NCBI RefSeq assembly: GCF_017357865.1
Contig: NZ_CP060096.1
Location: forward strand, 124,001 to 188,000
Direction of reading: 5' to 3'
DNA from: Aceticella autotrophica
GTDB taxonomy: Bacteria > Bacillota > Thermoanaerobacteria > Thermoanaerobacterales > Thermoanaerobacteraceae
Length of the DNA stretch: 64,000 nt
This document shows, in pieces, positions 1-64,000 of the stretch. Numbering within the stretch: position 1 is the first letter of the stretch; each line of letters starts with the position of its first letter. The translations under genes were made by a program, and so were the position numbers. The notes below the pieces were generated by a model. It did no database searches. It was not told the origin of the DNA and worked only from the letters and a program-made list of their open reading frames with translations.

Positions 1-2
1 TT

Positions 3-830
3 ACAAATTATCATGTAATAAATGGGGCATCTAAAATAACAGTGAATTTAACTGATGGTAGAAAGTTACCTGCAAGGCTTATTGGCAAAGATAGTAAAAC
101 AGATTTAGCAGTTCTTAAAATTGATGCTACTAATTTACCTGTTGCTAAATTTGGTGATTCATCTAAACTTCAAGTTGGTGATTTAGCAGTTGCAATAGGA
201 AATCCACTTGGAGAAAGTTTTGCTGGAACCGTTACTGCTGGAATAATAAGCGGATTAAACAGAAATCTTCAAAGTGATTATGGTCCGGTCAAATTAATAC
301 AGACAGATGCAGCCATAAATCCCGGAAACAGCGGTGGTCCACTTGTAAACAGCAAAGCTGAGGTAATCGGAATTACCAGTGTTAAACTTACATCAACAGG
401 AGGGTCATCAGGAGCAGATCCCTTTGGAATATTCCAAAGTCAAGGAACACCGGTGGAAGGTATGGGGTTTGCCATACCAATAAATGAAGCAAAACCGATT
501 ATAGACCAGCTGATAAGTCATGGATATGTTGAAAGACCTGCAATGGGTATAGCGGTGCAGTCGGTAACACAGCAGGATGCACAACAATATAATATTCCGG
601 TAGGGGTATATGTTGTTGAAGTACAGCAGAATGGTGCTGCAGATAAAGCAGGATTCAAAGCAGGTGATATAATTACAGCTATTGACGGTACTCAGGTAAA
701 AACCTTTGAAGAATTACAGAATATCTTATATAAGCACAAGGTTGGGGATAAGGTTAATGTTACATTGTGGAGAGATGGTAAAACATTGAATTTGCAGGTT
801 CAGTTACAAAGCAGTGCAAATACACAATAA
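3..830 (+). CDS. HtrA/DegP-family S1C serine protease with PDZ domain (5' end cut off)
   Basis: The reading frame is open from base 3, so the gene begins upstream of the window. All three catalytic residues are visible: His in TNYHV (codon at 12-14), Asp in SKTDLAVLKI (codon at 102-104) and the nucleophilic Ser in NPGNSGGP (codon at 330-332). After the trypsin-like domain comes one PDZ domain (roughly 530-815) with GVYVVEVQQNGAADKAGFKAGD. Known family members are membrane-anchored proteases that degrade or refold misfolded exported proteins. The N-terminal cytoplasmic and membrane part expected of the clostridial type is outside the window. The gene is followed by its own terminator. Confidence 0.93.
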   Translation, partial: TNYHVINGASKITVNLTDGRKLPARLIGKDSKTDLAVLKIDATNLPVAKFGDSSKLQVGDLAVAIGNPLGESFAGTVTAGIISGLNRNLQSDYGPVKLIQTDAAINPGNSGGPLVNSKAEVIGITSVKLTSTGGSSGADPFGIFQSQGTPVEGMGFAIPINEAKPIIDQLISHGYVERPAMGIAVQSVTQQDAQQYNIPVGVYVVEVQQNGAADKAGFKAGDIITAIDGTQVKTFEELQNILYKHKVGDKVNVTLWRDGKTLNLQVQLQSSANTQ

Positions 831-841
831 AAAAGCAAAAA

Positions 842-879
842 AACGGCTCTTTGATTAACCAAAGGAGCCGTTTTTTTGC
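842..879 (+). terminator. Rho-independent terminator after the HtrA gene
   Basis: ACGGCTC-TTT and AAAGGAGCCGT pair around a short loop with one bulged base, followed by seven T. It lies 12 bases after the HtrA stop codon. Confidence 0.9.
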
Positions 880-913
880 ACAAATTAAGCAGTATTTTTT
901 TTCGCTGTTTTTA

Positions 914-922
914 TGATATAAT
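914..922 (+). promoter_or_regulatory. Extended -10 element of the pth promoter
   Basis: TG-A-TATAAT sits 27 bases before the pth start codon and downstream of the HtrA terminator. No good -35 box is visible, which fits an extended -10 promoter. Assignment rests on position and motif only. Confidence 0.5.
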
Positions 923-948
923 AAAAAATAGTGCAAGGAGGTAAGAAC

Positions 949-1506
949 ATGTTTATAATAGCTGGGCTTGGGAATCCCGGTCGTGAATATGAAGGAACAA
1001 GGCATAACATGGGATTTGAAACGATAGATATTCTTTCACATGAATTAAATATAGATGTATCAATGCTAAAGTTTAAATCTTTGATGGGCATAGGAAGTTA
1101 TAAAGGAGAAAAAATAATCCTCTTAAAACCCCAAACTTTTATGAATTTAAGCGGTGAAGCAATATATGAAATCGTGAATTTCTATAAAATTCCCCTTTCA
1201 AATCTTATTGTAATATATGATGATATAAACCTTGATGTCGGTTATATAAGAATAAGGCAGAAAGGCAGTGCAGGCGGACATAATGGCATGAAATCGATTA
1301 TATATCTTTTGAATAGTGAGGATTTTCCTCGTATACGTATAGGAATAGGCAAACCAGAGAATGACCTTACAGGATATGTGCTGAGGAAATTTGATAAGGA
1401 AGATGAAAAATTAATAAAAGGAGCATTATTAAAAGCTTCAAAAGCTGTACTTGATATTATAGAAAACGGAGTTGAACATGCCATGAATATGTTTAACAGC
1501 AAATAA
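949..1506 (+). CDS. pth: Peptidyl-tRNA hydrolase
   Basis: The 185-residue product matches the usual bacterial Pth length. Diagnostic segments are AGLGNPGREYEGTRHNMGF near the N terminus (with the catalytic His), the central KPQTFMNLSG, VIYDDINLD and GSAGGHNGMKSI. The enzyme cleaves the ester bond of peptidyl-tRNAs released from stalled ribosomes. The ATG at 949 is chosen over an upstream in-frame GTG at 931 because the AAGGAGG ribosome site (935-941) lies inside the longer version and is well spaced from 949. The mfd gene follows 65 bases later; pth-mfd is a common Firmicute neighbour pair. Confidence 0.96.
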   Translation: MFIIAGLGNPGREYEGTRHNMGFETIDILSHELNIDVSMLKFKSLMGIGSYKGEKIILLKPQTFMNLSGEAIYEIVNFYKIPLSNLIVIYDDINLDVGYIRIRQKGSAGGHNGMKSIIYLLNSEDFPRIRIGIGKPENDLTGYVLRKFDKEDEKLIKGALLKASKAVLDIIENGVEHAMNMFNSK

Positions 1507-1571
1507 AAATGTATTTGTTGCAGCATTAATTCACGGATACCGGAATAGGATTATGTTGAGGTGATACAAAG

Positions 1572-4500
1572 TTGTTTATAAAGACCATAGGGAATTTAAG
1601 AGAAATAATCGATTTAAGAGAAGCTATAGCGGGCGGAAAAACACCGGTTTTAATTTATGGTCTGACTGATTCACAAAAATCCCATATTACACATTATATT
1701 ATGAAAGAATTCAAAAAAAAGGTATTATTTATTACATATAATGATGTACAGGCAAGGATGATATATGAAGACTTAGATTCATTCACACATGGGAATGCTT
1801 TTCTCTATCCTTCACGGGATGTGTTATTTTTCAAGATAGAAGCAGCAAGTCTTGATGTGATCGGAAGAAGGCTGATTACGATAAAAAATGTTCTTGATGA
1901 TGAGCCCCATGTATTTGTTGCATCAATAGATGCATTATTGAATAAGATGATACCACAGGAATTATTTAAAAAATACACATTTAATTATAAAACGGGTGAT
2001 ACACTAAATATCGAAAAGCTTGCGAAAGACCTTGTTATAATGGGATATGAGAGGGTTCCTTTAATAGAGGGAAAGGGTCAGTTCAGTATCAGAGGGGGTA
2101 TAATCGATATATATTCACCTATGGATACTGATGCGTATAGGATAGAACTATTTGATGATATTATTGATTCAATCAGAAAATTTGATATTTTCTCGCAGCG
2201 TTCGATCCAAAATATTAACGAGATGGTCCTGTTTCCAGCAAGGGAATTTATACTGGAGAATGAAAATATTAAAAATGGTGTAACAAATTTAAGCAGGAAT
2301 TTAAATTCATATTTATCAAAGATAAGGGAAACTAATAGTGGACGTTTAGAAAAGGTCCATAATAAGTTTGATGAAATCATGGAGAGGATTACTGAATCCA
2401 AAAGTCTTGCTAATATCCCTGGAATGGTAAATTTCTTTTACCCTGAAACATATTCACTTATAGATTACTTTGATGATGTTATTATAATATTAGATGAAAA
2501 TATAAGGATAAAACAAAGAAGTTATAATATTTTAACCGAGTTTGAAGAAAATTTTAAATTATTGCTTGAAGCAGGAGAGGTTTTACCAGAACAGGCGGGG
2601 CTTTTGTACAGGTATGAAGATATAATTAAAAAGCTTGATGGCAGGACTTATCTGCTGATGAATACCCTTGTGAAAGCTGATAATGAAATACGACCGAAAA
2701 TAATTGTTAATTTTGTATCAAAAACAATGCATCCATTTCATGGGAAGATTGAACTATTGGCAGAGGATTTAAAATATTATAAAAAAAATGGTTATAGAGT
2801 ACTGATTTTATCAAGTAATATAGAAAGGGCACTTATACTTAAAAATACCCTTTTAAATTATGGTTTTGAGATACCTGTTGTCGAGGATGAGGAATATGAT
2901 ATCCCTGAAGGAGGTATTGCAATATATCCGGGAACTATAAGCAAAGGCTTTGAATATGTTGATGCAAAGTTTACAGTAATTAGTGATGTTGAGGTATTTG
3001 GACAATCAAGGAAAGCCAGAAAGGCAGTAAAAATTAAAAATGGCAGTAGGATAAAAAATTTCACCGAGCTTAATGTCGGTTCATATATAGTACATGTAAA
3101 TTATGGTATTGGCAAATATGAAGGTATCGAGAAAATAACCGTTGATGGGATAACAAAGGATTATTTAAAGATTATTTATGCAGGTGGCGATAAACTTTTC
3201 ATACCGGTAGAGCAGTTTGATTTAATACAAAAGTATATAGGACCTGAGGATAAACCTCCAAAGTTAAATAAACTTGGGGGAAGTGAATGGGCAAGGGCTA
3301 AAAAAAAGGCTAAAAAAGCAGTTGAAGAACTTGCGAAGGATTTGCTTAAACTATATGCAAAAAGGCAGACAATGAAAGGATTTGCTTTTAGAAAAGATAC
3401 CCCATGGCAAAAAGAATTTGAAGATAAATTTCCTTATGAGGAAACAGAGGACCAATTAAGGTGTATTCAAGAAATAAAAGAAGACATGGAAAAAGAAAAG
3501 CCAATGGATAGGCTTTTATGCGGGGATGTAGGATATGGCAAAACGGAGGTTGCATTAAGAGCTGCATTTAAAGCGGTGATGGATGGAAAGCAGGTTGCAT
3601 TTTTATGTCCAACCACTATACTTGCACAACAGCATTACACAAATTTCATCTATAGATTCAAAGATTTTCCAATAAAGATAGAAATGTTAAGCAGATTTAG
3701 GAGACATAAAGAGCAGTTAAATATAATAAAATCACTTAATGAAGGGGTTATAGATATTATAATTGGTACACACAGGCTGCTTCAACAGGATATAAAATTT
3801 AAGGACCTCGGTTTACTTATAATTGATGAAGAGCAGAGGTTTGGGGTTACACATAAAGAGAAAATCAAAAAGTTTAAAGAAAATATTGATGTTCTGTCAT
3901 TATCTGCAACACCAATTCCCAGAACCCTTCATATGTCTTTGATAGGCATCAGGGATATGAGTGTACTGGAAAATCCACCTGAGGACAGATATCCTGTTCA
4001 GACTTATGTAGTAGAATTTAATGAGGAAATGATAAGAGATGCAATCTTGAAGGAAATTGGAAGAGGAGGACAGGTGTATTTTGTAAACAATAGAATAAAT
4101 GGGATAAATAAAATGGCTTCATTGATAAATGAACTTTTACCTTATTGTAGGGTTGGAATTGCCCATGGACAGATGGAAGAAGATAAATTAGAAAAAATAA
4201 TGGTAGACTTTTTAAATAATGAATATGATGTACTTGTATGTACAACAATTATAGAAACAGGTCTTGATATACCTAATGTGAATACAATAATTGTTTGTGA
4301 TGCCGATAGGATGGGTTTATCACAGTTATATCAGCTTCGCGGAAGAGTTGGCAGATCAAATAGATTGGCATATGCTTATTTTACCTACAGAAGAGATAAG
4401 ATACTTACAGAAGTTGCGGAAAAAAGGCTTGAAGCCATAAAAGAATTTACGGAGTTTGGTTCAGGGTTTAAAATAGCCATGAAGGACTTGGAAATAAGAG

Positions 4501-5072
4501 GTGCGGGAAATCTCTTAGGCGCTGAGCAGCATGGGCATATTGATGCAGTTGGATATGATATGTACCTTAAGCTTCTTGATGAAGCAATTAAAAGCTTAAA
4601 AGGGGATTTAAAGGAGGAGAAAATAGATACCGTTATTGACATTAAAGTTAATGCATATATAGATTCTTCATATATAGAAGACGAAAATCAGAAGTTAGAA
4701 ATGTATAAAAAAATTTCGCAAATAGAAACGAAGGAAGATATGGAAGATATTATAGACGAACTTATTGATAGATTCAATGAATATCCAAAACCGGTTGAAA
4801 CACTTCTTGATGTTGCATACCTTAAAGTACTTGCACAACAGGTTAGCATTACTGATATAATTGAAAAAAATTCTTCTGTTTTGTTAAAATTTAAAGATAT
4901 TAGCTCTGTAAAGGCAGGTATAGTTGAATCTTTAACTAAAGAATATAAGGGCAATTTAATGTTTTCTGGTAAGATTCCTCCATATCTGACATACAGAATA
5001 AATAAAAAGGAAAACATTACAAAAGAATTGATAGGGCTTCTGGAAAAGCTTAAAAGTTTGCAGATGCATTAA
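1572..5072 (+). CDS. mfd: Transcription-repair coupling factor Mfd
   Basis: The 1166-residue length is normal for Mfd. The N-terminal part is UvrB-like (YPSRDVLFFKIEAASLDVIGRR), the middle holds the RNA-polymerase interaction domain (NVGSYIVHVNYGIGKYEGIEKI, Tudor-like), then comes a RecG-like motor with Walker A GDVGYGKTEVA, DEEQ box, SATPIPRTL and the RQLRGRVGRS-type motif VI, and finally the C-terminal TRCF domain. Mfd pushes stalled RNA polymerase off DNA lesions and recruits UvrA. The start is TTG at 1572 behind GAGGTGAT. It is likely co-transcribed with the foldase gene 46 bases downstream. Confidence 0.97.
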   Translation: MFIKTIGNLREIIDLREAIAGGKTPVLIYGLTDSQKSHITHYIMKEFKKKVLFITYNDVQARMIYEDLDSFTHGNAFLYPSRDVLFFKIEAASLDVIGRRLITIKNVLDDEPHVFVASIDALLNKMIPQELFKKYTFNYKTGDTLNIEKLAKDLVIMGYERVPLIEGKGQFSIRGGIIDIYSPMDTDAYRIELFDDIIDSIRKFDIFSQRSIQNINEMVLFPAREFILENENIKNGVTNLSRNLNSYLSKIRETNSGRLEKVHNKFDEIMERITESKSLANIPGMVNFFYPETYSLIDYFDDVIIILDENIRIKQRSYNILTEFEENFKLLLEAGEVLPEQAGLLYRYEDIIKKLDGRTYLLMNTLVKADNEIRPKIIVNFVSKTMHPFHGKIELLAEDLKYYKKNGYRVLILSSNIERALILKNTLLNYGFEIPVVEDEEYDIPEGGIAIYPGTISKGFEYVDAKFTVISDVEVFGQSRKARKAVKIKNGSRIKNFTELNVGSYIVHVNYGIGKYEGIEKITVDGITKDYLKIIYAGGDKLFIPVEQFDLIQKYIGPEDKPPKLNKLGGSEWARAKKKAKKAVEELAKDLLKLYAKRQTMKGFAFRKDTPWQKEFEDKFPYEETEDQLRCIQEIKEDMEKEKPMDRLLCGDVGYGKTEVALRAAFKAVMDGKQVAFLCPTTILAQQHYTNFIYRFKDFPIKIEMLSRFRRHKEQLNIIKSLNEGVIDIIIGTHRLLQQDIKFKDLGLLIIDEEQRFGVTHKEKIKKFKENIDVLSLSATPIPRTLHMSLIGIRDMSVLENPPEDRYPVQTYVVEFNEEMIRDAILKEIGRGGQVYFVNNRINGINKMASLINELLPYCRVGIAHGQMEEDKLEKIMVDFLNNEYDVLVCTTIIETGLDIPNVNTIIVCDADRMGLSQLYQLRGRVGRSNRLAYAYFTYRRDKILTEVAEKRLEAIKEFTEFGSGFKIAMKDLEIRGAGNLLGAEQHGHIDAVGYDMYLKLLDEAIKSLKGDLKEEKIDTVIDIKVNAYIDSSYIEDENQKLEMYKKISQIETKEDMEDIIDELIDRFNEYPKPVETLLDVAYLKVLAQQVSITDIIEKNSSVLLKFKDISSVKAGIVESLTKEYKGNLMFSGKIPPYLTYRINKKENITKELIGLLEKLKSLQMH

Positions 5073-5118
5073 ATCTAATATATAATAAGTATTATATAAA
5101 AATGAGAGGATGAGTAAT

Positions 5119-6027
5119 TTGATACTAAAAAAGGCATCAACTATAATAATTTTTTTAGTCATAGCAGTTTTTTTGACATCATGTTCATCAGGTAAAAATA
5201 TTGTAGCAAAGGTTAATAATCAGGATATAACATCAAAAGAATTTACTGATACTTTTAATATGGTAAAAAATCGGATTAAAAGCAATCCGCAGTACAATAA
5301 AGATGTATGGAATAAGGATTATAATGGTAAAAAGCTGATTGATGCTGTTAAGGAAAACGTCATGGACAACCTGATAATGGAGAAGATACTTCTTAAACAG
5401 GCGCAAAAACAAAATATAACCGCATCAAGCAAAGAAATAGATGATGAGTATAATAAAGAAAAATTGGCTAATAAAGATATAACAAAAGAAGAGGCAAAAA
5501 ATAATTTATTGATAAACAAGCTTATAGACGGTTGGACAAAGGACGTAAAAATTTCTGATGAAGAAATTAAAAAATATTATGAGAGCAATAAGAGCCAGTT
5601 TGAGGTTGTAAAAGCAAGCCATATCCTTGTTGCAGATGAAAAAACAGCAAATGAAATATATAACAAATTAATGCAAGGTGCAGATTTTGCGCAAATGGCA
5701 AAGCAATATTCAATAGACACCAGTACAAAGGATAAAGGCGGTGAACTTGGAGAATTTCCGAGAGGGACGATGGTACAGGAGTTTGACAATGCGGTATTCA
5801 ATCTTAAAGCCGGCGAGATTTCAAAACCTGTAAAAACTCAATTCGGTTATCATATAATAAAATCCGAGGGTATTACTGTTAAATCTCTTGATGATGTAAA
5901 AGATTATATAAAACAAAATCTTGAAGATAGTAAAAAAAGAGAAATATTTGACACGAAATATAATGAGTTAAAAAAAGATGCAAAGATTGAGGAATTCCCA
6001 CAAAATATAAAGGTTACCGTTGATTAA
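5119..6027 (+). CDS. PrsA/PpiC-type peptidyl-prolyl isomerase lipoprotein
   Basis: An N-terminal signal ends in the lipobox LTSC, so the protein should be lipidated and sit on the outside of the membrane. A SurA-N/PrsA-type helical region follows, then a parvulin domain (about residues 165-260) with ASHILVADEKTA, DKGGELGEF and TQFGYHIIK. PrsA proteins fold exported proteins. TTG at 5119 is preferred because GAGAGGAT is 7-9 bases upstream; the ATG at 5110 would directly abut the ribosome site and add only three residues. A terminator follows. Confidence 0.9.
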   Translation: MILKKASTIIIFLVIAVFLTSCSSGKNIVAKVNNQDITSKEFTDTFNMVKNRIKSNPQYNKDVWNKDYNGKKLIDAVKENVMDNLIMEKILLKQAQKQNITASSKEIDDEYNKEKLANKDITKEEAKNNLLINKLIDGWTKDVKISDEEIKKYYESNKSQFEVVKASHILVADEKTANEIYNKLMQGADFAQMAKQYSIDTSTKDKGGELGEFPRGTMVQEFDNAVFNLKAGEISKPVKTQFGYHIIKSEGITVKSLDDVKDYIKQNLEDSKKREIFDTKYNELKKDAKIEEFPQNIKVTVD

Positions 6028-6055
6028 AAAAGATACCAGATGGTGTCTTTTTTAA
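6026..6055 (+). terminator. Rho-independent terminator after the PpiC lipoprotein gene
   Basis: AAAAGATACCA and TGGTGTCTTTT form an 11-bp stem (one G-U pair) around GA, running into T6. It begins at the stop codon. Confidence 0.8.
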
Positions 6056-6125
6056 TGTATAGAATTATGTAAAAATATAAATACTAATCTTGAATTTAAA
6101 AATTCAGGAAATGGAGGTACACATT

Positions 6126-6677
6126 TTGAAAGCGACAGGAATTGTAAGAAGAATAGATGACCTTGGTAGAGTAGTAATACCTAAGGAAATCAGGAGAACC
6201 TTAAGAATAAGAGAGGGAGATCCATTAGAGATATTTACTGACAGAGAAGGTGAAATAATTTTAAAGAAGTACTCTCCAATAAGTGAACTGGGAGATTTTG
6301 CACAGGAATATGCAGATAGCATATATCAATCGACTAAACAATCTGTATGCATCACAGACGGAGATAATGTTATAGCTGTAGCCGGTATACCTAAGAAGGA
6401 CTTAATGGAAAAACCAATAAGTTCTGAGCTTGAGAAATATATAGAGGAGAAGAGAACAATTATATTAGGTGAAGGAAAGGAAAAAGGAGTGATTGCTATA
6501 GCCGAAGGACAGGAGTTTATGCCTGTTTCTCAAGTGATAGCCCCTATTATTTCAAGAGGTGATACAATAGGCTCAGTGATAATATTTACAAAGGAAAATG
6601 GTATGACTTTGACGGAAATTGAGGCTAAAATAGCCGAAACGGCTGCAACATTTTTAGGCAAACAGATGGAAGAATAA
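6126..6677 (+). CDS. spoVT: Stage V sporulation regulator SpoVT
   Basis: The N terminus, MKATGIVRRIDDLGRVVIPK followed by EIRRTLRIREGDPLEI, is an AbrB-type swapped-hairpin DNA-binding domain. The rest (about residues 55-180) is a GAF domain, giving 183 residues as in known SpoVT. SpoVT controls sigma-G genes in the forespore. The TTG at 6126 is chosen because GGAGGT at 6113-6118 precedes it at normal spacing; an earlier ATG at 6090 has no ribosome site and would add non-family residues. Its neighbours here (yabG, veg, SipL-like) support a sporulation role. Confidence 0.95.
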   Translation: MKATGIVRRIDDLGRVVIPKEIRRTLRIREGDPLEIFTDREGEIILKKYSPISELGDFAQEYADSIYQSTKQSVCITDGDNVIAVAGIPKKDLMEKPISSELEKYIEEKRTIILGEGKEKGVIAIAEGQEFMPVSQVIAPIISRGDTIGSVIIFTKENGMTLTEIEAKIAETAATFLGKQMEE

Positions 6678-6687
6678 AATATCAATA

Positions 6688-6715
6688 ACATATATATCTC
6701 ACCATGCATAGAATA
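6688..6715 (+). promoter_or_regulatory. Candidate sigma-K promoter of yabG
   Basis: AC at 6688-6689, a 17-base spacer and CATAGAATA at 6707-6715 match the sigma-K pattern AC-N17-CATANNNTA exactly. It lies 43 bases before the yabG start. Bacillus yabG is known to be sigma-K dependent, so motif and gene agree. Not tested. Confidence 0.6.
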
Positions 6716-6758
6716 GTATATAAGATAATATTATATCACTGATGTATGGGGGGATATT

Positions 6759-7610
6759 ATGCCTTTTAAAATAAATGATATTGTAGTTAGGAAATCACAT
6801 GACTTTGATATATTGTTCAAGGTTATTGATATCATAGAAAACAAAGGAGAAAAGTATTATCTTTTATATGGACTTACCATGAGAATAATTGCTGATGCTC
6901 CTGAGGAGGACCTTGTACATGCGACGCTTTCTCGTGTGAATGAATATGATGAGCCATATCAAAGGAAGGCAGAGTACCTTATAAAAAAAATAACATCCTC
7001 AAAGAAATTTACCCGCAGAGGTGGAATGATGCGATCAAATCGACAGGAACCATATGGAAAACCGGGGAGCGTACTTCATATTGATGGTGATGAAGGATAT
7101 TTAAATATCTGTGTTGATGCATATAAAAAAGCGAATATAAATGTTAAAGGCTTTGCCCTGCCAGAAGAGGAACAACCGGCAAAAATAAAATATCTTCTTG
7201 AGAAATACAAACCTGATATTTTAGTTTTAACAGGTCACGACAGTATAAAAAATAACAGGGATTATTCAGATTTAAACAATTACAGGAATTCAAGATATTT
7301 TGTAGAAGCTGTAAATATTGCGAGAAATTATGAACCATCCCTTGATGACTTAGTAATATTTGCAGGTGCTTGTCAATCTCACTATGAAGCATTAATAGCT
7401 GCCGGCGCAAATTATGCAAGTTCTCCTAACAGAGTATTGATACATTGCCTTGACCCTGTGCTTGTATGTGGGAAAGTGGCATATGCTCATATAAATGAAA
7501 TAGTAAAAATAGAAGATTTGATAGACCATACAATAACGGGCTCATCTGGTATAGGAGGTCTTCAAACAATGGGTAAATTTCGATATGGTGTTCCCAAGGG
7601 ACAATATTGA
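6759..7610 (+). CDS. yabG: Sporulation-specific protease YabG
   Basis: The N terminus FKINDIVVRKSHDFDILFKV and the central GSVLHIDGDEGYL, LVLTGHDS and FAGACQSHYEALIAAGANYASSP segments are typical of YabG; 283 residues is the usual size. YabG is a Cys-type protease that processes spore coat proteins late in sporulation; the Cys in GACQSHYE and the His in TGHDS are good catalytic candidates. GGGGGGAT gives a strong ribosome site before ATG 6759. A sigma-K-type promoter precedes it and a strong terminator follows, so it looks monocistronic. Confidence 0.95.
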   Translation: MPFKINDIVVRKSHDFDILFKVIDIIENKGEKYYLLYGLTMRIIADAPEEDLVHATLSRVNEYDEPYQRKAEYLIKKITSSKKFTRRGGMMRSNRQEPYGKPGSVLHIDGDEGYLNICVDAYKKANINVKGFALPEEEQPAKIKYLLEKYKPDILVLTGHDSIKNNRDYSDLNNYRNSRYFVEAVNIARNYEPSLDDLVIFAGACQSHYEALIAAGANYASSPNRVLIHCLDPVLVCGKVAYAHINEIVKIEDLIDHTITGSSGIGGLQTMGKFRYGVPKGQY

Positions 7611-7647
7611 ATTGGCGAGTCTAAATGAAACTCGCCAATTCTTTTTT
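7610..7647 (+). terminator. Rho-independent terminator after yabG
   Basis: AATTGGCGAGT and ACTCGCCAATT form an 11-bp perfect stem, followed by CTTTTTT. Confidence 0.93.
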
Positions 7648-7742
7648 GACGATAAATATAGTTTCAAATGATTTATAATGATTTTATTGATATAAATCAG
7701 GTATTTGCTTAAAAATCAGAGTAAATGGCGCAAAATACAATA

Positions 7743-7771
7743 TTGACAAATTATATTTGCCTTGTTATAAT
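7743..7771 (+). promoter_or_regulatory. Upstream consensus sigma-A promoter of veg
   Basis: TTGACA at 7743-7748, 17 bases, TATAAT at 7766-7771: both hexamers and spacing are perfect consensus. It is the first of two promoters in tandem, 41 bases apart. Confidence 0.88.
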
Positions 7772-7783
7772 TAAGGTTTTTAT

Positions 7784-7812
7784 TTGACATAGCATGAAAA
7801 CTGTGTTATAAT
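7784..7812 (+). promoter_or_regulatory. Downstream consensus sigma-A promoter of veg
   Basis: TTGACA at 7784-7789, 17 bases, TATAAT at 7807-7812: again perfect. The predicted start of transcription is near 7819, leaving a leader of only about 24 bases before the TTG start of veg. Confidence 0.92.
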
Positions 7813-7842
7813 ATTTTCAGAATGGTTGAAGGAGTGGTTAAG

Positions 7843-8106
7843 TTGGCCGATAGATTAGTCTTACATGAGATAAAAAAAAGGCTTGATGATCATCTTGGCG
7901 CAAGGGTTAGGTTGAAGACCAATGGCGGAAGGAAAAAGACGATAATTCGCGAAGGATTTTTAGAAAAAACATATCCCAGTATATTTATTATAGTTATAGA
8001 TGGACAGGGAACATCCCGCAGGGTCTCATACAGTTATTCAGACATTCTGACAGATACGGTAGAACTCACATTAATGGGTGATGATAATAAAATACAATGC
8101 ATATAA
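7843..8106 (+). CDS. veg: Veg family protein (biofilm/spore outgrowth factor)
   Basis: The product reads LADRLVLHEIKKRLDDHLG, then ARVRLKTNGGRKKTIIREG, and has TYPSIFII and RRVSYSYSDILTDTVELTL, the classic Veg signature; 87 residues matches Bacillus Veg (86). Veg is a small, very highly expressed protein linked to biofilm matrix gene expression and spore outgrowth. TTG at 7843 is preferred over ATG 7822 because GAAGGAG (7828-7834) lies between them and is spaced 8 bases from the TTG, and because the length then fits. Two strong promoters precede it and a terminator follows directly. Confidence 0.95.
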   Translation: MADRLVLHEIKKRLDDHLGARVRLKTNGGRKKTIIREGFLEKTYPSIFIIVIDGQGTSRRVSYSYSDILTDTVELTLMGDDNKIQCI

Positions 8107-8107
8107 C

Positions 8108-8141
8108 AAAAATACCGGTAAATTTACCGGTATTTTTGTTA
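8108..8141 (+). terminator. Terminator after veg
   Basis: A perfect inverted repeat (AAAAATACCGGTAAA with its complement) is centred after the veg stop codon and ends in T5. Being symmetric, it could work in both directions. Confidence 0.85.
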
Positions 8142-8235
8142 TATACATTAGGCATATTTTAAACTTATTTTTTATATCATTATAGTAGTACAATTATGAT
8201 TTGTTCATGTTATTATAATATAAGGAGGTAAAAAT

Positions 8236-9759
8236 ATGCAAACAGATACCATCAGCTATGATAGGTTGATAGGGAAGGAAGATAGTCAGGCTCTTGTAGA
8301 AAATGATATTATTGTGCCGGAGGATGAACCCGATGTATTAAATGTAATAGCAGTAAATGCATTGACAATAATAAACAATATTGAGGCTGATGAGGGGAAA
8401 ATTCATATTGACGGTGAATTAAGGCTTAATATATTATATACACCAGATAAAAAAGGTAGTTTAATAAAAATCGATAAATCTATAGATTTTAGTCATTTTT
8501 TTGAAGTAGAAGGGTGTGATAGTAAGTGCCGTGCACTTGTAGCTGCAAGGGTCGAGCATGTGGACTATTCGGTCATCAACAGCAGGAAAATAAACATAAA
8601 AGCTATTTTAAGCATTTCCGGCAGCGTATTTTCAAAAGAAATGAAAGACATCGTGGTTAATATAGAGGATATTGAAGATATGGAGTATTTGAAAAAAACA
8701 ATTAAATATCTTAATACAATAGGTCAGAACGATGTAGAAACATTTTTAAAAGAACAGATAAAAATACCTGACGGTGCACTTGAAATAGATAGAATAATAA
8801 AAGTTGATACAATTATTAAATCTGATGAATATAGAATAACTGATAATAGGGTAATGATACAGGGGAATATACATGCGGTTGTTCTTTATACTACAAAGAA
8901 TAAAGGGGAATTTGAAAAGCTGGAATGCGATTTAAATTATGATAATTTTATTGAAATTCCAGGGGCATTAAGTTATATGAATGCTAAAACAAATGAAGCA
9001 ATAATAGAGAAAAATGTGGAAGTTTTAGAGGATGACAACGGTGAAAATAGGATTCTAAACATAGAACTTGTAGTAAAGACAAATGCCGTTGTAACAGAGA
9101 TAGAGGAAAGAGAAATACCTGTTGATGTTTACAGCATAACGAGAAATATTGAACCTGAAAGAGAAATTATTACAACGATTAATAGAAGTGTTGGCGCTAC
9201 ATCACAGGTTATATTAAAAGAAGCAATAGAGTTGAAAAATAATGCCAGGAAAATAATTGATATAATTGCATATCCGGTGATATCAAACTATACTATGAGT
9301 GATAAAAAAGTTCTAATAGAGGGTGTTATTGATTATAATGCAATGTATTTAAATGATGAGGGATATATCAATTCAAGTAAAGGTGAATTTCCGTTTAAAA
9401 CATTTGTAGATGTACAAAATGATGAAGGTGTACCTTTTTTAGATTTAAAAATCTCCCATGTGTCTTATGAGATAATTGCAATGAAAGAAGTAGAAATGAA
9501 ATTTGTAATGGATGTATATGTTGATATTTTTTATGAAGAAAGTTTTGATGTACTAACAGATATAAAAGAGGTTGAAGAGGGACGATATGAAAAAAACAAA
9601 CATAGTATTACGATATATATGGTCCAAAAGAATGATAATCTATGGGATATAGCAAAAAAATACAGGACTTCTAAGGATGATATACTAAATATCAATGAAA
9701 TAAATGATGAGAAGCTGATAGCAGGAACAAAGCTTATAATTCCGATTAAAGCACAATAA
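8236..9759 (+). CDS. SipL-like SPOCS (DUF3794) protein with C-terminal LysM domain
   Basis: The 507-residue protein has no signal peptide. Most of it consists of repeated DUF3794/SPOCS-type beta modules (about residues 10-440; recognisable where INIKAILSISG, VMIQGNIHAVVLYTT and VLIEGVIDYNAMYL recur). The last 50 residues are a LysM domain: YMVQKNDNLWDIAKKY through AGTKLIIPI. This architecture and length match Clostridioides SipL, which binds SpoIVA through its LysM domain to build the coat basement layer around the forespore. TAAGGAGG gives a strong ribosome site. It stands alone between terminators of veg and itself. Confidence 0.88.
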   Translation: MQTDTISYDRLIGKEDSQALVENDIIVPEDEPDVLNVIAVNALTIINNIEADEGKIHIDGELRLNILYTPDKKGSLIKIDKSIDFSHFFEVEGCDSKCRALVAARVEHVDYSVINSRKINIKAILSISGSVFSKEMKDIVVNIEDIEDMEYLKKTIKYLNTIGQNDVETFLKEQIKIPDGALEIDRIIKVDTIIKSDEYRITDNRVMIQGNIHAVVLYTTKNKGEFEKLECDLNYDNFIEIPGALSYMNAKTNEAIIEKNVEVLEDDNGENRILNIELVVKTNAVVTEIEEREIPVDVYSITRNIEPEREIITTINRSVGATSQVILKEAIELKNNARKIIDIIAYPVISNYTMSDKKVLIEGVIDYNAMYLNDEGYINSSKGEFPFKTFVDVQNDEGVPFLDLKISHVSYEIIAMKEVEMKFVMDVYVDIFYEESFDVLTDIKEVEEGRYEKNKHSITIYMVQKNDNLWDIAKKYRTSKDDILNINEINDEKLIAGTKLIIPIKAQ

Positions 9760-9795
9760 AATAATACGCAGCAATTATGCTGCGTATTATTTTAT
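9759..9795 (+). terminator. Terminator after the SipL-like gene
   Basis: AAATAATACGCAGCA pairs with TGCTGCGTATTATTT around a short loop, with T-rich flank. Long and stable. Confidence 0.88.
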
Positions 9796-9866
9796 TGTGG
9801 AAAGATTTTTATTAATAATGTATAATATGGTTATTAAATTTATTGGTTTTAATATAAGGGGTTAGA

Positions 9867-10730
9867 ATGGAAAAATTAATTGTAAAATCATATGCAAAGA
9901 TAAACCTATCACTGGATGTTCTTGGCAGGAGATCGGACGGATATCATTTAGTTAGTATGGTTATGCAGTCGGTGAATCTTTATGATATGTTAGTATTTGA
10001 GAAAAGCGATAATTTGAGCATAAATTGCAATAATAGGGATATACCTCTTGATGAGAACAATTTAATTATGAAAGCTGCACTGATTTTAAAAGACAAGTAT
10101 GGGGGCAGTGGGGCTGAAATTTTCTTAAATAAGAAAATACCAATTGCGGCTGGACTTGGTGGAGGGAGTTCAAATGCTGCTGCAACATTATATGCTTTAA
10201 ATAAACTCTGGAAACTTAATTTAAACAAAAAAGACCTTAAAGAAATAGCTTTATTACTTGGGGCAGATGTACCATTTTTTATAGAAGGTGGTACCAAATT
10301 ATCAGAGGGTATAGGAGAAAGATTAAAGGATTTAAAGGCACCGAAAATGAGTGTTTTAATTGTTAATCCTGCTGTTAATGTATCTACGGCAGAAGTGTAT
10401 AAAAGGTACGATGACCTAAATATAAGTAATAATAATTATACAAAAAAGATGATAAAAGCAATAAATAGTGGCAATATTTATAATATAGCGGAAAAACTCG
10501 GCAATGACCTTGAACGTGTAACAATCAATATGTATCCCATAATAGAAAAGATGAAAACCGACATGGCAGAGCTTGGCGCAATTGGAACTTTAATGAGTGG
10601 AAGCGGTTCTACCGTATTTGGAATTTTTGATGAAGATAAACTTTTACAGAATGCTGAAAAAGAATTTAATAAGAGAGGGTTTTTTGCATATATTGCAAAT
10701 ACCATAGATAAAGGGATAGAATTTATATAA
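9867..10730 (+). CDS. ispE: 4-diphosphocytidyl-2-C-methyl-D-erythritol kinase
   Basis: A GHMP kinase: N-terminal SYAKINLSLDVLGRRSDGYH, the ATP-binding loop IPIAAGLGGGSSNAAATL, DVPFF and the C-terminal GTLMSGSGSTVFGIF. At 287 residues it is a normal IspE. It phosphorylates the 2-hydroxyl of CDP-methylerythritol in the MEP route to isoprenoids. AAGGGG precedes ATG 9867. The nucleotidyltransferase gene 34 bases downstream is probably in the same operon. Confidence 0.96.
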   Translation: MEKLIVKSYAKINLSLDVLGRRSDGYHLVSMVMQSVNLYDMLVFEKSDNLSINCNNRDIPLDENNLIMKAALILKDKYGGSGAEIFLNKKIPIAAGLGGGSSNAAATLYALNKLWKLNLNKKDLKEIALLLGADVPFFIEGGTKLSEGIGERLKDLKAPKMSVLIVNPAVNVSTAEVYKRYDDLNISNNNYTKKMIKAINSGNIYNIAEKLGNDLERVTINMYPIIEKMKTDMAELGAIGTLMSGSGSTVFGIFDEDKLLQNAEKEFNKRGFFAYIANTIDKGIEFI

Positions 10731-10764
10731 AACTTGGTATATTTTATGCGAGGGGTGTGATAAA

Positions 10765-11490
10765 ATGAATGCTTTAATTCTTGCAGGGAGTACTGGTGAA
10801 GAAAGGCTTCCTGATAAAGCATTAATTAAGTTAAAAGGCAAATATATGATTTCATATGTCATAGAAGCCCTTAGAAATTCCGGCAAAATAGATAAAATAG
10901 CTGTTATAGGGGATAAAGTTAAATTATCCGGTATAGATGGTGTTGATTTATTAATAGAACAGGGGGATTCAATAATAGATAATATTCTTATCGGAATTAA
11001 ACCTTTTAAAGAAGACAAAAGAATATTGATACTTACATGTGATATTCCAATGCTTACAAAAGAAGCAGTAATAGATTTTATAGAACAGTCTGAAGCCTCA
11101 GGAGCAGACCTCTGTTATCCAATAGTGAAAAAAGAAGACAACGATAGAAAATTTCCCGAAGCAAAGAGGACATATGCAAAAATAAAAGATGGCACATTTA
11201 CAGGTGGTAATATATTTTATGTAAATCCTGCTGTTATTGATAAATGCATAGATGCCGCAAGGCAGTTTATAGCATATAGGAAGAAACCTTGGAAACTTGG
11301 CAAACTTTTGGGAGTTAAAATACTTTTTCTCTTTATATTCAGGAAAGTAACGATAAGCGAATTGGAAGACAAGGTTTCAGAGCTTTTTAATATAAAAGGA
11401 AAAGCGATAATATCATCATATCCTGAGATTGGTAATGATGTTGATAAAGATGAGGATATAGAAATGGCGAATAAATATATATGTGCATAA
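10765..11490 (+). CDS. MobA-like NTP transferase domain protein
   Basis: A GT-A-fold nucleotidyltransferase: MNALILAGSTGEERLPDKA is a variant nucleotide loop (LAGST in place of the usual LAGG), then KYMISYVIEAL and the metal-binding ILTCDIPMLT. The C-terminal half (RKKPWKLGKLLGVKILFLFI) is basic and hydrophobic and may touch the membrane. Relatives usually sit next to ispE in thermophilic clostridia; the substrate is not known. It could activate a sugar or lipid precursor, but the sequence does not decide this. Confidence 0.75.
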   Translation: MNALILAGSTGEERLPDKALIKLKGKYMISYVIEALRNSGKIDKIAVIGDKVKLSGIDGVDLLIEQGDSIIDNILIGIKPFKEDKRILILTCDIPMLTKEAVIDFIEQSEASGADLCYPIVKKEDNDRKFPEAKRTYAKIKDGTFTGGNIFYVNPAVIDKCIDAARQFIAYRKKPWKLGKLLGVKILFLFIFRKVTISELEDKVSELFNIKGKAIISSYPEIGNDVDKDEDIEMANKYICA

Positions 11491-11518
11491 ACGAGGCTTA
11501 AAGCCTTATTTTTTTGCA
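11491..11518 (+). terminator. Weak terminator after the MobA-like gene
   Basis: AGGCTT and AAGCCT form a short stem followed by T7. The stem is only 6 bp, so termination may be partial. Confidence 0.55.
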
Positions 11519-11559
11519 TATATATTTTTTTTTTGCAAATAATTATAAAGGTGATCATT

Positions 11560-11769
11560 ATGCAGATAATCATGTTTTTAAAGCAGTATTTTACTTCTTA
11601 TTTATTTGTAACATTGCTTACAGTAGGAATTTACGAATCCATGATAGAGCCCAAATTCTTAATGAAGAAGGGGCTTGATAGGGATTCAAAAATATGCAGG
11701 ATAATAGGTATAGTATATCTTGTTATTGATATTTCGGCATATATATTTTCTAGATTTAATCCTTTGTAG
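11560..11769 (+). CDS. Small two-helix membrane protein, CLC_0170-like
   Basis: Sixty-nine residues with two hydrophobic helices (about 8-27 and 48-64) separated by ESMIEPKFLMKKGLDRDSK. It resembles small clostridial proteins of the CLC_0170 type found near germination genes; no function is known. ATG 11560 is chosen because AAGGTGAT lies 6 bases upstream; the earlier ATG at 11533 has no ribosome site. It ends within 11 bases of gerA, and the gerA ribosome site overlaps its stop, so it belongs to the germinant receptor operon and could be an accessory subunit. Confidence 0.7.
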   Translation: MQIIMFLKQYFTSYLFVTLLTVGIYESMIEPKFLMKKGLDRDSKICRIIGIVYLVIDISAYIFSRFNPL

Positions 11770-11779
11770 GAGGAATAAC

Positions 11780-13420
11780 ATGAGGATTTTCAGCAACTTA
11801 TTTGGAAAAAATGATAAGAATAAAAAAAATACAAAAAATAATACAGATGAAGGTAGTAATTCAAATGAGGATAAAGTTCCTGTAAAAAGCAAAATAGACG
11901 AAAATCTAAAATATATAAAAGAAAAACTAAAAGATTGTGATGATGTAATATACCGGGATATTTGGGTTGGAGAAAAACAGCAGTATAAAATGAGCCTTAT
12001 TTACGTGGATGGGCTTGTTGATAAACAATTAATAAATGACCATGTTATGCATTCCCTTATGCTTGATGCAAGACAAGCAAAGCCCTCTGTTGAAGAATTA
12101 AAAGGCAATCTTTATGAAGTGATAAAAAAAGCGACCATAACAGGCGGGGATATAAAAGAGATAGATGACCTTGACAAATGTATAACATCAATACTTTCTG
12201 GGGATACGGCACTTTTCTTTGACGGATACCCCAAGATTGTGATAATTTCAAGCAAAGGCTGGCAAATGAGGTCTGTTATGGCACCTGAAACAGAAATGGT
12301 TGTTAGAGGTGCCCGTGAAGGTTTTACTGAAACCATAAGAGTAAACACTGCTCTTGTAAGGAGATGGATAAGAGACCCGGAATTTAAGATTAAGCAGATG
12401 CAAATAGGTAAAAGGTCAAAAACAGATGTAGCTGTGCTTTATATAGATGATATTGTTAACAAAGATTTGCTTAATGAGGTAATTAAAAGATTGAAAGAAA
12501 TTGTTATAGATGGAGTAATAGAAAGTGGATATATAGAACAGCTTATTGAAGAGGATTGGCATTCTCCATTTCCGCAAATATTGAATACAGAAAGACCCGA
12601 TAAAGTGGCGGCATCAGTATTGGAAGGCAGGATTGCAATACTTGTGGATAATTCCCCGTTTGCACTAATTATTCCAGCAGCCTTTGCGACACTTTTTCAA
12701 TCACCGGAGGATTATTTTGAAAGATGGATGATAGCGTCCTTATTAAGAATATTAAGATTTACAGCCGCATTAGTTGCATTACTTGCACCGGCATTATATA
12801 TAGCTTTTATTGAATATCATCCCGGAATGATTCCAACTAAATTAGCGCTTTACATTGCTGCTACAAGGCAAGGAGTTCCTTTTCCGGCTTTTTTAGAGGC
12901 ATTGATTATGGAGGCTACCTTTGAATTACTGAGAGAAGCAGGTATAAGACTTCCTGTTCCCATAGGGCAGACGATCGGGATCGTTGGAGGTTTAATCATA
13001 GGTCAGGCGGCTGTAATGGCAGGAATTGTCAGTCCTCTCATGGTTATTGTAGTTGCAGTAACAGCAGTAGCGTCTTTTTCTATACCGAGCTACAGTGCTG
13101 CTATTGCCTTTAGGATGCTAAGATTTATTTTCATGATACTTGCGGCTGTTTTTGGGTTATATGGTATAATGCTGGGACTTATAATAGTTTTAACACATCT
13201 TGTGGTTCTTAAAAGCTTTGGACAGCCCTATCTTTCTCCTTTTATAGAAATCAACATGAATGACTTTGCAGATACATTAATAAGGGCTCCTTTTATGGTA
13301 TTAAAAAATAGACCCGGTTCCCTTAATACTAAAGATAAAAAACGTCTCAAAGATTTACGTGAGGAAAAGATGGAAAGCATTGAAGAGGACAGGAGGGAAA
13401 GCAATGATAAAAAACAATGA
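11780..13420 (+). CDS. GerA-family germinant receptor, A subunit
   Basis: A 546-residue GerA/KA-type protein. The soluble N-terminal domain contains CDDVIYRDIWVG, DGLVDKQLIN and PETEMVVRGAREGFTETI with NTALVRRWI, and it is followed by several membrane helices (from about residue 300) with PVPIGQTIGIVGGLIIGQAAV. GerA subunits sense nutrients in the spore inner membrane. ATG 11780 has AGGAGG 7 bases upstream. The gene overlaps gerB by 17 bases. Confidence 0.95.
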   Translation: MRIFSNLFGKNDKNKKNTKNNTDEGSNSNEDKVPVKSKIDENLKYIKEKLKDCDDVIYRDIWVGEKQQYKMSLIYVDGLVDKQLINDHVMHSLMLDARQAKPSVEELKGNLYEVIKKATITGGDIKEIDDLDKCITSILSGDTALFFDGYPKIVIISSKGWQMRSVMAPETEMVVRGAREGFTETIRVNTALVRRWIRDPEFKIKQMQIGKRSKTDVAVLYIDDIVNKDLLNEVIKRLKEIVIDGVIESGYIEQLIEEDWHSPFPQILNTERPDKVAASVLEGRIAILVDNSPFALIIPAAFATLFQSPEDYFERWMIASLLRILRFTAALVALLAPALYIAFIEYHPGMIPTKLALYIAATRQGVPFPAFLEALIMEATFELLREAGIRLPVPIGQTIGIVGGLIIGQAAVMAGIVSPLMVIVVAVTAVASFSIPSYSAAIAFRMLRFIFMILAAVFGLYGIMLGLIIVLTHLVVLKSFGQPYLSPFIEINMNDFADTLIRAPFMVLKNRPGSLNTKDKKRLKDLREEKMESIEEDRRESNDKKQ

Positions 13421-14513
13421 TAAAATATCAGAAAATCAAACTACAATTTTGCTATTTACCACAATATTAGGTGCAGGTATTTTGAGCCTTTCATCTGATG
13501 TGGCACAATCAGCCGGACCGGACAGTCTGATAGCGTTATTGCTTGGAGGTATAATAGCGTTATTTTTTGCAAGATTAATAGGACATATTGCTTCAAAGTT
13601 TCCAACCGAAACCTTTGTAGAGTATTCGGCAAAATTAGTTACAAAGCCTGTATCTGTCATTATAAGTATTATATTAACAGGATATTTTTTGATTTTTGTA
13701 AGCCTTGATTTGAGGATATTTGCTGATGTTTCAAAAGCTTATCTTTTAAATAATACTCCTGTGGAGATAATTATACTTACACTTATGTTTACCTCAGGCT
13801 ATGTTGTAAGATATGGAATAGAACCGATTTCAAGGATGTCTGAAATTCTTTTCCCGATTATGGTTATCCCGCTTTTATTAATTTTTCTTCCAAGCATTGC
13901 GGATGTAGATTTGAGCAATTTTTTGCCGATATTAAGGACACCTCCGTTAGAATTATTAAAAGGGATTTTAAATACAACATACAGTTTTGTTGGCTTTGAG
14001 ATTTTATATGTTATATTTCCATATATAAATAAAGGTGAGAAATTAAAGAAATGTATAAATGTATCCTTTGCTGCTATAATCCTTTTTTATATGTATATAA
14101 CCTTTTATGTAATAGGTATTTTTGGTTATAAAGAAACGCGACTGCAGTTGTGGCCTCTTTTAACCGTTATTAAATCAATAAATTTTCCTGGATTTTTTAT
14201 TGAAAGCTTGGAAAGCTTAGTTATTGCCATATGGACATTTGCTGTATTTACTACTATTTCGGCATTTCAATATGCTGCGGTATTAAGTATTTCAAAATTA
14301 ATAAAAGCCAGAGAACATACATATCTTGTACTTCCTACTATCCCGATAATATATTTGATGGCTTTAATACCGGATTCAATAGTCGAAGCATATAAATTTG
14401 TTAAATATGTCTCAGACTATCTTGCACTGTTTTTTATAATAATATTACCAATATTGTTATATATCCTTATGAAAATCAAAAATAAGGAGGGAAAAAACAA
14501 TGAAAACAATTAA
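13404..14513 (+). CDS. GerB-family germinant receptor, B subunit (APC-type permease fold)
   Basis: A 369-residue, nearly all-membrane protein with about ten helices. N-terminal NQTTILLFTTILGAGILSL and YVVRYGIEPISRMSEILFP are typical of GerAB/YndE proteins, which share the amino-acid permease fold and bind germinants. ATG 13404 lies inside gerA behind AGGAGGG; overlap implies translational coupling. A 14-base overlap with gerC follows. Confidence 0.95.
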   Translation: MIKNNDKISENQTTILLFTTILGAGILSLSSDVAQSAGPDSLIALLLGGIIALFFARLIGHIASKFPTETFVEYSAKLVTKPVSVIISIILTGYFLIFVSLDLRIFADVSKAYLLNNTPVEIIILTLMFTSGYVVRYGIEPISRMSEILFPIMVIPLLLIFLPSIADVDLSNFLPILRTPPLELLKGILNTTYSFVGFEILYVIFPYINKGEKLKKCINVSFAAIILFYMYITFYVIGIFGYKETRLQLWPLLTVIKSINFPGFFIESLESLVIAIWTFAVFTTISAFQYAAVLSISKLIKAREHTYLVLPTIPIIYLMALIPDSIVEAYKFVKYVSDYLALFFIIILPILLYILMKIKNKEGKNNENN

Positions 14514-15648
14514 AATCATATCTATATTTATTGTTTGTATATTATTTCTAACAGGTTGTTGGGATAAAGTGGAGATCGAGGATCGGGCATTTGTCATGAC
14601 TATAGGAATAGATTCATCAAAGGAGCTGAAAAACTATGTTGTAACATTTCAATTTCCAAATATAAGGATGATTTCTACAGGAACAAGCGGTGGGGGCGGA
14701 GGTACCGGAAAACCGAGCTTTTCCATATCGGAGGTTGCGGATACGGTATTTTCTGCCTCACGTCATATAAGCACAAGATTAAATAAAAATTTATTTTTAG
14801 GTCATGCAAAAGCGATAATTCTCGGAGAAGATATAGTTACGAATAAGAATAATTTTTTAGAGGTAGTTGATACACTTGAAAGAAGTTATGAATTAAGCCG
14901 TAAGCTTCATATACTTGTTACACCCGGAAGAGCACAGGATATTGTATTAAAGAATTATAAATTTGATCCTAATCTGGGGGCGTATATTGAAGATATTTTC
15001 AAACAATATAATAAAACCTCTAAATTCCCAAATATAGATTACAATAAGGTTATGAAATCACTTCACGAAACCAATGGGAATGCTATTATACCAAAAATAA
15101 TTGCGGGCAAAGATGAAATAAGAATATCAGGGTCAGCCATAATTAAGGATTATAAATTGGTCGGATGGCTTACCGATGGTGAAAATATGGGATATATGTG
15201 GTTGACAGGTCTTGTAAAAGGCGGAGATATAACATTTAATATGCCATTAAACAATAAAAGTGTAAAAGTTCCTTTTAACATTACAAATGTGATAATGAGG
15301 AGAGATGTTGAGGAACAAAATGGGAAAATAATTTATAAAATAAAGTACGATATAGAGGGAGATGTTACCGAATGCAGTTTTGAAAATCGTGCAATGATGT
15401 TTGATACAAAAGTTTTAAATAGAATGGAAAGCAAAGCAAATCTTCAAATTCAACAGATGATAAATGAAGCGCTAAATAGGTTTCAGAAGGACTTAAAGGT
15501 GGATATGATAGGAGTTGGAGATTACATTGAAAAACATGACCCGAGCCTGTGGAATAAAGTCAAGCCGCAATGGAGTGATATATTTCCGAATATTGAAGTA
15601 AAAACGATGGTTTCTACACATATAAGAAGGATAGGTTTGTATAAATAA
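14500..15648 (+). CDS. Ger(x)C family germinant receptor lipoprotein, C subunit
   Basis: The signal peptide ends with lipobox LTGC (Cys20) followed by WDKVEIEDRAFVMTIGID, the hallmark of GerAC-type lipoproteins; 382 residues. It completes the A-B-C receptor encoded by the two overlapping genes upstream. A flexible Gly-rich stretch (TSGGGGGTGK) is present near residue 65. AAGGAGG precedes the ATG. The final domain includes HDPSLWNKVKPQWSDIFPN. Confidence 0.95.
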   Translation: MKTIKIISIFIVCILFLTGCWDKVEIEDRAFVMTIGIDSSKELKNYVVTFQFPNIRMISTGTSGGGGGTGKPSFSISEVADTVFSASRHISTRLNKNLFLGHAKAIILGEDIVTNKNNFLEVVDTLERSYELSRKLHILVTPGRAQDIVLKNYKFDPNLGAYIEDIFKQYNKTSKFPNIDYNKVMKSLHETNGNAIIPKIIAGKDEIRISGSAIIKDYKLVGWLTDGENMGYMWLTGLVKGGDITFNMPLNNKSVKVPFNITNVIMRRDVEEQNGKIIYKIKYDIEGDVTECSFENRAMMFDTKVLNRMESKANLQIQQMINEALNRFQKDLKVDMIGVGDYIEKHDPSLWNKVKPQWSDIFPNIEVKTMVSTHIRRIGLYK

Positions 15649-15753
15649 ATTTACCTGTATATTTTTTATACTATAGGTTAATAATTGTATATGTGAAGGT
15701 ATGTAGAAGGAATGTCTATATACACTTAAAATTATATTTGGGGGAATAGTCGT

Positions 15754-16386
15754 ATGAAAAAATTAATTTCTGTGATGCTTATTGTTATATTTGCTTTAAT
15801 AGTTGTTTTAAATAAACCACAAGATACATATGCGGTTAAACAGGATATTTCAAATAAATTGATAAGATTACATGTTATAGCAAACAGCGATTCAGAACAA
15901 GACCAAAGGTTAAAACTAAAGGTAAGAGATGCAGTAATCATGAAAATGAACTCCAAGTTTAAGGGAATTGAAAATGTGAACAACTCAGAAAATCTTATTA
16001 AGGAAAATCTTTCTGAAATACAGAACATAGCACAGAATGTTGTATACGAGAATGGGAAAGCTTACAAGGTTAAAGCTATGTACGGGAAATTTGACTTTCC
16101 TACTAAATATTATGGCACAATAACACTTCCCGCAGGGAATTATAAGGCACTGCGCATCATAATAGGAAATGGCGCAGGTAAAAACTGGTGGTGTGTGATG
16201 TTTCCTCCCCTCTGCTTTGTTGATATAACACATGGGCTGTCAAGTAATGAAACAAAGGAGGAACTTAAAAAATACCTGTCAAATGATGAGATTGAAATGA
16301 TAGAAACGAATAAACCGAAAATGAAATTTAAAATCGCTGAAATATTTCAAAAATATTATGATGATATCAGAATGGCATTAAAGTGA
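15754..16386 (+). CDS. spoIIR: Stage II sporulation protein R
   Basis: A short N-terminal signal or membrane segment is followed by KLIRLHVIANSDSEQDQRLK, LKVRDAVIMKM and NWWCVMFPPLCFVDI, which identify SpoIIR; 210 residues fits. SpoIIR is made in the forespore under sigma-F and is secreted into the intermembrane space, where it triggers SpoIIGA to process pro-sigma-E. GGGGGAAT is the ribosome site. A decarboxylase gene begins 9 bases after its stop. Confidence 0.94.
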   Translation: MKKLISVMLIVIFALIVVLNKPQDTYAVKQDISNKLIRLHVIANSDSEQDQRLKLKVRDAVIMKMNSKFKGIENVNNSENLIKENLSEIQNIAQNVVYENGKAYKVKAMYGKFDFPTKYYGTITLPAGNYKALRIIIGNGAGKNWWCVMFPPLCFVDITHGLSSNETKEELKKYLSNDEIEMIETNKPKMKFKIAEIFQKYYDDIRMALK

Positions 16387-16395
16387 GGAATCGAT

Positions 16396-17847
16396 ATGAG
16401 AAAATACACACAAAATGACACACCCTTATTTGACGCACTGAAAAATTATGTAGATGAGAATGTATGGGCATTTCATGTTCCCGGTCATAAACACGGCAAG
16501 GGGATAGAAGAATTTACGGATTATGTAGGGAAGGCTGTAATGGAGATAGATGTTAACAGCATGGAGGACCTTGACAACTTGGCAAATCCGATAGGTGTTA
16601 TTAAGGATGCCCATGAACTTGCAGCAAAGGCTTTTGGGGCCGATTATGCTTATTTTCTGATAAATGGAACAACCTCCGGTATACAGGCAATGATAATGGC
16701 AGCCACTGAACCCGGTGATAAAATCATAATGCCGCGGAATGCGCATAAATCAGCATTTTCCGCCTTAATATTGGCAGGTGTAATACCTGTATATGTATAT
16801 CCGGATATAAATGAAGAATTTGATATAGCTATGGGGATAACCGCAGAACAGGTAGAAGAGGCGATTAAACTAAATCCTGATGCGAAGGCAGTCTTGGTAC
16901 TTAATCCTACATATTATGGTATAACATCGGAGCTAAAAAGAATAATCGAATTGGCGCATTTGAATAATATGGCTGTACTTTGCGATGAAGCACACGGCAG
17001 CCATTTTTATTTTCATCCAGACCTTCCTCCTGGAGGTATACAGCTTGGCGCTGATATAGCAGCTCTTAGCATACATAAAACAGGGGGTTCTTTGACGCAG
17101 AGTTCTTTGTTAATATCTAAAGGAAAAAGGGTAGACCCCTTGATAATTAAATCAATATTAAGTTTAACACAGTCAACATCTGCATCATATTTATTGATGG
17201 CATCGCTTGATTTAGCCAGAAAGCAGCTCGCAACAAGAGGGAAAGAAATGCTAAATAAGATAATTGAAATTACAGGATATGCAAAGGAGGAAATAAATGG
17301 GCATAATGGTCTTGCAGCACTTAATAAAGATGATATAAATAAGCCTTCTTCTTTAGACCCGACGAAATTAGTGGTAAATGTAAGTAAAACAGGTATGACG
17401 GGTTATGAGGTAATGAGGCTTTTGAGAACGGAATTTCATGTTCAATTAGAAATGGCGGATTTAAGTAATATTATGGCAATTATAAGCTTTGGGGATGATA
17501 GTGAGTCTGTTAAATTTTTAGTTAATTCCTTAAAAAAATTGACTTTAAATAGAAGGAGGGGTGAAGAATTAATAACAGGCAGGATTTTACGCCCCGAGGT
17601 TATAGTGGCACCCAGAGATGCTTATTATGGGAAAAACAAATCCGTGCTTTTAGAAGAATCAGCAGGGGAGATATCAGCAGAAATGATAATGGTATATCCG
17701 CCGGGAATACCTATGCTGTGCCCGGGTGAAAGAATTACAAAGGATATAATAGAAAAAGTAAAACTTTTAAAAAAACAGCACTGCCAGCTTCAAGGTATGG
17801 AAGATCCTAATATGGAGCATATAAAAGTTTTAGGACATAATGTATAA
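16396..17847 (+). CDS. Orn/Lys/Arg decarboxylase family protein (SpeA/YaaO type)
   Basis: A 483-residue PLP enzyme of the fold I decarboxylases. The PLP lysine is in LSIHKTGGSLTQSS, the PLP-ring aspartate in VLCDEAHGSHF; the N terminus FHVPGHKHGKG is a family signature. Relatives of this size decarboxylate arginine or lysine in polyamine synthesis. The C terminus carries the YPPGIPMLCPGERIT segment seen in SpeA. The exact substrate cannot be fixed from sequence. It follows spoIIR by 9 bases, so it may be co-transcribed during sporulation. Confidence 0.88.
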   Translation: MRKYTQNDTPLFDALKNYVDENVWAFHVPGHKHGKGIEEFTDYVGKAVMEIDVNSMEDLDNLANPIGVIKDAHELAAKAFGADYAYFLINGTTSGIQAMIMAATEPGDKIIMPRNAHKSAFSALILAGVIPVYVYPDINEEFDIAMGITAEQVEEAIKLNPDAKAVLVLNPTYYGITSELKRIIELAHLNNMAVLCDEAHGSHFYFHPDLPPGGIQLGADIAALSIHKTGGSLTQSSLLISKGKRVDPLIIKSILSLTQSTSASYLLMASLDLARKQLATRGKEMLNKIIEITGYAKEEINGHNGLAALNKDDINKPSSLDPTKLVVNVSKTGMTGYEVMRLLRTEFHVQLEMADLSNIMAIISFGDDSESVKFLVNSLKKLTLNRRRGEELITGRILRPEVIVAPRDAYYGKNKSVLLEESAGEISAEMIMVYPPGIPMLCPGERITKDIIEKVKLLKKQHCQLQGMEDPNMEHIKVLGHNV

Positions 17848-17902
17848 AGATTGTGCTTTTACAAAAAATATGTATATAAACTAAGGTTAAAGGAGGCGTA
17901 CA

Positions 17903-18619
17903 ATGGGAAATTGTTCAATTCCAAGATGGAAGATAATCATAGTTATACTGATGCTATTTATAACAGGTACAGTCGAGTATACAGCTTATTTTCTTTCAAA
18001 AACGACAATGTCAAACTTATACTGGGGTAATTCCGGGGATGATGTATATGCCGTTCAGACACGTCTTAAAGACTGGGGATATTTAAACGGTCCGGTAGAC
18101 GGCTTTTATGGTGTTAAAACATGGCTTGCGGTAAGAAGGTTTCAGGCAAATAACGGGTTAAATGTCAATGGCATTGTTGATGATGAGACAAAAGCGGCAC
18201 TTGGCTTTAACACCACATCGGAAACAAATATTTCCTCATCATATCAGGCAGCTACGTCAACAACAACGAATGATGATGTATATCTTTTAGCAATGTTAAT
18301 AAATGGTGAGGCAAGGGGTGAGCCTTTTGTCGGGGAAGTTGCTGTAGGAGCTGTTGTTATGAACAGAGTAAGGTCGCCGAAATTTCCAAAAACTATTGCA
18401 GGGGTTATATTTCAGCCGGGGGCTTTCTCAGCAGTTGATGACGGTCAAATGTGGTTACCCCCATCAGAAGAAAGCATAAAGGCGGCACAAGATGCCATAT
18501 CGGGTTGGGATCCAACCGGTGGAGCGTTATATTATTATAATGCAGCAAAGGTAACAAATTACTGGATTTTTAATAAACCTATCATTACTCAAATCGGTGC
18601 ACATATTTTTGCGAGGTGA
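17903..18619 (+). CDS. sleB: Spore cortex-lytic enzyme SleB
   Basis: After an N-terminal hydrophobic segment comes a peptidoglycan-binding domain (about residues 40-97: GDDVYAVQTRLKDWGYL and VDDETKAAL) and a cell wall hydrolase/SleB catalytic domain (about 125-238) with INGEARGEPFVGEVAVGAVV, which contains the catalytic Glu. SleB is a lytic transglycosylase that opens muramic-lactam cortex during germination. AAAGGAGG precedes ATG. It is followed after 4 bases by ypeB, its standard partner. Confidence 0.95.
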   Translation: MGNCSIPRWKIIIVILMLFITGTVEYTAYFLSKTTMSNLYWGNSGDDVYAVQTRLKDWGYLNGPVDGFYGVKTWLAVRRFQANNGLNVNGIVDDETKAALGFNTTSETNISSSYQAATSTTTNDDVYLLAMLINGEARGEPFVGEVAVGAVVMNRVRSPKFPKTIAGVIFQPGAFSAVDDGQMWLPPSEESIKAAQDAISGWDPTGGALYYYNAAKVTNYWIFNKPIITQIGAHIFAR

Positions 18620-18623
18620 TATT

Positions 18624-19961
18624 ATGAAAAAGAATATTTCGACCGTTTTTATGCTATTGCTGCTTATAGTAGTTGCGGCATGGGGTTACAATCAATATAT
18701 GCAGAAGGTTTCATATCACAGGTATTTACAGGCGCAATATGACAGGTCCTTTTACCAACTTGTAGACAATGTTGAAAATATTGAAACATCAACAGGGAAA
18801 TTGATGGTTTCATCACAAAATAATACTGCAGTGCCTATTTTAAGTGATATATGGAGACAGTCTTTTTCCGGGCAGGAGCATTTAAACCAGCTTCCCATAG
18901 GGCAGCCGGAGATAGACAATACATCAAAATTTCTTGTACAGATTGGCGATTACACTTACAGCTTGACAAAGAAGGTTGCAGATGGTGAAAAATTATCCAA
19001 GGATGACCTTAATACACTTGCAGAATTACATAATTATGCGGTATATCTTGGGAAAAATTTACAGGATTTAAGAAAGAAAATACAAGGAGGATACGAGCTT
19101 GGCAATCTGAGTAAAAAAGGAAGCAAGAAAATGGCGGAAATTAATAATAAAATACTTGATGTTAAAATGAATACCGTAAATCAGCAGATGTCAAATTACC
19201 CTACGTTAATTTATGATGGACCATTTTCTGAAAGTCAAGCAAAATTAACCCCTAAAGGAATAACCGGCTTTGATGTTTCATACGATCATGCGGTATCAAT
19301 TGCAAGGAAATTTTTAGATAAACCTATAGAGAAGGCAATTAAGTATAGTCCCAATAATGGAAAAATAAATGCATATGGAGTGGAACTTAAGACAAGCAAT
19401 AAAATGCCATCAATATATTTAAATGTCAGTAAAAAAGGCGGACATGTATTATGGATGATGGACCAGCGTGCCATATCAAAGGTTAATATTTCTAAGGCAC
19501 AAGCAATAAATTATGCACAAAAATTTCTAAAAAAACATGGTTTCAAAAATATGGAAAACACATATTCTATTAAAGCAAATGGTACGGAACAGTTTAATTT
19601 TACACCTGTTGTAGAAGGTATTCGTATATATCCGGACATAGTAAAGGTTAAAGTTGCTCTTGACAATGGAGATATAGTAGGGTTTGATGCAACACCTTAT
19701 TACATGTCACATACAGAGAGGAAACTTGAAAAACCAAAACTAAAAGAAAATGAAGCACAGGAGAAGGTAAGCAAGAATTTAAAAGTGGAAACCTCAAGAC
19801 TCTGCCTTATTCCGCTGGAATCAGGCAAGGAAGTATTAGCATATGAATTCAAAGGAACATATGGCGGGGATATGTTCTATGTATATATAAACGCATTAAA
19901 TGGAAGGGAAGAGAAAATATTAAAAGTAATCAAAACCGACCAGGGCAATCTTACAATGTAA
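18624..19961 (+). CDS. ypeB: Germination protein YpeB
   Basis: A 445-residue protein with an N-terminal membrane helix, a helical middle (YDRSFYQLVDNVENIE) and YpeB/PepSY-like repeats in the C-terminal half (GFDVSYDHAVSIARKFL, ISKAQAINYAQKFLKKHGF, ENEAQEKVSKNL). YpeB stabilises and holds SleB in the spore. ATG 18624 with GCGAGGTGAT upstream is preferred over an earlier in-frame ATG at 18597, which lies inside sleB and has no ribosome site. It forms the sleB-ypeB operon. Confidence 0.94.
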   Translation: MKKNISTVFMLLLLIVVAAWGYNQYMQKVSYHRYLQAQYDRSFYQLVDNVENIETSTGKLMVSSQNNTAVPILSDIWRQSFSGQEHLNQLPIGQPEIDNTSKFLVQIGDYTYSLTKKVADGEKLSKDDLNTLAELHNYAVYLGKNLQDLRKKIQGGYELGNLSKKGSKKMAEINNKILDVKMNTVNQQMSNYPTLIYDGPFSESQAKLTPKGITGFDVSYDHAVSIARKFLDKPIEKAIKYSPNNGKINAYGVELKTSNKMPSIYLNVSKKGGHVLWMMDQRAISKVNISKAQAINYAQKFLKKHGFKNMENTYSIKANGTEQFNFTPVVEGIRIYPDIVKVKVALDNGDIVGFDATPYYMSHTERKLEKPKLKENEAQEKVSKNLKVETSRLCLIPLESGKEVLAYEFKGTYGGDMFYVYINALNGREEKILKVIKTDQGNLTM

Positions 19962-20053
19962 TACCACCTTTTCTCAGAATTGCTTTATAATAAAAGGAAT
20001 AAAAATTTATTTTCTTAAGCAAAATAATAATGGGCCCAAAAGGAGGAATTGAT

Positions 20054-20236
20054 ATGAGTAGACGTCATAATCTCATGTCTGAGGAGCTTAAGGCTGAATT
20101 AGCGAAAGAGTTGGGCGTTTACGATACAGTAAAGACCGAAGGTTGGGGTAGTGTATCATCTCGTAACTGCGGTAATCTCGTAAGGCTTGCCATAGAGAAA
20201 GCAGAGAAAAGCATGGTACAGAACAAAAAATCATAG
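20054..20236 (+). CDS. Small acid-soluble spore protein, alpha/beta type
   Basis: Sixty residues containing LMSEELKAELAKELGVYDTV and NCGNLVRLAIEKAEKSM; the first segment resembles the GPR-protease region (E-L-GV) and the second the DNA-binding helix of alpha/beta SASP. These proteins coat and protect spore DNA. It is a minor or divergent member (VKTEGWGSVSSRNCG replaces the usual Y-GD-tSR-G). AAAAGGAGG precedes ATG 20054, which is preferred over a GTG/ATG at 20030 upstream of the ribosome site. Confidence 0.9.
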   Translation: MSRRHNLMSEELKAELAKELGVYDTVKTEGWGSVSSRNCGNLVRLAIEKAEKSMVQNKKS

Positions 20237-20270
20237 GTCTCCTCTTAAGATATGCCCAAATAGCCGGAAA

Positions 20271-20305
20271 AGAAGATTCTTTTCCGGCTTATTTTAAATT
20301 AACCA
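20271..20305. terminator. Bidirectional terminator between the SASP gene and the minus-strand DUF1858 gene
   Basis: TAGCCGGAAAAGA and TCTTTTCCGGCTTA form a 12-bp stem around a 4-base loop. It lies between two convergent genes and overlaps the stop of the minus-strand one by a few bases. Confidence 0.8.
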
Positions 20306-20499
20306 TTTTTATTTATAGCATTATTAAGAGCTATAAGTAAATCTTCTAAATTTACGTTATATTTTCGAGCAGCCTGCTCGATACTCATATAAAGAGAGCT
20401 GCCTCATGCATAATAATTTATCCCCATATTCCTTAATACATATGCGGTGTCTGGATATTTCCTCAGCATATCAAACAACATCGTATTTTTATTAATCAC
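20299..20499 (-). CDS. DUF1858-type small protein with an in-frame UGA at the conserved Cys: selenoprotein candidate or nonsense pseudogene
   Basis: Reading the minus strand from GTG at 20499 (ribosome site GAGGGGAGGG just upstream) gives 66 codons: INKNTMLFDMLRKYPDTAY, VLRNMGINYYA, then TGA at 20406-20404, then GSSLYMSIEQAARKYNVN and LEDLLIALNNAI, ending in TAA. The parts before and after match the DUF1858 pattern (KYP-TA-V, G-x-x-x-x-x-C, SIEQAA, the C-terminal hydrophobic helix), and the UGA takes the place of the second Cys of the usual CxxC. The first Cys is Tyr. A GC-rich hairpin CGAGCA-GGC-TGCTCG (20380-20366) follows 23 nt after the UGA; its loop starts 29 nt after the UGA with G first, within the limits described for bacterial SECIS elements. 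The rest of the frame is intact. A simple nonsense mutation remains possible. Confidence 0.55.
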
Positions 20500-20707
20500 A
20501 TTGATACCCTCCCCTCGTTTTTGGGATATAACCTATTATATTATATTTTCTAATAATACTCAATATTTATTTTAAATATTTTATCTACTTTTTGCATATC
20601 TTCAAAAATGTAATAAATGATATAATACTTATAAAAGGTAATATACTAATAGGGAGAATTTTAAAAAACACATATATAAATTTAAAAAGTAAAAAGGGGA
20701 TATTACA

Positions 20708-22273
20708 TTGTATAATCTTGAGGATATTAATATAATAAATACAAAAAATATATATTATAACCTTTCTGTATCAAGGCTAATTGAAGAAATTATCAGAAGA
20801 AATGAAGGGATACTTGTAGATAATGGTGCGATAAATATTAATACAGGGAAATATACAGGACGCTCGCCTAAGGATAAATTCATTGTTGATGAACCTGAGG
20901 TGCATAACGAAATATGGTGGGAAAATAATGAGGCTATATCAATAGAAAATTTTGAAAAGTTGTATAACAGGGTTACAGCATATCTGCAAAATCGCGATTT
21001 ATTTATTTTTGACGGATTTGTCGGAGCAGACCCTTCTTACAGGTTGCCTATACGGCTTATTAATGAATATGCATATCAGAATCTCTTTGGGCATCAGTTA
21101 TTTATACGTCCTACAGATGAAGAATTAAAAACGCATAAAGCAGAATTTACAATAATTACTGTTCCGGGTTTTAATACGATACCGGGTCTGGATGGGGTTA
21201 ATTCTGAAGCATTTATAGTTATAAGCTTTACAAAAAAAATTATAATTATTGGAAGTACGCAATATGCCGGTGAAATAAAAAAATCAGTATTCTCAGTTAT
21301 GAATTATCTGATGGTTAAACATGGTATCATGCCTATGCACTGTTCCGCCAATGTTGGAAAAGATAAGGATACTGCTCTCTTTTTTGGTCTATCTGGTACA
21401 GGAAAGACAACATTATCCGCAGATTCTGAAAGATTCTTAATTGGCGATGATGAGCATGGTTGGTCGGATAATGGAATATTCAACTTTGAAGGCGGATGCT
21501 ATGCAAAGTGTATAAATCTTTCAAAAGAAAAAGAACCGCAAATATGGAATGCAATAAAATTTGGTACAATTTTGGAAAATGTTGTTTATGACGATAATAC
21601 CAGAAAATTAGATTACAGCAGCAAAGCAATTACAGAAAATACAAGAGCGGCTTATCCGATAGATTATATACCGGGTGCTGTACTCTCCGGCATAGGTGGA
21701 CATCCGAAGACGATTGTTTTTCTCACAGCAGATGCTTTTGGTGTATTGCCTCCAATATCGAGATTATCAAAAGAACAAGCTATGTATTATTTTATATCAG
21801 GCTATACCAGCAAATTGGCAGGAACGGAAAGAGGAATAACAATTCCAGAAGCGACATTTTCAGCATGTTTTGCCGCACCGTTCCTTCCCCTTCATCCAAT
21901 GGTTTATGCAAAATTACTTGGTGAAAAAATTGATAAATATAATTCAAAGGTATATCTTATAAATACAGGATGGTCAGGAGGACCGTACGGCATAGGTAAG
22001 CGTATAGACTTGGCATACACAAGGTCAATGGTAAGTGCTGCACTGAGAGGTGACCTGAACAATGTCAAATATATCAAAGACCCTGTATTTAATCTGTCAA
22101 TACCAAAATCATGCCCGAATGTACCATATGAAATTCTAAATCCGATAAATACATGGAAAGATAAAGAGGCTTATAATCTTCAGGCAAAAAATCTTGCAAG
22201 GAAATTTTTCGAAAATATTAACAGTTATAATATTATACCAGAAGAAATAAAAAATGCAGGTCCTAAAGCATGA
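20708..22273 (+). CDS. pckA: ATP-dependent phosphoenolpyruvate carboxykinase
   Basis: A 521-residue enzyme with [14 protein letters not shown], the kinase loop [15 protein letters not shown], the metal-site IGDDEHGW, and [14 protein letters not shown]. These are the ATP-type (not GTP-type) PckA motifs. It interconverts oxaloacetate plus ATP with PEP plus CO2. The start is TTG at 20708 with AAAAGGGGA upstream. It is flanked upstream by the minus-strand DUF1858 gene, so the ~200-base region 20500-20707 must hold both promoters; a TATAAT is visible at about 20620. Confidence 0.96.
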
Positions 22274-22337
22274 AGGTTGTTAAAATAAATACAGAATGGA
22301 GCAATCAATATGGATAGGTTTGATTATCTAAGAAAGA

Positions 22338-22556
22338 TACCTTGCTAATTACGTTATAACCTTATGTGGTGATGCAAGAGATAAATGTCCTGCACTGCCT
22401 TCATCAATCCAAAGCATGCATTGGGACCTTGATGACCCGGCAAGAGCAACGGGAACAGAAGAAGAAGTCTTAAATAAATTCCGTAAAACAAGAGATATTA
22501 TTGGAGAAAACGTAAAAAAGTTAATAGAAGATATAAAAAATCATAGAACAAATTAG
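22338..22556 (+). pseudogene. Remnant of a thioredoxin-type arsenate reductase (ArsC), C-terminal part
   Basis: A 72-codon open frame without a start reads YLANYVITLCGDARDKCPAL, SMHWDLDDPARATGTEEEVL and FRKTRDIIGENVKKLIED. This is the second half of low-molecular-weight-phosphatase-like ArsC (VVTLCGDA-D-CP, HW-DDPA). The N-terminal half with the nucleophilic Cys loop is gone; an upstream stop is at 22329. A 12-codon ATG frame at about 22310 could be a scar of the old start. It should not be functional. An ArsR-type repressor gene is still present at 41135. Confidence 0.85.
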
Positions 22557-22568
22557 GGGGAAAAAATA

Positions 22569-22607
22569 TGGTTGGTGCTGTGTGATTTAAGCATCAGCCA
22601 TTTTTTA
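22569..22607 (+). terminator. Terminator after the arsC remnant
   Basis: TGGTTGGTGCT pairs with AGCATCAGCCA (G-U pairs included) around a 9-10 base loop, followed by T6. Confidence 0.82.
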
Positions 22608-22666
22608 TATACTCATAAAAGTTATAAAAAAAATGTTTGTGGACATATTAAATATGAGGTGATTTT

Positions 22667-23485
22667 ATGCGCTCAATGTGGAAAGGTGCAATAAGTTTTG
22701 GACTTGTAAGTATCCCGATAAAATTGTATACAGCAACAGAAGACCATACGATACATTTTAGACAGCTTCATAGAGACTGTAAGTCGCCAATAAAATATGA
22801 AAAAATATGCCCTATATGCAACAGGTCTGTTTCTGATGACGAAATAGTACGAGGGTATGAATATGAGCCCGGCAAATTCGTAATTATAGATGATGAAGAC
22901 TTAGAGAGAATACCCATGTCAACAGTTAAAAGCATTGACATAGTAGATTTTACCGATATGGGGCAGATAGATCCTATATATTATGATAAAACATATTTTA
23001 TAGTGCCGGAAGACATTGGAACTAAGCCATATATTCTTTTGATAGATTCAATGAAAGCCACAAACCGTGTTGCGATAGCAAAGGTTGTAATAAGGTCAAA
23101 GCAGGACCTTGCATGTATAAGAGTATATAATGAAAAATACATGGTTATGGAAACAATGCATTTTCCTGATGAAATAAAAAGTACAACGCAGCTTCCTCCT
23201 TTAAGAGAAGTCAGCTTACATGAGGATGAAATGAAAATGGCAAAACAGCTGATTGATACACTTACATCTGAATTTAAACCTGAAAAGTATGATGATAATT
23301 ATAGAAAATCACTTATTGAAATTATTGAGTCAAAGATACAGAATAGGAATGTAGAAATCCACGAAAAAGCACCTGCAGCTGATAATGTTCTTGACTTAGT
23401 AAGCGCTTTAAAAGCGAGTATTGAATCGGTAAAAAATGAAAATGAAGAAAAACCAAAAAGAGGCCGCAAAAGAAAAGGTGCATAA
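22667..23485 (+). CDS. ku: Ku protein for non-homologous end joining
   Basis: Starts MRSMWKGAISFGLVSIPIKL, the invariant bacterial Ku N terminus; the CPICNRSVSDDEIVRGYEY and PYILLIDSMKATNRVAIAKV segments are also typical. It has 272 residues and ends in a basic tail (KPKRGRKRKGA) that in relatives helps DNA binding and recruits the ligase. Ku dimers ring broken DNA ends. The gene is 18 bases before the ligase gene, so both form a two-gene repair operon, which in spores would act at outgrowth. Confidence 0.95.
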   Translation: MRSMWKGAISFGLVSIPIKLYTATEDHTIHFRQLHRDCKSPIKYEKICPICNRSVSDDEIVRGYEYEPGKFVIIDDEDLERIPMSTVKSIDIVDFTDMGQIDPIYYDKTYFIVPEDIGTKPYILLIDSMKATNRVAIAKVVIRSKQDLACIRVYNEKYMVMETMHFPDEIKSTTQLPPLREVSLHEDEMKMAKQLIDTLTSEFKPEKYDDNYRKSLIEIIESKIQNRNVEIHEKAPAADNVLDLVSALKASIESVKNENEEKPKRGRKRKGA

Positions 23486-23503
23486 AAAGAAGGAGAAAAT
23501 ACT

Positions 23504-24427
23504 ATGTCAATGATGGATGAAAGAATATCCCCTATGCTGGCATCATCTGGTGAACCATTTGAAAATCCTGATTGGATATATGAAATAAAGTGGGACGGCT
23601 CCAGAACAATCGCTTTTCTTTCAGATAAAACGCGCCTTCAGGATAGAAGGCTTGTTGATATAACTTATCAATTTCCTGATCTATCATTACTTCACAAACA
23701 TATAAAAGCAAGAGAAGCAATACTTGACGGTGAGCTTATTGTTTTAAAAAACGGGAAACCCAGCTATAAAAGCATTATGTCAAGAAAATATCAGCAAAAT
23801 TTAATAAAAATAAATCTTTTAAGCAAAACAATGCCCGCTGTTTTTATAACCTGGGACATACTATATCTCGACGGCAAACCACTTATTGAGTTGCCATTGA
23901 TTGAAAGAAAATCCTACCTGAAAAAAGTATTTAAACAAAGCGAAATTGTGAAAATATCTGATTTTATATTTGAACACGGAAAAATCCTTTTTGAAGAAAC
24001 GGGTAAAAAGGGTCTCGAAGGAGTTATGGCCAAAAAAGCTGATTCAAAATATTTGATAGGCAAAAGAAGCAGGCTTTGGCTAAAACTCAAGCACTTTATT
24101 GTATTAAATGCTGTTATTATTGGATACAGAACGGATAAGACTGCTCTTATTTTAGGACTTTATGATGATGAAAATAATCTGATACAGATCGGAAGCTGTG
24201 AATCCGGTCTATCTAATAAAGAACTATCGGCATTTTATGAAGTTATAGATAATATAAAAGTTTTAGATGATTATTACAAATATAAAGAAAAAAATGTACA
24301 GTGGTTAAAACCAATACTTACATGCAAAGTCAGGTTTATGGAATGGTCTGAAAATATGAAGATGAGAGCTCCTTCTTTCATTCAATTTGAGCATAATGTC
24401 AGGCCTGAAGAATGCAGATTTGAATAA
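23504..24427 (+). CDS. ligD: ATP-dependent DNA ligase (LigD ligase domain, stand-alone)
   Basis: A 307-residue ligase with the nucleotidyl-lysine motif YEIKWDGSR near residue 27, LDGELIVL, GLEGVMAKKADSKYLIGKRS and the C-terminal OB domain (WLKLKHFIVLNAVIIGYR onward). It corresponds to the ligase module of LigD only; polymerase and phosphoesterase modules are absent here. It would seal Ku-bound breaks. AGAAGGAG precedes ATG 23504. Confidence 0.92.
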   Translation: MSMMDERISPMLASSGEPFENPDWIYEIKWDGSRTIAFLSDKTRLQDRRLVDITYQFPDLSLLHKHIKAREAILDGELIVLKNGKPSYKSIMSRKYQQNLIKINLLSKTMPAVFITWDILYLDGKPLIELPLIERKSYLKKVFKQSEIVKISDFIFEHGKILFEETGKKGLEGVMAKKADSKYLIGKRSRLWLKLKHFIVLNAVIIGYRTDKTALILGLYDDENNLIQIGSCESGLSNKELSAFYEVIDNIKVLDDYYKYKEKNVQWLKPILTCKVRFMEWSENMKMRAPSFIQFEHNVRPEECRFE

Positions 24428-24671
24428 AACATACCATAAAAAAATAATTAAAAAGAATAATTTAGATTTTATGTTGTTTATGTGTAATGTAAAATATAAA
24501 TACAAAGAATTGCAGAAATAAAATAACTATTCGGCTCCTACTCGATTATACTATATAAAAATTATATGGAAAATTATAAAAATTTTAATTGGAATATGAA
24601 GGATTTTAGGAATTTATGTGGAATATATTAAGTAAGTATGTAGACATATCCATTAGAAGGGGGTGATTTTA
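24428..24671 (+). other. Noncoding AT-rich gap upstream of the cas operon
   Basis: Between ligD and cas8 there are 244 bases with no gene and no clear hairpin. It presumably holds the cas operon promoter; several TATAAT-like strings occur but no convincing -35/-10 pair. No CRISPR repeat is present on this side of the operon. Confidence 0.4.
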
Positions 24672-26060
24672 ATGAAAAATATATTTACATATACGGGTAA
24701 TCCTTTTGTAGATGCGGGTATAACTGCTATGCTAATATGGTTTGGGAAAGGTAAACCAGAAGAAATCGAAAAGAAAGATTTAGAGAAATTGATTGATGAG
24801 ATAACTGATTTATACACCAAAGAAGGTTGGAATAAGATAATGTATTCTATTTTTCCTAATAGTAAGTTGACAAATCCCAGTGTGAAGGACAAAAAAGGTC
24901 AGTATGGTAGATTTTTAAATGAGTTGTTATCAGAAATTACTCCATTATCTACAGAAGGAAATTGTATTGCTTGTGGCAGGAGAAATTCAAAAAGGTATTT
25001 TACAAAAACTCAAGTTCCTCTAACAGGAACGAGTGATTTTGTAAATTTCTTTTCCCATGGAAGCGAAGGTGCAGACTATTGTTCTGCTTGTGCATTAGCT
25101 ATTCAATTTTCTCCTCTTGTGTTTTATAAAGCCGGTAATTTAGTTTGTTTACAGTCAAATAATAAGGAAGTCGAGAAGATTTATGCTAATAAATGCAAGG
25201 CATTTATTGATATGCAAAAGGCGACAAAAAAATACACTGGGTGTAATGACGAAGGATATACAAATCCTATAAATGCTTTGTTTCATTTGGCTACAGATAT
25301 TATATTAACCTATGATAGAAGGGACTGGCAAAAAGAAAATACAAATATAAGGCTTTACTATTTTACTAATTTTAATCGACCACCTATTGATAATTTATCA
25401 ATATACGATATGCCAGATAAGATATTTAAATTTTTGGCTTATGCCCTTCAACATGAGGAAAAGGACAATTGGAAGAAGATTATAAAAAGAGGGTATATAT
25501 CATCAAAAAAAGTTGATTTAGAGGATGAAGAGAAATATAAAAACTTAAGAAATGATGTTTATGAAAGGCTTTTGAGAGGGCAGTCAATATTGGGATATTT
25601 TATAGACACCAGTGAGAGAAAAACTTTAGTAGGGTGGAGCTTTCTTGAGTATTATATGAAAGGGGTGAGAGGTTTGGAAGAAAAAAGGCTTGAGACTATA
25701 AAAAGAGTTAGTGATGATATTGCACAACTAATAAAAATGAAAGGAAATGTGCGAAGGCTTACGCAATTAGAAACATCAAAAACTTATGGAGATTTTAGGA
25801 ATGTACTAAGACTCATAATTAAAGATAGGATAAGTGCAGGGCTTGAAAAGCCTTTATTTACAATTGATGAATATGAAAAATATCTTTTTCCTGAAGGTAA
25901 TTTATCTTGGAAGGAGACTCAGGATCTTATAATATTTAGACTTTATGAGCAATTACATAACTGGTTAGTCGATAATAAAAAAGAAATAAAAGAAAATTTA
26001 ATAGAAAGTGATGAAATTGAAAGTGAAGAAAAAGATAAGGAGGAATTAATCTATGAATAA
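24672..26060 (+). CDS. cas8: Type I-B Cascade large subunit Cas8 (Cst1-like, CxxC-CxxC)
   Basis: A 462-residue protein starting MKNIFTYTGNPFVDAGITA. The paired zinc-type motifs NCIACGRRNSKRYF and ADYCSACALAIQFSPL identify the Cst1/Cas8a1-like CXXC-CXXC family of the Tneap variant of type I-B. The large subunit recognises the PAM and contacts target DNA. ATG 24672 is chosen behind GAAGGGGGTGATT; a GTG at 24663 lies within that ribosome site. It overlaps cas7 by 8 bases, the start of a tightly packed operon. Confidence 0.9.
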   Translation: MKNIFTYTGNPFVDAGITAMLIWFGKGKPEEIEKKDLEKLIDEITDLYTKEGWNKIMYSIFPNSKLTNPSVKDKKGQYGRFLNELLSEITPLSTEGNCIACGRRNSKRYFTKTQVPLTGTSDFVNFFSHGSEGADYCSACALAIQFSPLVFYKAGNLVCLQSNNKEVEKIYANKCKAFIDMQKATKKYTGCNDEGYTNPINALFHLATDIILTYDRRDWQKENTNIRLYYFTNFNRPPIDNLSIYDMPDKIFKFLAYALQHEEKDNWKKIIKRGYISSKKVDLEDEEKYKNLRNDVYERLLRGQSILGYFIDTSERKTLVGWSFLEYYMKGVRGLEEKRLETIKRVSDDIAQLIKMKGNVRRLTQLETSKTYGDFRNVLRLIIKDRISAGLEKPLFTIDEYEKYLFPEGNLSWKETQDLIIFRLYEQLHNWLVDNKKEIKENLIESDEIESEEKDKEELIYE

Positions 26061-27066
26061 TGTAAATGGTTTTATATTAATAGATGCTCCTGCTTCTGCA
26101 CTGAATAATGCTGGCCCAGATATTGGAGCGAAGACAGAAAATACAATTGCTGTAAAGAAAATAAGAAGAGGTAGAGGGGAATACGTATACGTTTCAGGTC
26201 AAGCTTTTAGGTATTGGATAAGAAATTCTTTAGAAAATATTTTTAGATGGGAGTTATCACCTATTGAGAGAGAATCGAAGATAGCCTTTACAGCAGCAAA
26301 TCCTTTCAAATACCCAGATGATGATGTGTTTGGATACATGAAAGCAATAGGTAAAAAATCTGGGACCACTCTCACAAGAGTTTCTCCTTTTAAGTGTTCA
26401 CCACTAATTTCTGTAACTCCTGTAAATATAGTTAATGATTTTGGAGTTATGGCAAGGCATGAAGGAGACCCCGTGCCTTATGAACATCAATTTTACTCAA
26501 CAGTTTTAAAAGGAATTTTTTCACTTGATTTAGATTCGGTAGGTAGATTTAGCAGTGTAAATAAAACTGGATATATGAATATAACACAAGCATATAAAGA
26601 AGAATGGGAAACACATAATTGTATAGTTGAAGAAGATGGAAAAGTTATAAGCTTACCAGTTGATATAAGGGGTAAAAGAGCTAGTGAACTAATAGGAGTG
26701 CTGCCATATATATTTGGAGGAGCAAAACAAACATCTCATTTAACAGATGTTTCTCCTAAATTTATAGTTTTGGCTATACTGAATTGTGGTAATAACATCT
26801 TTATGAATATTGCAGTTGATGAAAAAGGAGAGGCTGCTATAAATGTAAAAGCTTTAAAAGAAGTTATTTTGGATTATCAAGAAAACATTATTTCTGATCT
26901 ATATATTGGGAAAAGAGAAGGATTTATGGACGAATACAATGAAGATTTAAAACATATGCTTGATGAATTAAACAGTACATTATCAAATATTAAAGTACAT
27001 CTTTTAACAGTAAATGATGCGGTGTCTAATTTTCAGCAAGTGGTTAGTGGCTTTTATAAGAGGTGA
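26053..27066 (+). CDS. cas7: Cascade backbone protein Cas7 (Cst2/DevR family)
   Basis: The N terminus NGFILIDAPASALNNAGPDI and the VSGQAFRYWIRNSLENI segment are typical of Cst2/DevR-type Cas7 proteins; 337 residues. Several copies bind along the crRNA spacer to form the helical backbone. The ATG lies within the 3' end of cas8, with AAGGAGGAAT upstream, implying coupled translation. Cas5 begins 6 bases after the stop. Confidence 0.92.
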   Translation: MNNVNGFILIDAPASALNNAGPDIGAKTENTIAVKKIRRGRGEYVYVSGQAFRYWIRNSLENIFRWELSPIERESKIAFTAANPFKYPDDDVFGYMKAIGKKSGTTLTRVSPFKCSPLISVTPVNIVNDFGVMARHEGDPVPYEHQFYSTVLKGIFSLDLDSVGRFSSVNKTGYMNITQAYKEEWETHNCIVEEDGKVISLPVDIRGKRASELIGVLPYIFGGAKQTSHLTDVSPKFIVLAILNCGNNIFMNIAVDEKGEAAINVKALKEVILDYQENIISDLYIGKREGFMDEYNEDLKHMLDELNSTLSNIKVHLLTVNDAVSNFQQVVSGFYKR

Positions 27067-27072
27067 TATAAC

Positions 27073-27699
27073 ATGAGAGTTTTAAGGGTGCATCTTGTGG
27101 GCTGGACTGCATCATTTAGGTATCCAATCTTTGTAACAGGGTATCAGCCTACTTTACCTGTACCTCCTGTGTCTACGATATATGGTCTTATTTCTGCAGC
27201 TAAAGGAGAGTATATAACACCTAAAGATACAAAAGTAGGTTATGTAATGAGAAGTGATGCAAAAGGGATTGATTTAGAAACTATATACATGCTTTCAAAT
27301 GACAATAGTGTAAAATCTAATATCTATAAAAGAGAATTTTTGTTAAATCCAGATTTGTATGTATATCTTACAAATTTAAGCTTTAAAGATGCTTTTAAAA
27401 AACCGGAGTATTCTCTTCTTTTAGGTAGAAGTTCTGATTTGATGATGGTAGAGGAGGTTAAAGAGATAGATTTAGTACAAAAGCATGGTAAAAAAAGAGT
27501 TGGAGGTACAGTTGTACCTTTTGGGGAGGAAGGTATCTGGGGTCCTCTTCAAGCACTCCCTATGTATTTTTCAAATACAATTCCTAGGGAAGCTATTCGC
27601 ATTAGACCGTATTATGTTTTAGGAGATTTTATTGAGTATGAAGGAGATAGTTTTTGGTACGATGAGGAATTAGATTGGGGAGTATATATACATGGGTAA
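27073..27699 (+). CDS. cas5: Cascade protein Cas5 (Cas5t type)
   Basis: The 208-residue RAMP protein starts MRVLRVHLVGWTASFRYPIF and has the conserved LPVPPVSTIYGLISAAKG. Cas5 holds the 5' handle of the crRNA, here predicted to be ATTGAAAC. It overlaps cas3 by 8 bases. Confidence 0.92.
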   Translation: MRVLRVHLVGWTASFRYPIFVTGYQPTLPVPPVSTIYGLISAAKGEYITPKDTKVGYVMRSDAKGIDLETIYMLSNDNSVKSNIYKREFLLNPDLYVYLTNLSFKDAFKKPEYSLLLGRSSDLMMVEEVKEIDLVQKHGKKRVGGTVVPFGEEGIWGPLQALPMYFSNTIPREAIRIRPYYVLGDFIEYEGDSFWYDEELDWGVYIHG

Positions 27700-29908
27700 G
27701 AAAATATTGGCAAAAAGCAGTGAATATGGAGAGGAAACACTTATTCAACATACACGAAATGCCCTTTTAGTTTTTAAAAGTTTAAAAGATGCCTACCCAG
27801 AAGTTGTTGAAATTTGTGATGATGAGAAATTTTATGAGTACCTTTTTGTAACTGTATTTCTACATGATTTTGGCAAGGCAGCAGAAGGATTCCAAAAAAT
27901 GCTAAAAGAGGGGAACCCATGGGGATACAGGCACGAGATAATATCAGCAGGTTTTATCTCATGCTTGCCCTATTCCGAAGATGTAAAAAAAGATATTGCT
28001 CTTGCGATTATTACACACCACAAAGACTTATATGAACTGCAAGAAAGTTATTCTACTTTGACAACGCCCGGAAAAGACAATTATATAAAAAAGTTAAAAG
28101 AACTAGAGGGAAATATAAAGTACTTGCAGTTTATGATAGATAAGGTGCCAGAGTGGAGTAAAGAATTTTTAGAATATGAAATTAGATTAAAACAGATACA
28201 GTCTATTGAAGAAATAGAAGACGCCTTTCATTTTGCTGTAAAAGAATACTTAAATGCTTATGAAGACAAAAAAATTAAAAATGATAAAAGAAAGTTATTT
28301 TTAGGAGGGTTTTTGACTGCATGTGACCATTTATCGTCGGCTTCTCAAGAGGAAATAGTAAAAGCAATATCAGACATGAAAAACATATTTAAATTTGAAA
28401 GTTATAAAGATATGCAATTAAAAGCTATGAATACAAAAGGATCGGCCATTTTAATTGCCCCGACAGGTTATGGGAAAACAGAAGCTTCTCTTTTATGGAG
28501 TGATTTCAATCAAAATGAATCGAAAGGGAAAAGGGTATTTTATCTACTTCCTTATACAGCAAGTATTAATGCCATGTATAACAGGCTCAAAAATTCTTTT
28601 GGAGACGAAAAAGTGGCTTTACTTCATGGGAAGGCTTTGTATTTTCTATATAAAGAGTTCACAAAATCAGGAGAAGATTATTTTGATGTGGTAAATATGG
28701 CTAGGCCAAAATATGATTTATCTAAGAAAATTTTCAAACCTTATAAAGTTTTAACCCCATTTCAAATATTAAAATACTTCTTTGGTGTAACTGGATTTGA
28801 ACAGCATATTGGTGAAATGACAGGCGGACTTTTTATTGTGGATGAAGTCCATAGCTATGACCCTCATACTACCGCTTTGATAATTGAGACTTTGAAATAT
28901 CTGAAAGAAAATTATAAAGCAGAAGTTTTAATAATGTCTGCGACATTGCCTATATTTTTAAAAGAGCTTTTTATGAAAGAACTTAATATAAACTGTTTAA
29001 TTGAGCCCTGCAGAGAAGAGCTGAAAAACATTGCGAGGCATAGAGTTTCAATAATAGATGGAGATGTTTTTTCTAATATAGGTAAAATAATAAAAGATAT
29101 AAAAGAAAACAAAAAAGTTCTTGTTGTTTGTAATACAGTGGATCGTGCACAGAAAGTTTATAATGAACTAAAAGATTATACAAATGAAAAAGCTCTTTTA
29201 CATTCGCGATTTATTTTAAAGGACAGAGAAAGAATAGAAAAGAGTTTAGACAAAGTTCAATTATTAGTTGGTACGCAGGCTATAGAAGTTTCGTTGGATA
29301 TAGATTTTGATGTTTTATATACTGAATCTGCCCCTATTGATGCACTTATTCAAAGGTTTGGCAGGGTGAATAGAAAAGGATACAAAGGCATATCACCAGT
29401 TTATATTTTTTCACAAGGGTCTTGTGAAGATAAATTTGTTTATAAGAATCAAAAGGTTGTAAGTAAAACATTAGAACTTTTAAGTAAATATGATATGCTA
29501 AGCGAAGATTTAATACAAAATTTAGTTAATGAAGTTTATAAAGATGGCTATATAGATAAAGATTATGAGGAATTTCTAAAAGCAAAAGATAGCTTTAGAA
29601 ATGTTGTAAGTCAATTATATCCCTTTATTGAAAATAAATATTTAAAAGAAGAGTTTTATGAACTGTTTGATAATAGAGAAGTTGTACCTTATATATTTGA
29701 AGAAGAGTATATAAACAAAATTAAAAATAAAGAATACTTTGAAGCTGCAGGGTATGTAGTAGGTATTTCTCAGGGAAGATATATCGCTTTAAAAAAACAG
29801 GGACTCATTGAAGATAAAGGCTATGATGTGGATTTTGTGTATTGTGAATATGATAAGGATTTAGGACTTCTCATTGATAAACCTTATGATAATGTATTTA
29901 CAACGTAA
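27692..29908 (+). CDS. cas3: CRISPR nuclease-helicase Cas3 (HD plus DExH)
   Basis: The 738-residue protein begins with an HD nuclease domain: HTRNAL, FLHDFGKAAEGFQ, ITHHKDL. The helicase follows with Walker A APTGYGKTEAS (about residue 255), DEVHSYD, SATLPIF and the RFGRVNR motif VI. Cas3 is recruited to Cascade-bound DNA, nicks and unwinds the target. All key metal and ATP residues are present, so it looks active. The start GTG/ATG lies in the cas5 gene; no obvious damage. Confidence 0.95.
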   Translation: MGKKILAKSSEYGEETLIQHTRNALLVFKSLKDAYPEVVEICDDEKFYEYLFVTVFLHDFGKAAEGFQKMLKEGNPWGYRHEIISAGFISCLPYSEDVKKDIALAIITHHKDLYELQESYSTLTTPGKDNYIKKLKELEGNIKYLQFMIDKVPEWSKEFLEYEIRLKQIQSIEEIEDAFHFAVKEYLNAYEDKKIKNDKRKLFLGGFLTACDHLSSASQEEIVKAISDMKNIFKFESYKDMQLKAMNTKGSAILIAPTGYGKTEASLLWSDFNQNESKGKRVFYLLPYTASINAMYNRLKNSFGDEKVALLHGKALYFLYKEFTKSGEDYFDVVNMARPKYDLSKKIFKPYKVLTPFQILKYFFGVTGFEQHIGEMTGGLFIVDEVHSYDPHTTALIIETLKYLKENYKAEVLIMSATLPIFLKELFMKELNINCLIEPCREELKNIARHRVSIIDGDVFSNIGKIIKDIKENKKVLVVCNTVDRAQKVYNELKDYTNEKALLHSRFILKDRERIEKSLDKVQLLVGTQAIEVSLDIDFDVLYTESAPIDALIQRFGRVNRKGYKGISPVYIFSQGSCEDKFVYKNQKVVSKTLELLSKYDMLSEDLIQNLVNEVYKDGYIDKDYEEFLKAKDSFRNVVSQLYPFIENKYLKEEFYELFDNREVVPYIFEEEYINKIKNKEYFEAAGYVVGISQGRYIALKKQGLIEDKGYDVDFVYCEYDKDLGLLIDKPYDNVFTT

Positions 29909-29933
29909 TTTTTAATATTAATAAGGTGATATT

Positions 29934-30425
29934 ATGGATCTAATTACAGGTACAGAAATAAATTATTATTTTGTGTGCAAGCATAAACTTTGGCTTTTTA
30001 CCCATGGTATAAATATGGAGCATAATTCTGATTATGTTGATATAGGTAAATCTTTGCATGAAAACAGTTTTCAAAGAGAAGATAAAGAAATTTTACTTGA
30101 TGGACGTGTAAAAATTGATTTTATTAAAAATCAATTGGAAATACACGAAACCAAGAAGAGTAAAGCAATAGAAGAAGCGACAAAGTACCAAGTTTTATAC
30201 TATATTTACTATTTGAAAATGAAAGGTGTGGATAAAGTTACAGGAGTTATACATTATATGGATAACCATTCGAAGGAGGAGATTTCTCTTAGTGAGGAGA
30301 ATGAGAATGAAATAAAAGAAATAATTGAAGAAATCTACAAAATAAAATTAATGAATAAACCACCGACTAAAGTACAAAGTAAAATTTGTACAAAATGTAG
30401 TTATTATGAATTATGTTTTAGTTAA
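29934..30425 (+). CDS. cas4: CRISPR exonuclease Cas4
   Basis: A 163-residue Cas4: N-terminal GTEINYYFVCKHKLWLF carries the first iron-sulfur Cys; the nuclease core has ILLDGRVKIDFI and LEIHETKKSK; the last three Cys are in CTKCSYYELC. Cas4 trims prespacers and selects the PAM side. AAGGTGAT precedes ATG. It starts 25 bases after cas3 and is followed within 12 bases by cas1. Confidence 0.93.
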   Translation: MDLITGTEINYYFVCKHKLWLFTHGINMEHNSDYVDIGKSLHENSFQREDKEILLDGRVKIDFIKNQLEIHETKKSKAIEEATKYQVLYYIYYLKMKGVDKVTGVIHYMDNHSKEEISLSEENENEIKEIIEEIYKIKLMNKPPTKVQSKICTKCSYYELCFS

Positions 30426-30437
30426 AAAGGTGATTTT

Positions 30438-31430
30438 ATGAAAAGAAGCATATATGTAAATACTAATGGACGATTAAGTAGAAAAGACAACACCATTTAC
30501 TTAGAAAGTGAAACTTATGGTAAAAAGCCTATCCCAGTAAATAATATCCAAGAGATATTTTTGTTTGGAGAAGTTGATTTAAATACAAAAGCAATCAATT
30601 TTTTAGCGCAAAACAACATAACACTTCATGTTTTTAATTATTACGGGTATTATACAGGAAGTTTTTATCCGAGAGAGCATTTGCCGTCAGGATTTTTACT
30701 TGTAAAGCAGGTTGAAAAATATAAAGATAATGAAGAAAGGCTTAAAGTTGCGAAAGAATTTATTAACAGTGCAAGCCATAATATATTGAAAAACGTAAAG
30801 TATTATTCAAACAGAAAAGAAGGCTTAGACGAATACGTTAAAAAAATTGAAGCCGAAAGAGAAAACATAAAAGATGTAAAAAATATAAATGAGTTAATGG
30901 GTATAGAGGGTAGGATTAGGAATATTTATTACAGTGCTTTTGAAATTATAATTGATGGAAAATATGACTTTAAAAACAGAACAATGAATCCTCCCGACAA
31001 TCCCATAAATGCAATGATTTCTTTTGGAAACTCTATGATGTATTCAAGTGTCCTTTCTGAAATATACAACACGCAGTTAAATCCTACAATCAGTTATTTG
31101 CATGAGCCGGGAGAAAGAAGATTTTCTTTAAGTTTAGATATTAGCGAAATATTTAAACCGATAATTATTGATAGAATAATTTTCACTTTAATTAATCAGA
31201 GGATGATAAGAGAAGAACATTTTGACCAAGATTTAAGCATGTGTTATCTTAATGATAAGGGAAGGCTGATTTTTGAGAAAGAGTTTGATGAAAAATTGAA
31301 AACAATTATAAAACATCCGAAACTAAATAAAAGTGTAAGCTATAAAAGGCTTATTCGCCTTGAGTGTTATAAACTTATAAAACACATCATTGATGAAGAA
31401 GAATATGAAGGTTTAAAAATGTGGTGGTAA
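30438..31430 (+). CDS. cas1: CRISPR integrase Cas1
   Basis: A 330-residue Cas1 with MGIEGRIRNIYYSAFE (metal-binding Glu), YLHEPGERRFSLSLDISEIF (His and Glu/Asp of the active site) and RLIRLECYKLIKHI at the C terminus. With Cas2 it inserts new spacers at the leader end. AAAAAGGTGATT precedes ATG. Cas2 starts one base after the stop. Confidence 0.96.
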   Translation: MKRSIYVNTNGRLSRKDNTIYLESETYGKKPIPVNNIQEIFLFGEVDLNTKAINFLAQNNITLHVFNYYGYYTGSFYPREHLPSGFLLVKQVEKYKDNEERLKVAKEFINSASHNILKNVKYYSNRKEGLDEYVKKIEAERENIKDVKNINELMGIEGRIRNIYYSAFEIIIDGKYDFKNRTMNPPDNPINAMISFGNSMMYSSVLSEIYNTQLNPTISYLHEPGERRFSLSLDISEIFKPIIIDRIIFTLINQRMIREEHFDQDLSMCYLNDKGRLIFEKEFDEKLKTIIKHPKLNKSVSYKRLIRLECYKLIKHIIDEEEYEGLKMWW

Positions 31431-31431
31431 C

Positions 31432-31695
31432 ATGTATACTCTTATTGTTTATGATGTTGAAGAAAAAAAGGTTGCAAAAGTAAATAAATTTTTAAAGACA
31501 TATTTGAATTGGGTACAAAATTCTGTTTTTGAAGGCGAATTAACAGATGCTCAGTTAAACAGAATTATATCGTGGATAAAAGCTCATCTTGACTTAGAGA
31601 TTGATTCTGTGATGATTTATACGGCAAGGTCAGAAAAATGGCTTTCTAAAAAAATAATTGGGGTAGAAAAAAATTCTACAAATAATATATTGTGA
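31432..31695 (+). CDS. cas2: CRISPR adaptation protein Cas2
   Basis: An 87-residue ferredoxin-like protein: MYTLIVYDVEEKKVAKVNKF, NWVQNSVFEGELTDAQL and DSVMIYTARSEKW are typical. It bridges two Cas1 dimers in the integration complex. It lies directly after cas1. Confidence 0.95.
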   Translation: MYTLIVYDVEEKKVAKVNKFLKTYLNWVQNSVFEGELTDAQLNRIISWIKAHLDLEIDSVMIYTARSEKWLSKKIIGVEKNSTNNIL

Positions 31696-31704
31696 GGGGA
31701 TAAA

Positions 31705-32457
31705 ATGCGCATAAAGATAACATTATTACCTGATGAAGATAATGTTTTAAACTTAAATTATAATTATTTTTTGTCAGCATGGATATACAATACTTTACAA
31801 AAAGCAAATAAAGAATATGCTGATGAATTACACTCTAAAGGGTATAGTTATGGTAAAAAAATATTTAAATTATTTACATTTTCACAATTAAGATGTAAAA
31901 ATATAAAAATAATCGGTGAAAATATTAAATTTATGAATAGAACATTTTTATATATTGCATCACCTAAAAAAGAATTTATTTTGAATTTTGTAAAAGAAAT
32001 TTTAGAAAACAATCTTTTAATATTGCAAGATTATAAATTTCGGATAGAAAGTGTGGAAGTAGAAAAAGAACCTTTTTTTGAAAAAGAAAATAGATTCATA
32101 TGTTTATCTCCGATTGTAACATCAACAGCGGTAGTAATTGAAGGCAAAAGAAAAAGTGTGAATTTACCGTTGTATGATGACAGATTTGTTGAAAATTTAA
32201 AAAACAATCTCATTGAAAAATATTTTATAATATATAAAACATTGCCTGACAATATAAATATAAAAATAAATTTTGATATGAATTATTATAACAAAAATCC
32301 ACAAGGTAAAAGGATAAAATACAAAAATGTATTTATAAAAGGATATATGGTTCCATTTTCCATGTCGGGAAATGCAGAAATGATTAAAGTAGCCTATAAT
32401 TGCGGAATAGGCGAAAAAAATAGTGGAGGTTTCGGGATGATTCAAAAAATAGAATGA
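31705..32457 (+). CDS. cas6: crRNA-processing endoribonuclease Cas6
   Basis: A 250-residue RAMP with two ferredoxin-like halves and the C-terminal glycine-rich loop CGIGEKNSGGFGMIQ. It would cut within each repeat to leave an 8-base 5' handle. AGGGGAT precedes the ATG. It is the last cas gene here and lies directly before the array leader, whereas in many type I-B loci it comes first. Confidence 0.93.
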   Translation: MRIKITLLPDEDNVLNLNYNYFLSAWIYNTLQKANKEYADELHSKGYSYGKKIFKLFTFSQLRCKNIKIIGENIKFMNRTFLYIASPKKEFILNFVKEILENNLLILQDYKFRIESVEVEKEPFFEKENRFICLSPIVTSTAVVIEGKRKSVNLPLYDDRFVENLKNNLIEKYFIIYKTLPDNINIKINFDMNYYNKNPQGKRIKYKNVFIKGYMVPFSMSGNAEMIKVAYNCGIGEKNSGGFGMIQKIE

Positions 32458-32474
32458 ATATATATGAAATAAAT

Positions 32475-32522
32475 TTCTTGTCGACCTTTTCCGATGCAAA
32501 AATCTCGGGAGGTCGACAAGAA
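32475..32522. other. Long leader hairpin between cas6 and the CRISPR array
   Basis: TTCTTGTCGACCT (32475-32487) and AGGTCGACAAGAA (32510-32522) form a perfect 13-bp stem; within the loop CCGA and TCGG can add 4 bp. No T-run follows, so it is not a standard terminator. It lies 17 bases after cas6 and about 160 bases before the first repeat. Confidence 0.8.
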
Positions 32523-32615
32523 AAGCAACGTTTACAATTAAATTAAATAAAAAAGATTTGAGTAAAAAATGTATTTTTATACATAAAAAATTCAAAAAAT
32601 TTTTCAAAAAAACAC

Positions 32616-32644
32616 TTGCAAACCTCTTAAAAATATGGTAAACT
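32616..32644 (+). promoter_or_regulatory. Candidate promoter for the pre-crRNA
   Basis: TTGCAA at 32616-32621, 17 bases, TAAACT at 32639-32644. Transcription would start near 32651, about 33 bases before the first repeat and in the array direction. Confidence 0.65.
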
Positions 32645-32683
32645 GAGATAGACAAGTAAGAATTTTAATACAAAAGATTTTGG

Positions 32684-34705
32684 ATTTTAATCTGACCATA
32701 TTGGAATTGAAACGATAGAAAAAGCCTTCAGACACGTTCATCAAAACAGATTTTAATCTGACCATATTGGAATTGAAACGTTTATACTGAAGACAGCAAT
32801 ACAGCTGCTATTTTGATTTTAATCTGACCATATTGGAATTGAAACTCCCATAAGCCTTTTACAAATTCCTTTTCCGCAAAATTTTAATCTGACCATATTG
32901 GAATTGAAACTAGCTATATACGATACAAGCGTAACACAACCGGATAATTTTAATCTGACCATATTGGAATTGAAACTTAATGCCATGCAAACCTTGTAAA
33001 GCAAGGAAATTATATTTTAATCTGACCATATTGGAATTGAAACTATGTGTCAGGGAAAAAAAGACACAGGTTCCTGCCGATTTTAATCTGACCATATTGG
33101 AATTGAAACTCTTTAGTGTTAACTGCGGTTTGAAGAATCTTAACAATTTTAATCTGACCATATTGGAATTGAAACTAATAAAAACACCTCCTATAATTTT
33201 CTACTTTAATAGATTTTAATCTGACCATATTGGAATTGAAACTCTTTTTTGTATAATCTGTCCCTTATGGCACTTGTAATTTTAATCTGACCATATTGGA
33301 ATTGAAACTGCCTCCCTCTTTTCTGGAAGGGCTTCCCATAGAGCCTATTTTAATCTGACCATATTGGAATTGAAACTGTCCTTTTATTTTCTTATCCCTA
33401 TTTCTTATCGCATCAATTTTAATCTGACCATATTGGAATTGAAACTTGCTTCTACTGAACGTGACAACTGTACAAGTCTTACATTTTAATCTGACCATAT
33501 TGGAATTGAAACTAAATTTTGTAAATTTTTCTTTCATATTTAACATTTTATTTTAATCTGACCATATTGGAATTGAAACTCATTTGAGAAGGAATTATAC
33601 TATGTCTTGAAAACATTTTAATCTGACCATATTGGAATTGAAACCAAAGCAAAGGTGGCACTACTGTTCCGGATAATCTTGATTTTAATCTGACCATATT
33701 GGAATTGAAACTAAAAAAGCTGTTGCAGAAGGATATAACTGCCAGCGATTTTAATCTGACCATATTGGAATTGAAACTTGGGAAAAAGGACGTATAGCAA
33801 ATGTACTTTTAAAATTTTAATCTGACCATATTGGAATTGAAACGAAATAAGCAGTATTGAGTATCAACAAGGCGAATTGATTTTAATCTGACCATATTGG
33901 AATTGAAACGTGGAGTCTTGTGTCTGATGACAACCTGTAGGCTGTATTTTAATCTGACCATATTGGAATTGAAACTTTTCCTTTATCTTGAAAAAAAACC
34001 TGGAATTCCTTTATTTTAATCTGACCATATTGGAATTGAAACGAAATAAGCAGTATTGAGTATCAACAAGGCGAATTGATTTTAATCTGACCATATTGGA
34101 ATTGAAACGTGGAGTCTTGTGTCTGATGACAACCTGTAGGCTGTATTTTAATCTGACCATATTGGAATTGAAACTTTTCCTTTATCTTGAAAAAAACCTG
34201 GAATTCCTTTATTTTAATCTGACCATATTGGAATTGAAACGAAATAAGCAGTATTGAGTATCAACAAGGCGAATTGATTTTAATCTGACCATATTGGAAT
34301 TGAAACGTGGAGTCTTGTGTCTGATGACAACCTGTAGGCTGTATTTTAATCTGACCATATTGGAATTGAAACCCTGCTTCACAGGAGTTGATTCAAGCAG
34401 GCAAAGACCATTTTAATCTGACCATATTGGAATTGAAACTGGGGACTTCTTTTACGATTTCGGGGATTTGTCGCCAATTTTAATCTGACCATATTGGAAT
34501 TGAAACGAAATAAGCAGTATTGAGTATCAACAAGGCGAATTGATTTTAATCTGACCATATTGGAATTGAAACTTTATTTTACAAGGCATATCGATTACTC
34601 TTGATATAAATTTTAATCTGACCATATTGGAATTGAAACTCGTACCTATCCCCCCACCCGGCAAAAGATGCAGGAATTTTAATCTGACCATATTGGAATT
34701 GAAAC
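32684..34705 (+). CRISPR. CRISPR array: 31 identical 30-bp repeats, 30 spacers
   Basis: The repeat starts ATTTTAATCTGACC and ends TTGGAATTGAAAC; every copy I read is identical, including the last. Repeat starts are 32684, 32750, 32816, 32881, 32947, 33014, 33080, 33146, 33213, 33279, 33347, 33416, 33483, 33550, 33615, 33682, 33748, 33814, 33880, 33946, 34013, 34079, 34145, 34211, 34277, 34343, 34410, 34477, 34543, 34610 and 34676. Spacers are 35-39 bp. The GAAAC end, adjacent leader and cas6 position show + strand transcription with the newest spacers at the left. Spacers 18-25 contain a duplicated three-spacer block, and spacer 28 is a further copy of its first member. Confidence 0.98.
33844..34542 (+). 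repeat. Duplicated spacer block inside the CRISPR array (A-B-C, A-B-C', A-B, D, E, A)
   Basis: Spacer A (begins GAAATAAGCAGTATTGAG) occurs at 33844, 34043, 34241 and 34507. Spacer B (begins GTGGAGTCTTGTGTCTG) occurs at 33910, 34109 and 34307. Spacer C (begins TTTTCCTTTATCTTG) occurs at 33976 and 34175, differing by one A in a run of 8 versus 7. The unit period is 199 or 198 bases. Confidence 0.95.
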
Positions 34706-34742
34706 CTTGAAACAAGATAAATTTTATGGATAGTAATATTAT

Positions 34743-34784
34743 GAAATGCTGCAAAGATATTATAAGTCGAAGCAGCATTTTAAT
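34743..34784 (+). terminator. Possible terminator of the array transcript
   Basis: AAATGCTGC and GCAGCATTT form a 9-bp stem with a loop of about 20 bases, followed by a T-rich stretch. It lies 38 bases beyond the last repeat. The long loop makes it a weaker candidate. Confidence 0.45.
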
Positions 34785-34812
34785 ATTCATTCAAAAAGGC
34801 GATGTTTATAAA

Positions 34813-34941
34813 ATGTTTCAGGAATCAATTAAAAGTATAGAGAAGAATTTTATAAATACTATCCTAACATATAGGGCTTGCAAACAAAAAAATTCAATAG
34901 AGGAGTTCATGCTAATTTTATATTTGACAGGAGTTTATTAA
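34813..34941 (+). CDS. Unrecognised 42-residue ORF beyond the array
   Basis: ATG 34813 has AAGGCGA about 10 bases upstream. The product (FQESIKSIEKNFINTILTYR, then ACKQKNSIEEFMLILYLTGVY) could be an amphipathic helical peptide or the tail of a broken larger gene. I do not recognise it. The rest of 34942-35092 is noncoding, with a small hairpin around AGCTTTTTAAAAAGCC near 34963 and presumably the ddl promoter. Confidence 0.25.
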   Translation: MFQESIKSIEKNFINTILTYRACKQKNSIEEFMLILYLTGVY

Positions 34942-35092
34942 ATACCCTATAATTATTCGAAGAGCTTTTTAAAAAGCCAAAGAATAAGGCGCAGGTTTAT
35001 AAATCATGGAATTTACAATAATTTAACATAAATTAATACTTGAATACATATTTTCAAAACATATAAAATAAAACCATAGGAGTGATAATAGA

Positions 35093-36169
35093 ATGAAAAT
35101 AAAAGTTGCTGTCTTATTTGGCGGTCAATCAGGTGAACATGAGGTATCAAGGGTTTCGGCGACGTCAATAATAAATAATATGGATAAAGGTAAATATGAT
35201 ATATATATGGTAGGGATAACGAAAAAAGGAGAATGGTATTTATTTAAAGGAGATGTTGAGAAGCTATCAACAGGGGAATGGGAAAAAGAAGGTATTCCTG
35301 CTGTTATAGGACCGTCAACAAAATATAAAGGTATACTTGCATTTGAAGATGGGAAAAATCAACTATATCCTATTGATGTTGTATTTCCTGTACTACATGG
35401 ACCAAATGGTGAAGACGGAACAGTACAGGGTTTATTGGAATTATTGGAGATGCCCTATGTCGGTCCAAATGTACTTTCATCATCATTATGTATGGATAAA
35501 GTATTTTCAAAAAAAATTTTTAAGGAGTCCTCTTTACCTACACCTGATTTTAAAGTCATATATAAGAATGAACTAAAGAATATTAATTTGATTCTTAAAG
35601 AAGTATCGGAAATAGGTTATCCATGTTTTGTGAAACCTGCAAATATGGGTTCAAGTGTAGGGATTACAAAAGTCCATCATGAAGAAGAATTAAATGACGC
35701 CTTGAAATTAGCTTTTAAATATGATAGAAAAATAATTGTAGAGAAAGGGATAGATGCCAGAGAGATAGAATGTGCGGTTTTAGGCAATGAAAATCCCGTG
35801 GCATCTGTTGCAGGTGAGATACTTCCATGCCATGAGTTTTATGATTATAATGCCAAGTATTTTGATGAAGGGAAATCAAAGCTTTTAATACCGGCACCTG
35901 TACCTGATGTAAAAATGGAGGAAATAAGGGAGCTTGCAATTAAGGCATATAAGGCTTTAGACTTACGAGGTTTAGCAAGGGTAGATTTTCTTATGGATAG
36001 AAATACTGGCAAGGTTTACTTAAATGAACTTAATACCATACCCGGTTTTACAAAAATAAGTATGTACCCAAAATTATGGGAGGCTACGGGAAAACAATAC
36101 TCTGAATTAATTGATGAACTTATTAAACTTGCTATAGAAGCGCAAAAAGATAAATGTACCGATTGGTAA
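35093..36169 (+). CDS. ddl: D-alanine--D-alanine ligase
   Basis: An ATP-grasp ligase of 358 residues: KVAVLFGGQSGEHEVSRVSA, DVVFPVLHGPNGEDGTVQGL, CFVKPANMGSSVGITKV, then DFLMDRNTGKVYLNELNTIPGFT. It joins two D-Ala for peptidoglycan precursor synthesis. AGGAGTGAT precedes ATG. It is followed 24 bases later by the DUF1934 gene and argS, a likely operon. Confidence 0.95.
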   Translation: MKIKVAVLFGGQSGEHEVSRVSATSIINNMDKGKYDIYMVGITKKGEWYLFKGDVEKLSTGEWEKEGIPAVIGPSTKYKGILAFEDGKNQLYPIDVVFPVLHGPNGEDGTVQGLLELLEMPYVGPNVLSSSLCMDKVFSKKIFKESSLPTPDFKVIYKNELKNINLILKEVSEIGYPCFVKPANMGSSVGITKVHHEEELNDALKLAFKYDRKIIVEKGIDAREIECAVLGNENPVASVAGEILPCHEFYDYNAKYFDEGKSKLLIPAPVPDVKMEEIRELAIKAYKALDLRGLARVDFLMDRNTGKVYLNELNTIPGFTKISMYPKLWEATGKQYSELIDELIKLAIEAQKDKCTDW

Positions 36170-36193
36170 TTAGATTAAGAAAGGGAGTTGGAT

Positions 36194-36622
36194 TTGAAAA
36201 AGGTATTAGTAACGGTTAAAGGGATACAAAAGAATGACCAGAATGAACAAGGCATAATAGAACTTGTTACAGAAGGTAAGTTTTTAAGAAAAGGTGATAA
36301 TTATTATATAAAATACGATGAAAGTGAAATATCCGGTATGGATGGGACTACAACAACCCTAAAAGTAAGTGATGATGTAATTACATTAATAAGATTCGGC
36401 TCAAATCAGGCAAAGATGATTTTCAAAAAAGATAAAAGATATCAATTAGATTATATTACTCCATATGGAAAGGTATTACTTGGTATAAAACCATACAAAT
36501 TATTTGTTAATATGAATGAAAACGGCGGAGAATTAGAGATTAAATATAACCTTGATTTAAACAAAGAAATAGTAAGCAATAATGAACTACATCTTACAGT
36601 TCGGGAGGTAAATAATGGATAA
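36194..36622 (+). CDS. DUF1934/YwiB family beta-barrel protein
   Basis: A 142-residue protein: KKVLVTVKGIQKNDQNEQGI, FLRKGDNYYIKYDES and NELHLTVREV. This is the calycin-like YwiB family, which typically precedes argS in Firmicutes; function unknown. TTG 36194 is preferred, with AAGGGA 7 bases upstream; a TTG at 36188 would abut that site. It overlaps argS by 8 bases, so argS translation may be coupled to it. Confidence 0.85.
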   Translation: MKKVLVTVKGIQKNDQNEQGIIELVTEGKFLRKGDNYYIKYDESEISGMDGTTTTLKVSDDVITLIRFGSNQAKMIFKKDKRYQLDYITPYGKVLLGIKPYKLFVNMNENGGELEIKYNLDLNKEIVSNNELHLTVREVNNG

Positions 36623-38303
36623 TATTGTACAAAGGGTAAAAGATGAGATAAAAGACATGGTGATAAAATCCATTAAAAAAGCTGTTGATAGTGGATTGAT
36701 GTCGATTGAAGAAATTCCGGAAATTGAGATAGAAGAGCCAAAAGAAAAACAGTATGGTGATTTTGCTATAAATACAGCAATGATAATGTCAAAGCAGGCG
36801 AAGATGGCACCGCGCAAGATAGCAGAGATTATTGTGAATAATATTAATAAAGAGGATTCTCTCATTGAAAAAATAGATGTGGCAGGACCCGGATTTATTA
36901 ATTTTTATATTAAAACCATATATCTTGAAGAAACCTTAAAGCTTGTTTACGAACGAAATAAAGACTATGGACGTGTAAATATAGGAAAAGGGAAAAAGGT
37001 TCAAGTAGAGTTTGTATCTGCCAATCCTACAGGTCCCATGCATATGGGGAATGCAAGAGGGGGAGCTATTGGCGATGCATTGGCATCAATCCTTGATTAT
37101 GCAGGGTATGATGTAACGAGAGAATTTTATATAAATGATGTCGGTAATCAGATAGAAAAATTTGGGTATTCCCTTGAAACGAGATATCTTGAACTGTTGG
37201 GTGTTAAGTCTGAAATTCTTGAGGGTGGTTATCATGGAGAAGACATAATCGATAGAGCAAAAGAGTTTTTAGAACTGTATGGGGACAGATATAAGGATTA
37301 TCCATCAGAGGATAGGAGAAAAGCATTAGTAGAGTACAGCCTTAAAAAAAATATAGAAAAAATAAAAGAAGATTTAAACGCTTATGGGATTGAATATGAT
37401 GTATGGTTTTCGGAAAAGATATTGCATGACAATGGCGAAGTAGATAATGTCATAAAAGAACTAAAAGAAAAAGGATATACCTATGAAAAGGATGGAGCTA
37501 TATGGTTTAAAGAAACTTTATTTGGCGCAGATAAGGACGATGTGCTGGTTAGGGCAAATGGATATCCTACATATCTTGCATCAGATATTGCATACCATAA
37601 AAACAAATTCATAACCCGTGGATATGATTGGGTTATAGACATTTGGGGTGCTGACCATCATGGGCATGTTGCGCCAATGAAAGGCGCTATGAAAGCCCTC
37701 GGTATCAATCCCGACAGGCTTGACGTTCTCTTGATGCAGCTTGTAAGGCTTATAAAAGGCGGCGAAGTTGTCAAGATGTCAAAAAGGACAGGCAGGATGG
37801 TGACCTTAAGAGATTTAATAGAAGAAGTAGGAAAAGATGCCGCAAAGTTTTTCTTTAATATGCGTTCTGCTGATAGTGCTGTTGACTTTGACATGGATTT
37901 GGCAAAAGAACAGTCAAATGAAAATCCGGTATTTTATGTTCAATATGCACATGCAAGAATTTGCTCTATCATAAGGCAGCTTGAAGAAGAAGGGGTAAAA
38001 ATCAGGGATATTGAAAATGCTGATTTAAGCCTCTTAAAAGAAGAAACCGAAAAAGACCTCATTAAAAAGCTGGCATATCTTCCTGAAGAAGTTACTATTG
38101 CGGCAAAAACAATGGCTCCTCACAGGATTACGAGGTATATACTGGATGTCGCATCACTTTTTCATTCCTTTTACAATAGCTGCAGGGTAAAAGGTGTAGA
38201 TGAAAACTTGATGAAAGCAAGGCTTGTACTCATAGTTGCAACAAGGACAGTAATAAAAAATGTACTGGATATGCTGAAAATTACAGCACCAGAAAAAATG
38301 TAA
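36615..38303 (+). CDS. argS: Arginyl-tRNA synthetase
   Basis: A class I synthetase of 562 residues with VEFVSANPTGPMHMGNARGG (HIGH-type motif HMGN), ASDIAYHKNKF, WGADHHGHVAPM and VVKMSKRTG (KMSKS-type), plus the DALR anticodon-binding domain at the C terminus. It charges tRNA-Arg. GGGAGG lies inside the upstream gene, 7 bases before ATG. Confidence 0.97.
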   Translation: MDNIVQRVKDEIKDMVIKSIKKAVDSGLMSIEEIPEIEIEEPKEKQYGDFAINTAMIMSKQAKMAPRKIAEIIVNNINKEDSLIEKIDVAGPGFINFYIKTIYLEETLKLVYERNKDYGRVNIGKGKKVQVEFVSANPTGPMHMGNARGGAIGDALASILDYAGYDVTREFYINDVGNQIEKFGYSLETRYLELLGVKSEILEGGYHGEDIIDRAKEFLELYGDRYKDYPSEDRRKALVEYSLKKNIEKIKEDLNAYGIEYDVWFSEKILHDNGEVDNVIKELKEKGYTYEKDGAIWFKETLFGADKDDVLVRANGYPTYLASDIAYHKNKFITRGYDWVIDIWGADHHGHVAPMKGAMKALGINPDRLDVLLMQLVRLIKGGEVVKMSKRTGRMVTLRDLIEEVGKDAAKFFFNMRSADSAVDFDMDLAKEQSNENPVFYVQYAHARICSIIRQLEEEGVKIRDIENADLSLLKEETEKDLIKKLAYLPEEVTIAAKTMAPHRITRYILDVASLFHSFYNSCRVKGVDENLMKARLVLIVATRTVIKNVLDMLKITAPEKM

Positions 38304-38392
38304 AAGTGCGGTATTGTTTTTCTTATATTTGAGCAAATTACAGCTAAAATATATCAATAATGTGTTATAATATAATGTAGGAGGTGTATAAT

Positions 38393-39025
38393 ATGAATAT
38401 AAAATGGTTTGGACATGCTTGCTTTAAAATAACGTCTGATAATGGTATTTCAATTGTTACTGATCCATTTGATAAATCTGTTGGTTATCCTATGCCTGAT
38501 GTTACAGCAGATATTGTTACATCTTCACATTCACATTATGATCATAATTATTTTAAAGCTGTAAAAGGAAAATTTGAAATTGTAAATACACCTGGAGACC
38601 ATCTTGTAAAAGGTATACATATAAAGGGGATTAATACATTTCATGATGATGAGTATGGTGCTAAAAGAGGTAAAAATATAGTATTTTTGATGAAAATTGA
38701 TGGTATGAATTTATGTCATGCAGGAGATTTGGGGCATTTACTGACAGAAGAACAGATAAATGAGATAGGTTCTGTAGATATTCTTTTGATACCTGTAGGA
38801 GGTTTTTATACAATTGATGACAGGCAGGCTGTTAAAGTGATGGAGCAATTAAAGCCTAAGCTTACTATTCCAATGCACTATAAAACACCGGCAATTAATT
38901 TTCCTATAGAAACAGCGGATAATTTTTTAAAAATGACCGGCGGTGAGAAAATATCATCAACAGAAATAAATATTAATAAACAGGATTTAGAAGGTCAGCC
39001 AAAAGTAATTGCATTGAGTTATTGA
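38393..39025 (+). CDS. MBL-fold metal-dependent hydrolase (UlaG/UPF0173-like)
   Basis: A 210-residue metallo-beta-lactamase fold protein: IKWFGHACFKITSDNGISIV, TDPFD, SSHSHYDHNYF (metal-binding HxHxDH), NTFHDDEYG, LCHAGDLGHLL and PMHYKTP. Substrate is not predictable. ATG 38393 is chosen because TAGGAGGTG lies directly upstream; a GTG at 38384 falls inside that site. TATAAT at 38366 marks a likely promoter. Confidence 0.85.
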   Translation: MNIKWFGHACFKITSDNGISIVTDPFDKSVGYPMPDVTADIVTSSHSHYDHNYFKAVKGKFEIVNTPGDHLVKGIHIKGINTFHDDEYGAKRGKNIVFLMKIDGMNLCHAGDLGHLLTEEQINEIGSVDILLIPVGGFYTIDDRQAVKVMEQLKPKLTIPMHYKTPAINFPIETADNFLKMTGGEKISSTEININKQDLEGQPKVIALSY

Positions 39026-39118
39026 TTTTTCATTATCACGAGCATAAGCAAGCCTTAAATATTTAGAAAATTTTTTGTTTATGAATAAAAAAAATTTGTC
39101 TGGGAAATATAATATTAT

Positions 39119-39476
39119 AAGGTTCGCAATGGTTGAGCCAAGATTACTGCAGGATGGAAGTTCTGCTGTAGTCGGCTGAAGATTGGCATTTAATCTTAGG
39201 GTTAGATGTTAGTCGGAGGGCAGATTATAATATGTTCTATTCTTAAAGGGATGTATTATAGTCGAGCTAAGACTGTTACAGGTGCTATATGTCAACAGTA
39301 CTATGTACTTATGACAGAAGCATGGTACAGCTTAAAAATTGTATCAGCTTCTTAAGTATCTGTAATAGTCGAGCATAGGTCTATATGAGTTTTAAAATAT
39401 CTTGTAAATTGCTTTATAAGCATATTTACAGGTAAAGAGATTTATATAGGCTGAAGCGAAGATCATTGCGGACCTT
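39119..39476 (+). ncRNA. Structured noncoding RNA candidate of about 358 nt with paired ends
   Basis: A 530-base gap between two + strand genes has no plausible ORF but rich pairing. The ends AAGGTTCGCAATG (39119-39131) and CATTGCGGACCTT (39464-39476) form a 13-bp stem (one G-U), and T7 follows. Internal hairpins include ACTGCAGGA/TTCTGCTGT (39146-39168), AAGATT/AATCTT (39179-39197), ACTGTT/AACAGT (39270-39298), a GAAGC/GCTTC stem (39318-39352), and TTGTAAATTGCTT/AAGCATATTTACA (39402-39431). TAGTCGG or TAGTCGA occurs four times (39169, 39210, 39259, 39366). TATAAT-like strings at 39108-39117 lie just upstream. It does not match tmRNA, RNase P, SRP or 6S RNA as I know them. Confidence 0.7.
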
Positions 39477-39560
39477 ATTTTTTTGTTGTTTTATGGTATT
39501 TTTTTCAAAAGCATTGTGTTATAATAAATATGTTATTAAATTTTTAAAAGGTGATTAGTG

Positions 39561-40355
39561 ATGATAAAATTAGCACTTATCCAAATAAAGGTACATAAAG
39601 ATAAAAATATTAATTTAAAAAGAGCTGAAATGGGTATTAAAGAAGCAGCAAAAAACGGTGCTGAAATAATATGTCTTCCGGAAATGTTTAACTGCCCATA
39701 TGATAACAATTATTTTGTAAAATTTGCGGAAACTTATCCTAATGGGGATACGATAAAAATGCTTGCAAAAGCAGCCTCTGAAAATAATGTCTTTATAATA
39801 GGCGGTTCAATACCGGAGAGGTATCAAGACAAATTATACAATACATGCTTTATATTTAACCAAAAGGGGGAGATGTCAGGACGGTACAGAAAAATACACC
39901 TTTTTGACGTTGATTTAAAAGGCATGAGATTTTATGAATCTGATACACTAAGTCCGGGCTCGGATATTACGATTGTTGATACCGGCAAAATTAAGCTGGG
40001 GATTGCAATATGCTATGATATGAGATTTCCTGAACTGATGAGTTTATATGCAAAGAAGGGTGTTCAAATGATGGTGATTCCTGCGGCTTTTAATACAATA
40101 ACAGGTCCTGCCCACTGGGAAGTGCTTTTAAGAGCAAGAGCAATAGACAACCAGGTATTTGTAGCGGCAATATCCCCTGCAAGGGATGAGACAGCATCTT
40201 ATGTTGCGTATGGGGATTCTATGGTGGTTGGACCATGGGGGAATATTATAACGAAAGCCGGAATAGATGAAGAGATAATATATGCAGATATAGATTTAAG
40301 CATAGAAGAAGAAATAAGAAAAAGAATTCCACTGCTTAAAAACAGAAGGATGTAG
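39561..40355 (+). CDS. Nitrilase-superfamily amidase (omega-amidase-like)
   Basis: A 264-residue carbon-nitrogen hydrolase with the Glu-Lys-Cys triad visible: CLPEMFNCPYDN (Glu), YRKIHLFDVD (Lys) and GIAICYDMRFPEL (Cys). The closest family pattern is omega-amidase/Nit2, which removes alpha-ketoglutaramate or alpha-ketosuccinamate. ATG 39561 follows AAAAGGTGATT; a GTG at 39558 is directly upstream. TATAAT at 39522 suggests its own promoter downstream of the RNA. Confidence 0.88.
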   Translation: MIKLALIQIKVHKDKNINLKRAEMGIKEAAKNGAEIICLPEMFNCPYDNNYFVKFAETYPNGDTIKMLAKAASENNVFIIGGSIPERYQDKLYNTCFIFNQKGEMSGRYRKIHLFDVDLKGMRFYESDTLSPGSDITIVDTGKIKLGIAICYDMRFPELMSLYAKKGVQMMVIPAAFNTITGPAHWEVLLRARAIDNQVFVAAISPARDETASYVAYGDSMVVGPWGNIITKAGIDEEIIYADIDLSIEEEIRKRIPLLKNRRM

Positions 40356-40372
40356 ACAGGGGACGGTTCTTT
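40353..40372 (+). repeat. Partial copy of a dispersed GGGGACGGTTC element
   Basis: AGACAGGGGACGGTTCTTTT directly at the stop of the amidase gene. It shares its core with fuller copies at 57581 and (inverted, degenerate) 55674, but lacks the closing TGTCT arm. Confidence 0.65.
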
Positions 40373-40434
40373 TTTCTTTATATAAATATGTTATACTATA
40401 AATTGATTATTAATTTTGAAGAAGGGATGTTGAA

Positions 40435-41106
40435 ATGAGCAACACATTTATTCCTGAAATAACAACACCTTTAAGACAAAAAATGGTAAAAGTACCCGAA
40501 GTCATCCAATATGCTTCCGGTATAAAAGTATATGGTAAATTAATAAAATCTCTGGTTTTTTCCACAGACATTGCGGTTATAAGGAATACTAATGCAAATG
40601 CGGTAATGGCGGTTTATCCTTTTACTCCGCAGCCGGTTATTACACACGCACTTATGATGGCATCAGATATACCCGTTTTCTGTGGTGTAGGTGGCGGGCT
40701 TACACAGGGCAAAAGGGTTGTAAATTTAGCGCTTGATGCTGAATTTGAGGGAGCAATGGCAGTTGTTGTAAATGCTCCTACGGCAAATGATATTATAAAA
40801 AGGATGAGGAATACCATTGATATACCGATAGTTGTAACGATTGTATCTGAACATGAAGATATAAGGGGCAGAATTGAAGCTGGAGCAACAATCTTAAATA
40901 TTTCCGGCGCAAAAAAGACACCTAAAATCGTAAGGAATGTTAAAGAGATATGTCCAAGCATACCTATTATTGCAACAGGAGGACCAACTGATGAAAGCAT
41001 AATGGAAACCATAGAAGCTGGTGCAAATGCCATATCATATACTCCTCCGACAAATGCAGAAATATTTTCTGAAGTTATGCGTAAATACAGAAGTGAAAAA
41101 GAATGA
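40435..41106 (+). CDS. Conserved TIM-barrel-like protein of unknown function
   Basis: A 223-residue protein starting MSNTFIPEITTPLRQKMVKV. Barrel-type strand ends include IPVFCGVGGGLTQGKRVVNL, GAMAVVVNAPTA, IPIVVTIVSEHEDI, ILNISGAKKTP and IPIIATGGPTDESI; the last resembles phosphate-binding loops of ThiE/NanE-like barrels. Relatives are often labelled only hydrolase. GAAGGGAT precedes ATG. The ArsR gene follows 28 bases later, probably co-transcribed. Confidence 0.65.
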   Translation: MSNTFIPEITTPLRQKMVKVPEVIQYASGIKVYGKLIKSLVFSTDIAVIRNTNANAVMAVYPFTPQPVITHALMMASDIPVFCGVGGGLTQGKRVVNLALDAEFEGAMAVVVNAPTANDIIKRMRNTIDIPIVVTIVSEHEDIRGRIEAGATILNISGAKKTPKIVRNVKEICPSIPIIATGGPTDESIMETIEAGANAISYTPPTNAEIFSEVMRKYRSEKE

Positions 41107-41134
41107 AAATATGTATTATGGAGAGTTAAAGATA

Positions 41135-41539
41135 ATGATTAAGAAAATAAGAACAAATAAAGAATACATAGGAAATAATATATATGATAAAAAATGGGAT
41201 GACATTATAGAGAAAATATGTCTTTTCGGCAAGGCTATAAGTGATCCCAAAAGGGTTGATATGTTAAGGATGTTTGCTGAAAACAAAAGATGCTACGAGA
41301 AAGCTGACGGAAGTAGGGTGGAGGACCTTGAAGAGAGACCTGAAGGCATTTGTGTATGTAATTTTGTTGATGCTTTGGATATGGCTCAATCAAAGGTATC
41401 ATATCATATAAAGGTTTTAAAAGAAGCAGGACTTATTAAGGAAACAGTTACGGGTAAATGGAGGTATTATAGCATTAACTGTAACAAACTTAATGAAATG
41501 ATTGAAATACTTAAATCCTTCAAACAAGAAATGAAATAA
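41135..41539 (+). CDS. ArsR/SmtB-family metal- or arsenic-sensing repressor
   Basis: A 134-residue winged-helix protein. EGICVCNFVDALDMAQSKVS, then YHIKVLKEAGLIKETVTGKW, is the recognition region, and the CVC pair matches the As(III)-binding CVC of true ArsR proteins. A third Cys (ENKRCYEK) may also contribute. ATG 41135 has GGAGAG 9 bases upstream; longer in-frame versions reach back into the TIM-barrel gene without ribosome sites. No arsenic efflux gene is next to it; the only other arsenic gene in view is the decayed arsC at 22338. Confidence 0.88.
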   Translation: MIKKIRTNKEYIGNNIYDKKWDDIIEKICLFGKAISDPKRVDMLRMFAENKRCYEKADGSRVEDLEERPEGICVCNFVDALDMAQSKVSYHIKVLKEAGLIKETVTGKWRYYSINCNKLNEMIEILKSFKQEMK

Positions 41540-41633
41540 GGAGAGCTTTTATTATATACATTTTTAACGTATAATATAAATAAATGTTTAAAATCAGTAA
41601 GGTATGGATAAATATTTTACAAAGGTGAGTTAT

Positions 41634-44600
41634 ATGTATAGAATCATTAATGAACTTGAGATAAAAAGAAGATGTTTTGATACAATGACGTATAAAAAGG
41701 GTCTTGACTATTATAACAGTCACAAAATAAAAGACCTCAAAATGAATCAAACAGGCGATTCATTTGATGCTATTGTATTGGGTTCTAAGGCATATAATGT
41801 TAGTATTAAATTTTACGAAAGCAAGATTATAACTGACTGCACATGTCCTGCAAAGCAAAAATTCAAGGGAGATTGTAAACATATTATATGTGTATTAATA
41901 TATCTAAGCAGACATAGAAAGGATATAGAAGATTTTTTATACAACAATTTATCAAATGAAATATTTAAGGCATTTGAAAATAATGTCAATACATTAATAG
42001 AAAAACAACCTGTCAATATCGAGGTTATTTTTGAGAAAGATTTATATGCAAGAGGCAAAATAAGCTTTAAAATAGGTATGGACAAACTGTATATAGTAAA
42101 AAGTATAAGGAAACTTTTTTCAGGTATAGAAAATGGAGAGCCGGTAGAATTTGGGAAAAATTTTGCCTTTATTCCAGCAGTGCATACATTCAAGGATGAG
42201 GATATGCCATTAATCAATTTTGTAAGAGAGGTTTATGAAATTGATAAAATTGATGCACAAAATTCTTATTATAGAGCAGGGTCAATTTTTGATGGAAAGC
42301 ATTTAATTCTAACCTCGACAATTATGAAACGCTTTTTCGACATAATGAAAGAAAGACCTTTTAATGCTGTTATTTCTAATCAAAGATATGATGATGTAAA
42401 AATTTTAAACGAAGATGTTCCTATAGAATTTAAACTAAGCAAGGATAATAATGGAATATTACTTGGAATAAACGGCATAGAAAAAATACGTCCATTAAAT
42501 GAAAATGGAAGCTTTCTTTTCTATGACGGCAATATCTATAATGTTTCGGAAAAACAACAGAAGGTTTTGATGCCATTTTATGCCATATATCTGAGAAAAG
42601 GGATAAATAAGATTAATTTCAAAATACAGGACAAGCCAAAATTTGAATCCTTGGTGCTGCCTCATATAGAAAAAAACGGGAATATGGTTATTGATGATAG
42701 TATAAAATCATTGTTTTGTAAAGAAACCCTTACAGCTAAAATATATTTTGACAAGGAAAAAGAGAGTATTACGGCAGATATTAATTTTAATTATGGTAAA
42801 TTCAATATAAATCCTTACAATCCGAGCAAAAATATTACTGATAAAAATGCATTTTTAATTAGGGATATTGAAAAAGAAAGAAATATTCTTGATATTTTTG
42901 AAAGAGCAAAATTCAAGATAAAAGATAGTAAGGTTTATCTTGATACTGATGATGATATATTTGATTTTATTTTCAATGGTTTGCCGGAACTTCAGAAATA
43001 TGCAGAAGTATATTATTCAGATGAATTTAAGAAACTGAGATTAAATAAAAATTCATTTGGCGGCAGTGTTAGATTATCTGAGGAGGGATTGCTGGAATTT
43101 GATTTTTCTATAGATGAAGTAGATAACAATATTTTACCTCAGATATTGGCTTCTTTTAGGAAAAAGAAAAAATATTTCAAGCTGCCCAATGGGGCTTTTT
43201 TACCATTGGATGCTGAATTCGGCAGTATTATAAATATAATGGATTCTCTTGAGATACCTGATAAGGAGCTGAAAAAAGGAGGTATAAAGCTTCCAAAATA
43301 TAAAGCATTATACCTTGATGAAAAATTGAAAAACAGCAATATATCCATTGAGAGGAATCTCCGATTTAAGGAATTGGTTCAAAATATAAAAGAGCCGCAG
43401 GATATGGATTTTGAAATACCGGCAAATCTGAAGGGGGTACTTAGGAAATATCAGATAACCGGATATAAATGGCTTAAGACATTGTCACAATATGGTTTTG
43501 GCGGTATATTGGCTGATGATATGGGACTTGGAAAAACAATCCAAGCAATTGCGTTTTTACTTTCTGAAAAAGAGAAGGTAAAGGGTCCGGCTATTGTTAT
43601 ATGCCCTACATCACTTTTATATAATTGGGAAAGTGAAATAGAAAATTTTGCTCCATCGCTAAAAACCTTGGTTATTTCCGGTAACAAATCCGTGAGGGAG
43701 ATTTTAAGGGAGCAAATTTCAACGTCGGATGTAGTTATAACATCATATCCGTTGATTAGAAGAGATATTGAATTTTACGAAAAAATTGAATTTACTTATT
43801 GCATAATTGATGAAGCACAGCATATTAAAAATCCTTTGTCACAAAATGCAGAATCTGTTAAGAAGATCAAGGCAAAAGGATATTTTGCCCTAACGGGTAC
43901 GCCTATTGAAAATTCATTATCAGAGTTATGGTCGATATTTGATTTTTTAATGCCGGGGTATTTGCTGTCACACAGAAAATTTGTTGAAAAATATGAAAAG
44001 CCGATTGTAAAGAACAGCGATAAAAATGTATTGACAGATTTCAGCAAACATATACAGCCTTTTATATTGAGAAGGGTTAAAAAAGATGTTTTAAAAGAAC
44101 TGCCTCAGAAAATAGAAACAATTTCTGTAGCAGAACTTACAAAAGAGCAGAAAGAACTGTACCTTGCATATCTTAAAAATGCAAAAGGAGAAATTGAAAC
44201 AGAGATTGCCTCAAAAGGGTTTGAAAGAAGCCGTATAAAAATTCTTTCTGCACTTACAAGATTGAGGCAGATATGCTGTCACCCATCAATGTTTACAGAG
44301 AAATACAAGGGTGAAAGCGGTAAGATGGAGCTTTTGTTGGAACTTTTACAGGAATTGAAAGCAGGCAGCCATAGGGTATTGCTTTTTTCGCAGTTTACAA
44401 CGGCTCTTAAATTGATTGAGGGACATTTAAAAAAAGAAGAAATCACTTATTTATATCTTGATGGCAGTGTTAAATCAGAAAACAGAGGCGAGATTGTAAA
44501 AGCGTTTAATAATGGTGATGCTGATGTATTTTTGATATCATTAAAAGCAGGGGGTACCGGATTAAATCTTACAGGCGCAGATACTGTGATACATTTTGAC

Positions 44601-44828
44601 CCATGGTGGAATCCAGCGGTTGAGGATCAGGCGACAGACAGAGCCCACAGGATTGGTCAGGAAAATACCGTACAGGTTATTAAACTTATAACACATGGTA
44701 CGATAGAAGAAAAAATTATAAAATTGCAGAAAAAAAAGAAAGAGATGATAAATTCTGTAATAAATTCCGGCGAAACATTTATTTCTAAATTAAGTGAGGA
44801 AGAAATCAAAGCATTATTTGTAATGTAA
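41634..44828 (+). CDS. SWIM zinc-finger plus SNF2/Rad54-type helicase
   Basis: A 1064-residue Swi2/Snf2 ATPase. The N terminus carries a SWIM finger (CTCPAKQKFKGDCKHIICVL, pattern CxC-CxH), a long middle SNF2-associated region follows, then the motor: GGILADDMGLGKTIQAIAFL, DEAQHIKN, ALTGTPIENS, and in the second lobe LLFSQFTTALKLI and DRAHRIGQ. Bacterial members may remodel RNA polymerase or protein-DNA complexes, role unproven. ATG 41634 has AAAGGTGAG upstream and is preferred over ATG 41604. Confidence 0.9.
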   Translation: MYRIINELEIKRRCFDTMTYKKGLDYYNSHKIKDLKMNQTGDSFDAIVLGSKAYNVSIKFYESKIITDCTCPAKQKFKGDCKHIICVLIYLSRHRKDIEDFLYNNLSNEIFKAFENNVNTLIEKQPVNIEVIFEKDLYARGKISFKIGMDKLYIVKSIRKLFSGIENGEPVEFGKNFAFIPAVHTFKDEDMPLINFVREVYEIDKIDAQNSYYRAGSIFDGKHLILTSTIMKRFFDIMKERPFNAVISNQRYDDVKILNEDVPIEFKLSKDNNGILLGINGIEKIRPLNENGSFLFYDGNIYNVSEKQQKVLMPFYAIYLRKGINKINFKIQDKPKFESLVLPHIEKNGNMVIDDSIKSLFCKETLTAKIYFDKEKESITADINFNYGKFNINPYNPSKNITDKNAFLIRDIEKERNILDIFERAKFKIKDSKVYLDTDDDIFDFIFNGLPELQKYAEVYYSDEFKKLRLNKNSFGGSVRLSEEGLLEFDFSIDEVDNNILPQILASFRKKKKYFKLPNGAFLPLDAEFGSIINIMDSLEIPDKELKKGGIKLPKYKALYLDEKLKNSNISIERNLRFKELVQNIKEPQDMDFEIPANLKGVLRKYQITGYKWLKTLSQYGFGGILADDMGLGKTIQAIAFLLSEKEKVKGPAIVICPTSLLYNWESEIENFAPSLKTLVISGNKSVREILREQISTSDVVITSYPLIRRDIEFYEKIEFTYCIIDEAQHIKNPLSQNAESVKKIKAKGYFALTGTPIENSLSELWSIFDFLMPGYLLSHRKFVEKYEKPIVKNSDKNVLTDFSKHIQPFILRRVKKDVLKELPQKIETISVAELTKEQKELYLAYLKNAKGEIETEIASKGFERSRIKILSALTRLRQICCHPSMFTEKYKGESGKMELLLELLQELKAGSHRVLLFSQFTTALKLIEGHLKKEEITYLYLDGSVKSENRGEIVKAFNNGDADVFLISLKAGGTGLNLTGADTVIHFDPWWNPAVEDQATDRAHRIGQENTVQVIKLITHGTIEEKIIKLQKKKKEMINSVINSGETFISKLSEEEIKALFVM

Positions 44829-44881
44829 TGTTAAAAGACTTTTTAATTTTATTTATTATGGAAGGAAAAAGTGATGATATT

Positions 44882-45874
44882 ATGATAAAGGAACTTATGA
44901 CAAAGGATATATTTCAAAAAATTGTTGCTTTAGTCATTATGATAATTATTTTGTATGCCATGAAAGATTTATTAAATCTTTTTTTACTGACATTTATTTT
45001 ATCATATATATTTTATAATATTCAGAATTATATTTTTAAGAATTTAAAAAAATTTATATCCAGAAAGATAATTGCAATATTCATATATTTACTTTTTGTT
45101 TTTTTTGTTATACTGTTTTTTTACAAATATATGCCGTTAGTTATCAATCAATTATTTGTTATTGCAGATGAAATTTCCCATTTTGATATAAATGAATACA
45201 AATTAAACCCAGCAATTGAAAGTATTGTTAAGGGAATAAATATTCAGGCATATCTTAATGAAGGTACGAAATATCTTATGGGTGTTGTCAAAAACATTGG
45301 TTTAGTTGGATTAGATTTATTTTTGGCATTTATATTGAGTTTGTTTTTTAATCTTGATAAAGAGGAAATAATAGATTTTTTTAATAGATTTGAGGATAGC
45401 AAAATTTCATTTTTGATTAAACAATACAAGATTTTCGGGAAAAGCTTCTTGAATTCTTTTGGAAAGGTATTGCAGACACAGTTATTAATATCTTTGATTA
45501 ATGGAGTTTTGTCTGCAATAATGCTGACGATAATGGGGTTTCCGCAGGTATTGGGACTGGGTGCTATGATATTCCTTCTGGGTTTGATACCAATAGCAGG
45601 TGTATGGATTTCAATGATTCCATTATGCATAATAGCTTTTAATATAGGAGGTTTAATTAAGGTAATAGATGTTATAATAATGATAACATTATTGCATGGA
45701 TTAGAAGGATATGTATTGAATCCAAAACTTATGGCTCTTAAAATAAAATTGCCTACATTTATGACTTTTTTGATTTTACTGATATCAGAACATTTTTTTG
45801 GTATCTGGGGGCTTCTTATAGGTATTCCAATGTTTGTTTTCCTCCTTGATTTATTGGATGTTAAACTCAAATAA
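44882..45874 (+). CDS. AI-2E family transporter (PerM-like permease)
   Basis: About 330 residues with seven to eight membrane helices. LQTQLLISLINGVLSAIMLT, GFPQVLGLGAMIFLLGLIPIAG and HGLEGYVLNPKLMALKIKLP are typical of the AI-2E/UPF0118 family; known members export small molecules or act as Na/H antiporters. The start is uncertain: ATG 44882 fits the family N terminus, but in-frame ATGs occur at 44858 and at 44828, overlapping the helicase stop. Confidence 0.85.
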   Translation: MIKELMTKDIFQKIVALVIMIIILYAMKDLLNLFLLTFILSYIFYNIQNYIFKNLKKFISRKIIAIFIYLLFVFFVILFFYKYMPLVINQLFVIADEISHFDINEYKLNPAIESIVKGINIQAYLNEGTKYLMGVVKNIGLVGLDLFLAFILSLFFNLDKEEIIDFFNRFEDSKISFLIKQYKIFGKSFLNSFGKVLQTQLLISLINGVLSAIMLTIMGFPQVLGLGAMIFLLGLIPIAGVWISMIPLCIIAFNIGGLIKVIDVIIMITLLHGLEGYVLNPKLMALKIKLPTFMTFLILLISEHFFGIWGLLIGIPMFVFLLDLLDVKLK

Positions 45875-45896
45875 AATTGTTTAATAGGGGATAGAT

Positions 45897-46304
45897 ATGG
45901 TGCAGGAAGTTGAAAGAAAGTATTTTGAGGATGGTAAAATAGCCTCTGAAATCTATTATAAAGATGGGAAATATCACAGGGAAGATGGGGCTGCCATAAT
46001 TGAATATCACAAGAATGGGCAGATTAAACGCATGGAATATTATAAAGAAGGGAAATATTTTAGAGAAAATGCCCCGGCATTTATCTTATACTATGATAAT
46101 GGACAGGTTGAACGTGAAGAATATTATAAAGATGGGAAATATCATAGAGAAGATGGACCTGCCATAATTGAATATCATAAAGACGGACAGGTCAAACGTG
46201 AAGAATATTATATAAATAATAAGCATTTAAATTACAGGGAATGGTTAAAAGAAACCTTAGGTAAAACTATTCAAAGTCAGATAGAAGAAGAACTGGAATT
46301 ATAA
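45897..46304 (+). CDS. Protein of three 28-residue MORN-like repeats (YwqK-antitoxin-like)
   Basis: A 135-residue protein built from tandem units of the type EYYKDGKYHREDGPAIIEYH, KDGQVKR (residues about 19-102), ending NYREWLKETLGK. The pattern YxxGxxHREDGPA is found in many phage and YwqK-type antitoxin-like proteins. Units 1 and 3 are nearly identical also at DNA level (45954-46030 and 46122-46198), a sign of recent internal duplication. AGGGGAT precedes ATG. Function unknown; no toxin gene is recognisable beside it. Confidence 0.75.
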   Translation: MVQEVERKYFEDGKIASEIYYKDGKYHREDGAAIIEYHKNGQIKRMEYYKEGKYFRENAPAFILYYDNGQVEREEYYKDGKYHREDGPAIIEYHKDGQVKREEYYINNKHLNYREWLKETLGKTIQSQIEEELEL

Positions 46305-46333
46305 TATAAATAAGTTTATAAAGGAAGGAAGGT

Positions 46334-46387
46334 GTGAAGCGCTTATTACTCAGGTTTACTTCGGGTATTTGCGCTATTATTAAATGA
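46334..46387 (+). CDS. 17-codon leader ORF overlapping the AAA ATPase start (ATGA)
   Basis: GTG 46334 follows a strong AAGGAAGG and opens a frame MKRLLLRFTSGICAIIK that stops with TGA at 46385-46387. That TGA overlaps the ATG (46384-46386) of the ATPase gene as ATGA. The ATPase itself has no ribosome site, so it is probably translated by re-initiation after this small peptide. The peptide is basic and hydrophobic. Confidence 0.5.
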   Translation: MKRLLLRFTSGICAIIK

Positions 46388-47910
46388 ATTTGACAAAGGT
46401 TGATTATTCAAATGCAGAAAATATAATTATTGAAGAATATATAAGCTCGGAATTATCTGATAAATCCCCTCAAACCATTGCTTTTTTCGGGCAGCCGGGT
46501 GTAGGGAAGACCTTTTGCGTTAACTCTGCTGCTAAAAAAATAGCCAAAAGAAACAACTATGAAATGGTGTATTTTCAAGAGCTTATAAGTAAATCAAAGG
46601 AAAGTCAAGAGAGATTTATAAATAAGATAATCAAAGAGGGAAAAACTCCATTTTTCTTTGTAGATATAAGTATGCAGACACATGAACCGTATGACCTGTC
46701 GGGTATACCTGAAAAAGTTCGATTTAATATAGATGGGGAGCAATACGAGGTAAGTAAATTTTTCCCCCCTTCGTGGGTTGTGTTGTTGCAGAAGTATCCC
46801 GGTATACTTTTTATTGATGAAATAACTAATATACAAAATAAGGAAATGCAATCCATCCTTCTTAAAATAGCACAACAGGGATTGATTGGTGATAACAAGA
46901 TGAGTGATAAAGCCATGGTGGTTGTAGCAGGGAATAGGATAGAGGACAGCGACCTTGCAACAAGTTTGCCCATACCTCTTATAAATCGTATGGAAATGTA
47001 CGAATTTATACCGCCAAAAGCTGATGATTGGTATCAGTATATAAAAAACAAACATGCAGAAAATTTTGATAAAATGGATTTTGACGAATATGCAGCGGCA
47101 TATCTTGCCATTGTAGCTTCAAAACCGGAACTTCCTTCAGAAGAAGAACAGAACCCTTTTGCAACTCCACGTTCTTGCGAGATGTTGTATAATAAGATTA
47201 TAAAACAACAGATGTTGCAAAAAACCGGTATAATAAATGAGATGAAATTTTATGAGAATATATCAAAAGCTGCTCCGGCATTTATTGGTTATAAAGAAGG
47301 GGGCTTATTTGCCCAAACATATAAAAACATGAAGGATTACTATACTAAACTCTGTAACGGGCTTTCAGAAAATGATTTAAAGGAAATAAAATCCCTTGGA
47401 ACTTATTATTCATTAAGCGCTATGGCAGGAAAAATCTTTAAAACTGCAATTAAAGGGGAAGTATTCGGTATTTCTCATGATATACTGCCAAACATGAAAA
47501 AAAATCTTGATATTCTTTTTACAAGGCAGCCGGAAACAATATCGGTGTTTTTACATGAAACAGAAGTATTTATCAAGGAAAGTCATTTTAATGAAAGTTT
47601 AAAAGCACTTGCATATATTAAAACATTAATAGAAGCAAGAGAAGGAATAACCCTTAGGGAGATAAAAGAAAATGCGGAAAAAATGATTTCATCAACACTT
47701 GAAAAATTTGAAGAGGTATCTGGAGATAAAGCTTTATATGAGAAGTTTATACAGGAAACAAATATGGGGAAAAACTTAGAAACAATACCCGTATTTGCAA
47801 AATCCGAGAATTTAATTTATGAAAGAATCAGGAAGATTTCAATAGCAATATTTTCAAAAGCTTTAAACGAAGGATATATTTTTAAATCCGGCATAGCAGG
47901 GAGGATGTGA
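46384..47910 (+). CDS. MoxR-like AAA+ ATPase
   Basis: A 508-residue AAA protein: Walker A FFGQPGVGKTFCVNSAA, Walker B PGILFIDEITNIQNKEMQS, sensor VVVAGNRIEDSDLATSLPIPLINR (arginine finger). Such MoxR-type ATPases act as chaperones together with VWA proteins, and the VWA-type gene follows only 4 bases after. No ribosome site of its own is visible; see the overlapping leader ORF. An in-frame stop lies immediately before the ATG, so no longer start exists. Confidence 0.85.
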   Translation: MNLTKVDYSNAENIIIEEYISSELSDKSPQTIAFFGQPGVGKTFCVNSAAKKIAKRNNYEMVYFQELISKSKESQERFINKIIKEGKTPFFFVDISMQTHEPYDLSGIPEKVRFNIDGEQYEVSKFFPPSWVVLLQKYPGILFIDEITNIQNKEMQSILLKIAQQGLIGDNKMSDKAMVVVAGNRIEDSDLATSLPIPLINRMEMYEFIPPKADDWYQYIKNKHAENFDKMDFDEYAAAYLAIVASKPELPSEEEQNPFATPRSCEMLYNKIIKQQMLQKTGIINEMKFYENISKAAPAFIGYKEGGLFAQTYKNMKDYYTKLCNGLSENDLKEIKSLGTYYSLSAMAGKIFKTAIKGEVFGISHDILPNMKKNLDILFTRQPETISVFLHETEVFIKESHFNESLKALAYIKTLIEAREGITLREIKENAEKMISSTLEKFEEVSGDKALYEKFIQETNMGKNLETIPVFAKSENLIYERIRKISIAIFSKALNEGYIFKSGIAGRM

Positions 47911-47914
47911 TATT

Positions 47915-49462
47915 TTGATATCTGAAAAAACCTTCGAACAATTATATAATAAAGAAAGAGAAAATCTTCGTAGATGTGATATGAATAATATAAAAGAAAA
48001 ACTTCGGGAAGCGTTAATCATTATTGCAACATCCGTAGCACCAGATAACGAATTTGTTTCGTGGGGCATAGGAATGTCCCCTGTTAAACTTGTTTACCCT
48101 GATAATGCGGATGTAAAAACCATGTCTGCGGCAAATGATGGATATATTTATATCAATCCGGTCTTTTGGAATACCCTTTATAAGGTTTCCAAGGAAAAAG
48201 GAGGCAATCCAATTGAAGAGGTTCAATATGCCTTTATGCACCAAGTTTTACATCAACTTTTTGAACATACTAATCAGGACATAAAAATGGTACATCAAAA
48301 TGCCGGAATAGAATATAATAAGAATTTTAAAACATTCTATCGTTTATTAAGCAGTATATGTATGGATTATACCGTTAATGCCCAATGCAATATATTATTT
48401 CCTGAAGCGGATATTGTCAAGGAATTAAATATATCTTCAGAAAAAAAACTTATACAAGCATTGTCAAATTTTCTTACACCTGACCTTCTTAGAAAAATCA
48501 GCAATAAAATAGACCTTAAAAATCCGGAAAAAGCCTTGTGGATTGAGTATTATATGGAAATAGCGAAGGTAATTAATAAATTGCCGGAAGAAATAAAACA
48601 AAAAATAGAAAATGACAGTATTGAGTCAAATTATAACCAGTATAGTAAAAATCAAAGCAATAATAATTCCGAGGTTAAAGGTGTACATGGGGAAACTTTA
48701 CCACAGGATAAAGATGTTGAAATAATTAAAAAAGCCGAATATGAAGAAGAGGATGATAAAATACAAAAGGCTCGTGAAGCCTGGAAAGAGGGTAAAAAAG
48801 AAATCATAAACAGACTAAGAGGGGCTGGAAAGAAAAAAGGCAATCTTTTAAGGATTCTCGAGGATACCATAGAACCGGCTATAAAGTGGAAAACCTACAT
48901 TAAAACCGTTATTGCCCGTGAATTGGGAGGTAAAAACAAATATTTGACATGGACAAAACCTAATCGCAAAATGGCATGTTTTCCCGGGCATAGGTATTTT
49001 GACCCCAATACCCTTTGGGTATTGGGGGATACGTCAGGTTCTGTTTCAAAGGAAGATTTAATGACAATAACAGGATTGGCGCTTTCATATATAAAAAATA
49101 TAGGAGGAAAGGTAGTGCTTATTCCATGGGATGTAGGAACATATAAATATATATATATTAACTCTCTTTCTGCTATAAAAAAAATTAATGAATTTTACGG
49201 TGGAGGAGGTACAAAAATAAAACCGGTACTTGATAATATAATAAGCAAAATTCTTAAAGGAGATATAGTTATTGTCCACACAGATTCTTATATAGATGAC
49301 CTTGATGAAGAGTTTTCAGAGAAAATAAAAAAAATATATAAAAAAACACGAAATATGATAATATGGTTTAACACATCACCGGAAATAAACTATACTATAA
49401 AAAACAACAAATTTATAAAAGCAATAAATAAAGATTCAATTCAAAGACGATTCTTGAATTAA
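47915..49462 (+). CDS. VWA-like/DUF2201 putative metallopeptidase, partner of the AAA ATPase
   Basis: A 515-residue protein. The N-terminal half is DUF2201-like: YAFMHQVLHQLFEHTNQ keeps an HxxxH core similar to zinc peptidases. The C-terminal part is a VWA-like domain with LWVLGDTSGSVSKEDL (DxSGS variant of the MIDAS DxSxS), GGGGTKIKPVLDNI and IVIVHTDSYIDDL. MoxR/VWA pairs insert metals or remodel complexes in other systems; the substrate here is unknown. Start is TTG 47915 behind GGAGGATGTGAT. It converges with the aldolase gene. Confidence 0.8.
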   Translation: MISEKTFEQLYNKERENLRRCDMNNIKEKLREALIIIATSVAPDNEFVSWGIGMSPVKLVYPDNADVKTMSAANDGYIYINPVFWNTLYKVSKEKGGNPIEEVQYAFMHQVLHQLFEHTNQDIKMVHQNAGIEYNKNFKTFYRLLSSICMDYTVNAQCNILFPEADIVKELNISSEKKLIQALSNFLTPDLLRKISNKIDLKNPEKALWIEYYMEIAKVINKLPEEIKQKIENDSIESNYNQYSKNQSNNNSEVKGVHGETLPQDKDVEIIKKAEYEEEDDKIQKAREAWKEGKKEIINRLRGAGKKKGNLLRILEDTIEPAIKWKTYIKTVIARELGGKNKYLTWTKPNRKMACFPGHRYFDPNTLWVLGDTSGSVSKEDLMTITGLALSYIKNIGGKVVLIPWDVGTYKYIYINSLSAIKKINEFYGGGGTKIKPVLDNIISKILKGDIVIVHTDSYIDDLDEEFSEKIKKIYKKTRNMIIWFNTSPEINYTIKNNKFIKAINKDSIQRRFLN

Positions 49463-49479
49463 ATCTTTATAATTAACCT

Positions 49480-50388
49480 TTATTTATTATTTTGATAAAT
49501 ACTGAAGGCTTCTTCTAAAGTTTTGTTTTCCACAACGATGCTGAAAATTGCATTACAAAATTTCACAGCTTCATCATAAGGTTTTTGATGAATATTTCTG
49601 CCTGTTGCACTGCCTGACACACCGCTCACATGTATTTGTTCGTAGAGTTCATTTAAAAATTCTTTTGGATCTTTTGATGACCCGCCTGCGCAAATTACTT
49701 TGGTTCTGCCTGCTGCTTGAATGGCTTCCTTAAAAAGTTCATTTACATTTTCATTTTCTTTTTTAGGATAATTTACTTTAACAAAATCACTGCCCAGACA
49801 TGCGGCTAAACCACAAGCACCGGCTATCATATGAGGGTCAAATTCATCTTTGACGGCTTTGCCCCTCGGGTATGCCCAAATTATACTGAAAAGACCTGAC
49901 TGATGTGCTTCAAATATGATTTTGGCAGCTTCATTCAGCATTATATGTTCATATTCACTGCCGGGATAGATGGTATAACCTACACCGACGATATTAAGCC
50001 CCGTCTGTTTTCTAAAACGGTCGATTTGTTTAATATCCAACCAAGCGGTGCTGATAGGGTCTCTCTGAGAAGTTTTCACGAGATGGGTTTTGGAATTAAG
50101 TTTAATTACATAAGGAATCTTTGGATAATCCATGGCATAACGAGCAATAAGACCGAGTTGTGCTGCAAAAGCACCAATTTTTGCATTTGATGCAATCTTG
50201 AATAAATGTTCCGGATTGGCGTCATCTTTGGCAACACCTTCACCGAAAAAATCATCATTTAGGTGTTCCGCTTTTTGATCTGCAGCCATAAGCATAAGTC
50301 TTCCGCTTTCCTGTGTTGCAAGCTTGAGATTATTAATGTATGAGGTTCTTTTTTCATAGGGTACATCGAGAGGTACTTTAATATCCAT
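49480..50388 (-). CDS. Class I fructose-bisphosphate aldolase family (DeoC/LacD-like)
   Basis: A protein of about 302 residues (306 if ATG at 50400 is used). MLMAADQKAEHLNDDF, IIWAYPRGKAVKDEFDPHMI, SDFVKVNYPKKENENV (candidate Schiff-base Lys) and KVICAGGSSKDPKEFLNELY are typical of FbaB/DhnA-like aldolases. It probably makes or cleaves fructose bisphosphate or a related ketose phosphate. Minus strand and isolated, transcribed from the region before the IS110 element. GAAAGGA abuts the ATG at 50400 and is 12 bases from ATG 50388, so the start is uncertain. Confidence 0.85.
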   Translation of the reverse strand: MDIKVPLDVPYEKRTSYINNLKLATQESGRLMLMAADQKAEHLNDDFFGEGVAKDDANPEHLFKIASNAKIGAFAAQLGLIARYAMDYPKIPYVIKLNSKTHLVKTSQRDPISTAWLDIKQIDRFRKQTGLNIVGVGYTIYPGSEYEHIMLNEAAKIIFEAHQSGLFSIIWAYPRGKAVKDEFDPHMIAGACGLAACLGSDFVKVNYPKKENENVNELFKEAIQAAGRTKVICAGGSSKDPKEFLNELYEQIHVSGVSGSATGRNIHQKPYDEAVKFCNAIFSIVVENKTLEEAFSIYQNNK

Positions 50389-50477
50389 TTTTATAATCAT
50401 TCCTTTCGCTTCGCTCAAGGCACAAAACGTAATGAAATGTACCACTTCGAGCTGATTTTGTTCTATAATTATGTCAT

Positions 50478-50664
50478 AGGGATACCAGTAAACTACAAAT
50501 CACGGGGAGGTGAGTGGTTTACTACACCTGCGTAGTAACCGCATTTTTATATGTGTAGATTGTCTTTTCAAGCACAAATAAGTGTGCCACTGAGCACGTA
50601 ACCTTATCTTTGTTTAAACAATCTCGTTTAAATGCTAGACAATCAGTCAATGCTGTCTATCCCT
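50478..50664 (+). ncRNA. Candidate bridge RNA in the 5' noncoding region of the IS110 element
   Basis: AGGGATA (50478-50484) and TATCCCT (50658-50664) pair and close a ~187-nt domain just upstream of the transposase. Inside lie a hairpin AGTAAAC/GTTTACT with inner TCAC/GTGA (50487-50523), a stem GATTGTC/GACAATC (50558-50564 with 50638-50644) and within it GCACA/TGTGC (50572-50587). IS110-family recombinases are known to be guided by an RNA of about this size encoded in the noncoding left end. The loops that would bind target and donor cannot be assigned without other copies. Confidence 0.55.
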
Positions 50665-50703
50665 TTGATTTTTTGAACCTATCGGTTTAGAAAGGAGTTC
50701 CCT

Positions 50704-51948
50704 ATGGCTTTAAAAATCGTGTATAAAATCTGTTGTGGAATTGATGTTCACAAAACCTTTGTAGTTGCTTGCATCGCTTCCACAAACAAACAAGGTATTA
50801 CCACCTACAAAAGCCATCGCTTTTCTACCTACACCAAAGGCTTGAAAGAGCTGTTACAATGGCTTTTGGACAATAATTGCAAGGATGTTTGCATGGAATC
50901 TACAGGTAAATACTGGATTCCAGTGTACAACGTCTTGGAAAAAGATTGTTCTATTGTACTTGCACATCCTAAGTATGTTAAGGCTATCCGTGGTAAAAAA
51001 ACTGATAAGAAAGATGCAAAATGGATTGCTGACCTGTTTAAGCATGATCTTGTTGCCGGTAGCTTTATGCCCCCTGCTGATATTCGTCAGCTTCGTGACC
51101 TAATGCGCTATCGTTACAAACTAACCTGCTTTATGTCCAGTGAAAAGAACAGACTCCAAAACTGTCTCACGGTTTCTAACATCCAGTTGGGAAACGTTGT
51201 TTCGGACACTTTTGGTAAAAGTTCTAAAAGAATTATTGATAAGATTTTAGAAAATCCTCTTGATACCTCTTTTGATATTCAACCTTTAATTCATGGCTCT
51301 ATGAAAAATAAAATTTCAGAATTAGAGCTCGCCGTTGATGGTTACATTACACCTGAACAGGCTGGTAAATTAAAGGTCATTAAGAGACATCTTGAAGATT
51401 TAGACGCCCGGAAAGCAGAGTTAGAAAAACTGATTCTTGCGCTCGCCAGTCCCTATCAACAAGAACTCGACCTGATTCTAACCGCTCCATCATTTAAAAA
51501 TCCTTTCTCTGCAATCACTGTCATTTCAGAGATTGGTGTCAACATGGAGGCTTTTCCTTCGGCGAAACACTTATGCTCATGGGCTGGTCTTGCACCTACC
51601 AACAATGAAAGTGCAGGGAAGAAAAAGTCTGTCCGGGTTTCTAAAGCCGGATGCTATATCAAGCCACTTTTAGTACAATGTGCTAATTCTGTGGTTAAAA
51701 GTGAAAAGCATCCAGAAATCCGTAACCGCTATTTGCGCATCAAAAAGCGTCGCGGCCACAAGAAGGCAATCATTGCTATTGCAAGAATGCTTCTTACAGC
51801 ATTATACAACATGTTGAAGAAGAAAGAAACATATAATGCTGAATTATATAAAAAATCTGATGCTTTTCCAGCAAAACGCGAGATTACGGTTGAGCAAGCT
51901 ATACTATTAGCTCAGCTTCAAGGCTATAAAATAAAGCCAGCTATTTAG
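50704..51948 (+). CDS. IS110-family transposase/recombinase
   Basis: A 414-residue DEDD-type recombinase: GIDVHKTFVVACI (first Asp), VCMESTGKYWIPVYNVL (Glu), KTDKKDAKWIADLFKHDLV (Asp pair) in the RuvC-like domain, then a coiled region, and the C-terminal Transposase_20 domain with LCSWAGLAPTNNESAGKKK carrying the catalytic Ser. Intact and probably active. AAAGGAGTT precedes ATG. Confidence 0.95.
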   Translation: MALKIVYKICCGIDVHKTFVVACIASTNKQGITTYKSHRFSTYTKGLKELLQWLLDNNCKDVCMESTGKYWIPVYNVLEKDCSIVLAHPKYVKAIRGKKTDKKDAKWIADLFKHDLVAGSFMPPADIRQLRDLMRYRYKLTCFMSSEKNRLQNCLTVSNIQLGNVVSDTFGKSSKRIIDKILENPLDTSFDIQPLIHGSMKNKISELELAVDGYITPEQAGKLKVIKRHLEDLDARKAELEKLILALASPYQQELDLILTAPSFKNPFSAITVISEIGVNMEAFPSAKHLCSWAGLAPTNNESAGKKKSVRVSKAGCYIKPLLVQCANSVVKSEKHPEIRNRYLRIKKRRGHKKAIIAIARMLLTALYNMLKKKETYNAELYKKSDAFPAKREITVEQAILLAQLQGYKIKPAI

Positions 51949-52277
51949 CCTTAACACTTACTTCAATATTTAATTTTTTAAAAAGTCATCAAAAAATGGC
52001 TTGTTTGCTATGCCCTTTTATTCTTATTGCAATTTATATTTTTAATTTCAACCTTATTCCTCCTTGTAAAATTTTATTTAGAATCCTAAACTAATTTTAC
52101 CATTAAAGTTTTAAAAACGATAGTCTAAAATATAAGTAGCCCATCCTTTTTTATTCAAATCTTTTTTTGATATCTTCAAAAACATCATTTATAAAATCTT
52201 TAAAAATAAAGGATTTTTCAAATTTATGTCGAAATAATTTATGTAAATTTAATATCAAAAAGATGGAGGTAGTTTTT
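51949..52277 (+). other. Noncoding stretch after the IS110 transposase
   Basis: It should contain the right end of the insertion sequence and the promoter of the NlpC/P60 gene. It is AT-rich; no gene, strong hairpin or repeated border is visible. CTATGCCCTTTT near 52009 faintly resembles CTATCCCTTTG at 50657, which may or may not mark IS ends. Confidence 0.4.
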
Positions 52278-53570
52278 ATGCTAATACCAAAACAGAAAAC
52301 AGCAAAGGCATTAATAGGAGTTATGCTCTGTTCTGCTGTCCTTTCAATGCCGGTATCAGGTTTGGCAAAACCTACTCATACAGCAGTATTTACAGTCAAT
52401 CAATCCACATTCGTAGCAGATAATAATACAGAAACAATGGATGCAAAAACTTTCATGATGAATAATCGTACATATGTGCCAATGCGTTATCTTGCATATG
52501 CTTTAGGTGTTACGCCAGACAATATAACGTGGAATGATGCTATACAAACTGCTACCTTGACGTTAAAGGACGATACTACAATAACATTAAAATTTATAAT
52601 AGGCAGTACAACATATTATATTAATAATCAGCTTAGACAGATGGATGTTGTACCGGTTTCAAGAGACAATCGTATTTATCTGCCTGCAAGATTTGTGGCA
52701 GAGGCATTTGGATACAAGGCAGACTGGGATAATAACAGAAATGCGGTTATGATAAGTTATGATTCACAGAGAGAAGATGTTAAAAATTCTCAAACTTCAA
52801 GAAGCGGAATTTCAAGGAATATACCTCAAAATATATTCAGCAAAACTATAAGTTGCGGTTCACAGGGAGAAGATGTCGAAAAACTTCAAATCGCACTTGA
52901 AACTTTGGGATATTATAATTCCAGTATTGATGGAGTTTTTGGATCATACACACAAGATGCGGTAATTAATTTTCAAAAAGCGAACGGATTAGATGCAGAT
53001 GGGATTGTTGGACCTGCTACACAAGAAGCTATTTCAAAAACAGATAATATACAGACTATTATAGCAAATAAGTTGCAAGAAATTAAAAATTCAAAAGATA
53101 TGATAATAAATAATTCTAATACAATACAAGCCGATCTTAAAAATGTTGATTATAGCAAATATCCCATAATTATTCAAAAAGAAATGTTAATAGCAAATGA
53201 TATTGTAAACAAAAAAGTTCCTTATGTGTGGGCTGGAGGACATGGTGAAATTGTATCGGGATATTCGCCGGACGCATCACACGGACTTGATTGTTCAAGT
53301 TTCGTAGGATATATCCTTTATCATGCCACAGGAAATTCAAATTGGGATACAACAGCTGATTTACAATATAATTTATGTATTCCGGTAAAGCAACAAGATT
53401 TGCAACCCGGAGATTTATTGTTCTATGGTTCAGGAAACAATATTACACATGTAACTATGTATGTTGGAAATGGATATATGGTTCAAGAGTATGAAGCCGG
53501 TTTGCCGGCAATATATACAGAAACGAGTTATGATTTTGTTGCAGCAGGAAGACCAAAAGAAATTAAATAA
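52278..53570 (+). CDS. Secreted cell-wall hydrolase: CuAO-N1, peptidoglycan-binding and NlpC/P60 domains
   Basis: About 430 residues. Signal peptide KALIGVMLCSAVLSMPVSG-LA, then a copper-amine-oxidase-N1-like domain (about 30-165; FMMNNRTYVPMRYLAYALGV and NRIYLPARFVAEAFGY), a peptidoglycan-binding_1 domain (about 192-250; GEDVEKLQIALETLGYY), a linker helix and an NlpC/P60 domain with the catalytic Cys in GLDCSSFVGYIL and His in HVTMYVGNGYMV. Likely a D,L-endopeptidase acting on the cell wall. ATG 52278 with TGGAGGT upstream is preferred over ATG 52167, as it starts at the signal peptide. Confidence 0.9.
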   Translation: MLIPKQKTAKALIGVMLCSAVLSMPVSGLAKPTHTAVFTVNQSTFVADNNTETMDAKTFMMNNRTYVPMRYLAYALGVTPDNITWNDAIQTATLTLKDDTTITLKFIIGSTTYYINNQLRQMDVVPVSRDNRIYLPARFVAEAFGYKADWDNNRNAVMISYDSQREDVKNSQTSRSGISRNIPQNIFSKTISCGSQGEDVEKLQIALETLGYYNSSIDGVFGSYTQDAVINFQKANGLDADGIVGPATQEAISKTDNIQTIIANKLQEIKNSKDMIINNSNTIQADLKNVDYSKYPIIIQKEMLIANDIVNKKVPYVWAGGHGEIVSGYSPDASHGLDCSSFVGYILYHATGNSNWDTTADLQYNLCIPVKQQDLQPGDLLFYGSGNNITHVTMYVGNGYMVQEYEAGLPAIYTETSYDFVAAGRPKEIK

Positions 53571-53604
53571 TTTTTTATGATATACTTATAAAAGGGCTTA
53601 AAAT

Positions 53605-53871
53605 ATGGATAAATCAGGAAAAAATAAAATTTTAAAATGTGACTTTATGAAAAAATCAAAGATGTTAATTGCGATTGGTTTATTTGAAAATACTATAATA
53701 TTTTTATTAAACCATTTTATAAATTTACCGGATTTTGTAGTAGGATTAGGTTATGGAATTGGTACTGGTCTTGAATTAGTAGGGCTTTATTTTATTAAAC
53801 ATAATAATCCAGTCATGCCAAATTGGAAAAGAAAACTTTATAAAAAATTCAATAGGTTAAGCAATGAATAA
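53605..53871 (+). CDS. Small membrane protein of unknown function
   Basis: Eighty-eight residues with two hydrophobic helices (MLIAIGLFENTIIFLLNHFI and VVGLGYGIGTGLELVGLYFI) and basic ends (KRKLYKKFNRL). AAAAGGG lies upstream of ATG 53605; an internal ATG at 53647 (KKSKMLIA) is a possible alternative. I do not recognise a family. Confidence 0.6.
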   Translation: MDKSGKNKILKCDFMKKSKMLIAIGLFENTIIFLLNHFINLPDFVVGLGYGIGTGLELVGLYFIKHNNPVMPNWKRKLYKKFNRLSNE

Positions 53872-53962
53872 GGATGGATTATGAGGCAAGAAAAGAAAAT
53901 AATAGAGTAGCCCACTACTTGCTGTTTCAAGCTTTAGCGGAGTGAAAGGAATGACTATAAAG

Positions 53963-55669
53963 ATGGATAAAAAGGTGATTGTTGATATACTGAACGAAAT
54001 AGGACTTTTGTTAGAGCTAAAAGGGGAGAATCCTTTTAAATCAAGAGCATATTATAACGCTGCCCGTACAATTGAGGTGCTTGATGAAGATATAGAGGCA
54101 CTTGTAAAAGAAGACAGATTAAAATATGTAAAGGGTATAGGAGAGGCTATTAATAAAAAGATTAGTGAGCTTATTTTAACAGGAAAGCTTGTATATTATG
54201 AGAATTTAAAAGCATCAATACCGGAAGGGCTTGTAGAAATGCTTAAAGTGCCGGGGCTTGGACCTAAAAAGATTAAAATTATATACGATAAGTTGAATAT
54301 AAGTACAATTGGAGAACTTGAATATGCATGTATAGAAAACAGGCTTATTGAGCTTCCGGGTTTTGGCGAAAAAACCCAGAAAAAAATCCTTGAAGGTATA
54401 CAGTTTGTCAAGCAGTTCAGAGGTCAGCATCTCTTTGTTGAAGCATATAATGAAGCGGTAAAATTAAAAGCATATATTGACAATACAAATTTTGCAATAA
54501 GGTCTGAGATTGCAGGAAGTTTAAGGCGTAAAAAAGAAATTGTCAAGGATATTGATATACTTGCATCATCTAATAATTCTCAAAAACTGATGGATTTGTT
54601 TGTATCATATGAAGGCATAAGGGATATAATTGCGAAAGGCGATACAAAGGCAAGCATCACATTAAAATCAGGAATAAATACGGATTTAAGGGTAGTGGAA
54701 GATGAGGAATTTCCATATGCGCTGCATCACTTTACAGGCAGCAAGGAACATAACACTGCAATGAGGCACAGGGCAAAACAGATGGGCATAAAGATGAATG
54801 AATACGGACTCTTTTTTGGAGAGGAAATAATAAAATGCAAAAGTGAAGAAGAAATATTTAATAAACTTGGTTTGTCTTATATCCCTCCCGAGTTAAGAGA
54901 AAATATGGGAGAAATAGAAGCTGCGGAAAAAGGCAAACTGCCTGTATTAATAGAGGAAAGAGATATTAAAGGATTGTTTCACGTGCATACAACATACAGT
55001 GATGGTTCAAATACCCTTGAGGAAATGGTAGAAGCGGCAAGAAAGCTTGGATATGAATATATTGGCATAACAGATCACAGTAAATCTGCTTTTTATGCTG
55101 GAGGTCTTAAAGAAGAGGATATATTGAGGCAGTTTGAAGAAATTGACGCATTAAACAATAAATACAGGGATATAGTTACATTAAAGGGAATAGAATCAGA
55201 CATACTTCCAGATGGTTCACTTGATTATGAAGAAGATATTATGAAAAAATTTGATTTTGTAATAGCATCTGTTCATTCTAATTTCAGGATGAATAAAAAA
55301 GATATGACTAACAGATTAATAAATGCGCTTAAAAATAAATACACAAAAATAATGGGGCATATTAGCGGAAGGCTTCTTCTATCAAGAGACAGCTATGATT
55401 TTGATATATATGAAGTTATCAATGCGGCAGCTGACTACAACAAAATAATCGAGATAAATTCAAGTCCCTACAGGCTTGACCTTGATTGGAGGTATATAAA
55501 ATATGCAAAAGAAAAAGGGATTAAACTTGCCATATGTCCTGATGCGCATAACATAGAAGGGCTTAAGGATGTTAAGTATGGGATTGGCATAGCAAGAAAA
55601 GGCTGGCTTGAAGCAAAGGATGTTATTAATACATATAATGTGATGGATGTAATAAAGTTTTTTAGATAA
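53963..55669 (+). CDS. polX: PolX: family X DNA polymerase with PHP exonuclease domain
   Basis: About 568 residues. The N-terminal 8-kDa-like region has FKSRAYYNAARTIE and helix-hairpin-helix loops KGIGEAINKKI, PGLGPKKIKII and PGFGEKTQKKIL; the polymerase palm has AGSLRRKKEIVKDIDILA with two catalytic Asp and TDLRVV with the third. The C-terminal PHP domain starts HVHTTYSDGSNTLEEMV and includes GITDHS, ASVHSNF and CPDAHN. It fills gaps in base-excision repair. Start is uncertain between ATG 53951 (abutting GAAAGGA) and ATG 53963 (12 bases away). Confidence 0.93.
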   Translation: MDKKVIVDILNEIGLLLELKGENPFKSRAYYNAARTIEVLDEDIEALVKEDRLKYVKGIGEAINKKISELILTGKLVYYENLKASIPEGLVEMLKVPGLGPKKIKIIYDKLNISTIGELEYACIENRLIELPGFGEKTQKKILEGIQFVKQFRGQHLFVEAYNEAVKLKAYIDNTNFAIRSEIAGSLRRKKEIVKDIDILASSNNSQKLMDLFVSYEGIRDIIAKGDTKASITLKSGINTDLRVVEDEEFPYALHHFTGSKEHNTAMRHRAKQMGIKMNEYGLFFGEEIIKCKSEEEIFNKLGLSYIPPELRENMGEIEAAEKGKLPVLIEERDIKGLFHVHTTYSDGSNTLEEMVEAARKLGYEYIGITDHSKSAFYAGGLKEEDILRQFEEIDALNNKYRDIVTLKGIESDILPDGSLDYEEDIMKKFDFVIASVHSNFRMNKKDMTNRLINALKNKYTKIMGHISGRLLLSRDSYDFDIYEVINAAADYNKIIEINSSPYRLDLDWRYIKYAKEKGIKLAICPDAHNIEGLKDVKYGIGIARKGWLEAKDVINTYNVMDVIKFFR

Positions 55670-55673
55670 AAAG

Positions 55674-55708
55674 TGACAATTCGGGTACGTCCCCTTTTGT
55701 CATTTTTT
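55674..55708 (+). repeat. Inverted, degenerate copy of the GGGGACGG element; likely polX terminator
   Basis: TGACAA and TTGTCA form a 6-bp stem around a loop holding ACGTCCCC (the complement contains GGGGACGT), followed by T6. It lies 5 bases after the polX stop. Confidence 0.65.
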
Positions 55709-55746
55709 ATTATTGAATTATTCAACATAAAAAAGCAAAAAATATA

Positions 55747-55796
55747 TTGACTAAAATTTATTTATGTGATATTATTTATACATATCCCGGGTATAG
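55747..55796 (+). promoter_or_regulatory. Promoter with palindromic candidate operator, oxidoreductase operon
   Basis: TTGACT at 55747-55752, 17 bases, TATTAT at 55770-55775 form a good sigma-A promoter. TATCCCGGGTATA (55784-55796), a near-perfect palindrome, covers the expected transcription start, where a repressor would block polymerase. CCC/GGG-flanked palindromes of this type occur as CsoR/CstR-family operators; that link is a guess. Confidence 0.55.
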
Positions 55797-55839
55797 TGGG
55801 AATGCGAAAAACACAAAAAATGTGAAAGGAGAAATAATA

Positions 55840-57183
55840 ATGAAGAAGATAGACCTTATAATAATAGGTGGGAGTGCAGCGGGTATGGTAACAGCTTCAA
55901 CAGTGAGAAAATTTCATAAAGATAAGACAATCTTGATTATAAGGGATCAGCCGGAGGTTCCTGTTCCATGCGGTATACCTTATATTTTTGGAACTTTGAA
56001 GAGTTCGTCAGAAGATATTGTGCCTGACAAAAATATGACAGACAAAAACATTGATATACTTATTGACAGGGTTATAAAGGTGGATTTGAAAGAAAAAATT
56101 GTCGAAACAAAAACAGGCAAAAAGTTCGGATATGAAAAGCTGGTTTTTGCAACAGGGTCTAATCCAACAATACCATCATTTATAAAAGGCACTGAACTGA
56201 AAAATGTTTACACCATAACTAAATATATTTATGAAATAGATGCATTAAAAGATGCCTTGAAGGGATTAAATAAGGTTGTTGTCATTGGAGGAGGATTCAT
56301 TGGGATAGAGGTTTCTGATGAGATAAACAAATTAAAAAAGAATGTAACCCTGATAAGCTCAAGCAAAAATGTTTTATGGAAATCCTTTGATGAAAAGTTC
56401 TCTTCAAAAGTAGAGGAAAGCCTCATAAACAGAGGAATAAATCTAATAAAAGGCAAAAGGGCTACAGAAATAGCAGGTGATGGGAAGGTGTCACATGTAG
56501 TTTTCAATGATGGAGATAAAATGGAAGCAGATGCGGTTATATTAGCATTGGGGACAAGAGCCAAATCTGAACTTGCGAAAGATGCCGGTCTATCTCTTGA
56601 TGAAACAGGAGCCATAATGGTTGACGGATATATGAGAACATCAGTAAAGGATGTTTATGCGGTGGGAGATTGTGCACATAAGACGGACTTTTTTACAGGG
56701 AAGACATCAGGTGTCATGTTGGCATCAATTGCTGCTGCTGAGGCAAGGATTGCATCTCTTAATATGTATGGTATTGTTTCAAGTAGAAAATCCCTCGGAA
56801 CGGTAAGCGCTTTTTCTACAAAGGTTGGAAATCTTGTGGTGGCTTCAGCAGGACTTACAGAGATGCAATCTGTTGAAGAAGGTTATGATGTAATAGTAGG
56901 AGAAGCTTCTGCTACGGACAGGCATCCAGGTAAATTTGATGATGTGTCAATGCAGGAGGTCAAATTGATTTTTGAGAGAAGAAGCGGTTACATTATTGGA
57001 GGACAGATAAGCGGAGGAGTTTCCGTAGGAGAAATGATAAATATTATTGCGCTGGCAATTCAGCAACGAATGACTATAAGTGAAATGGTACACTTGCAAA
57101 TTGCTACACATCCGCTTGTAACATCGGCTCCAACAGCTTATCCGATAGTAATGGCTGCACTTGATGCATTAAGCAAATACTAA
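55840..57183 (+). CDS. FAD/NAD(P)-dependent disulfide-type oxidoreductase (CoA-disulfide reductase/NADH oxidase-like)
   Basis: A 447-residue flavoprotein: FAD loop DLIIIGGSAAGMVTAS, redox-type single Cys in VPCGIPYIF, LVFATGSNPTIP, NAD loop VVVIGGGFIGIEV, VYAVGDCAHK, and a C-terminal dimerisation domain. The single active-site Cys fits CoA-disulfide reductases and NADH oxidases rather than dithiol enzymes. ATG 55840 with GAAAGGAG upstream is chosen; a longer ATG-less extension lies in the promoter. The next gene follows within 25 bases. Confidence 0.88.
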   Translation: MKKIDLIIIGGSAAGMVTASTVRKFHKDKTILIIRDQPEVPVPCGIPYIFGTLKSSSEDIVPDKNMTDKNIDILIDRVIKVDLKEKIVETKTGKKFGYEKLVFATGSNPTIPSFIKGTELKNVYTITKYIYEIDALKDALKGLNKVVVIGGGFIGIEVSDEINKLKKNVTLISSSKNVLWKSFDEKFSSKVEESLINRGINLIKGKRATEIAGDGKVSHVVFNDGDKMEADAVILALGTRAKSELAKDAGLSLDETGAIMVDGYMRTSVKDVYAVGDCAHKTDFFTGKTSGVMLASIAAAEARIASLNMYGIVSSRKSLGTVSAFSTKVGNLVVASAGLTEMQSVEEGYDVIVGEASATDRHPGKFDDVSMQEVKLIFERRSGYIIGGQISGGVSVGEMINIIALAIQQRMTISEMVHLQIATHPLVTSAPTAYPIVMAALDALSKY

Positions 57184-57207
57184 TTTTATAACAAAGGGGA
57201 GAAAAAA

Positions 57208-57558
57208 ATGGCAAATCCATTAGTATATTTTACAAACCATAATTGCTGTAAGTCGGTATTATTAGCAGCAAACGAAAAGCTTAACCTTGGCTTAGATGAA
57301 AAAGCTATGAATTTAGCACTGGGCTTCGGAACGGGAATGAAGGTAGGAAGCGTTTGCGGTGCAATAACCGGAGGTATCATGGCAATAAGCTCATATTATG
57401 AGAATGATCCACGTATGGTGACAGTGAAAACAAAGGAATTTATTAAGAATATAAAGGATAAGTTCGGAACATTAGAATGCAGAGAGTTAAAGGCAAAAAA
57501 AATCTCATGTGAAGAGATGGTAGAAACAGCTTATAATACCTTGCTGGCAATACTTTAA
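57208..57558 (+). CDS. C_GCAxxG_C_C family redox protein
   Basis: A 116-residue protein with NHNCCKSVLLAANEKL, LALGFGTGMKVGSVCGAITGG and LECREL, KKISCEEMV. This Cys spacing with the VCGAITGG core defines the C_GCAxxG_C_C family, thought to bind metal or take part in redox or metalloid chemistry. AAAGGGGAG precedes ATG. Its position right after the flavoprotein suggests that it could be an electron partner. Confidence 0.88.
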   Translation: MANPLVYFTNHNCCKSVLLAANEKLNLGLDEKAMNLALGFGTGMKVGSVCGAITGGIMAISSYYENDPRMVTVKTKEFIKNIKDKFGTLECRELKAKKISCEEMVETAYNTLLAIL

Positions 57559-57580
57559 TCTTAAAAATAATATCAGACAA

Positions 57581-57613
57581 AGCAGACAAAGGGGACGGTT
57601 CCTCTTGTCTGCT
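57581..57613 (+). repeat. Complete GGGGACGGTTC palindromic element
   Basis: AGCAGACAA and TTGTCTGCT form a perfect 9-bp stem around AGGGGACGGTTCCTC. A T-rich region follows, so it may end transcription of the redox operon. Similar elements are scattered through genomes of many clostridia. Confidence 0.8.
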
Positions 57614-57653
57614 TAATGTTTTCTTTTTTGTCAAAATAAATTTTTAAAACCTC

Positions 57654-57681
57654 TTGAAAAATTATTTTATGGTGATATAAT
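57654..57681 (+). promoter_or_regulatory. Promoter of the arginine operon
   Basis: TTGAAA at 57654-57659, 16 bases, TATAAT at 57676-57681. It lies 98 bases before argC; transcription should begin around 57689. Confidence 0.65.
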
Positions 57682-57718
57682 AGTTGTTAAATATTCAAGA
57701 GTATTTTTTTACATTTTA

Positions 57719-57734
57719 ATGCATAATTATAAAT
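57719..57734 (+). promoter_or_regulatory. Candidate ARG box (ArgR/AhrC operator)
   Basis: ATGCATAATTATAAAT matches 13 of 16 bases of the Bacillus-type ARG box ATGAATAATTATTCAT. It lies 30 bases downstream of the predicted transcription start and 45 bases before argC, a suitable place for arginine-dependent repression. Confidence 0.5.
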
Positions 57735-57778
57735 TTTAATCAATATTTTATCAACAAGGAATTGGAGGCGTATTCTCA

Positions 57779-58810
57779 ATGGTGAGGGTAGGAATATTTG
57801 GAGCAACAGGCTTTACAGGTATTGAACTTATAAGAATACTTTCAAAACATAAGGATGCAAAGATTGTATATCTGTCTTCACAGCGCTATAACTCAAGAGT
57901 GATTTCAGATGTTTATCCATCTCTTGAAGGTTTTTGTGAAAATAAGCTTGAGGATATGGATTTGGAAAAAGCCGCATCAGTATGTGATGTATTATTTATA
58001 GCATTGCCTTCCGGATATGCTTATGAGATTGCAAGTAAGACACTAAGAAAAGTCAAGGTTATAGATTTGGGGGCAGATTTCAGATTTGACGATTATTCAA
58101 TATATAAGGAATGGTATACGGGGAATTGTGATGAATATGATAAGATTGAAAGGGTATATGGACTTCCAGAGCTATATAGGGAGACGATAAAAAAAGCACC
58201 GATTATAGGTAATCCCGGATGTTATCCCACAAGCGCTATTTTAGGTCTTGCTCCGGCATTGAAAAGCGGTATTGTAGAACATAATGTAATAATAGATTCA
58301 AAGTCAGGTGTATCAGGTGCAGGTCACAGCCCAAATCAAATTAATATGTATGTGGAATGCAATAATAATATAAGGGCATATAATGTTGCAAAACACCGGC
58401 ATCGTCCTGAGATAGAGCAGGAACTTACAAAAATCGCAGGTCAAAATACAAGGGTTATATTTACACCTCATCTTACACCTATGACAAGGGGTATATTAAG
58501 TACAATGTACTGTAATCTGAAAAAGGAAACAAGAATTGAGGATGTTTATGATATATACAAAGATTTTTATAAAGACGAATATTTTGTAAAAGTATTAAAA
58601 CCCGGCAATTATCCGGCGACTAAAAATGTTTATGATTCAAATTTCTGCCAGATAGGCTTTGAGATTGATAAACATGCAAATACATTAATAATAATGTCGG
58701 TTATAGACAATCTTATAAAAGGTGCATCAGGGCAAGCTGTACAGAATATGAATATCATGTTTGGGCTTCCTGAAAATACAGGCTTGGATATGGTACCAAC
58801 TATCCCGTAG
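57779..58810 (+). CDS. argC: N-acetyl-gamma-glutamyl-phosphate reductase
   Basis: A 343-residue enzyme: [20 protein letters not shown] (NADP loop), [34 protein letters not shown] (catalytic Cys), [12 protein letters not shown] and [12 protein letters not shown] (catalytic His). It reduces N-acetylglutamyl phosphate to the semialdehyde. ATG at 57779; TTGGAGGCG upstream. First gene of a six-gene arginine operon. Confidence 0.97.
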
Positions 58811-58866
58811 ATAAAATAAAAGGTTGTAAGTAATTAAGGTTAATGAACAGATAGGAGGATTTGATA

Positions 58867-60087
58867 GTGGAAGAAATTGAGGTTATAGAAGGTGGTATTA
58901 CATCACCAAAAGGGTTTAAAGCGGCAGGAGTACATTCAGGTATAAAGAAGTGTAAAAAAGACCTTGCACTTATATACACAGAAAAAAAAGCGAATGCAGC
59001 GGCGGTATTTACTACAAATAAGGTTAAAGCAGCCCCGGTGCTTCTTGATATGGAAAATATTAGAAAGAGTGAAGCACAGGCAATTGTTGTAAACAGTGGC
59101 AATGCAAATGCTTGTACGGGTGAAAAAGGCTACGAAGATGCTTTGAAAATGGCTGAAAAGACGGCAGAGATGCTTAAAATTGATAAAAATGATGTTTTAG
59201 TATGTTCAACCGGTGTTATAGGAGTTCCGCTTCCTATAGACTTTTGTTTAAAAGGGATAGAATCGGCAGCAGAAAGTTTGTCGGAAAAAGGCGGTGATGA
59301 TGCAGCAGAGGCAATAATGACGACAGATACTTTTAAAAAGGTAATTGCAGTTAAGTTCAATATAGATGGCAAAACCGTAAAAATGGGTGGTATGGCAAAA
59401 GGCTCAGGGATGATACATCCAAATATGGCGACAATGCTTTCATTTATAACAACAGATGCCAATATATCGAAGGAAGCCTTAAACAAGGCTTTGAAAAAAT
59501 CTGTTGATGTTTCCTATAATACGATATCTGTTGATGGTGATATGAGTACAAATGATACAAATATTATTCTTGCCAACGGTATGGCTGAGAACAAGCTTAT
59601 TGAAGTGAATAGTAAAGAATTTGAGATATTTTACAGGGCAATAGAATATGTTAATAAAAACCTTGCCAAGATGATTGTAAAAGATGGCGAAGGGGCGACA
59701 AAATTTATAGAGGTTGTGGTTATAAATGCAAAAACTGAAAATGATGCCCGTCTTGCAGCAAAATCAATTATAAATTCAAATCTTGTAAAAACGGCGATTT
59801 TTGGTGAAGATGCTAACTGGGGAAGGATAATTACAGCAGCAGGATATTCCGGCGCTGACTTTGACCCTCAAAATGTCAGCATATTTATTAAAAGCTCAAA
59901 AGGCGAAATCAAGGTTTGCGAAAATGGAGGATATGTCAATTTTGATGAAGGTTTAGCTAAGGAAATCCTTAAAGAGAAGGAAATAAATATAATGATTGAC
60001 TTGAAATCCGGAGAATTCAGCAGTACAGCATGGGGATGCGATTTAAGCTATGACTATGTAAAGATAAATGGGAGTTATAGGACATGA
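58867..60087 (+). CDS. argJ: Glutamate N-acetyltransferase / amino-acid acetyltransferase ArgJ
   Basis: A 406-residue Ntn-type enzyme: [31 protein letters not shown], and the self-cleavage site [13 protein letters not shown] where the Thr of ATML becomes the nucleophile. [12 protein letters not shown] and GEDANWGRI are also typical. It recycles the acetyl group from acetylornithine to glutamate. GTG 58867 is chosen, 7 bases after AGGAGGA; TTG 58861 would be too close. No argA is needed if it is bifunctional. It overlaps argB by 4 bases. Confidence 0.96.
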
Positions 60088-60983
60088 TAAAAAGGCAAAA
60101 ATATGGTGATGAAATTGCAAAAGCTGAGATATTGATAGAGGCACTTCCATATATCAGGAAATTCTCCGGTAAAACAGTAGTAATAAAGTATGGCGGTAAT
60201 GCTATGATAGACTGCAAAATAAAACGAATGGTCATGCAGGATATTGTATTGATGAAATATGTAGGTTTAAATCCGGTTGTAGTACATGGCGGCGGTCCGG
60301 ATATAAATAAGATGCTTGAAAAACTAAATATTAAATCAAATTTTGTTAATGGACTCAGGGTTACAGATGAAGCTACAATGAATATTGTTGAAATGGTTTT
60401 AACAGGCAAGATAAATAAAGAGATAGTATCAATCGTAAATGAATTGGGAGGAAAGGCAATAGGTATCAGCGGAAAAGACGGCGGATTATTGAAAGCTGAA
60501 AAAGATATTTCAAATGGTGATATAGGATATGTTGGAAAAATTGTCAATGTAGATATTGATGTAATAACAATGATGCTTGATAAAGGATATATTCCTGTTA
60601 TAGCTCCCTGCGCCATAGGACCTGAAGGAAAAACATATAATGTCAATGGTGATACGGCGGCAGGAAAGATTGCAGAGGCATTGAAGGCGGAGAAATTTAT
60701 ATTGCTTACAGATGTTGAGGGGATATTGACAGATGTTAATGATAAAAACAGCGTTATATCAAGAATTAATTTCGATAATGCAAAAAAATTAATTGATTCA
60801 GGTATAATTAAAGGTGGCATGATACCAAAATTAAAATGCTGTATAAATGCGATTGAAAATGGTGTTAAAAGAGCCCATATCATTGATGGAAGGCTGACGC
60901 ATTCGCTGCTTTTGGAGATATTTACAGATGAAGGAATAGGAACTATGATTGGAAAGGAGTGCTTTGATGATGACAATCTCTGA
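60084..60983 (+). CDS. argB: Acetylglutamate kinase
   Basis: A 299-residue amino-acid kinase: [40 protein letters not shown]-type substrate region ([15 protein letters not shown]), [20 protein letters not shown] and [17 protein letters not shown]. The extended N terminus ([15 protein letters not shown]) is the arginine-sensitive type, so feedback inhibition by arginine is likely. ATG overlaps the argJ stop (ATGATAA). Confidence 0.96.
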
Positions 60984-62154
60984 TGATAAAAAATATGTCA
61001 TGAACACATATGGAAGGTATCCGGTTACCTTAATAAAAGGGAATGGCTCGAAGGTTTGGGATAGTGATGGGAATGTCTACCTTGATTTTGTCGCAGGTAT
61101 TGCGGTAAATTCATTGGGACATTGTCATCCTGCTGTTGTAGATGCCATAAAGGAACAGGCAGATACCTTGATACATTGTTCAAATTTATACTGGAATGAA
61201 AAACAGATAAAACTTGCAAAGCTGATTGCAGAAAATTCCTTCGGGGATCAGGTATTTTTCGCAAACAGCGGTGCAGAGGCAAATGAAGGTGCGATAAAGC
61301 TCGCAAGAAAATATGCGTCGCTTAAATACGGTGAAAAAAGGTTTAAGATAATATCAGCAAAAAACTCGTTTCATGGAAGAACGTTTGGTGCATTAACAGC
61401 AACAGGACAGCAGAAATACCATAAAGGCTTCGGACCATTGCTGGGAGGGTTCAAATATGTTCCATTCAATGAAACCAATGCATTATTAGATGCTGTCGAT
61501 GATGAAACATGTGCTGTTATGCTTGAGGTTATACAGGGAGAAGGGGGTATCAACGAAGGAAGCTATGAATATATAAAAACCGCAAGGGAAATATGCGATA
61601 AAAAAGATATCCTCTTAATAATTGATGAAGTTCAGACAGGTATCGGCAGGACAGGGAAATTATTTGCATATGAGCATTATGGAATAGCACCGGATATTAT
61701 GACACTTGCAAAGGCTTTAGGAGGGGGTGTACCTATAAGTGCTGTTGTAGCAAAAGAAGAGGTTGCAGTATTTAAACCCGGCGATCATGCCTCTACATTT
61801 GGCGGAAATCCTCTTGCATGTGCTGCTGCCATAGCAGTAATAGAAGAAATCACTAAACCGGGTTTTCTTGAGGATGTTCAAAATAAGGGTGAATATTTCA
61901 AGAAAGGGCTTGAAACCTTAAAGGGCAAACACAGTATTATAAAAGAGGTAAGGGGCAAAGGATTAATGATAGGTTGCCAGACAAATCTTGAGGAAGCCGG
62001 TGGAATAGTTTCAAAAGCAATGGAGAAGGGTTTGCTGCTAAATTGTATCGGTCATAATGTTTTAAGGTTTGTGCCACCCCTTATTGTGACAAAAGATGAA
62101 ATAAATACCGCATTAAACATACTTGACGATGTACTGAGTGAAATGGGGATATAA
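60967..62154 (+). CDS. argD: Acetylornithine aminotransferase
   Basis: A 395-residue PLP aminotransferase: [60 protein letters not shown] and the PLP Lys in [17 protein letters not shown]. It converts acetylglutamate semialdehyde to acetylornithine. ATG 60967 has AAAGGAGTG upstream, located within the 3' end of argB (17-base overlap). Confidence 0.95.
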
Positions 62155-62195
62155 AATGAATATAAAAATTATTGTGTTGTAAGGAGAGATGAAAA

Positions 62196-63431
62196 ATGTT
62201 AGATGGTGAAAAAGTGGTTTTAGCATATTCCGGAGGGCTTGACACATCAGTTATAATTCCATGGCTTAAAGAAAACTACGGATGTGAGATTATTGCGGCA
62301 TGTATTGATGTTGGGCAAGGGAGTGAATTAAAAACCGTAAGAGAAAAGGCTTTGGCAAGTGGTGCGGCTAAGGTATATGTAGAAGATGTAAAAGAGGAAC
62401 TTGTTAAAGATTATATATTTCCAACTTTAAAAGCAGGTGCGGTATATGAAGGTAAATATCTTCTTGGTACATCCTTTGCAAGACCGTTAATTGCTAAAAA
62501 GCTGGTGGAGATTGCTCACAAAGAAGGTGCAAAGGCGATAGCACATGGTGCTACAGGAAAGGGAAATGACCAGGTAAGGTTTGAGGTATCTATACATGCC
62601 CTTGACCCATCACTTAAAATAATAGCGCCATGGAGAATCTGGGATTTGAAATCAAGGGAAGATGAGATAGAATATGCGAAGAAAAAAGGGATTCCTGTAT
62701 CTGTTACTAAGGATAAGATATACAGCGTTGATAACAATATGTGGCATATAAGCCATGAAGGCGGTGACCTTGAAGACCCATGGAATGAGCCGAAAAGTGA
62801 CCTTTATGATATGATAGTGCCTCCGGAAAAAGCCCCTGATGTTCCGGAATATGTCCTTATAGAATTCAAAAAAGGTATTCCTGTAAAAGTAAATGAGAAA
62901 GAATTAAAGCCTGTTGAAATAATCGAAGAATTAAATAAAATAGCGGGTAGGAATGGAGTAGGCATAATTGATATTGTGGAAAACAGACTTGTAGGGATGA
63001 AATCACGCGGTGTTTATGAGACACCGGCTGGAACAGTGCTTTATTCTGCACATAAGGAACTTGAATATCTTGTACTTGACAAAGAAACAATGAGGTTTAA
63101 AGACATTGTTGCACAAAAATATGCTGACCTTGTCTATAATGGCTTATGGTTTTCACCATTAAGAGAAGCCCTTGATGCTTTTGTAGATAAGACACAGGAG
63201 AATGTTACAGGTATAGTAAAACTTAAATTATATAAAGGCAATGTGATAAATGCGGGTTCAAAATCTCCATATTCACTTTATAATGAGGAATTTGTAACAT
63301 TTGGGGAAGATGAAGTCTATAATCAAAAAGATGCGGAAGGATTTATTAATCTTTTTGGACTTCCTCTTAAAATTAAGGCATTAATGGATATGAATAGAAA
63401 GGATGATTTCAATGAAACTATGGGGAGGTAG
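62196..63431 (+). CDS. argG: Argininosuccinate synthase
   Basis: A 411-residue enzyme starting with the PP-loop [20 protein letters not shown], followed by [15 protein letters not shown] and [16 protein letters not shown]. It joins citrulline and aspartate. AAGGAGAG precedes ATG, 41 bases after argD. It overlaps argH by 20 bases. Confidence 0.97.
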
Positions 63432-64000
63432 GTTTAAGGGCGGTACGGATAAATTGATGGAGGAGTTTAATTCCTCCATTTCTTACGATATTAGATTGTT
63501 AAAGTATGATATACAAGGTTCAATTGCACATGCAAAAGGACTTAATAAAGCTGGGGTTTTGACAGACAGCGAATTTGAGTTGATAGAAAAAGGACTTAAT
63601 GCCATTATTGAAGAAACAGATATGAATAAAATACCAGATGACGAAGATGTCCATACATATGTTGAAAGGCTTTTAACAGAAAAGATTGGAGATGCGGGTC
63701 GAAAGCTTCATACAGGAAGAAGCCGCAATGACCAGGTAGCCACAGATGAAAGGCTATATTTGAGAGATGTTGTAAAAGAAATAAAAAATGATTTGAATAA
63801 ACTTATCAATGTATTAAATGAGCAGGCTGATAAGTATAAAGATATAATAATGCCGGGATATACACATCTTCAAAGGGCACAGCCTGTTACATTAGGGCAT
63901 CATTTTCATGCATATGTTGAGATGTTTAAGAGAGACCTATCAAGGCTTGATGATATGTATAAAAGGGTAAATGTGATGCCGCTGGGGTCTGGCGCACTTG
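63412..64000 (+). CDS. argH: Argininosuccinate lyase (3' end cut off by the window)
   Basis: ATG 63412, with GAAAGGAT upstream inside argG, opens a frame that stays open to the window end (196 codons seen). [50 protein letters not shown] and [20 protein letters not shown] are diagnostic of ArgH. The GSS-type signature loop lies beyond the window. It cleaves argininosuccinate to arginine and fumarate. Confidence 0.96.

Follow-up and report, generated by a model that had tools for sequence, protein, structure and literature searches.

A widespread and apparently undescribed large structured RNA with a forespore-type promoter in endospore-forming Bacillota

Only a few large, structured RNAs without known function have been found in bacteria, and few developmental programmes are as well studied as sporulation. 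CsfG is a forespore sRNA of the sigma-F/sigma-G class, conserved in endospore formers and equipped with its own promoter (PMC9147052). Bvs196/S357 of Bacillus is a stand-alone, strongly folded sigma-F/sigma-G RNA of 294 nt in the hinT–ecsA gap (PMC9147052). OLE, ROOL and GOLLD form RNA-only assemblies (PMC12286853), and the smtA motif/Soda Lake RNA is a complex, covarying RNA of >350 nt with unknown function (PMC11109978). The RNA described here shares with CsfG (ylbH, RF00516) a sigma-F/sigma-G-type promoter, in our case judged by sequence only. CsfG, however, is 122–136 nt long, has CU-rich loops and is encoded separately, elsewhere in the genome; cmscan with RF00516 gave no match to our RNA even at E 10. 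Bvs196/S357 differs by a much lower folding energy, and neither a six-way junction nor linkers of the kind reported below have been described for it. Nor is its hinT–ecsA location shared: our copy lies between Lactamase_B_3 and CN_hydrolase genes, and the surroundings differ again in other lineages. OLE, ROOL and GOLLD are similar in being large, ornate and covarying, with many helices. To our knowledge, none of the three has a forespore promoter or such a six-way junction. The smtA motif/Soda Lake RNA is confined to Thioalkalivibrio, upstream of smtA, and no relation to it was found. Forespore sRNAs as such, like large ornate RNAs, are nothing new; what would be new is the class of RNA.

The RNA occupies positions 39117–39478 on the + strand of the window, by which we mean the whole 64-kb stretch of DNA analysed. 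In its 362 nt, a closing stem of 18 bp and a further five arms surround a six-way junction (Table 1). It lies within a 532-nt gap (39026–39557) flanked by two ORFs, a Lactamase_B_3 hydrolase gene ending at 39025 and a carbon-nitrogen hydrolase (CN_hydrolase) gene starting at 39558. The initial annotation had drawn here, in an ORF-free gap of about 530 bases, a 13-bp closing stem followed by seven T, at least five internal hairpins and TAGTCGR repeats at 39169, 39210, 39259 and 39366. The gap, the T run and exactly these four repeat positions were recovered, and the hairpins correspond to five arms, two of which carry further hairpins; the closing stem is real, but its length had been understated. 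TAGTCGR has eight matches on both strands of the window, four of them within the RNA, because the motif coincides with helix ends and the start of recurring junction linkers (GAGCnAAG-like). The minimum free energy (MFE) of the RNA is −156.4 kcal/mol versus −87.6 ± 5.7 kcal/mol for dinucleotide shuffles (z −12.1; none of 100 shuffles equals it), and the opposite strand folds much more weakly (−81.8 kcal/mol). In four family members z lies between −12 and −18. No conserved ORF was found in the RNA, and a coding function was rejected, as the longest ORFs are about as long as those seen in shuffled sequence. The 5′ strand of P1 is able to fold on itself (GGGUUC with GAGCCC), e.g. in L038 and L062, as seen in some MFE folds; such a modelled hairpin could possibly be a co-transcriptional intermediate or a switch. 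A K-turn at the internal loop between P1 and the linker was also considered by eye and discarded because the pairing register does not fit.

Table 1. Elements of the RNA and of its putative promoter, in window coordinates
Feature	Position	Strand	Basis or remark
−35 element GAATA of a putative forespore (sigma-F/sigma-G type) promoter	39083..39087	+	63-member matrix; 14.4 bits together with the −10 element
−10 element GGGAAATATA, spacer 14 nt	39102..39111	+	63-member matrix
Predicted transcription start	about 39117–39119	+	inferred; first base of closing stem
P1 closing stem, 5′ strand	39117..39134	+	pairs with 39461–39478, 18 bp; covariation
Junction linker J12, GAGCCAA	39135..39141	+	invariant or nearly so
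Arm P2, hairpin	39142..39173	+	fold, covariation
Junction linker J23, family form GGCCAAAG	39174..39180	+	alignment
Arm P3, 15-bp hairpin	39181..39214	+	fold, covariation
Junction linker J34, family form GGCGGGCAG	39215..39222	+	alignment
Arm P4, 16 bp	39223..39263	+	fold, covariation
Junction linker J45, GAGCTAAG	39264..39270	+	alignment
Arm P5, 16-bp stem leading to a three-way junction with two hairpins (39291–39315, 39316–39352)	39271..39370	+	
Junction linker J56, GAGCATAG in window copy	39371..39377	+	alignment
Arm P6, 16-bp stem and apical hairpin (39401–39432)	39378..39452	+	fold, covariation
Junction linker J61, GAAGCGAAG	39453..39460	+	alignment
P1 closing stem, 3′ strand	39461..39478	+	fold
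Stretch of seven T where P1 ends	39478..39484	+	sequence

The fold is strongly supported by comparative evidence. Among 19 close relatives, 38 of 132 pairs have changed on both sides, with few broken cells. In an alignment of 72 diverse members (A3), the two bases can pair in 95.8% of 10610 pair cells, and both sides have changed in 110 of 150 pairs. The covariation score of A3 is 0.553, compared with 0.250 ± 0.003 after shuffling and 0.08–0.14 with slid partners, and all five measures lie above all 500 shuffles (0/500). When partners are slid by 1–3 columns, pairing falls to 30–43%; this control favours the structure, which was itself drawn from the same alignment, but the gap is very wide nonetheless. 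The end stem proposed from the single sequence (helix 1) does covary: 12 of its 17 pairs have changed on both sides and 96.9% of its cells are paired. Furthermore, A3 contains 2686 G-U cells versus 84 A-C cells (32:1), and because the two are swapped on the complementary strand, this excess points to selection on the + strand as RNA. Outside the drawn helices, the top covarying pairs appear to reflect clade effects, with columns 229–273 beside the P5 junction as a possible exception.

The six linkers, in helix order GAGCCAAG, GGCCAAAG, GGCGGGCAG, GAGCTAAG, GAGCAHAG and GAAGCGAAG, are nearly invariant, purine-rich and mutually similar (GAGCnAAG-like). The hairpin loops of P2–P4 are variable among relatives, and the apical loop of P6 is of the GAAA type in most of them. 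Most relatives also have a second hairpin of ~15 bp in P4, which is absent from the window copy. A covariance model of the 5′ third of the RNA (R1) also recognises the 3′ part of that molecule, with E-values of 7e-6 in G020, 6e-6 in G022, 3e-4 in G008 and 0.08 in the window's genome. This is suggestive, but no more than that, of an RNA that may have arisen from repeated linker-plus-helix units.

BLASTN found the RNA in all 19 other searched genomes of the window's taxonomic family, although in G018 only its 3′ end is present, at a contig edge. Outside that family BLASTN returned no relative; the lone hit (L021) is a chance match within an apparent coding gene. The window's genome has a single copy, and throughout its family the locus is constant, ~40–210 nt after the same hydrolase gene and downstream of ddl–DUF1934–argS, with a variable following gene. 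Cis-regulation was rejected, since the RNA follows its constant neighbour and precedes a gene that is not the same throughout. Between lineages the neighbour genes differ, and no neighbour is fixed across the RNA family. A two-linker pattern scan of 84,980 species genomes returned 109 stretches, of which a profile confirms 70–80 as members. Many pattern hits (Halomonas, actinobacteria, proteobacteria) are due to chance, the profile finding none of these, and three hits on viral contigs are not members either. Confirmed members come from Thermoanaerobacter, Caldanaerobacter, Thermoanaerobacterium, Carboxydocella, Pelotomaculum, Desulfotomaculum, Desulfoscipio, Sporotomaculum, Lucifera, Pelosinus, Moorella, Dethiobacter and many uncultured Bacillota; a few metagenome-assembled genomes (MAGs) among them are titled as other phyla, possibly through mislabelling. 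Using R1, whose E-values are rough and which misses diverged members, we detected the RNA in 148 of 398 genomes from a phylum-wide sample and in 109 of 267 genera, a range far wider than first supposed. Copy counts per genome from R1 are inflated by its weak matching to the 3′ part of the same RNA. Family members are 350–420 nt long, and even diverged ones retain the closing stem, the arms and the promoter. The only hint that Bacillus and Clostridium do not have the RNA is that no such names appear in the results of the pattern scan.

Several copies depart from the standard architecture. L258 (G023:C2:153528-153630) is a miniature version of ~120 nt in which the closing stem and the forespore promoter are intact and most arms are gone; judging from it, the arms may be dispensable modules. 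L236 (G112) has linker-plus-arm units in a different arrangement, with two R1 matches within 370 bp, and in a Pelosinus MAG (L113, 1525–2052) ~120 bp of other sequence interrupts the RNA between P2 and P3. Pairs of near-identical RNA genes, each with its own promoter, occur in Sporotomaculum (L072, 684–1082 and 1192–1589, 508 bp apart) and close to each other in Pelotomaculum (L062, 214–626 and 2201–2613). Lucifera butyrica has RNA copies on four contigs. In Caldanaerobacter subterraneus (G008; L019/L031, ~9233–9291) a decayed P4–P5 fragment represents a second copy at another locus.

All 63 non-redundant members are preceded by G[ACT]AT[AG] and GGnCAnA[AC]TA separated by 14 or 15 nt (N14 in 52 members, N15 in 11), with the −10 element ending 0–5 nt before P1. 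The median score is 15.3 bits, compared with 6.6 for the 95th percentile of shuffled sequence, and among such sites on both window strands the promoter of the RNA ranks first. The matrix was derived from family promoters, the window's own among them, and the independent part of the evidence is the comparison with SASP genes of the same genomes, which have GTATA-N14-GGTTAAATTA and the like. The sigma-F form, GYATA...GGnnAnAnTR, overlaps the sigma-G form, GHATR...CATnHTA. In C. difficile the two consensi are likewise alike, and a G upstream of the −10 element is diagnostic (PMC3789822; PMC7438776). We thus assign the promoter to the forespore sigma-F/sigma-G form, an assignment for which the DNA sequence is the sole ground. 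The near-consensus −10 strings noted upstream in the initial annotation do exist, and the best-supported promoter there is of this forespore type. At the 3′ end, 71 of 79 members have a terminator, formed either by the stem with a U-run behind it or by an additional hairpin with a U-run, and P1 itself probably doubles as a putative intrinsic terminator. Of the 50 ORFs in the window, no more than two exceed 10 bits, namely, the hydrolase gene before the RNA and a Ku gene. The latter has a forespore-type promoter, TTATA-N14-GGACATATTA, just upstream (22622–22650) and is followed by an ATP-dependent DNA ligase gene (both within 22667–24427). Ku is a sigma-G gene in B. subtilis, and the Ku/ligase pair is likely, by its predicted promoter, to represent forespore-expressed non-homologous end joining (NHEJ) as in that species.

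The distribution of the RNA follows that of sporulation genes. SpoIVA is found in 336 of the 398 genomes, comprising 144 of 148 RNA-positive and 192 of 250 RNA-negative ones (Fisher p 3e-9). This cross-tabulation was made by hand without correction for relatedness, and the Fisher test overstates independence. Two of the four RNA-positive genomes without SpoIVA are only 61–75% complete, the other two being G112 (97%) and G358 (90%). The 192 SpoIVA-positive genomes without a match imply that the RNA is not needed for sporulation generally, with the reservation that R1 misses diverged members. Sigma-G is above the curated cut-off in all relatives except 13 genomes of family f4. Within f4, the tested genomes of genus g7 have neither the RNA nor CsfG, and their sigma-G is below the cut-off, whereas the sister genus g8 (G032) retains the RNA and a matching promoter although its sigma-G is likewise below the cut-off. 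The window's genome also has a CsfG-like RNA (RF00516) at G000:C1:1438278-1438403, which adjoins SASP genes (E 2.4e-7, below the gathering score). Taken together, the RNA is probably a forespore component of spore formation, its expression being inferred from the promoter and from gene co-occurrence.

No Rfam 15 family accounts for the RNA. In a cmscan of the window, Rfam 15 gave no match at the gathering score, and the RNA region yielded nothing of note at E up to 10. Rfam 15 likewise gave no match at the RNA in 18 further loci, ~12 of which hold relatives, nor to one strong family member at a relaxed threshold. In particular, no above-threshold match to OLE, ROOL, GOLLD, raiA, 6S, RNase P or tmRNA was found in the window or the sampled loci. 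We found no published description of the RNA, although literature coverage was partial and an earlier mention in a survey supplement cannot be excluded. The inference of a stand-alone, terminated non-coding RNA of a possibly undescribed class is thus supported by the lack of Rfam matches, the covarying homologues and the frequent terminators, and on present comparisons the RNA apparently represents an undescribed class of large non-coding RNA.

We consider it probable that this is an undescribed stand-alone forespore RNA of endospore-forming Bacillota, working in trans as a scaffold, either structural or protein-binding, with both expression and function being inferred. It would be transcribed independently in the forespore and would be long-lived, with both ends locked in P1 and little of it unpaired. 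Action in trans is inferred because neighbours differ between lineages, even though the locus and the hydrolase neighbour are constant within the window's family. A scaffold is preferred because the conserved unpaired bases, at the hub and in GNRA-type loops, are poor seeds and the fold is unusually rigid; this function is read from shape alone, and no protein partner has been identified. The hub linkers and GNRA-capped arms might dock protein subunits or other copies of the RNA, and the RNA might in this way contribute to spore maturation, dormancy or resistance. Such an RNA, ~400 nt long, covarying, preceded by a forespore promoter and found in >100 genera yet not in Rfam, would be a missing component of sporulation. 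Because cell type, timing and sigma factor are all predicted, the proposal is directly testable, and Thermoanaerobacterium saccharolyticum and Thermoanaerobacter are culturable. More tentatively, and with the odds in our judgement against it, the linker-plus-helix units could make up a pseudo-six-fold 'wheel' that, joined to further copies or to a forespore protein, forms a particle in the dormant spore. If so, it would be a dedicated structural RNA of endospores in >100 genera, overlooked because it seems to be absent from the model spore formers.

The most serious alternative, which we regard as unlikely, is a forespore regulatory sRNA that pairs with mRNAs as proposed for Bvs196, its rigid arms presenting short single-stranded seeds. 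The promoter class of the RNA is that of both Bvs196 and CsfG, and deletion of Bvs196, which binds spo0A and sspN-tlp mRNA in vitro, alters spore heat and UV resistance (PMC9147052). However, the conserved unpaired stretches of our RNA are short, purine-rich and placed inside the junction, unlike the CU-rich loops conserved in CsfG (PMC3574147), and the variability of the P2–P4 loops also speaks against seeds. By analogy with Bvs196, the nearest functional analogue, which is proposed to work so and affects spore resistance, an antisense role remains open. Rather improbable, judged from its published description alone, is distant homology to Bvs196/S357 itself, which would make the RNA a known one with a much wider range. 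The two are alike in size, stable fold, conserved stems with variable loops and a promoter ending ~4 nt before the start, but by BLASTN Bvs196 has been reported solely from Bacillus (PMC9147052). Moreover, at −82 kcal/mol its reported folding energy reaches only about half the value of the present family, and we did not notice hinT or ecsA beside any family member.

We give still less credence to an RNA of vegetative growth or general stress that is made with sigma-A or sigma-B and whose promoter likeness is incidental. A TATAAT string does lie just upstream in the window, and a consensus match by itself does not reveal the sigma factor used; yet −35 and −10 forms at fixed spacing are common to 63 of 63 members and the same as those of the SASP genes, no better site of this kind exists on either window strand, and RNA presence tracks sporulation genes. 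That the locus is a mobile or selfish repeat, or works as DNA, is scarcely credible: some genomes do have several copies (e.g. the Sporotomaculum pair and the four Lucifera contigs), but the window's family has one copy in one constant place, no match to the RNA was found in phages and plasmids, and the G-U pairs are strand-specific, their ratio to A-C largely refuting this reading.

Elsewhere in the window, a CRISPR array (33013–34719) comprises 26 repeats (ATTTTAATCTGACCATATTGGAATTGAAAC) with a period of ~66 bp. A three-spacer block at 33814–34012 recurs at 34013–34211 (96%) and in part at 34211–34409, indicating that spacers were duplicated in place.
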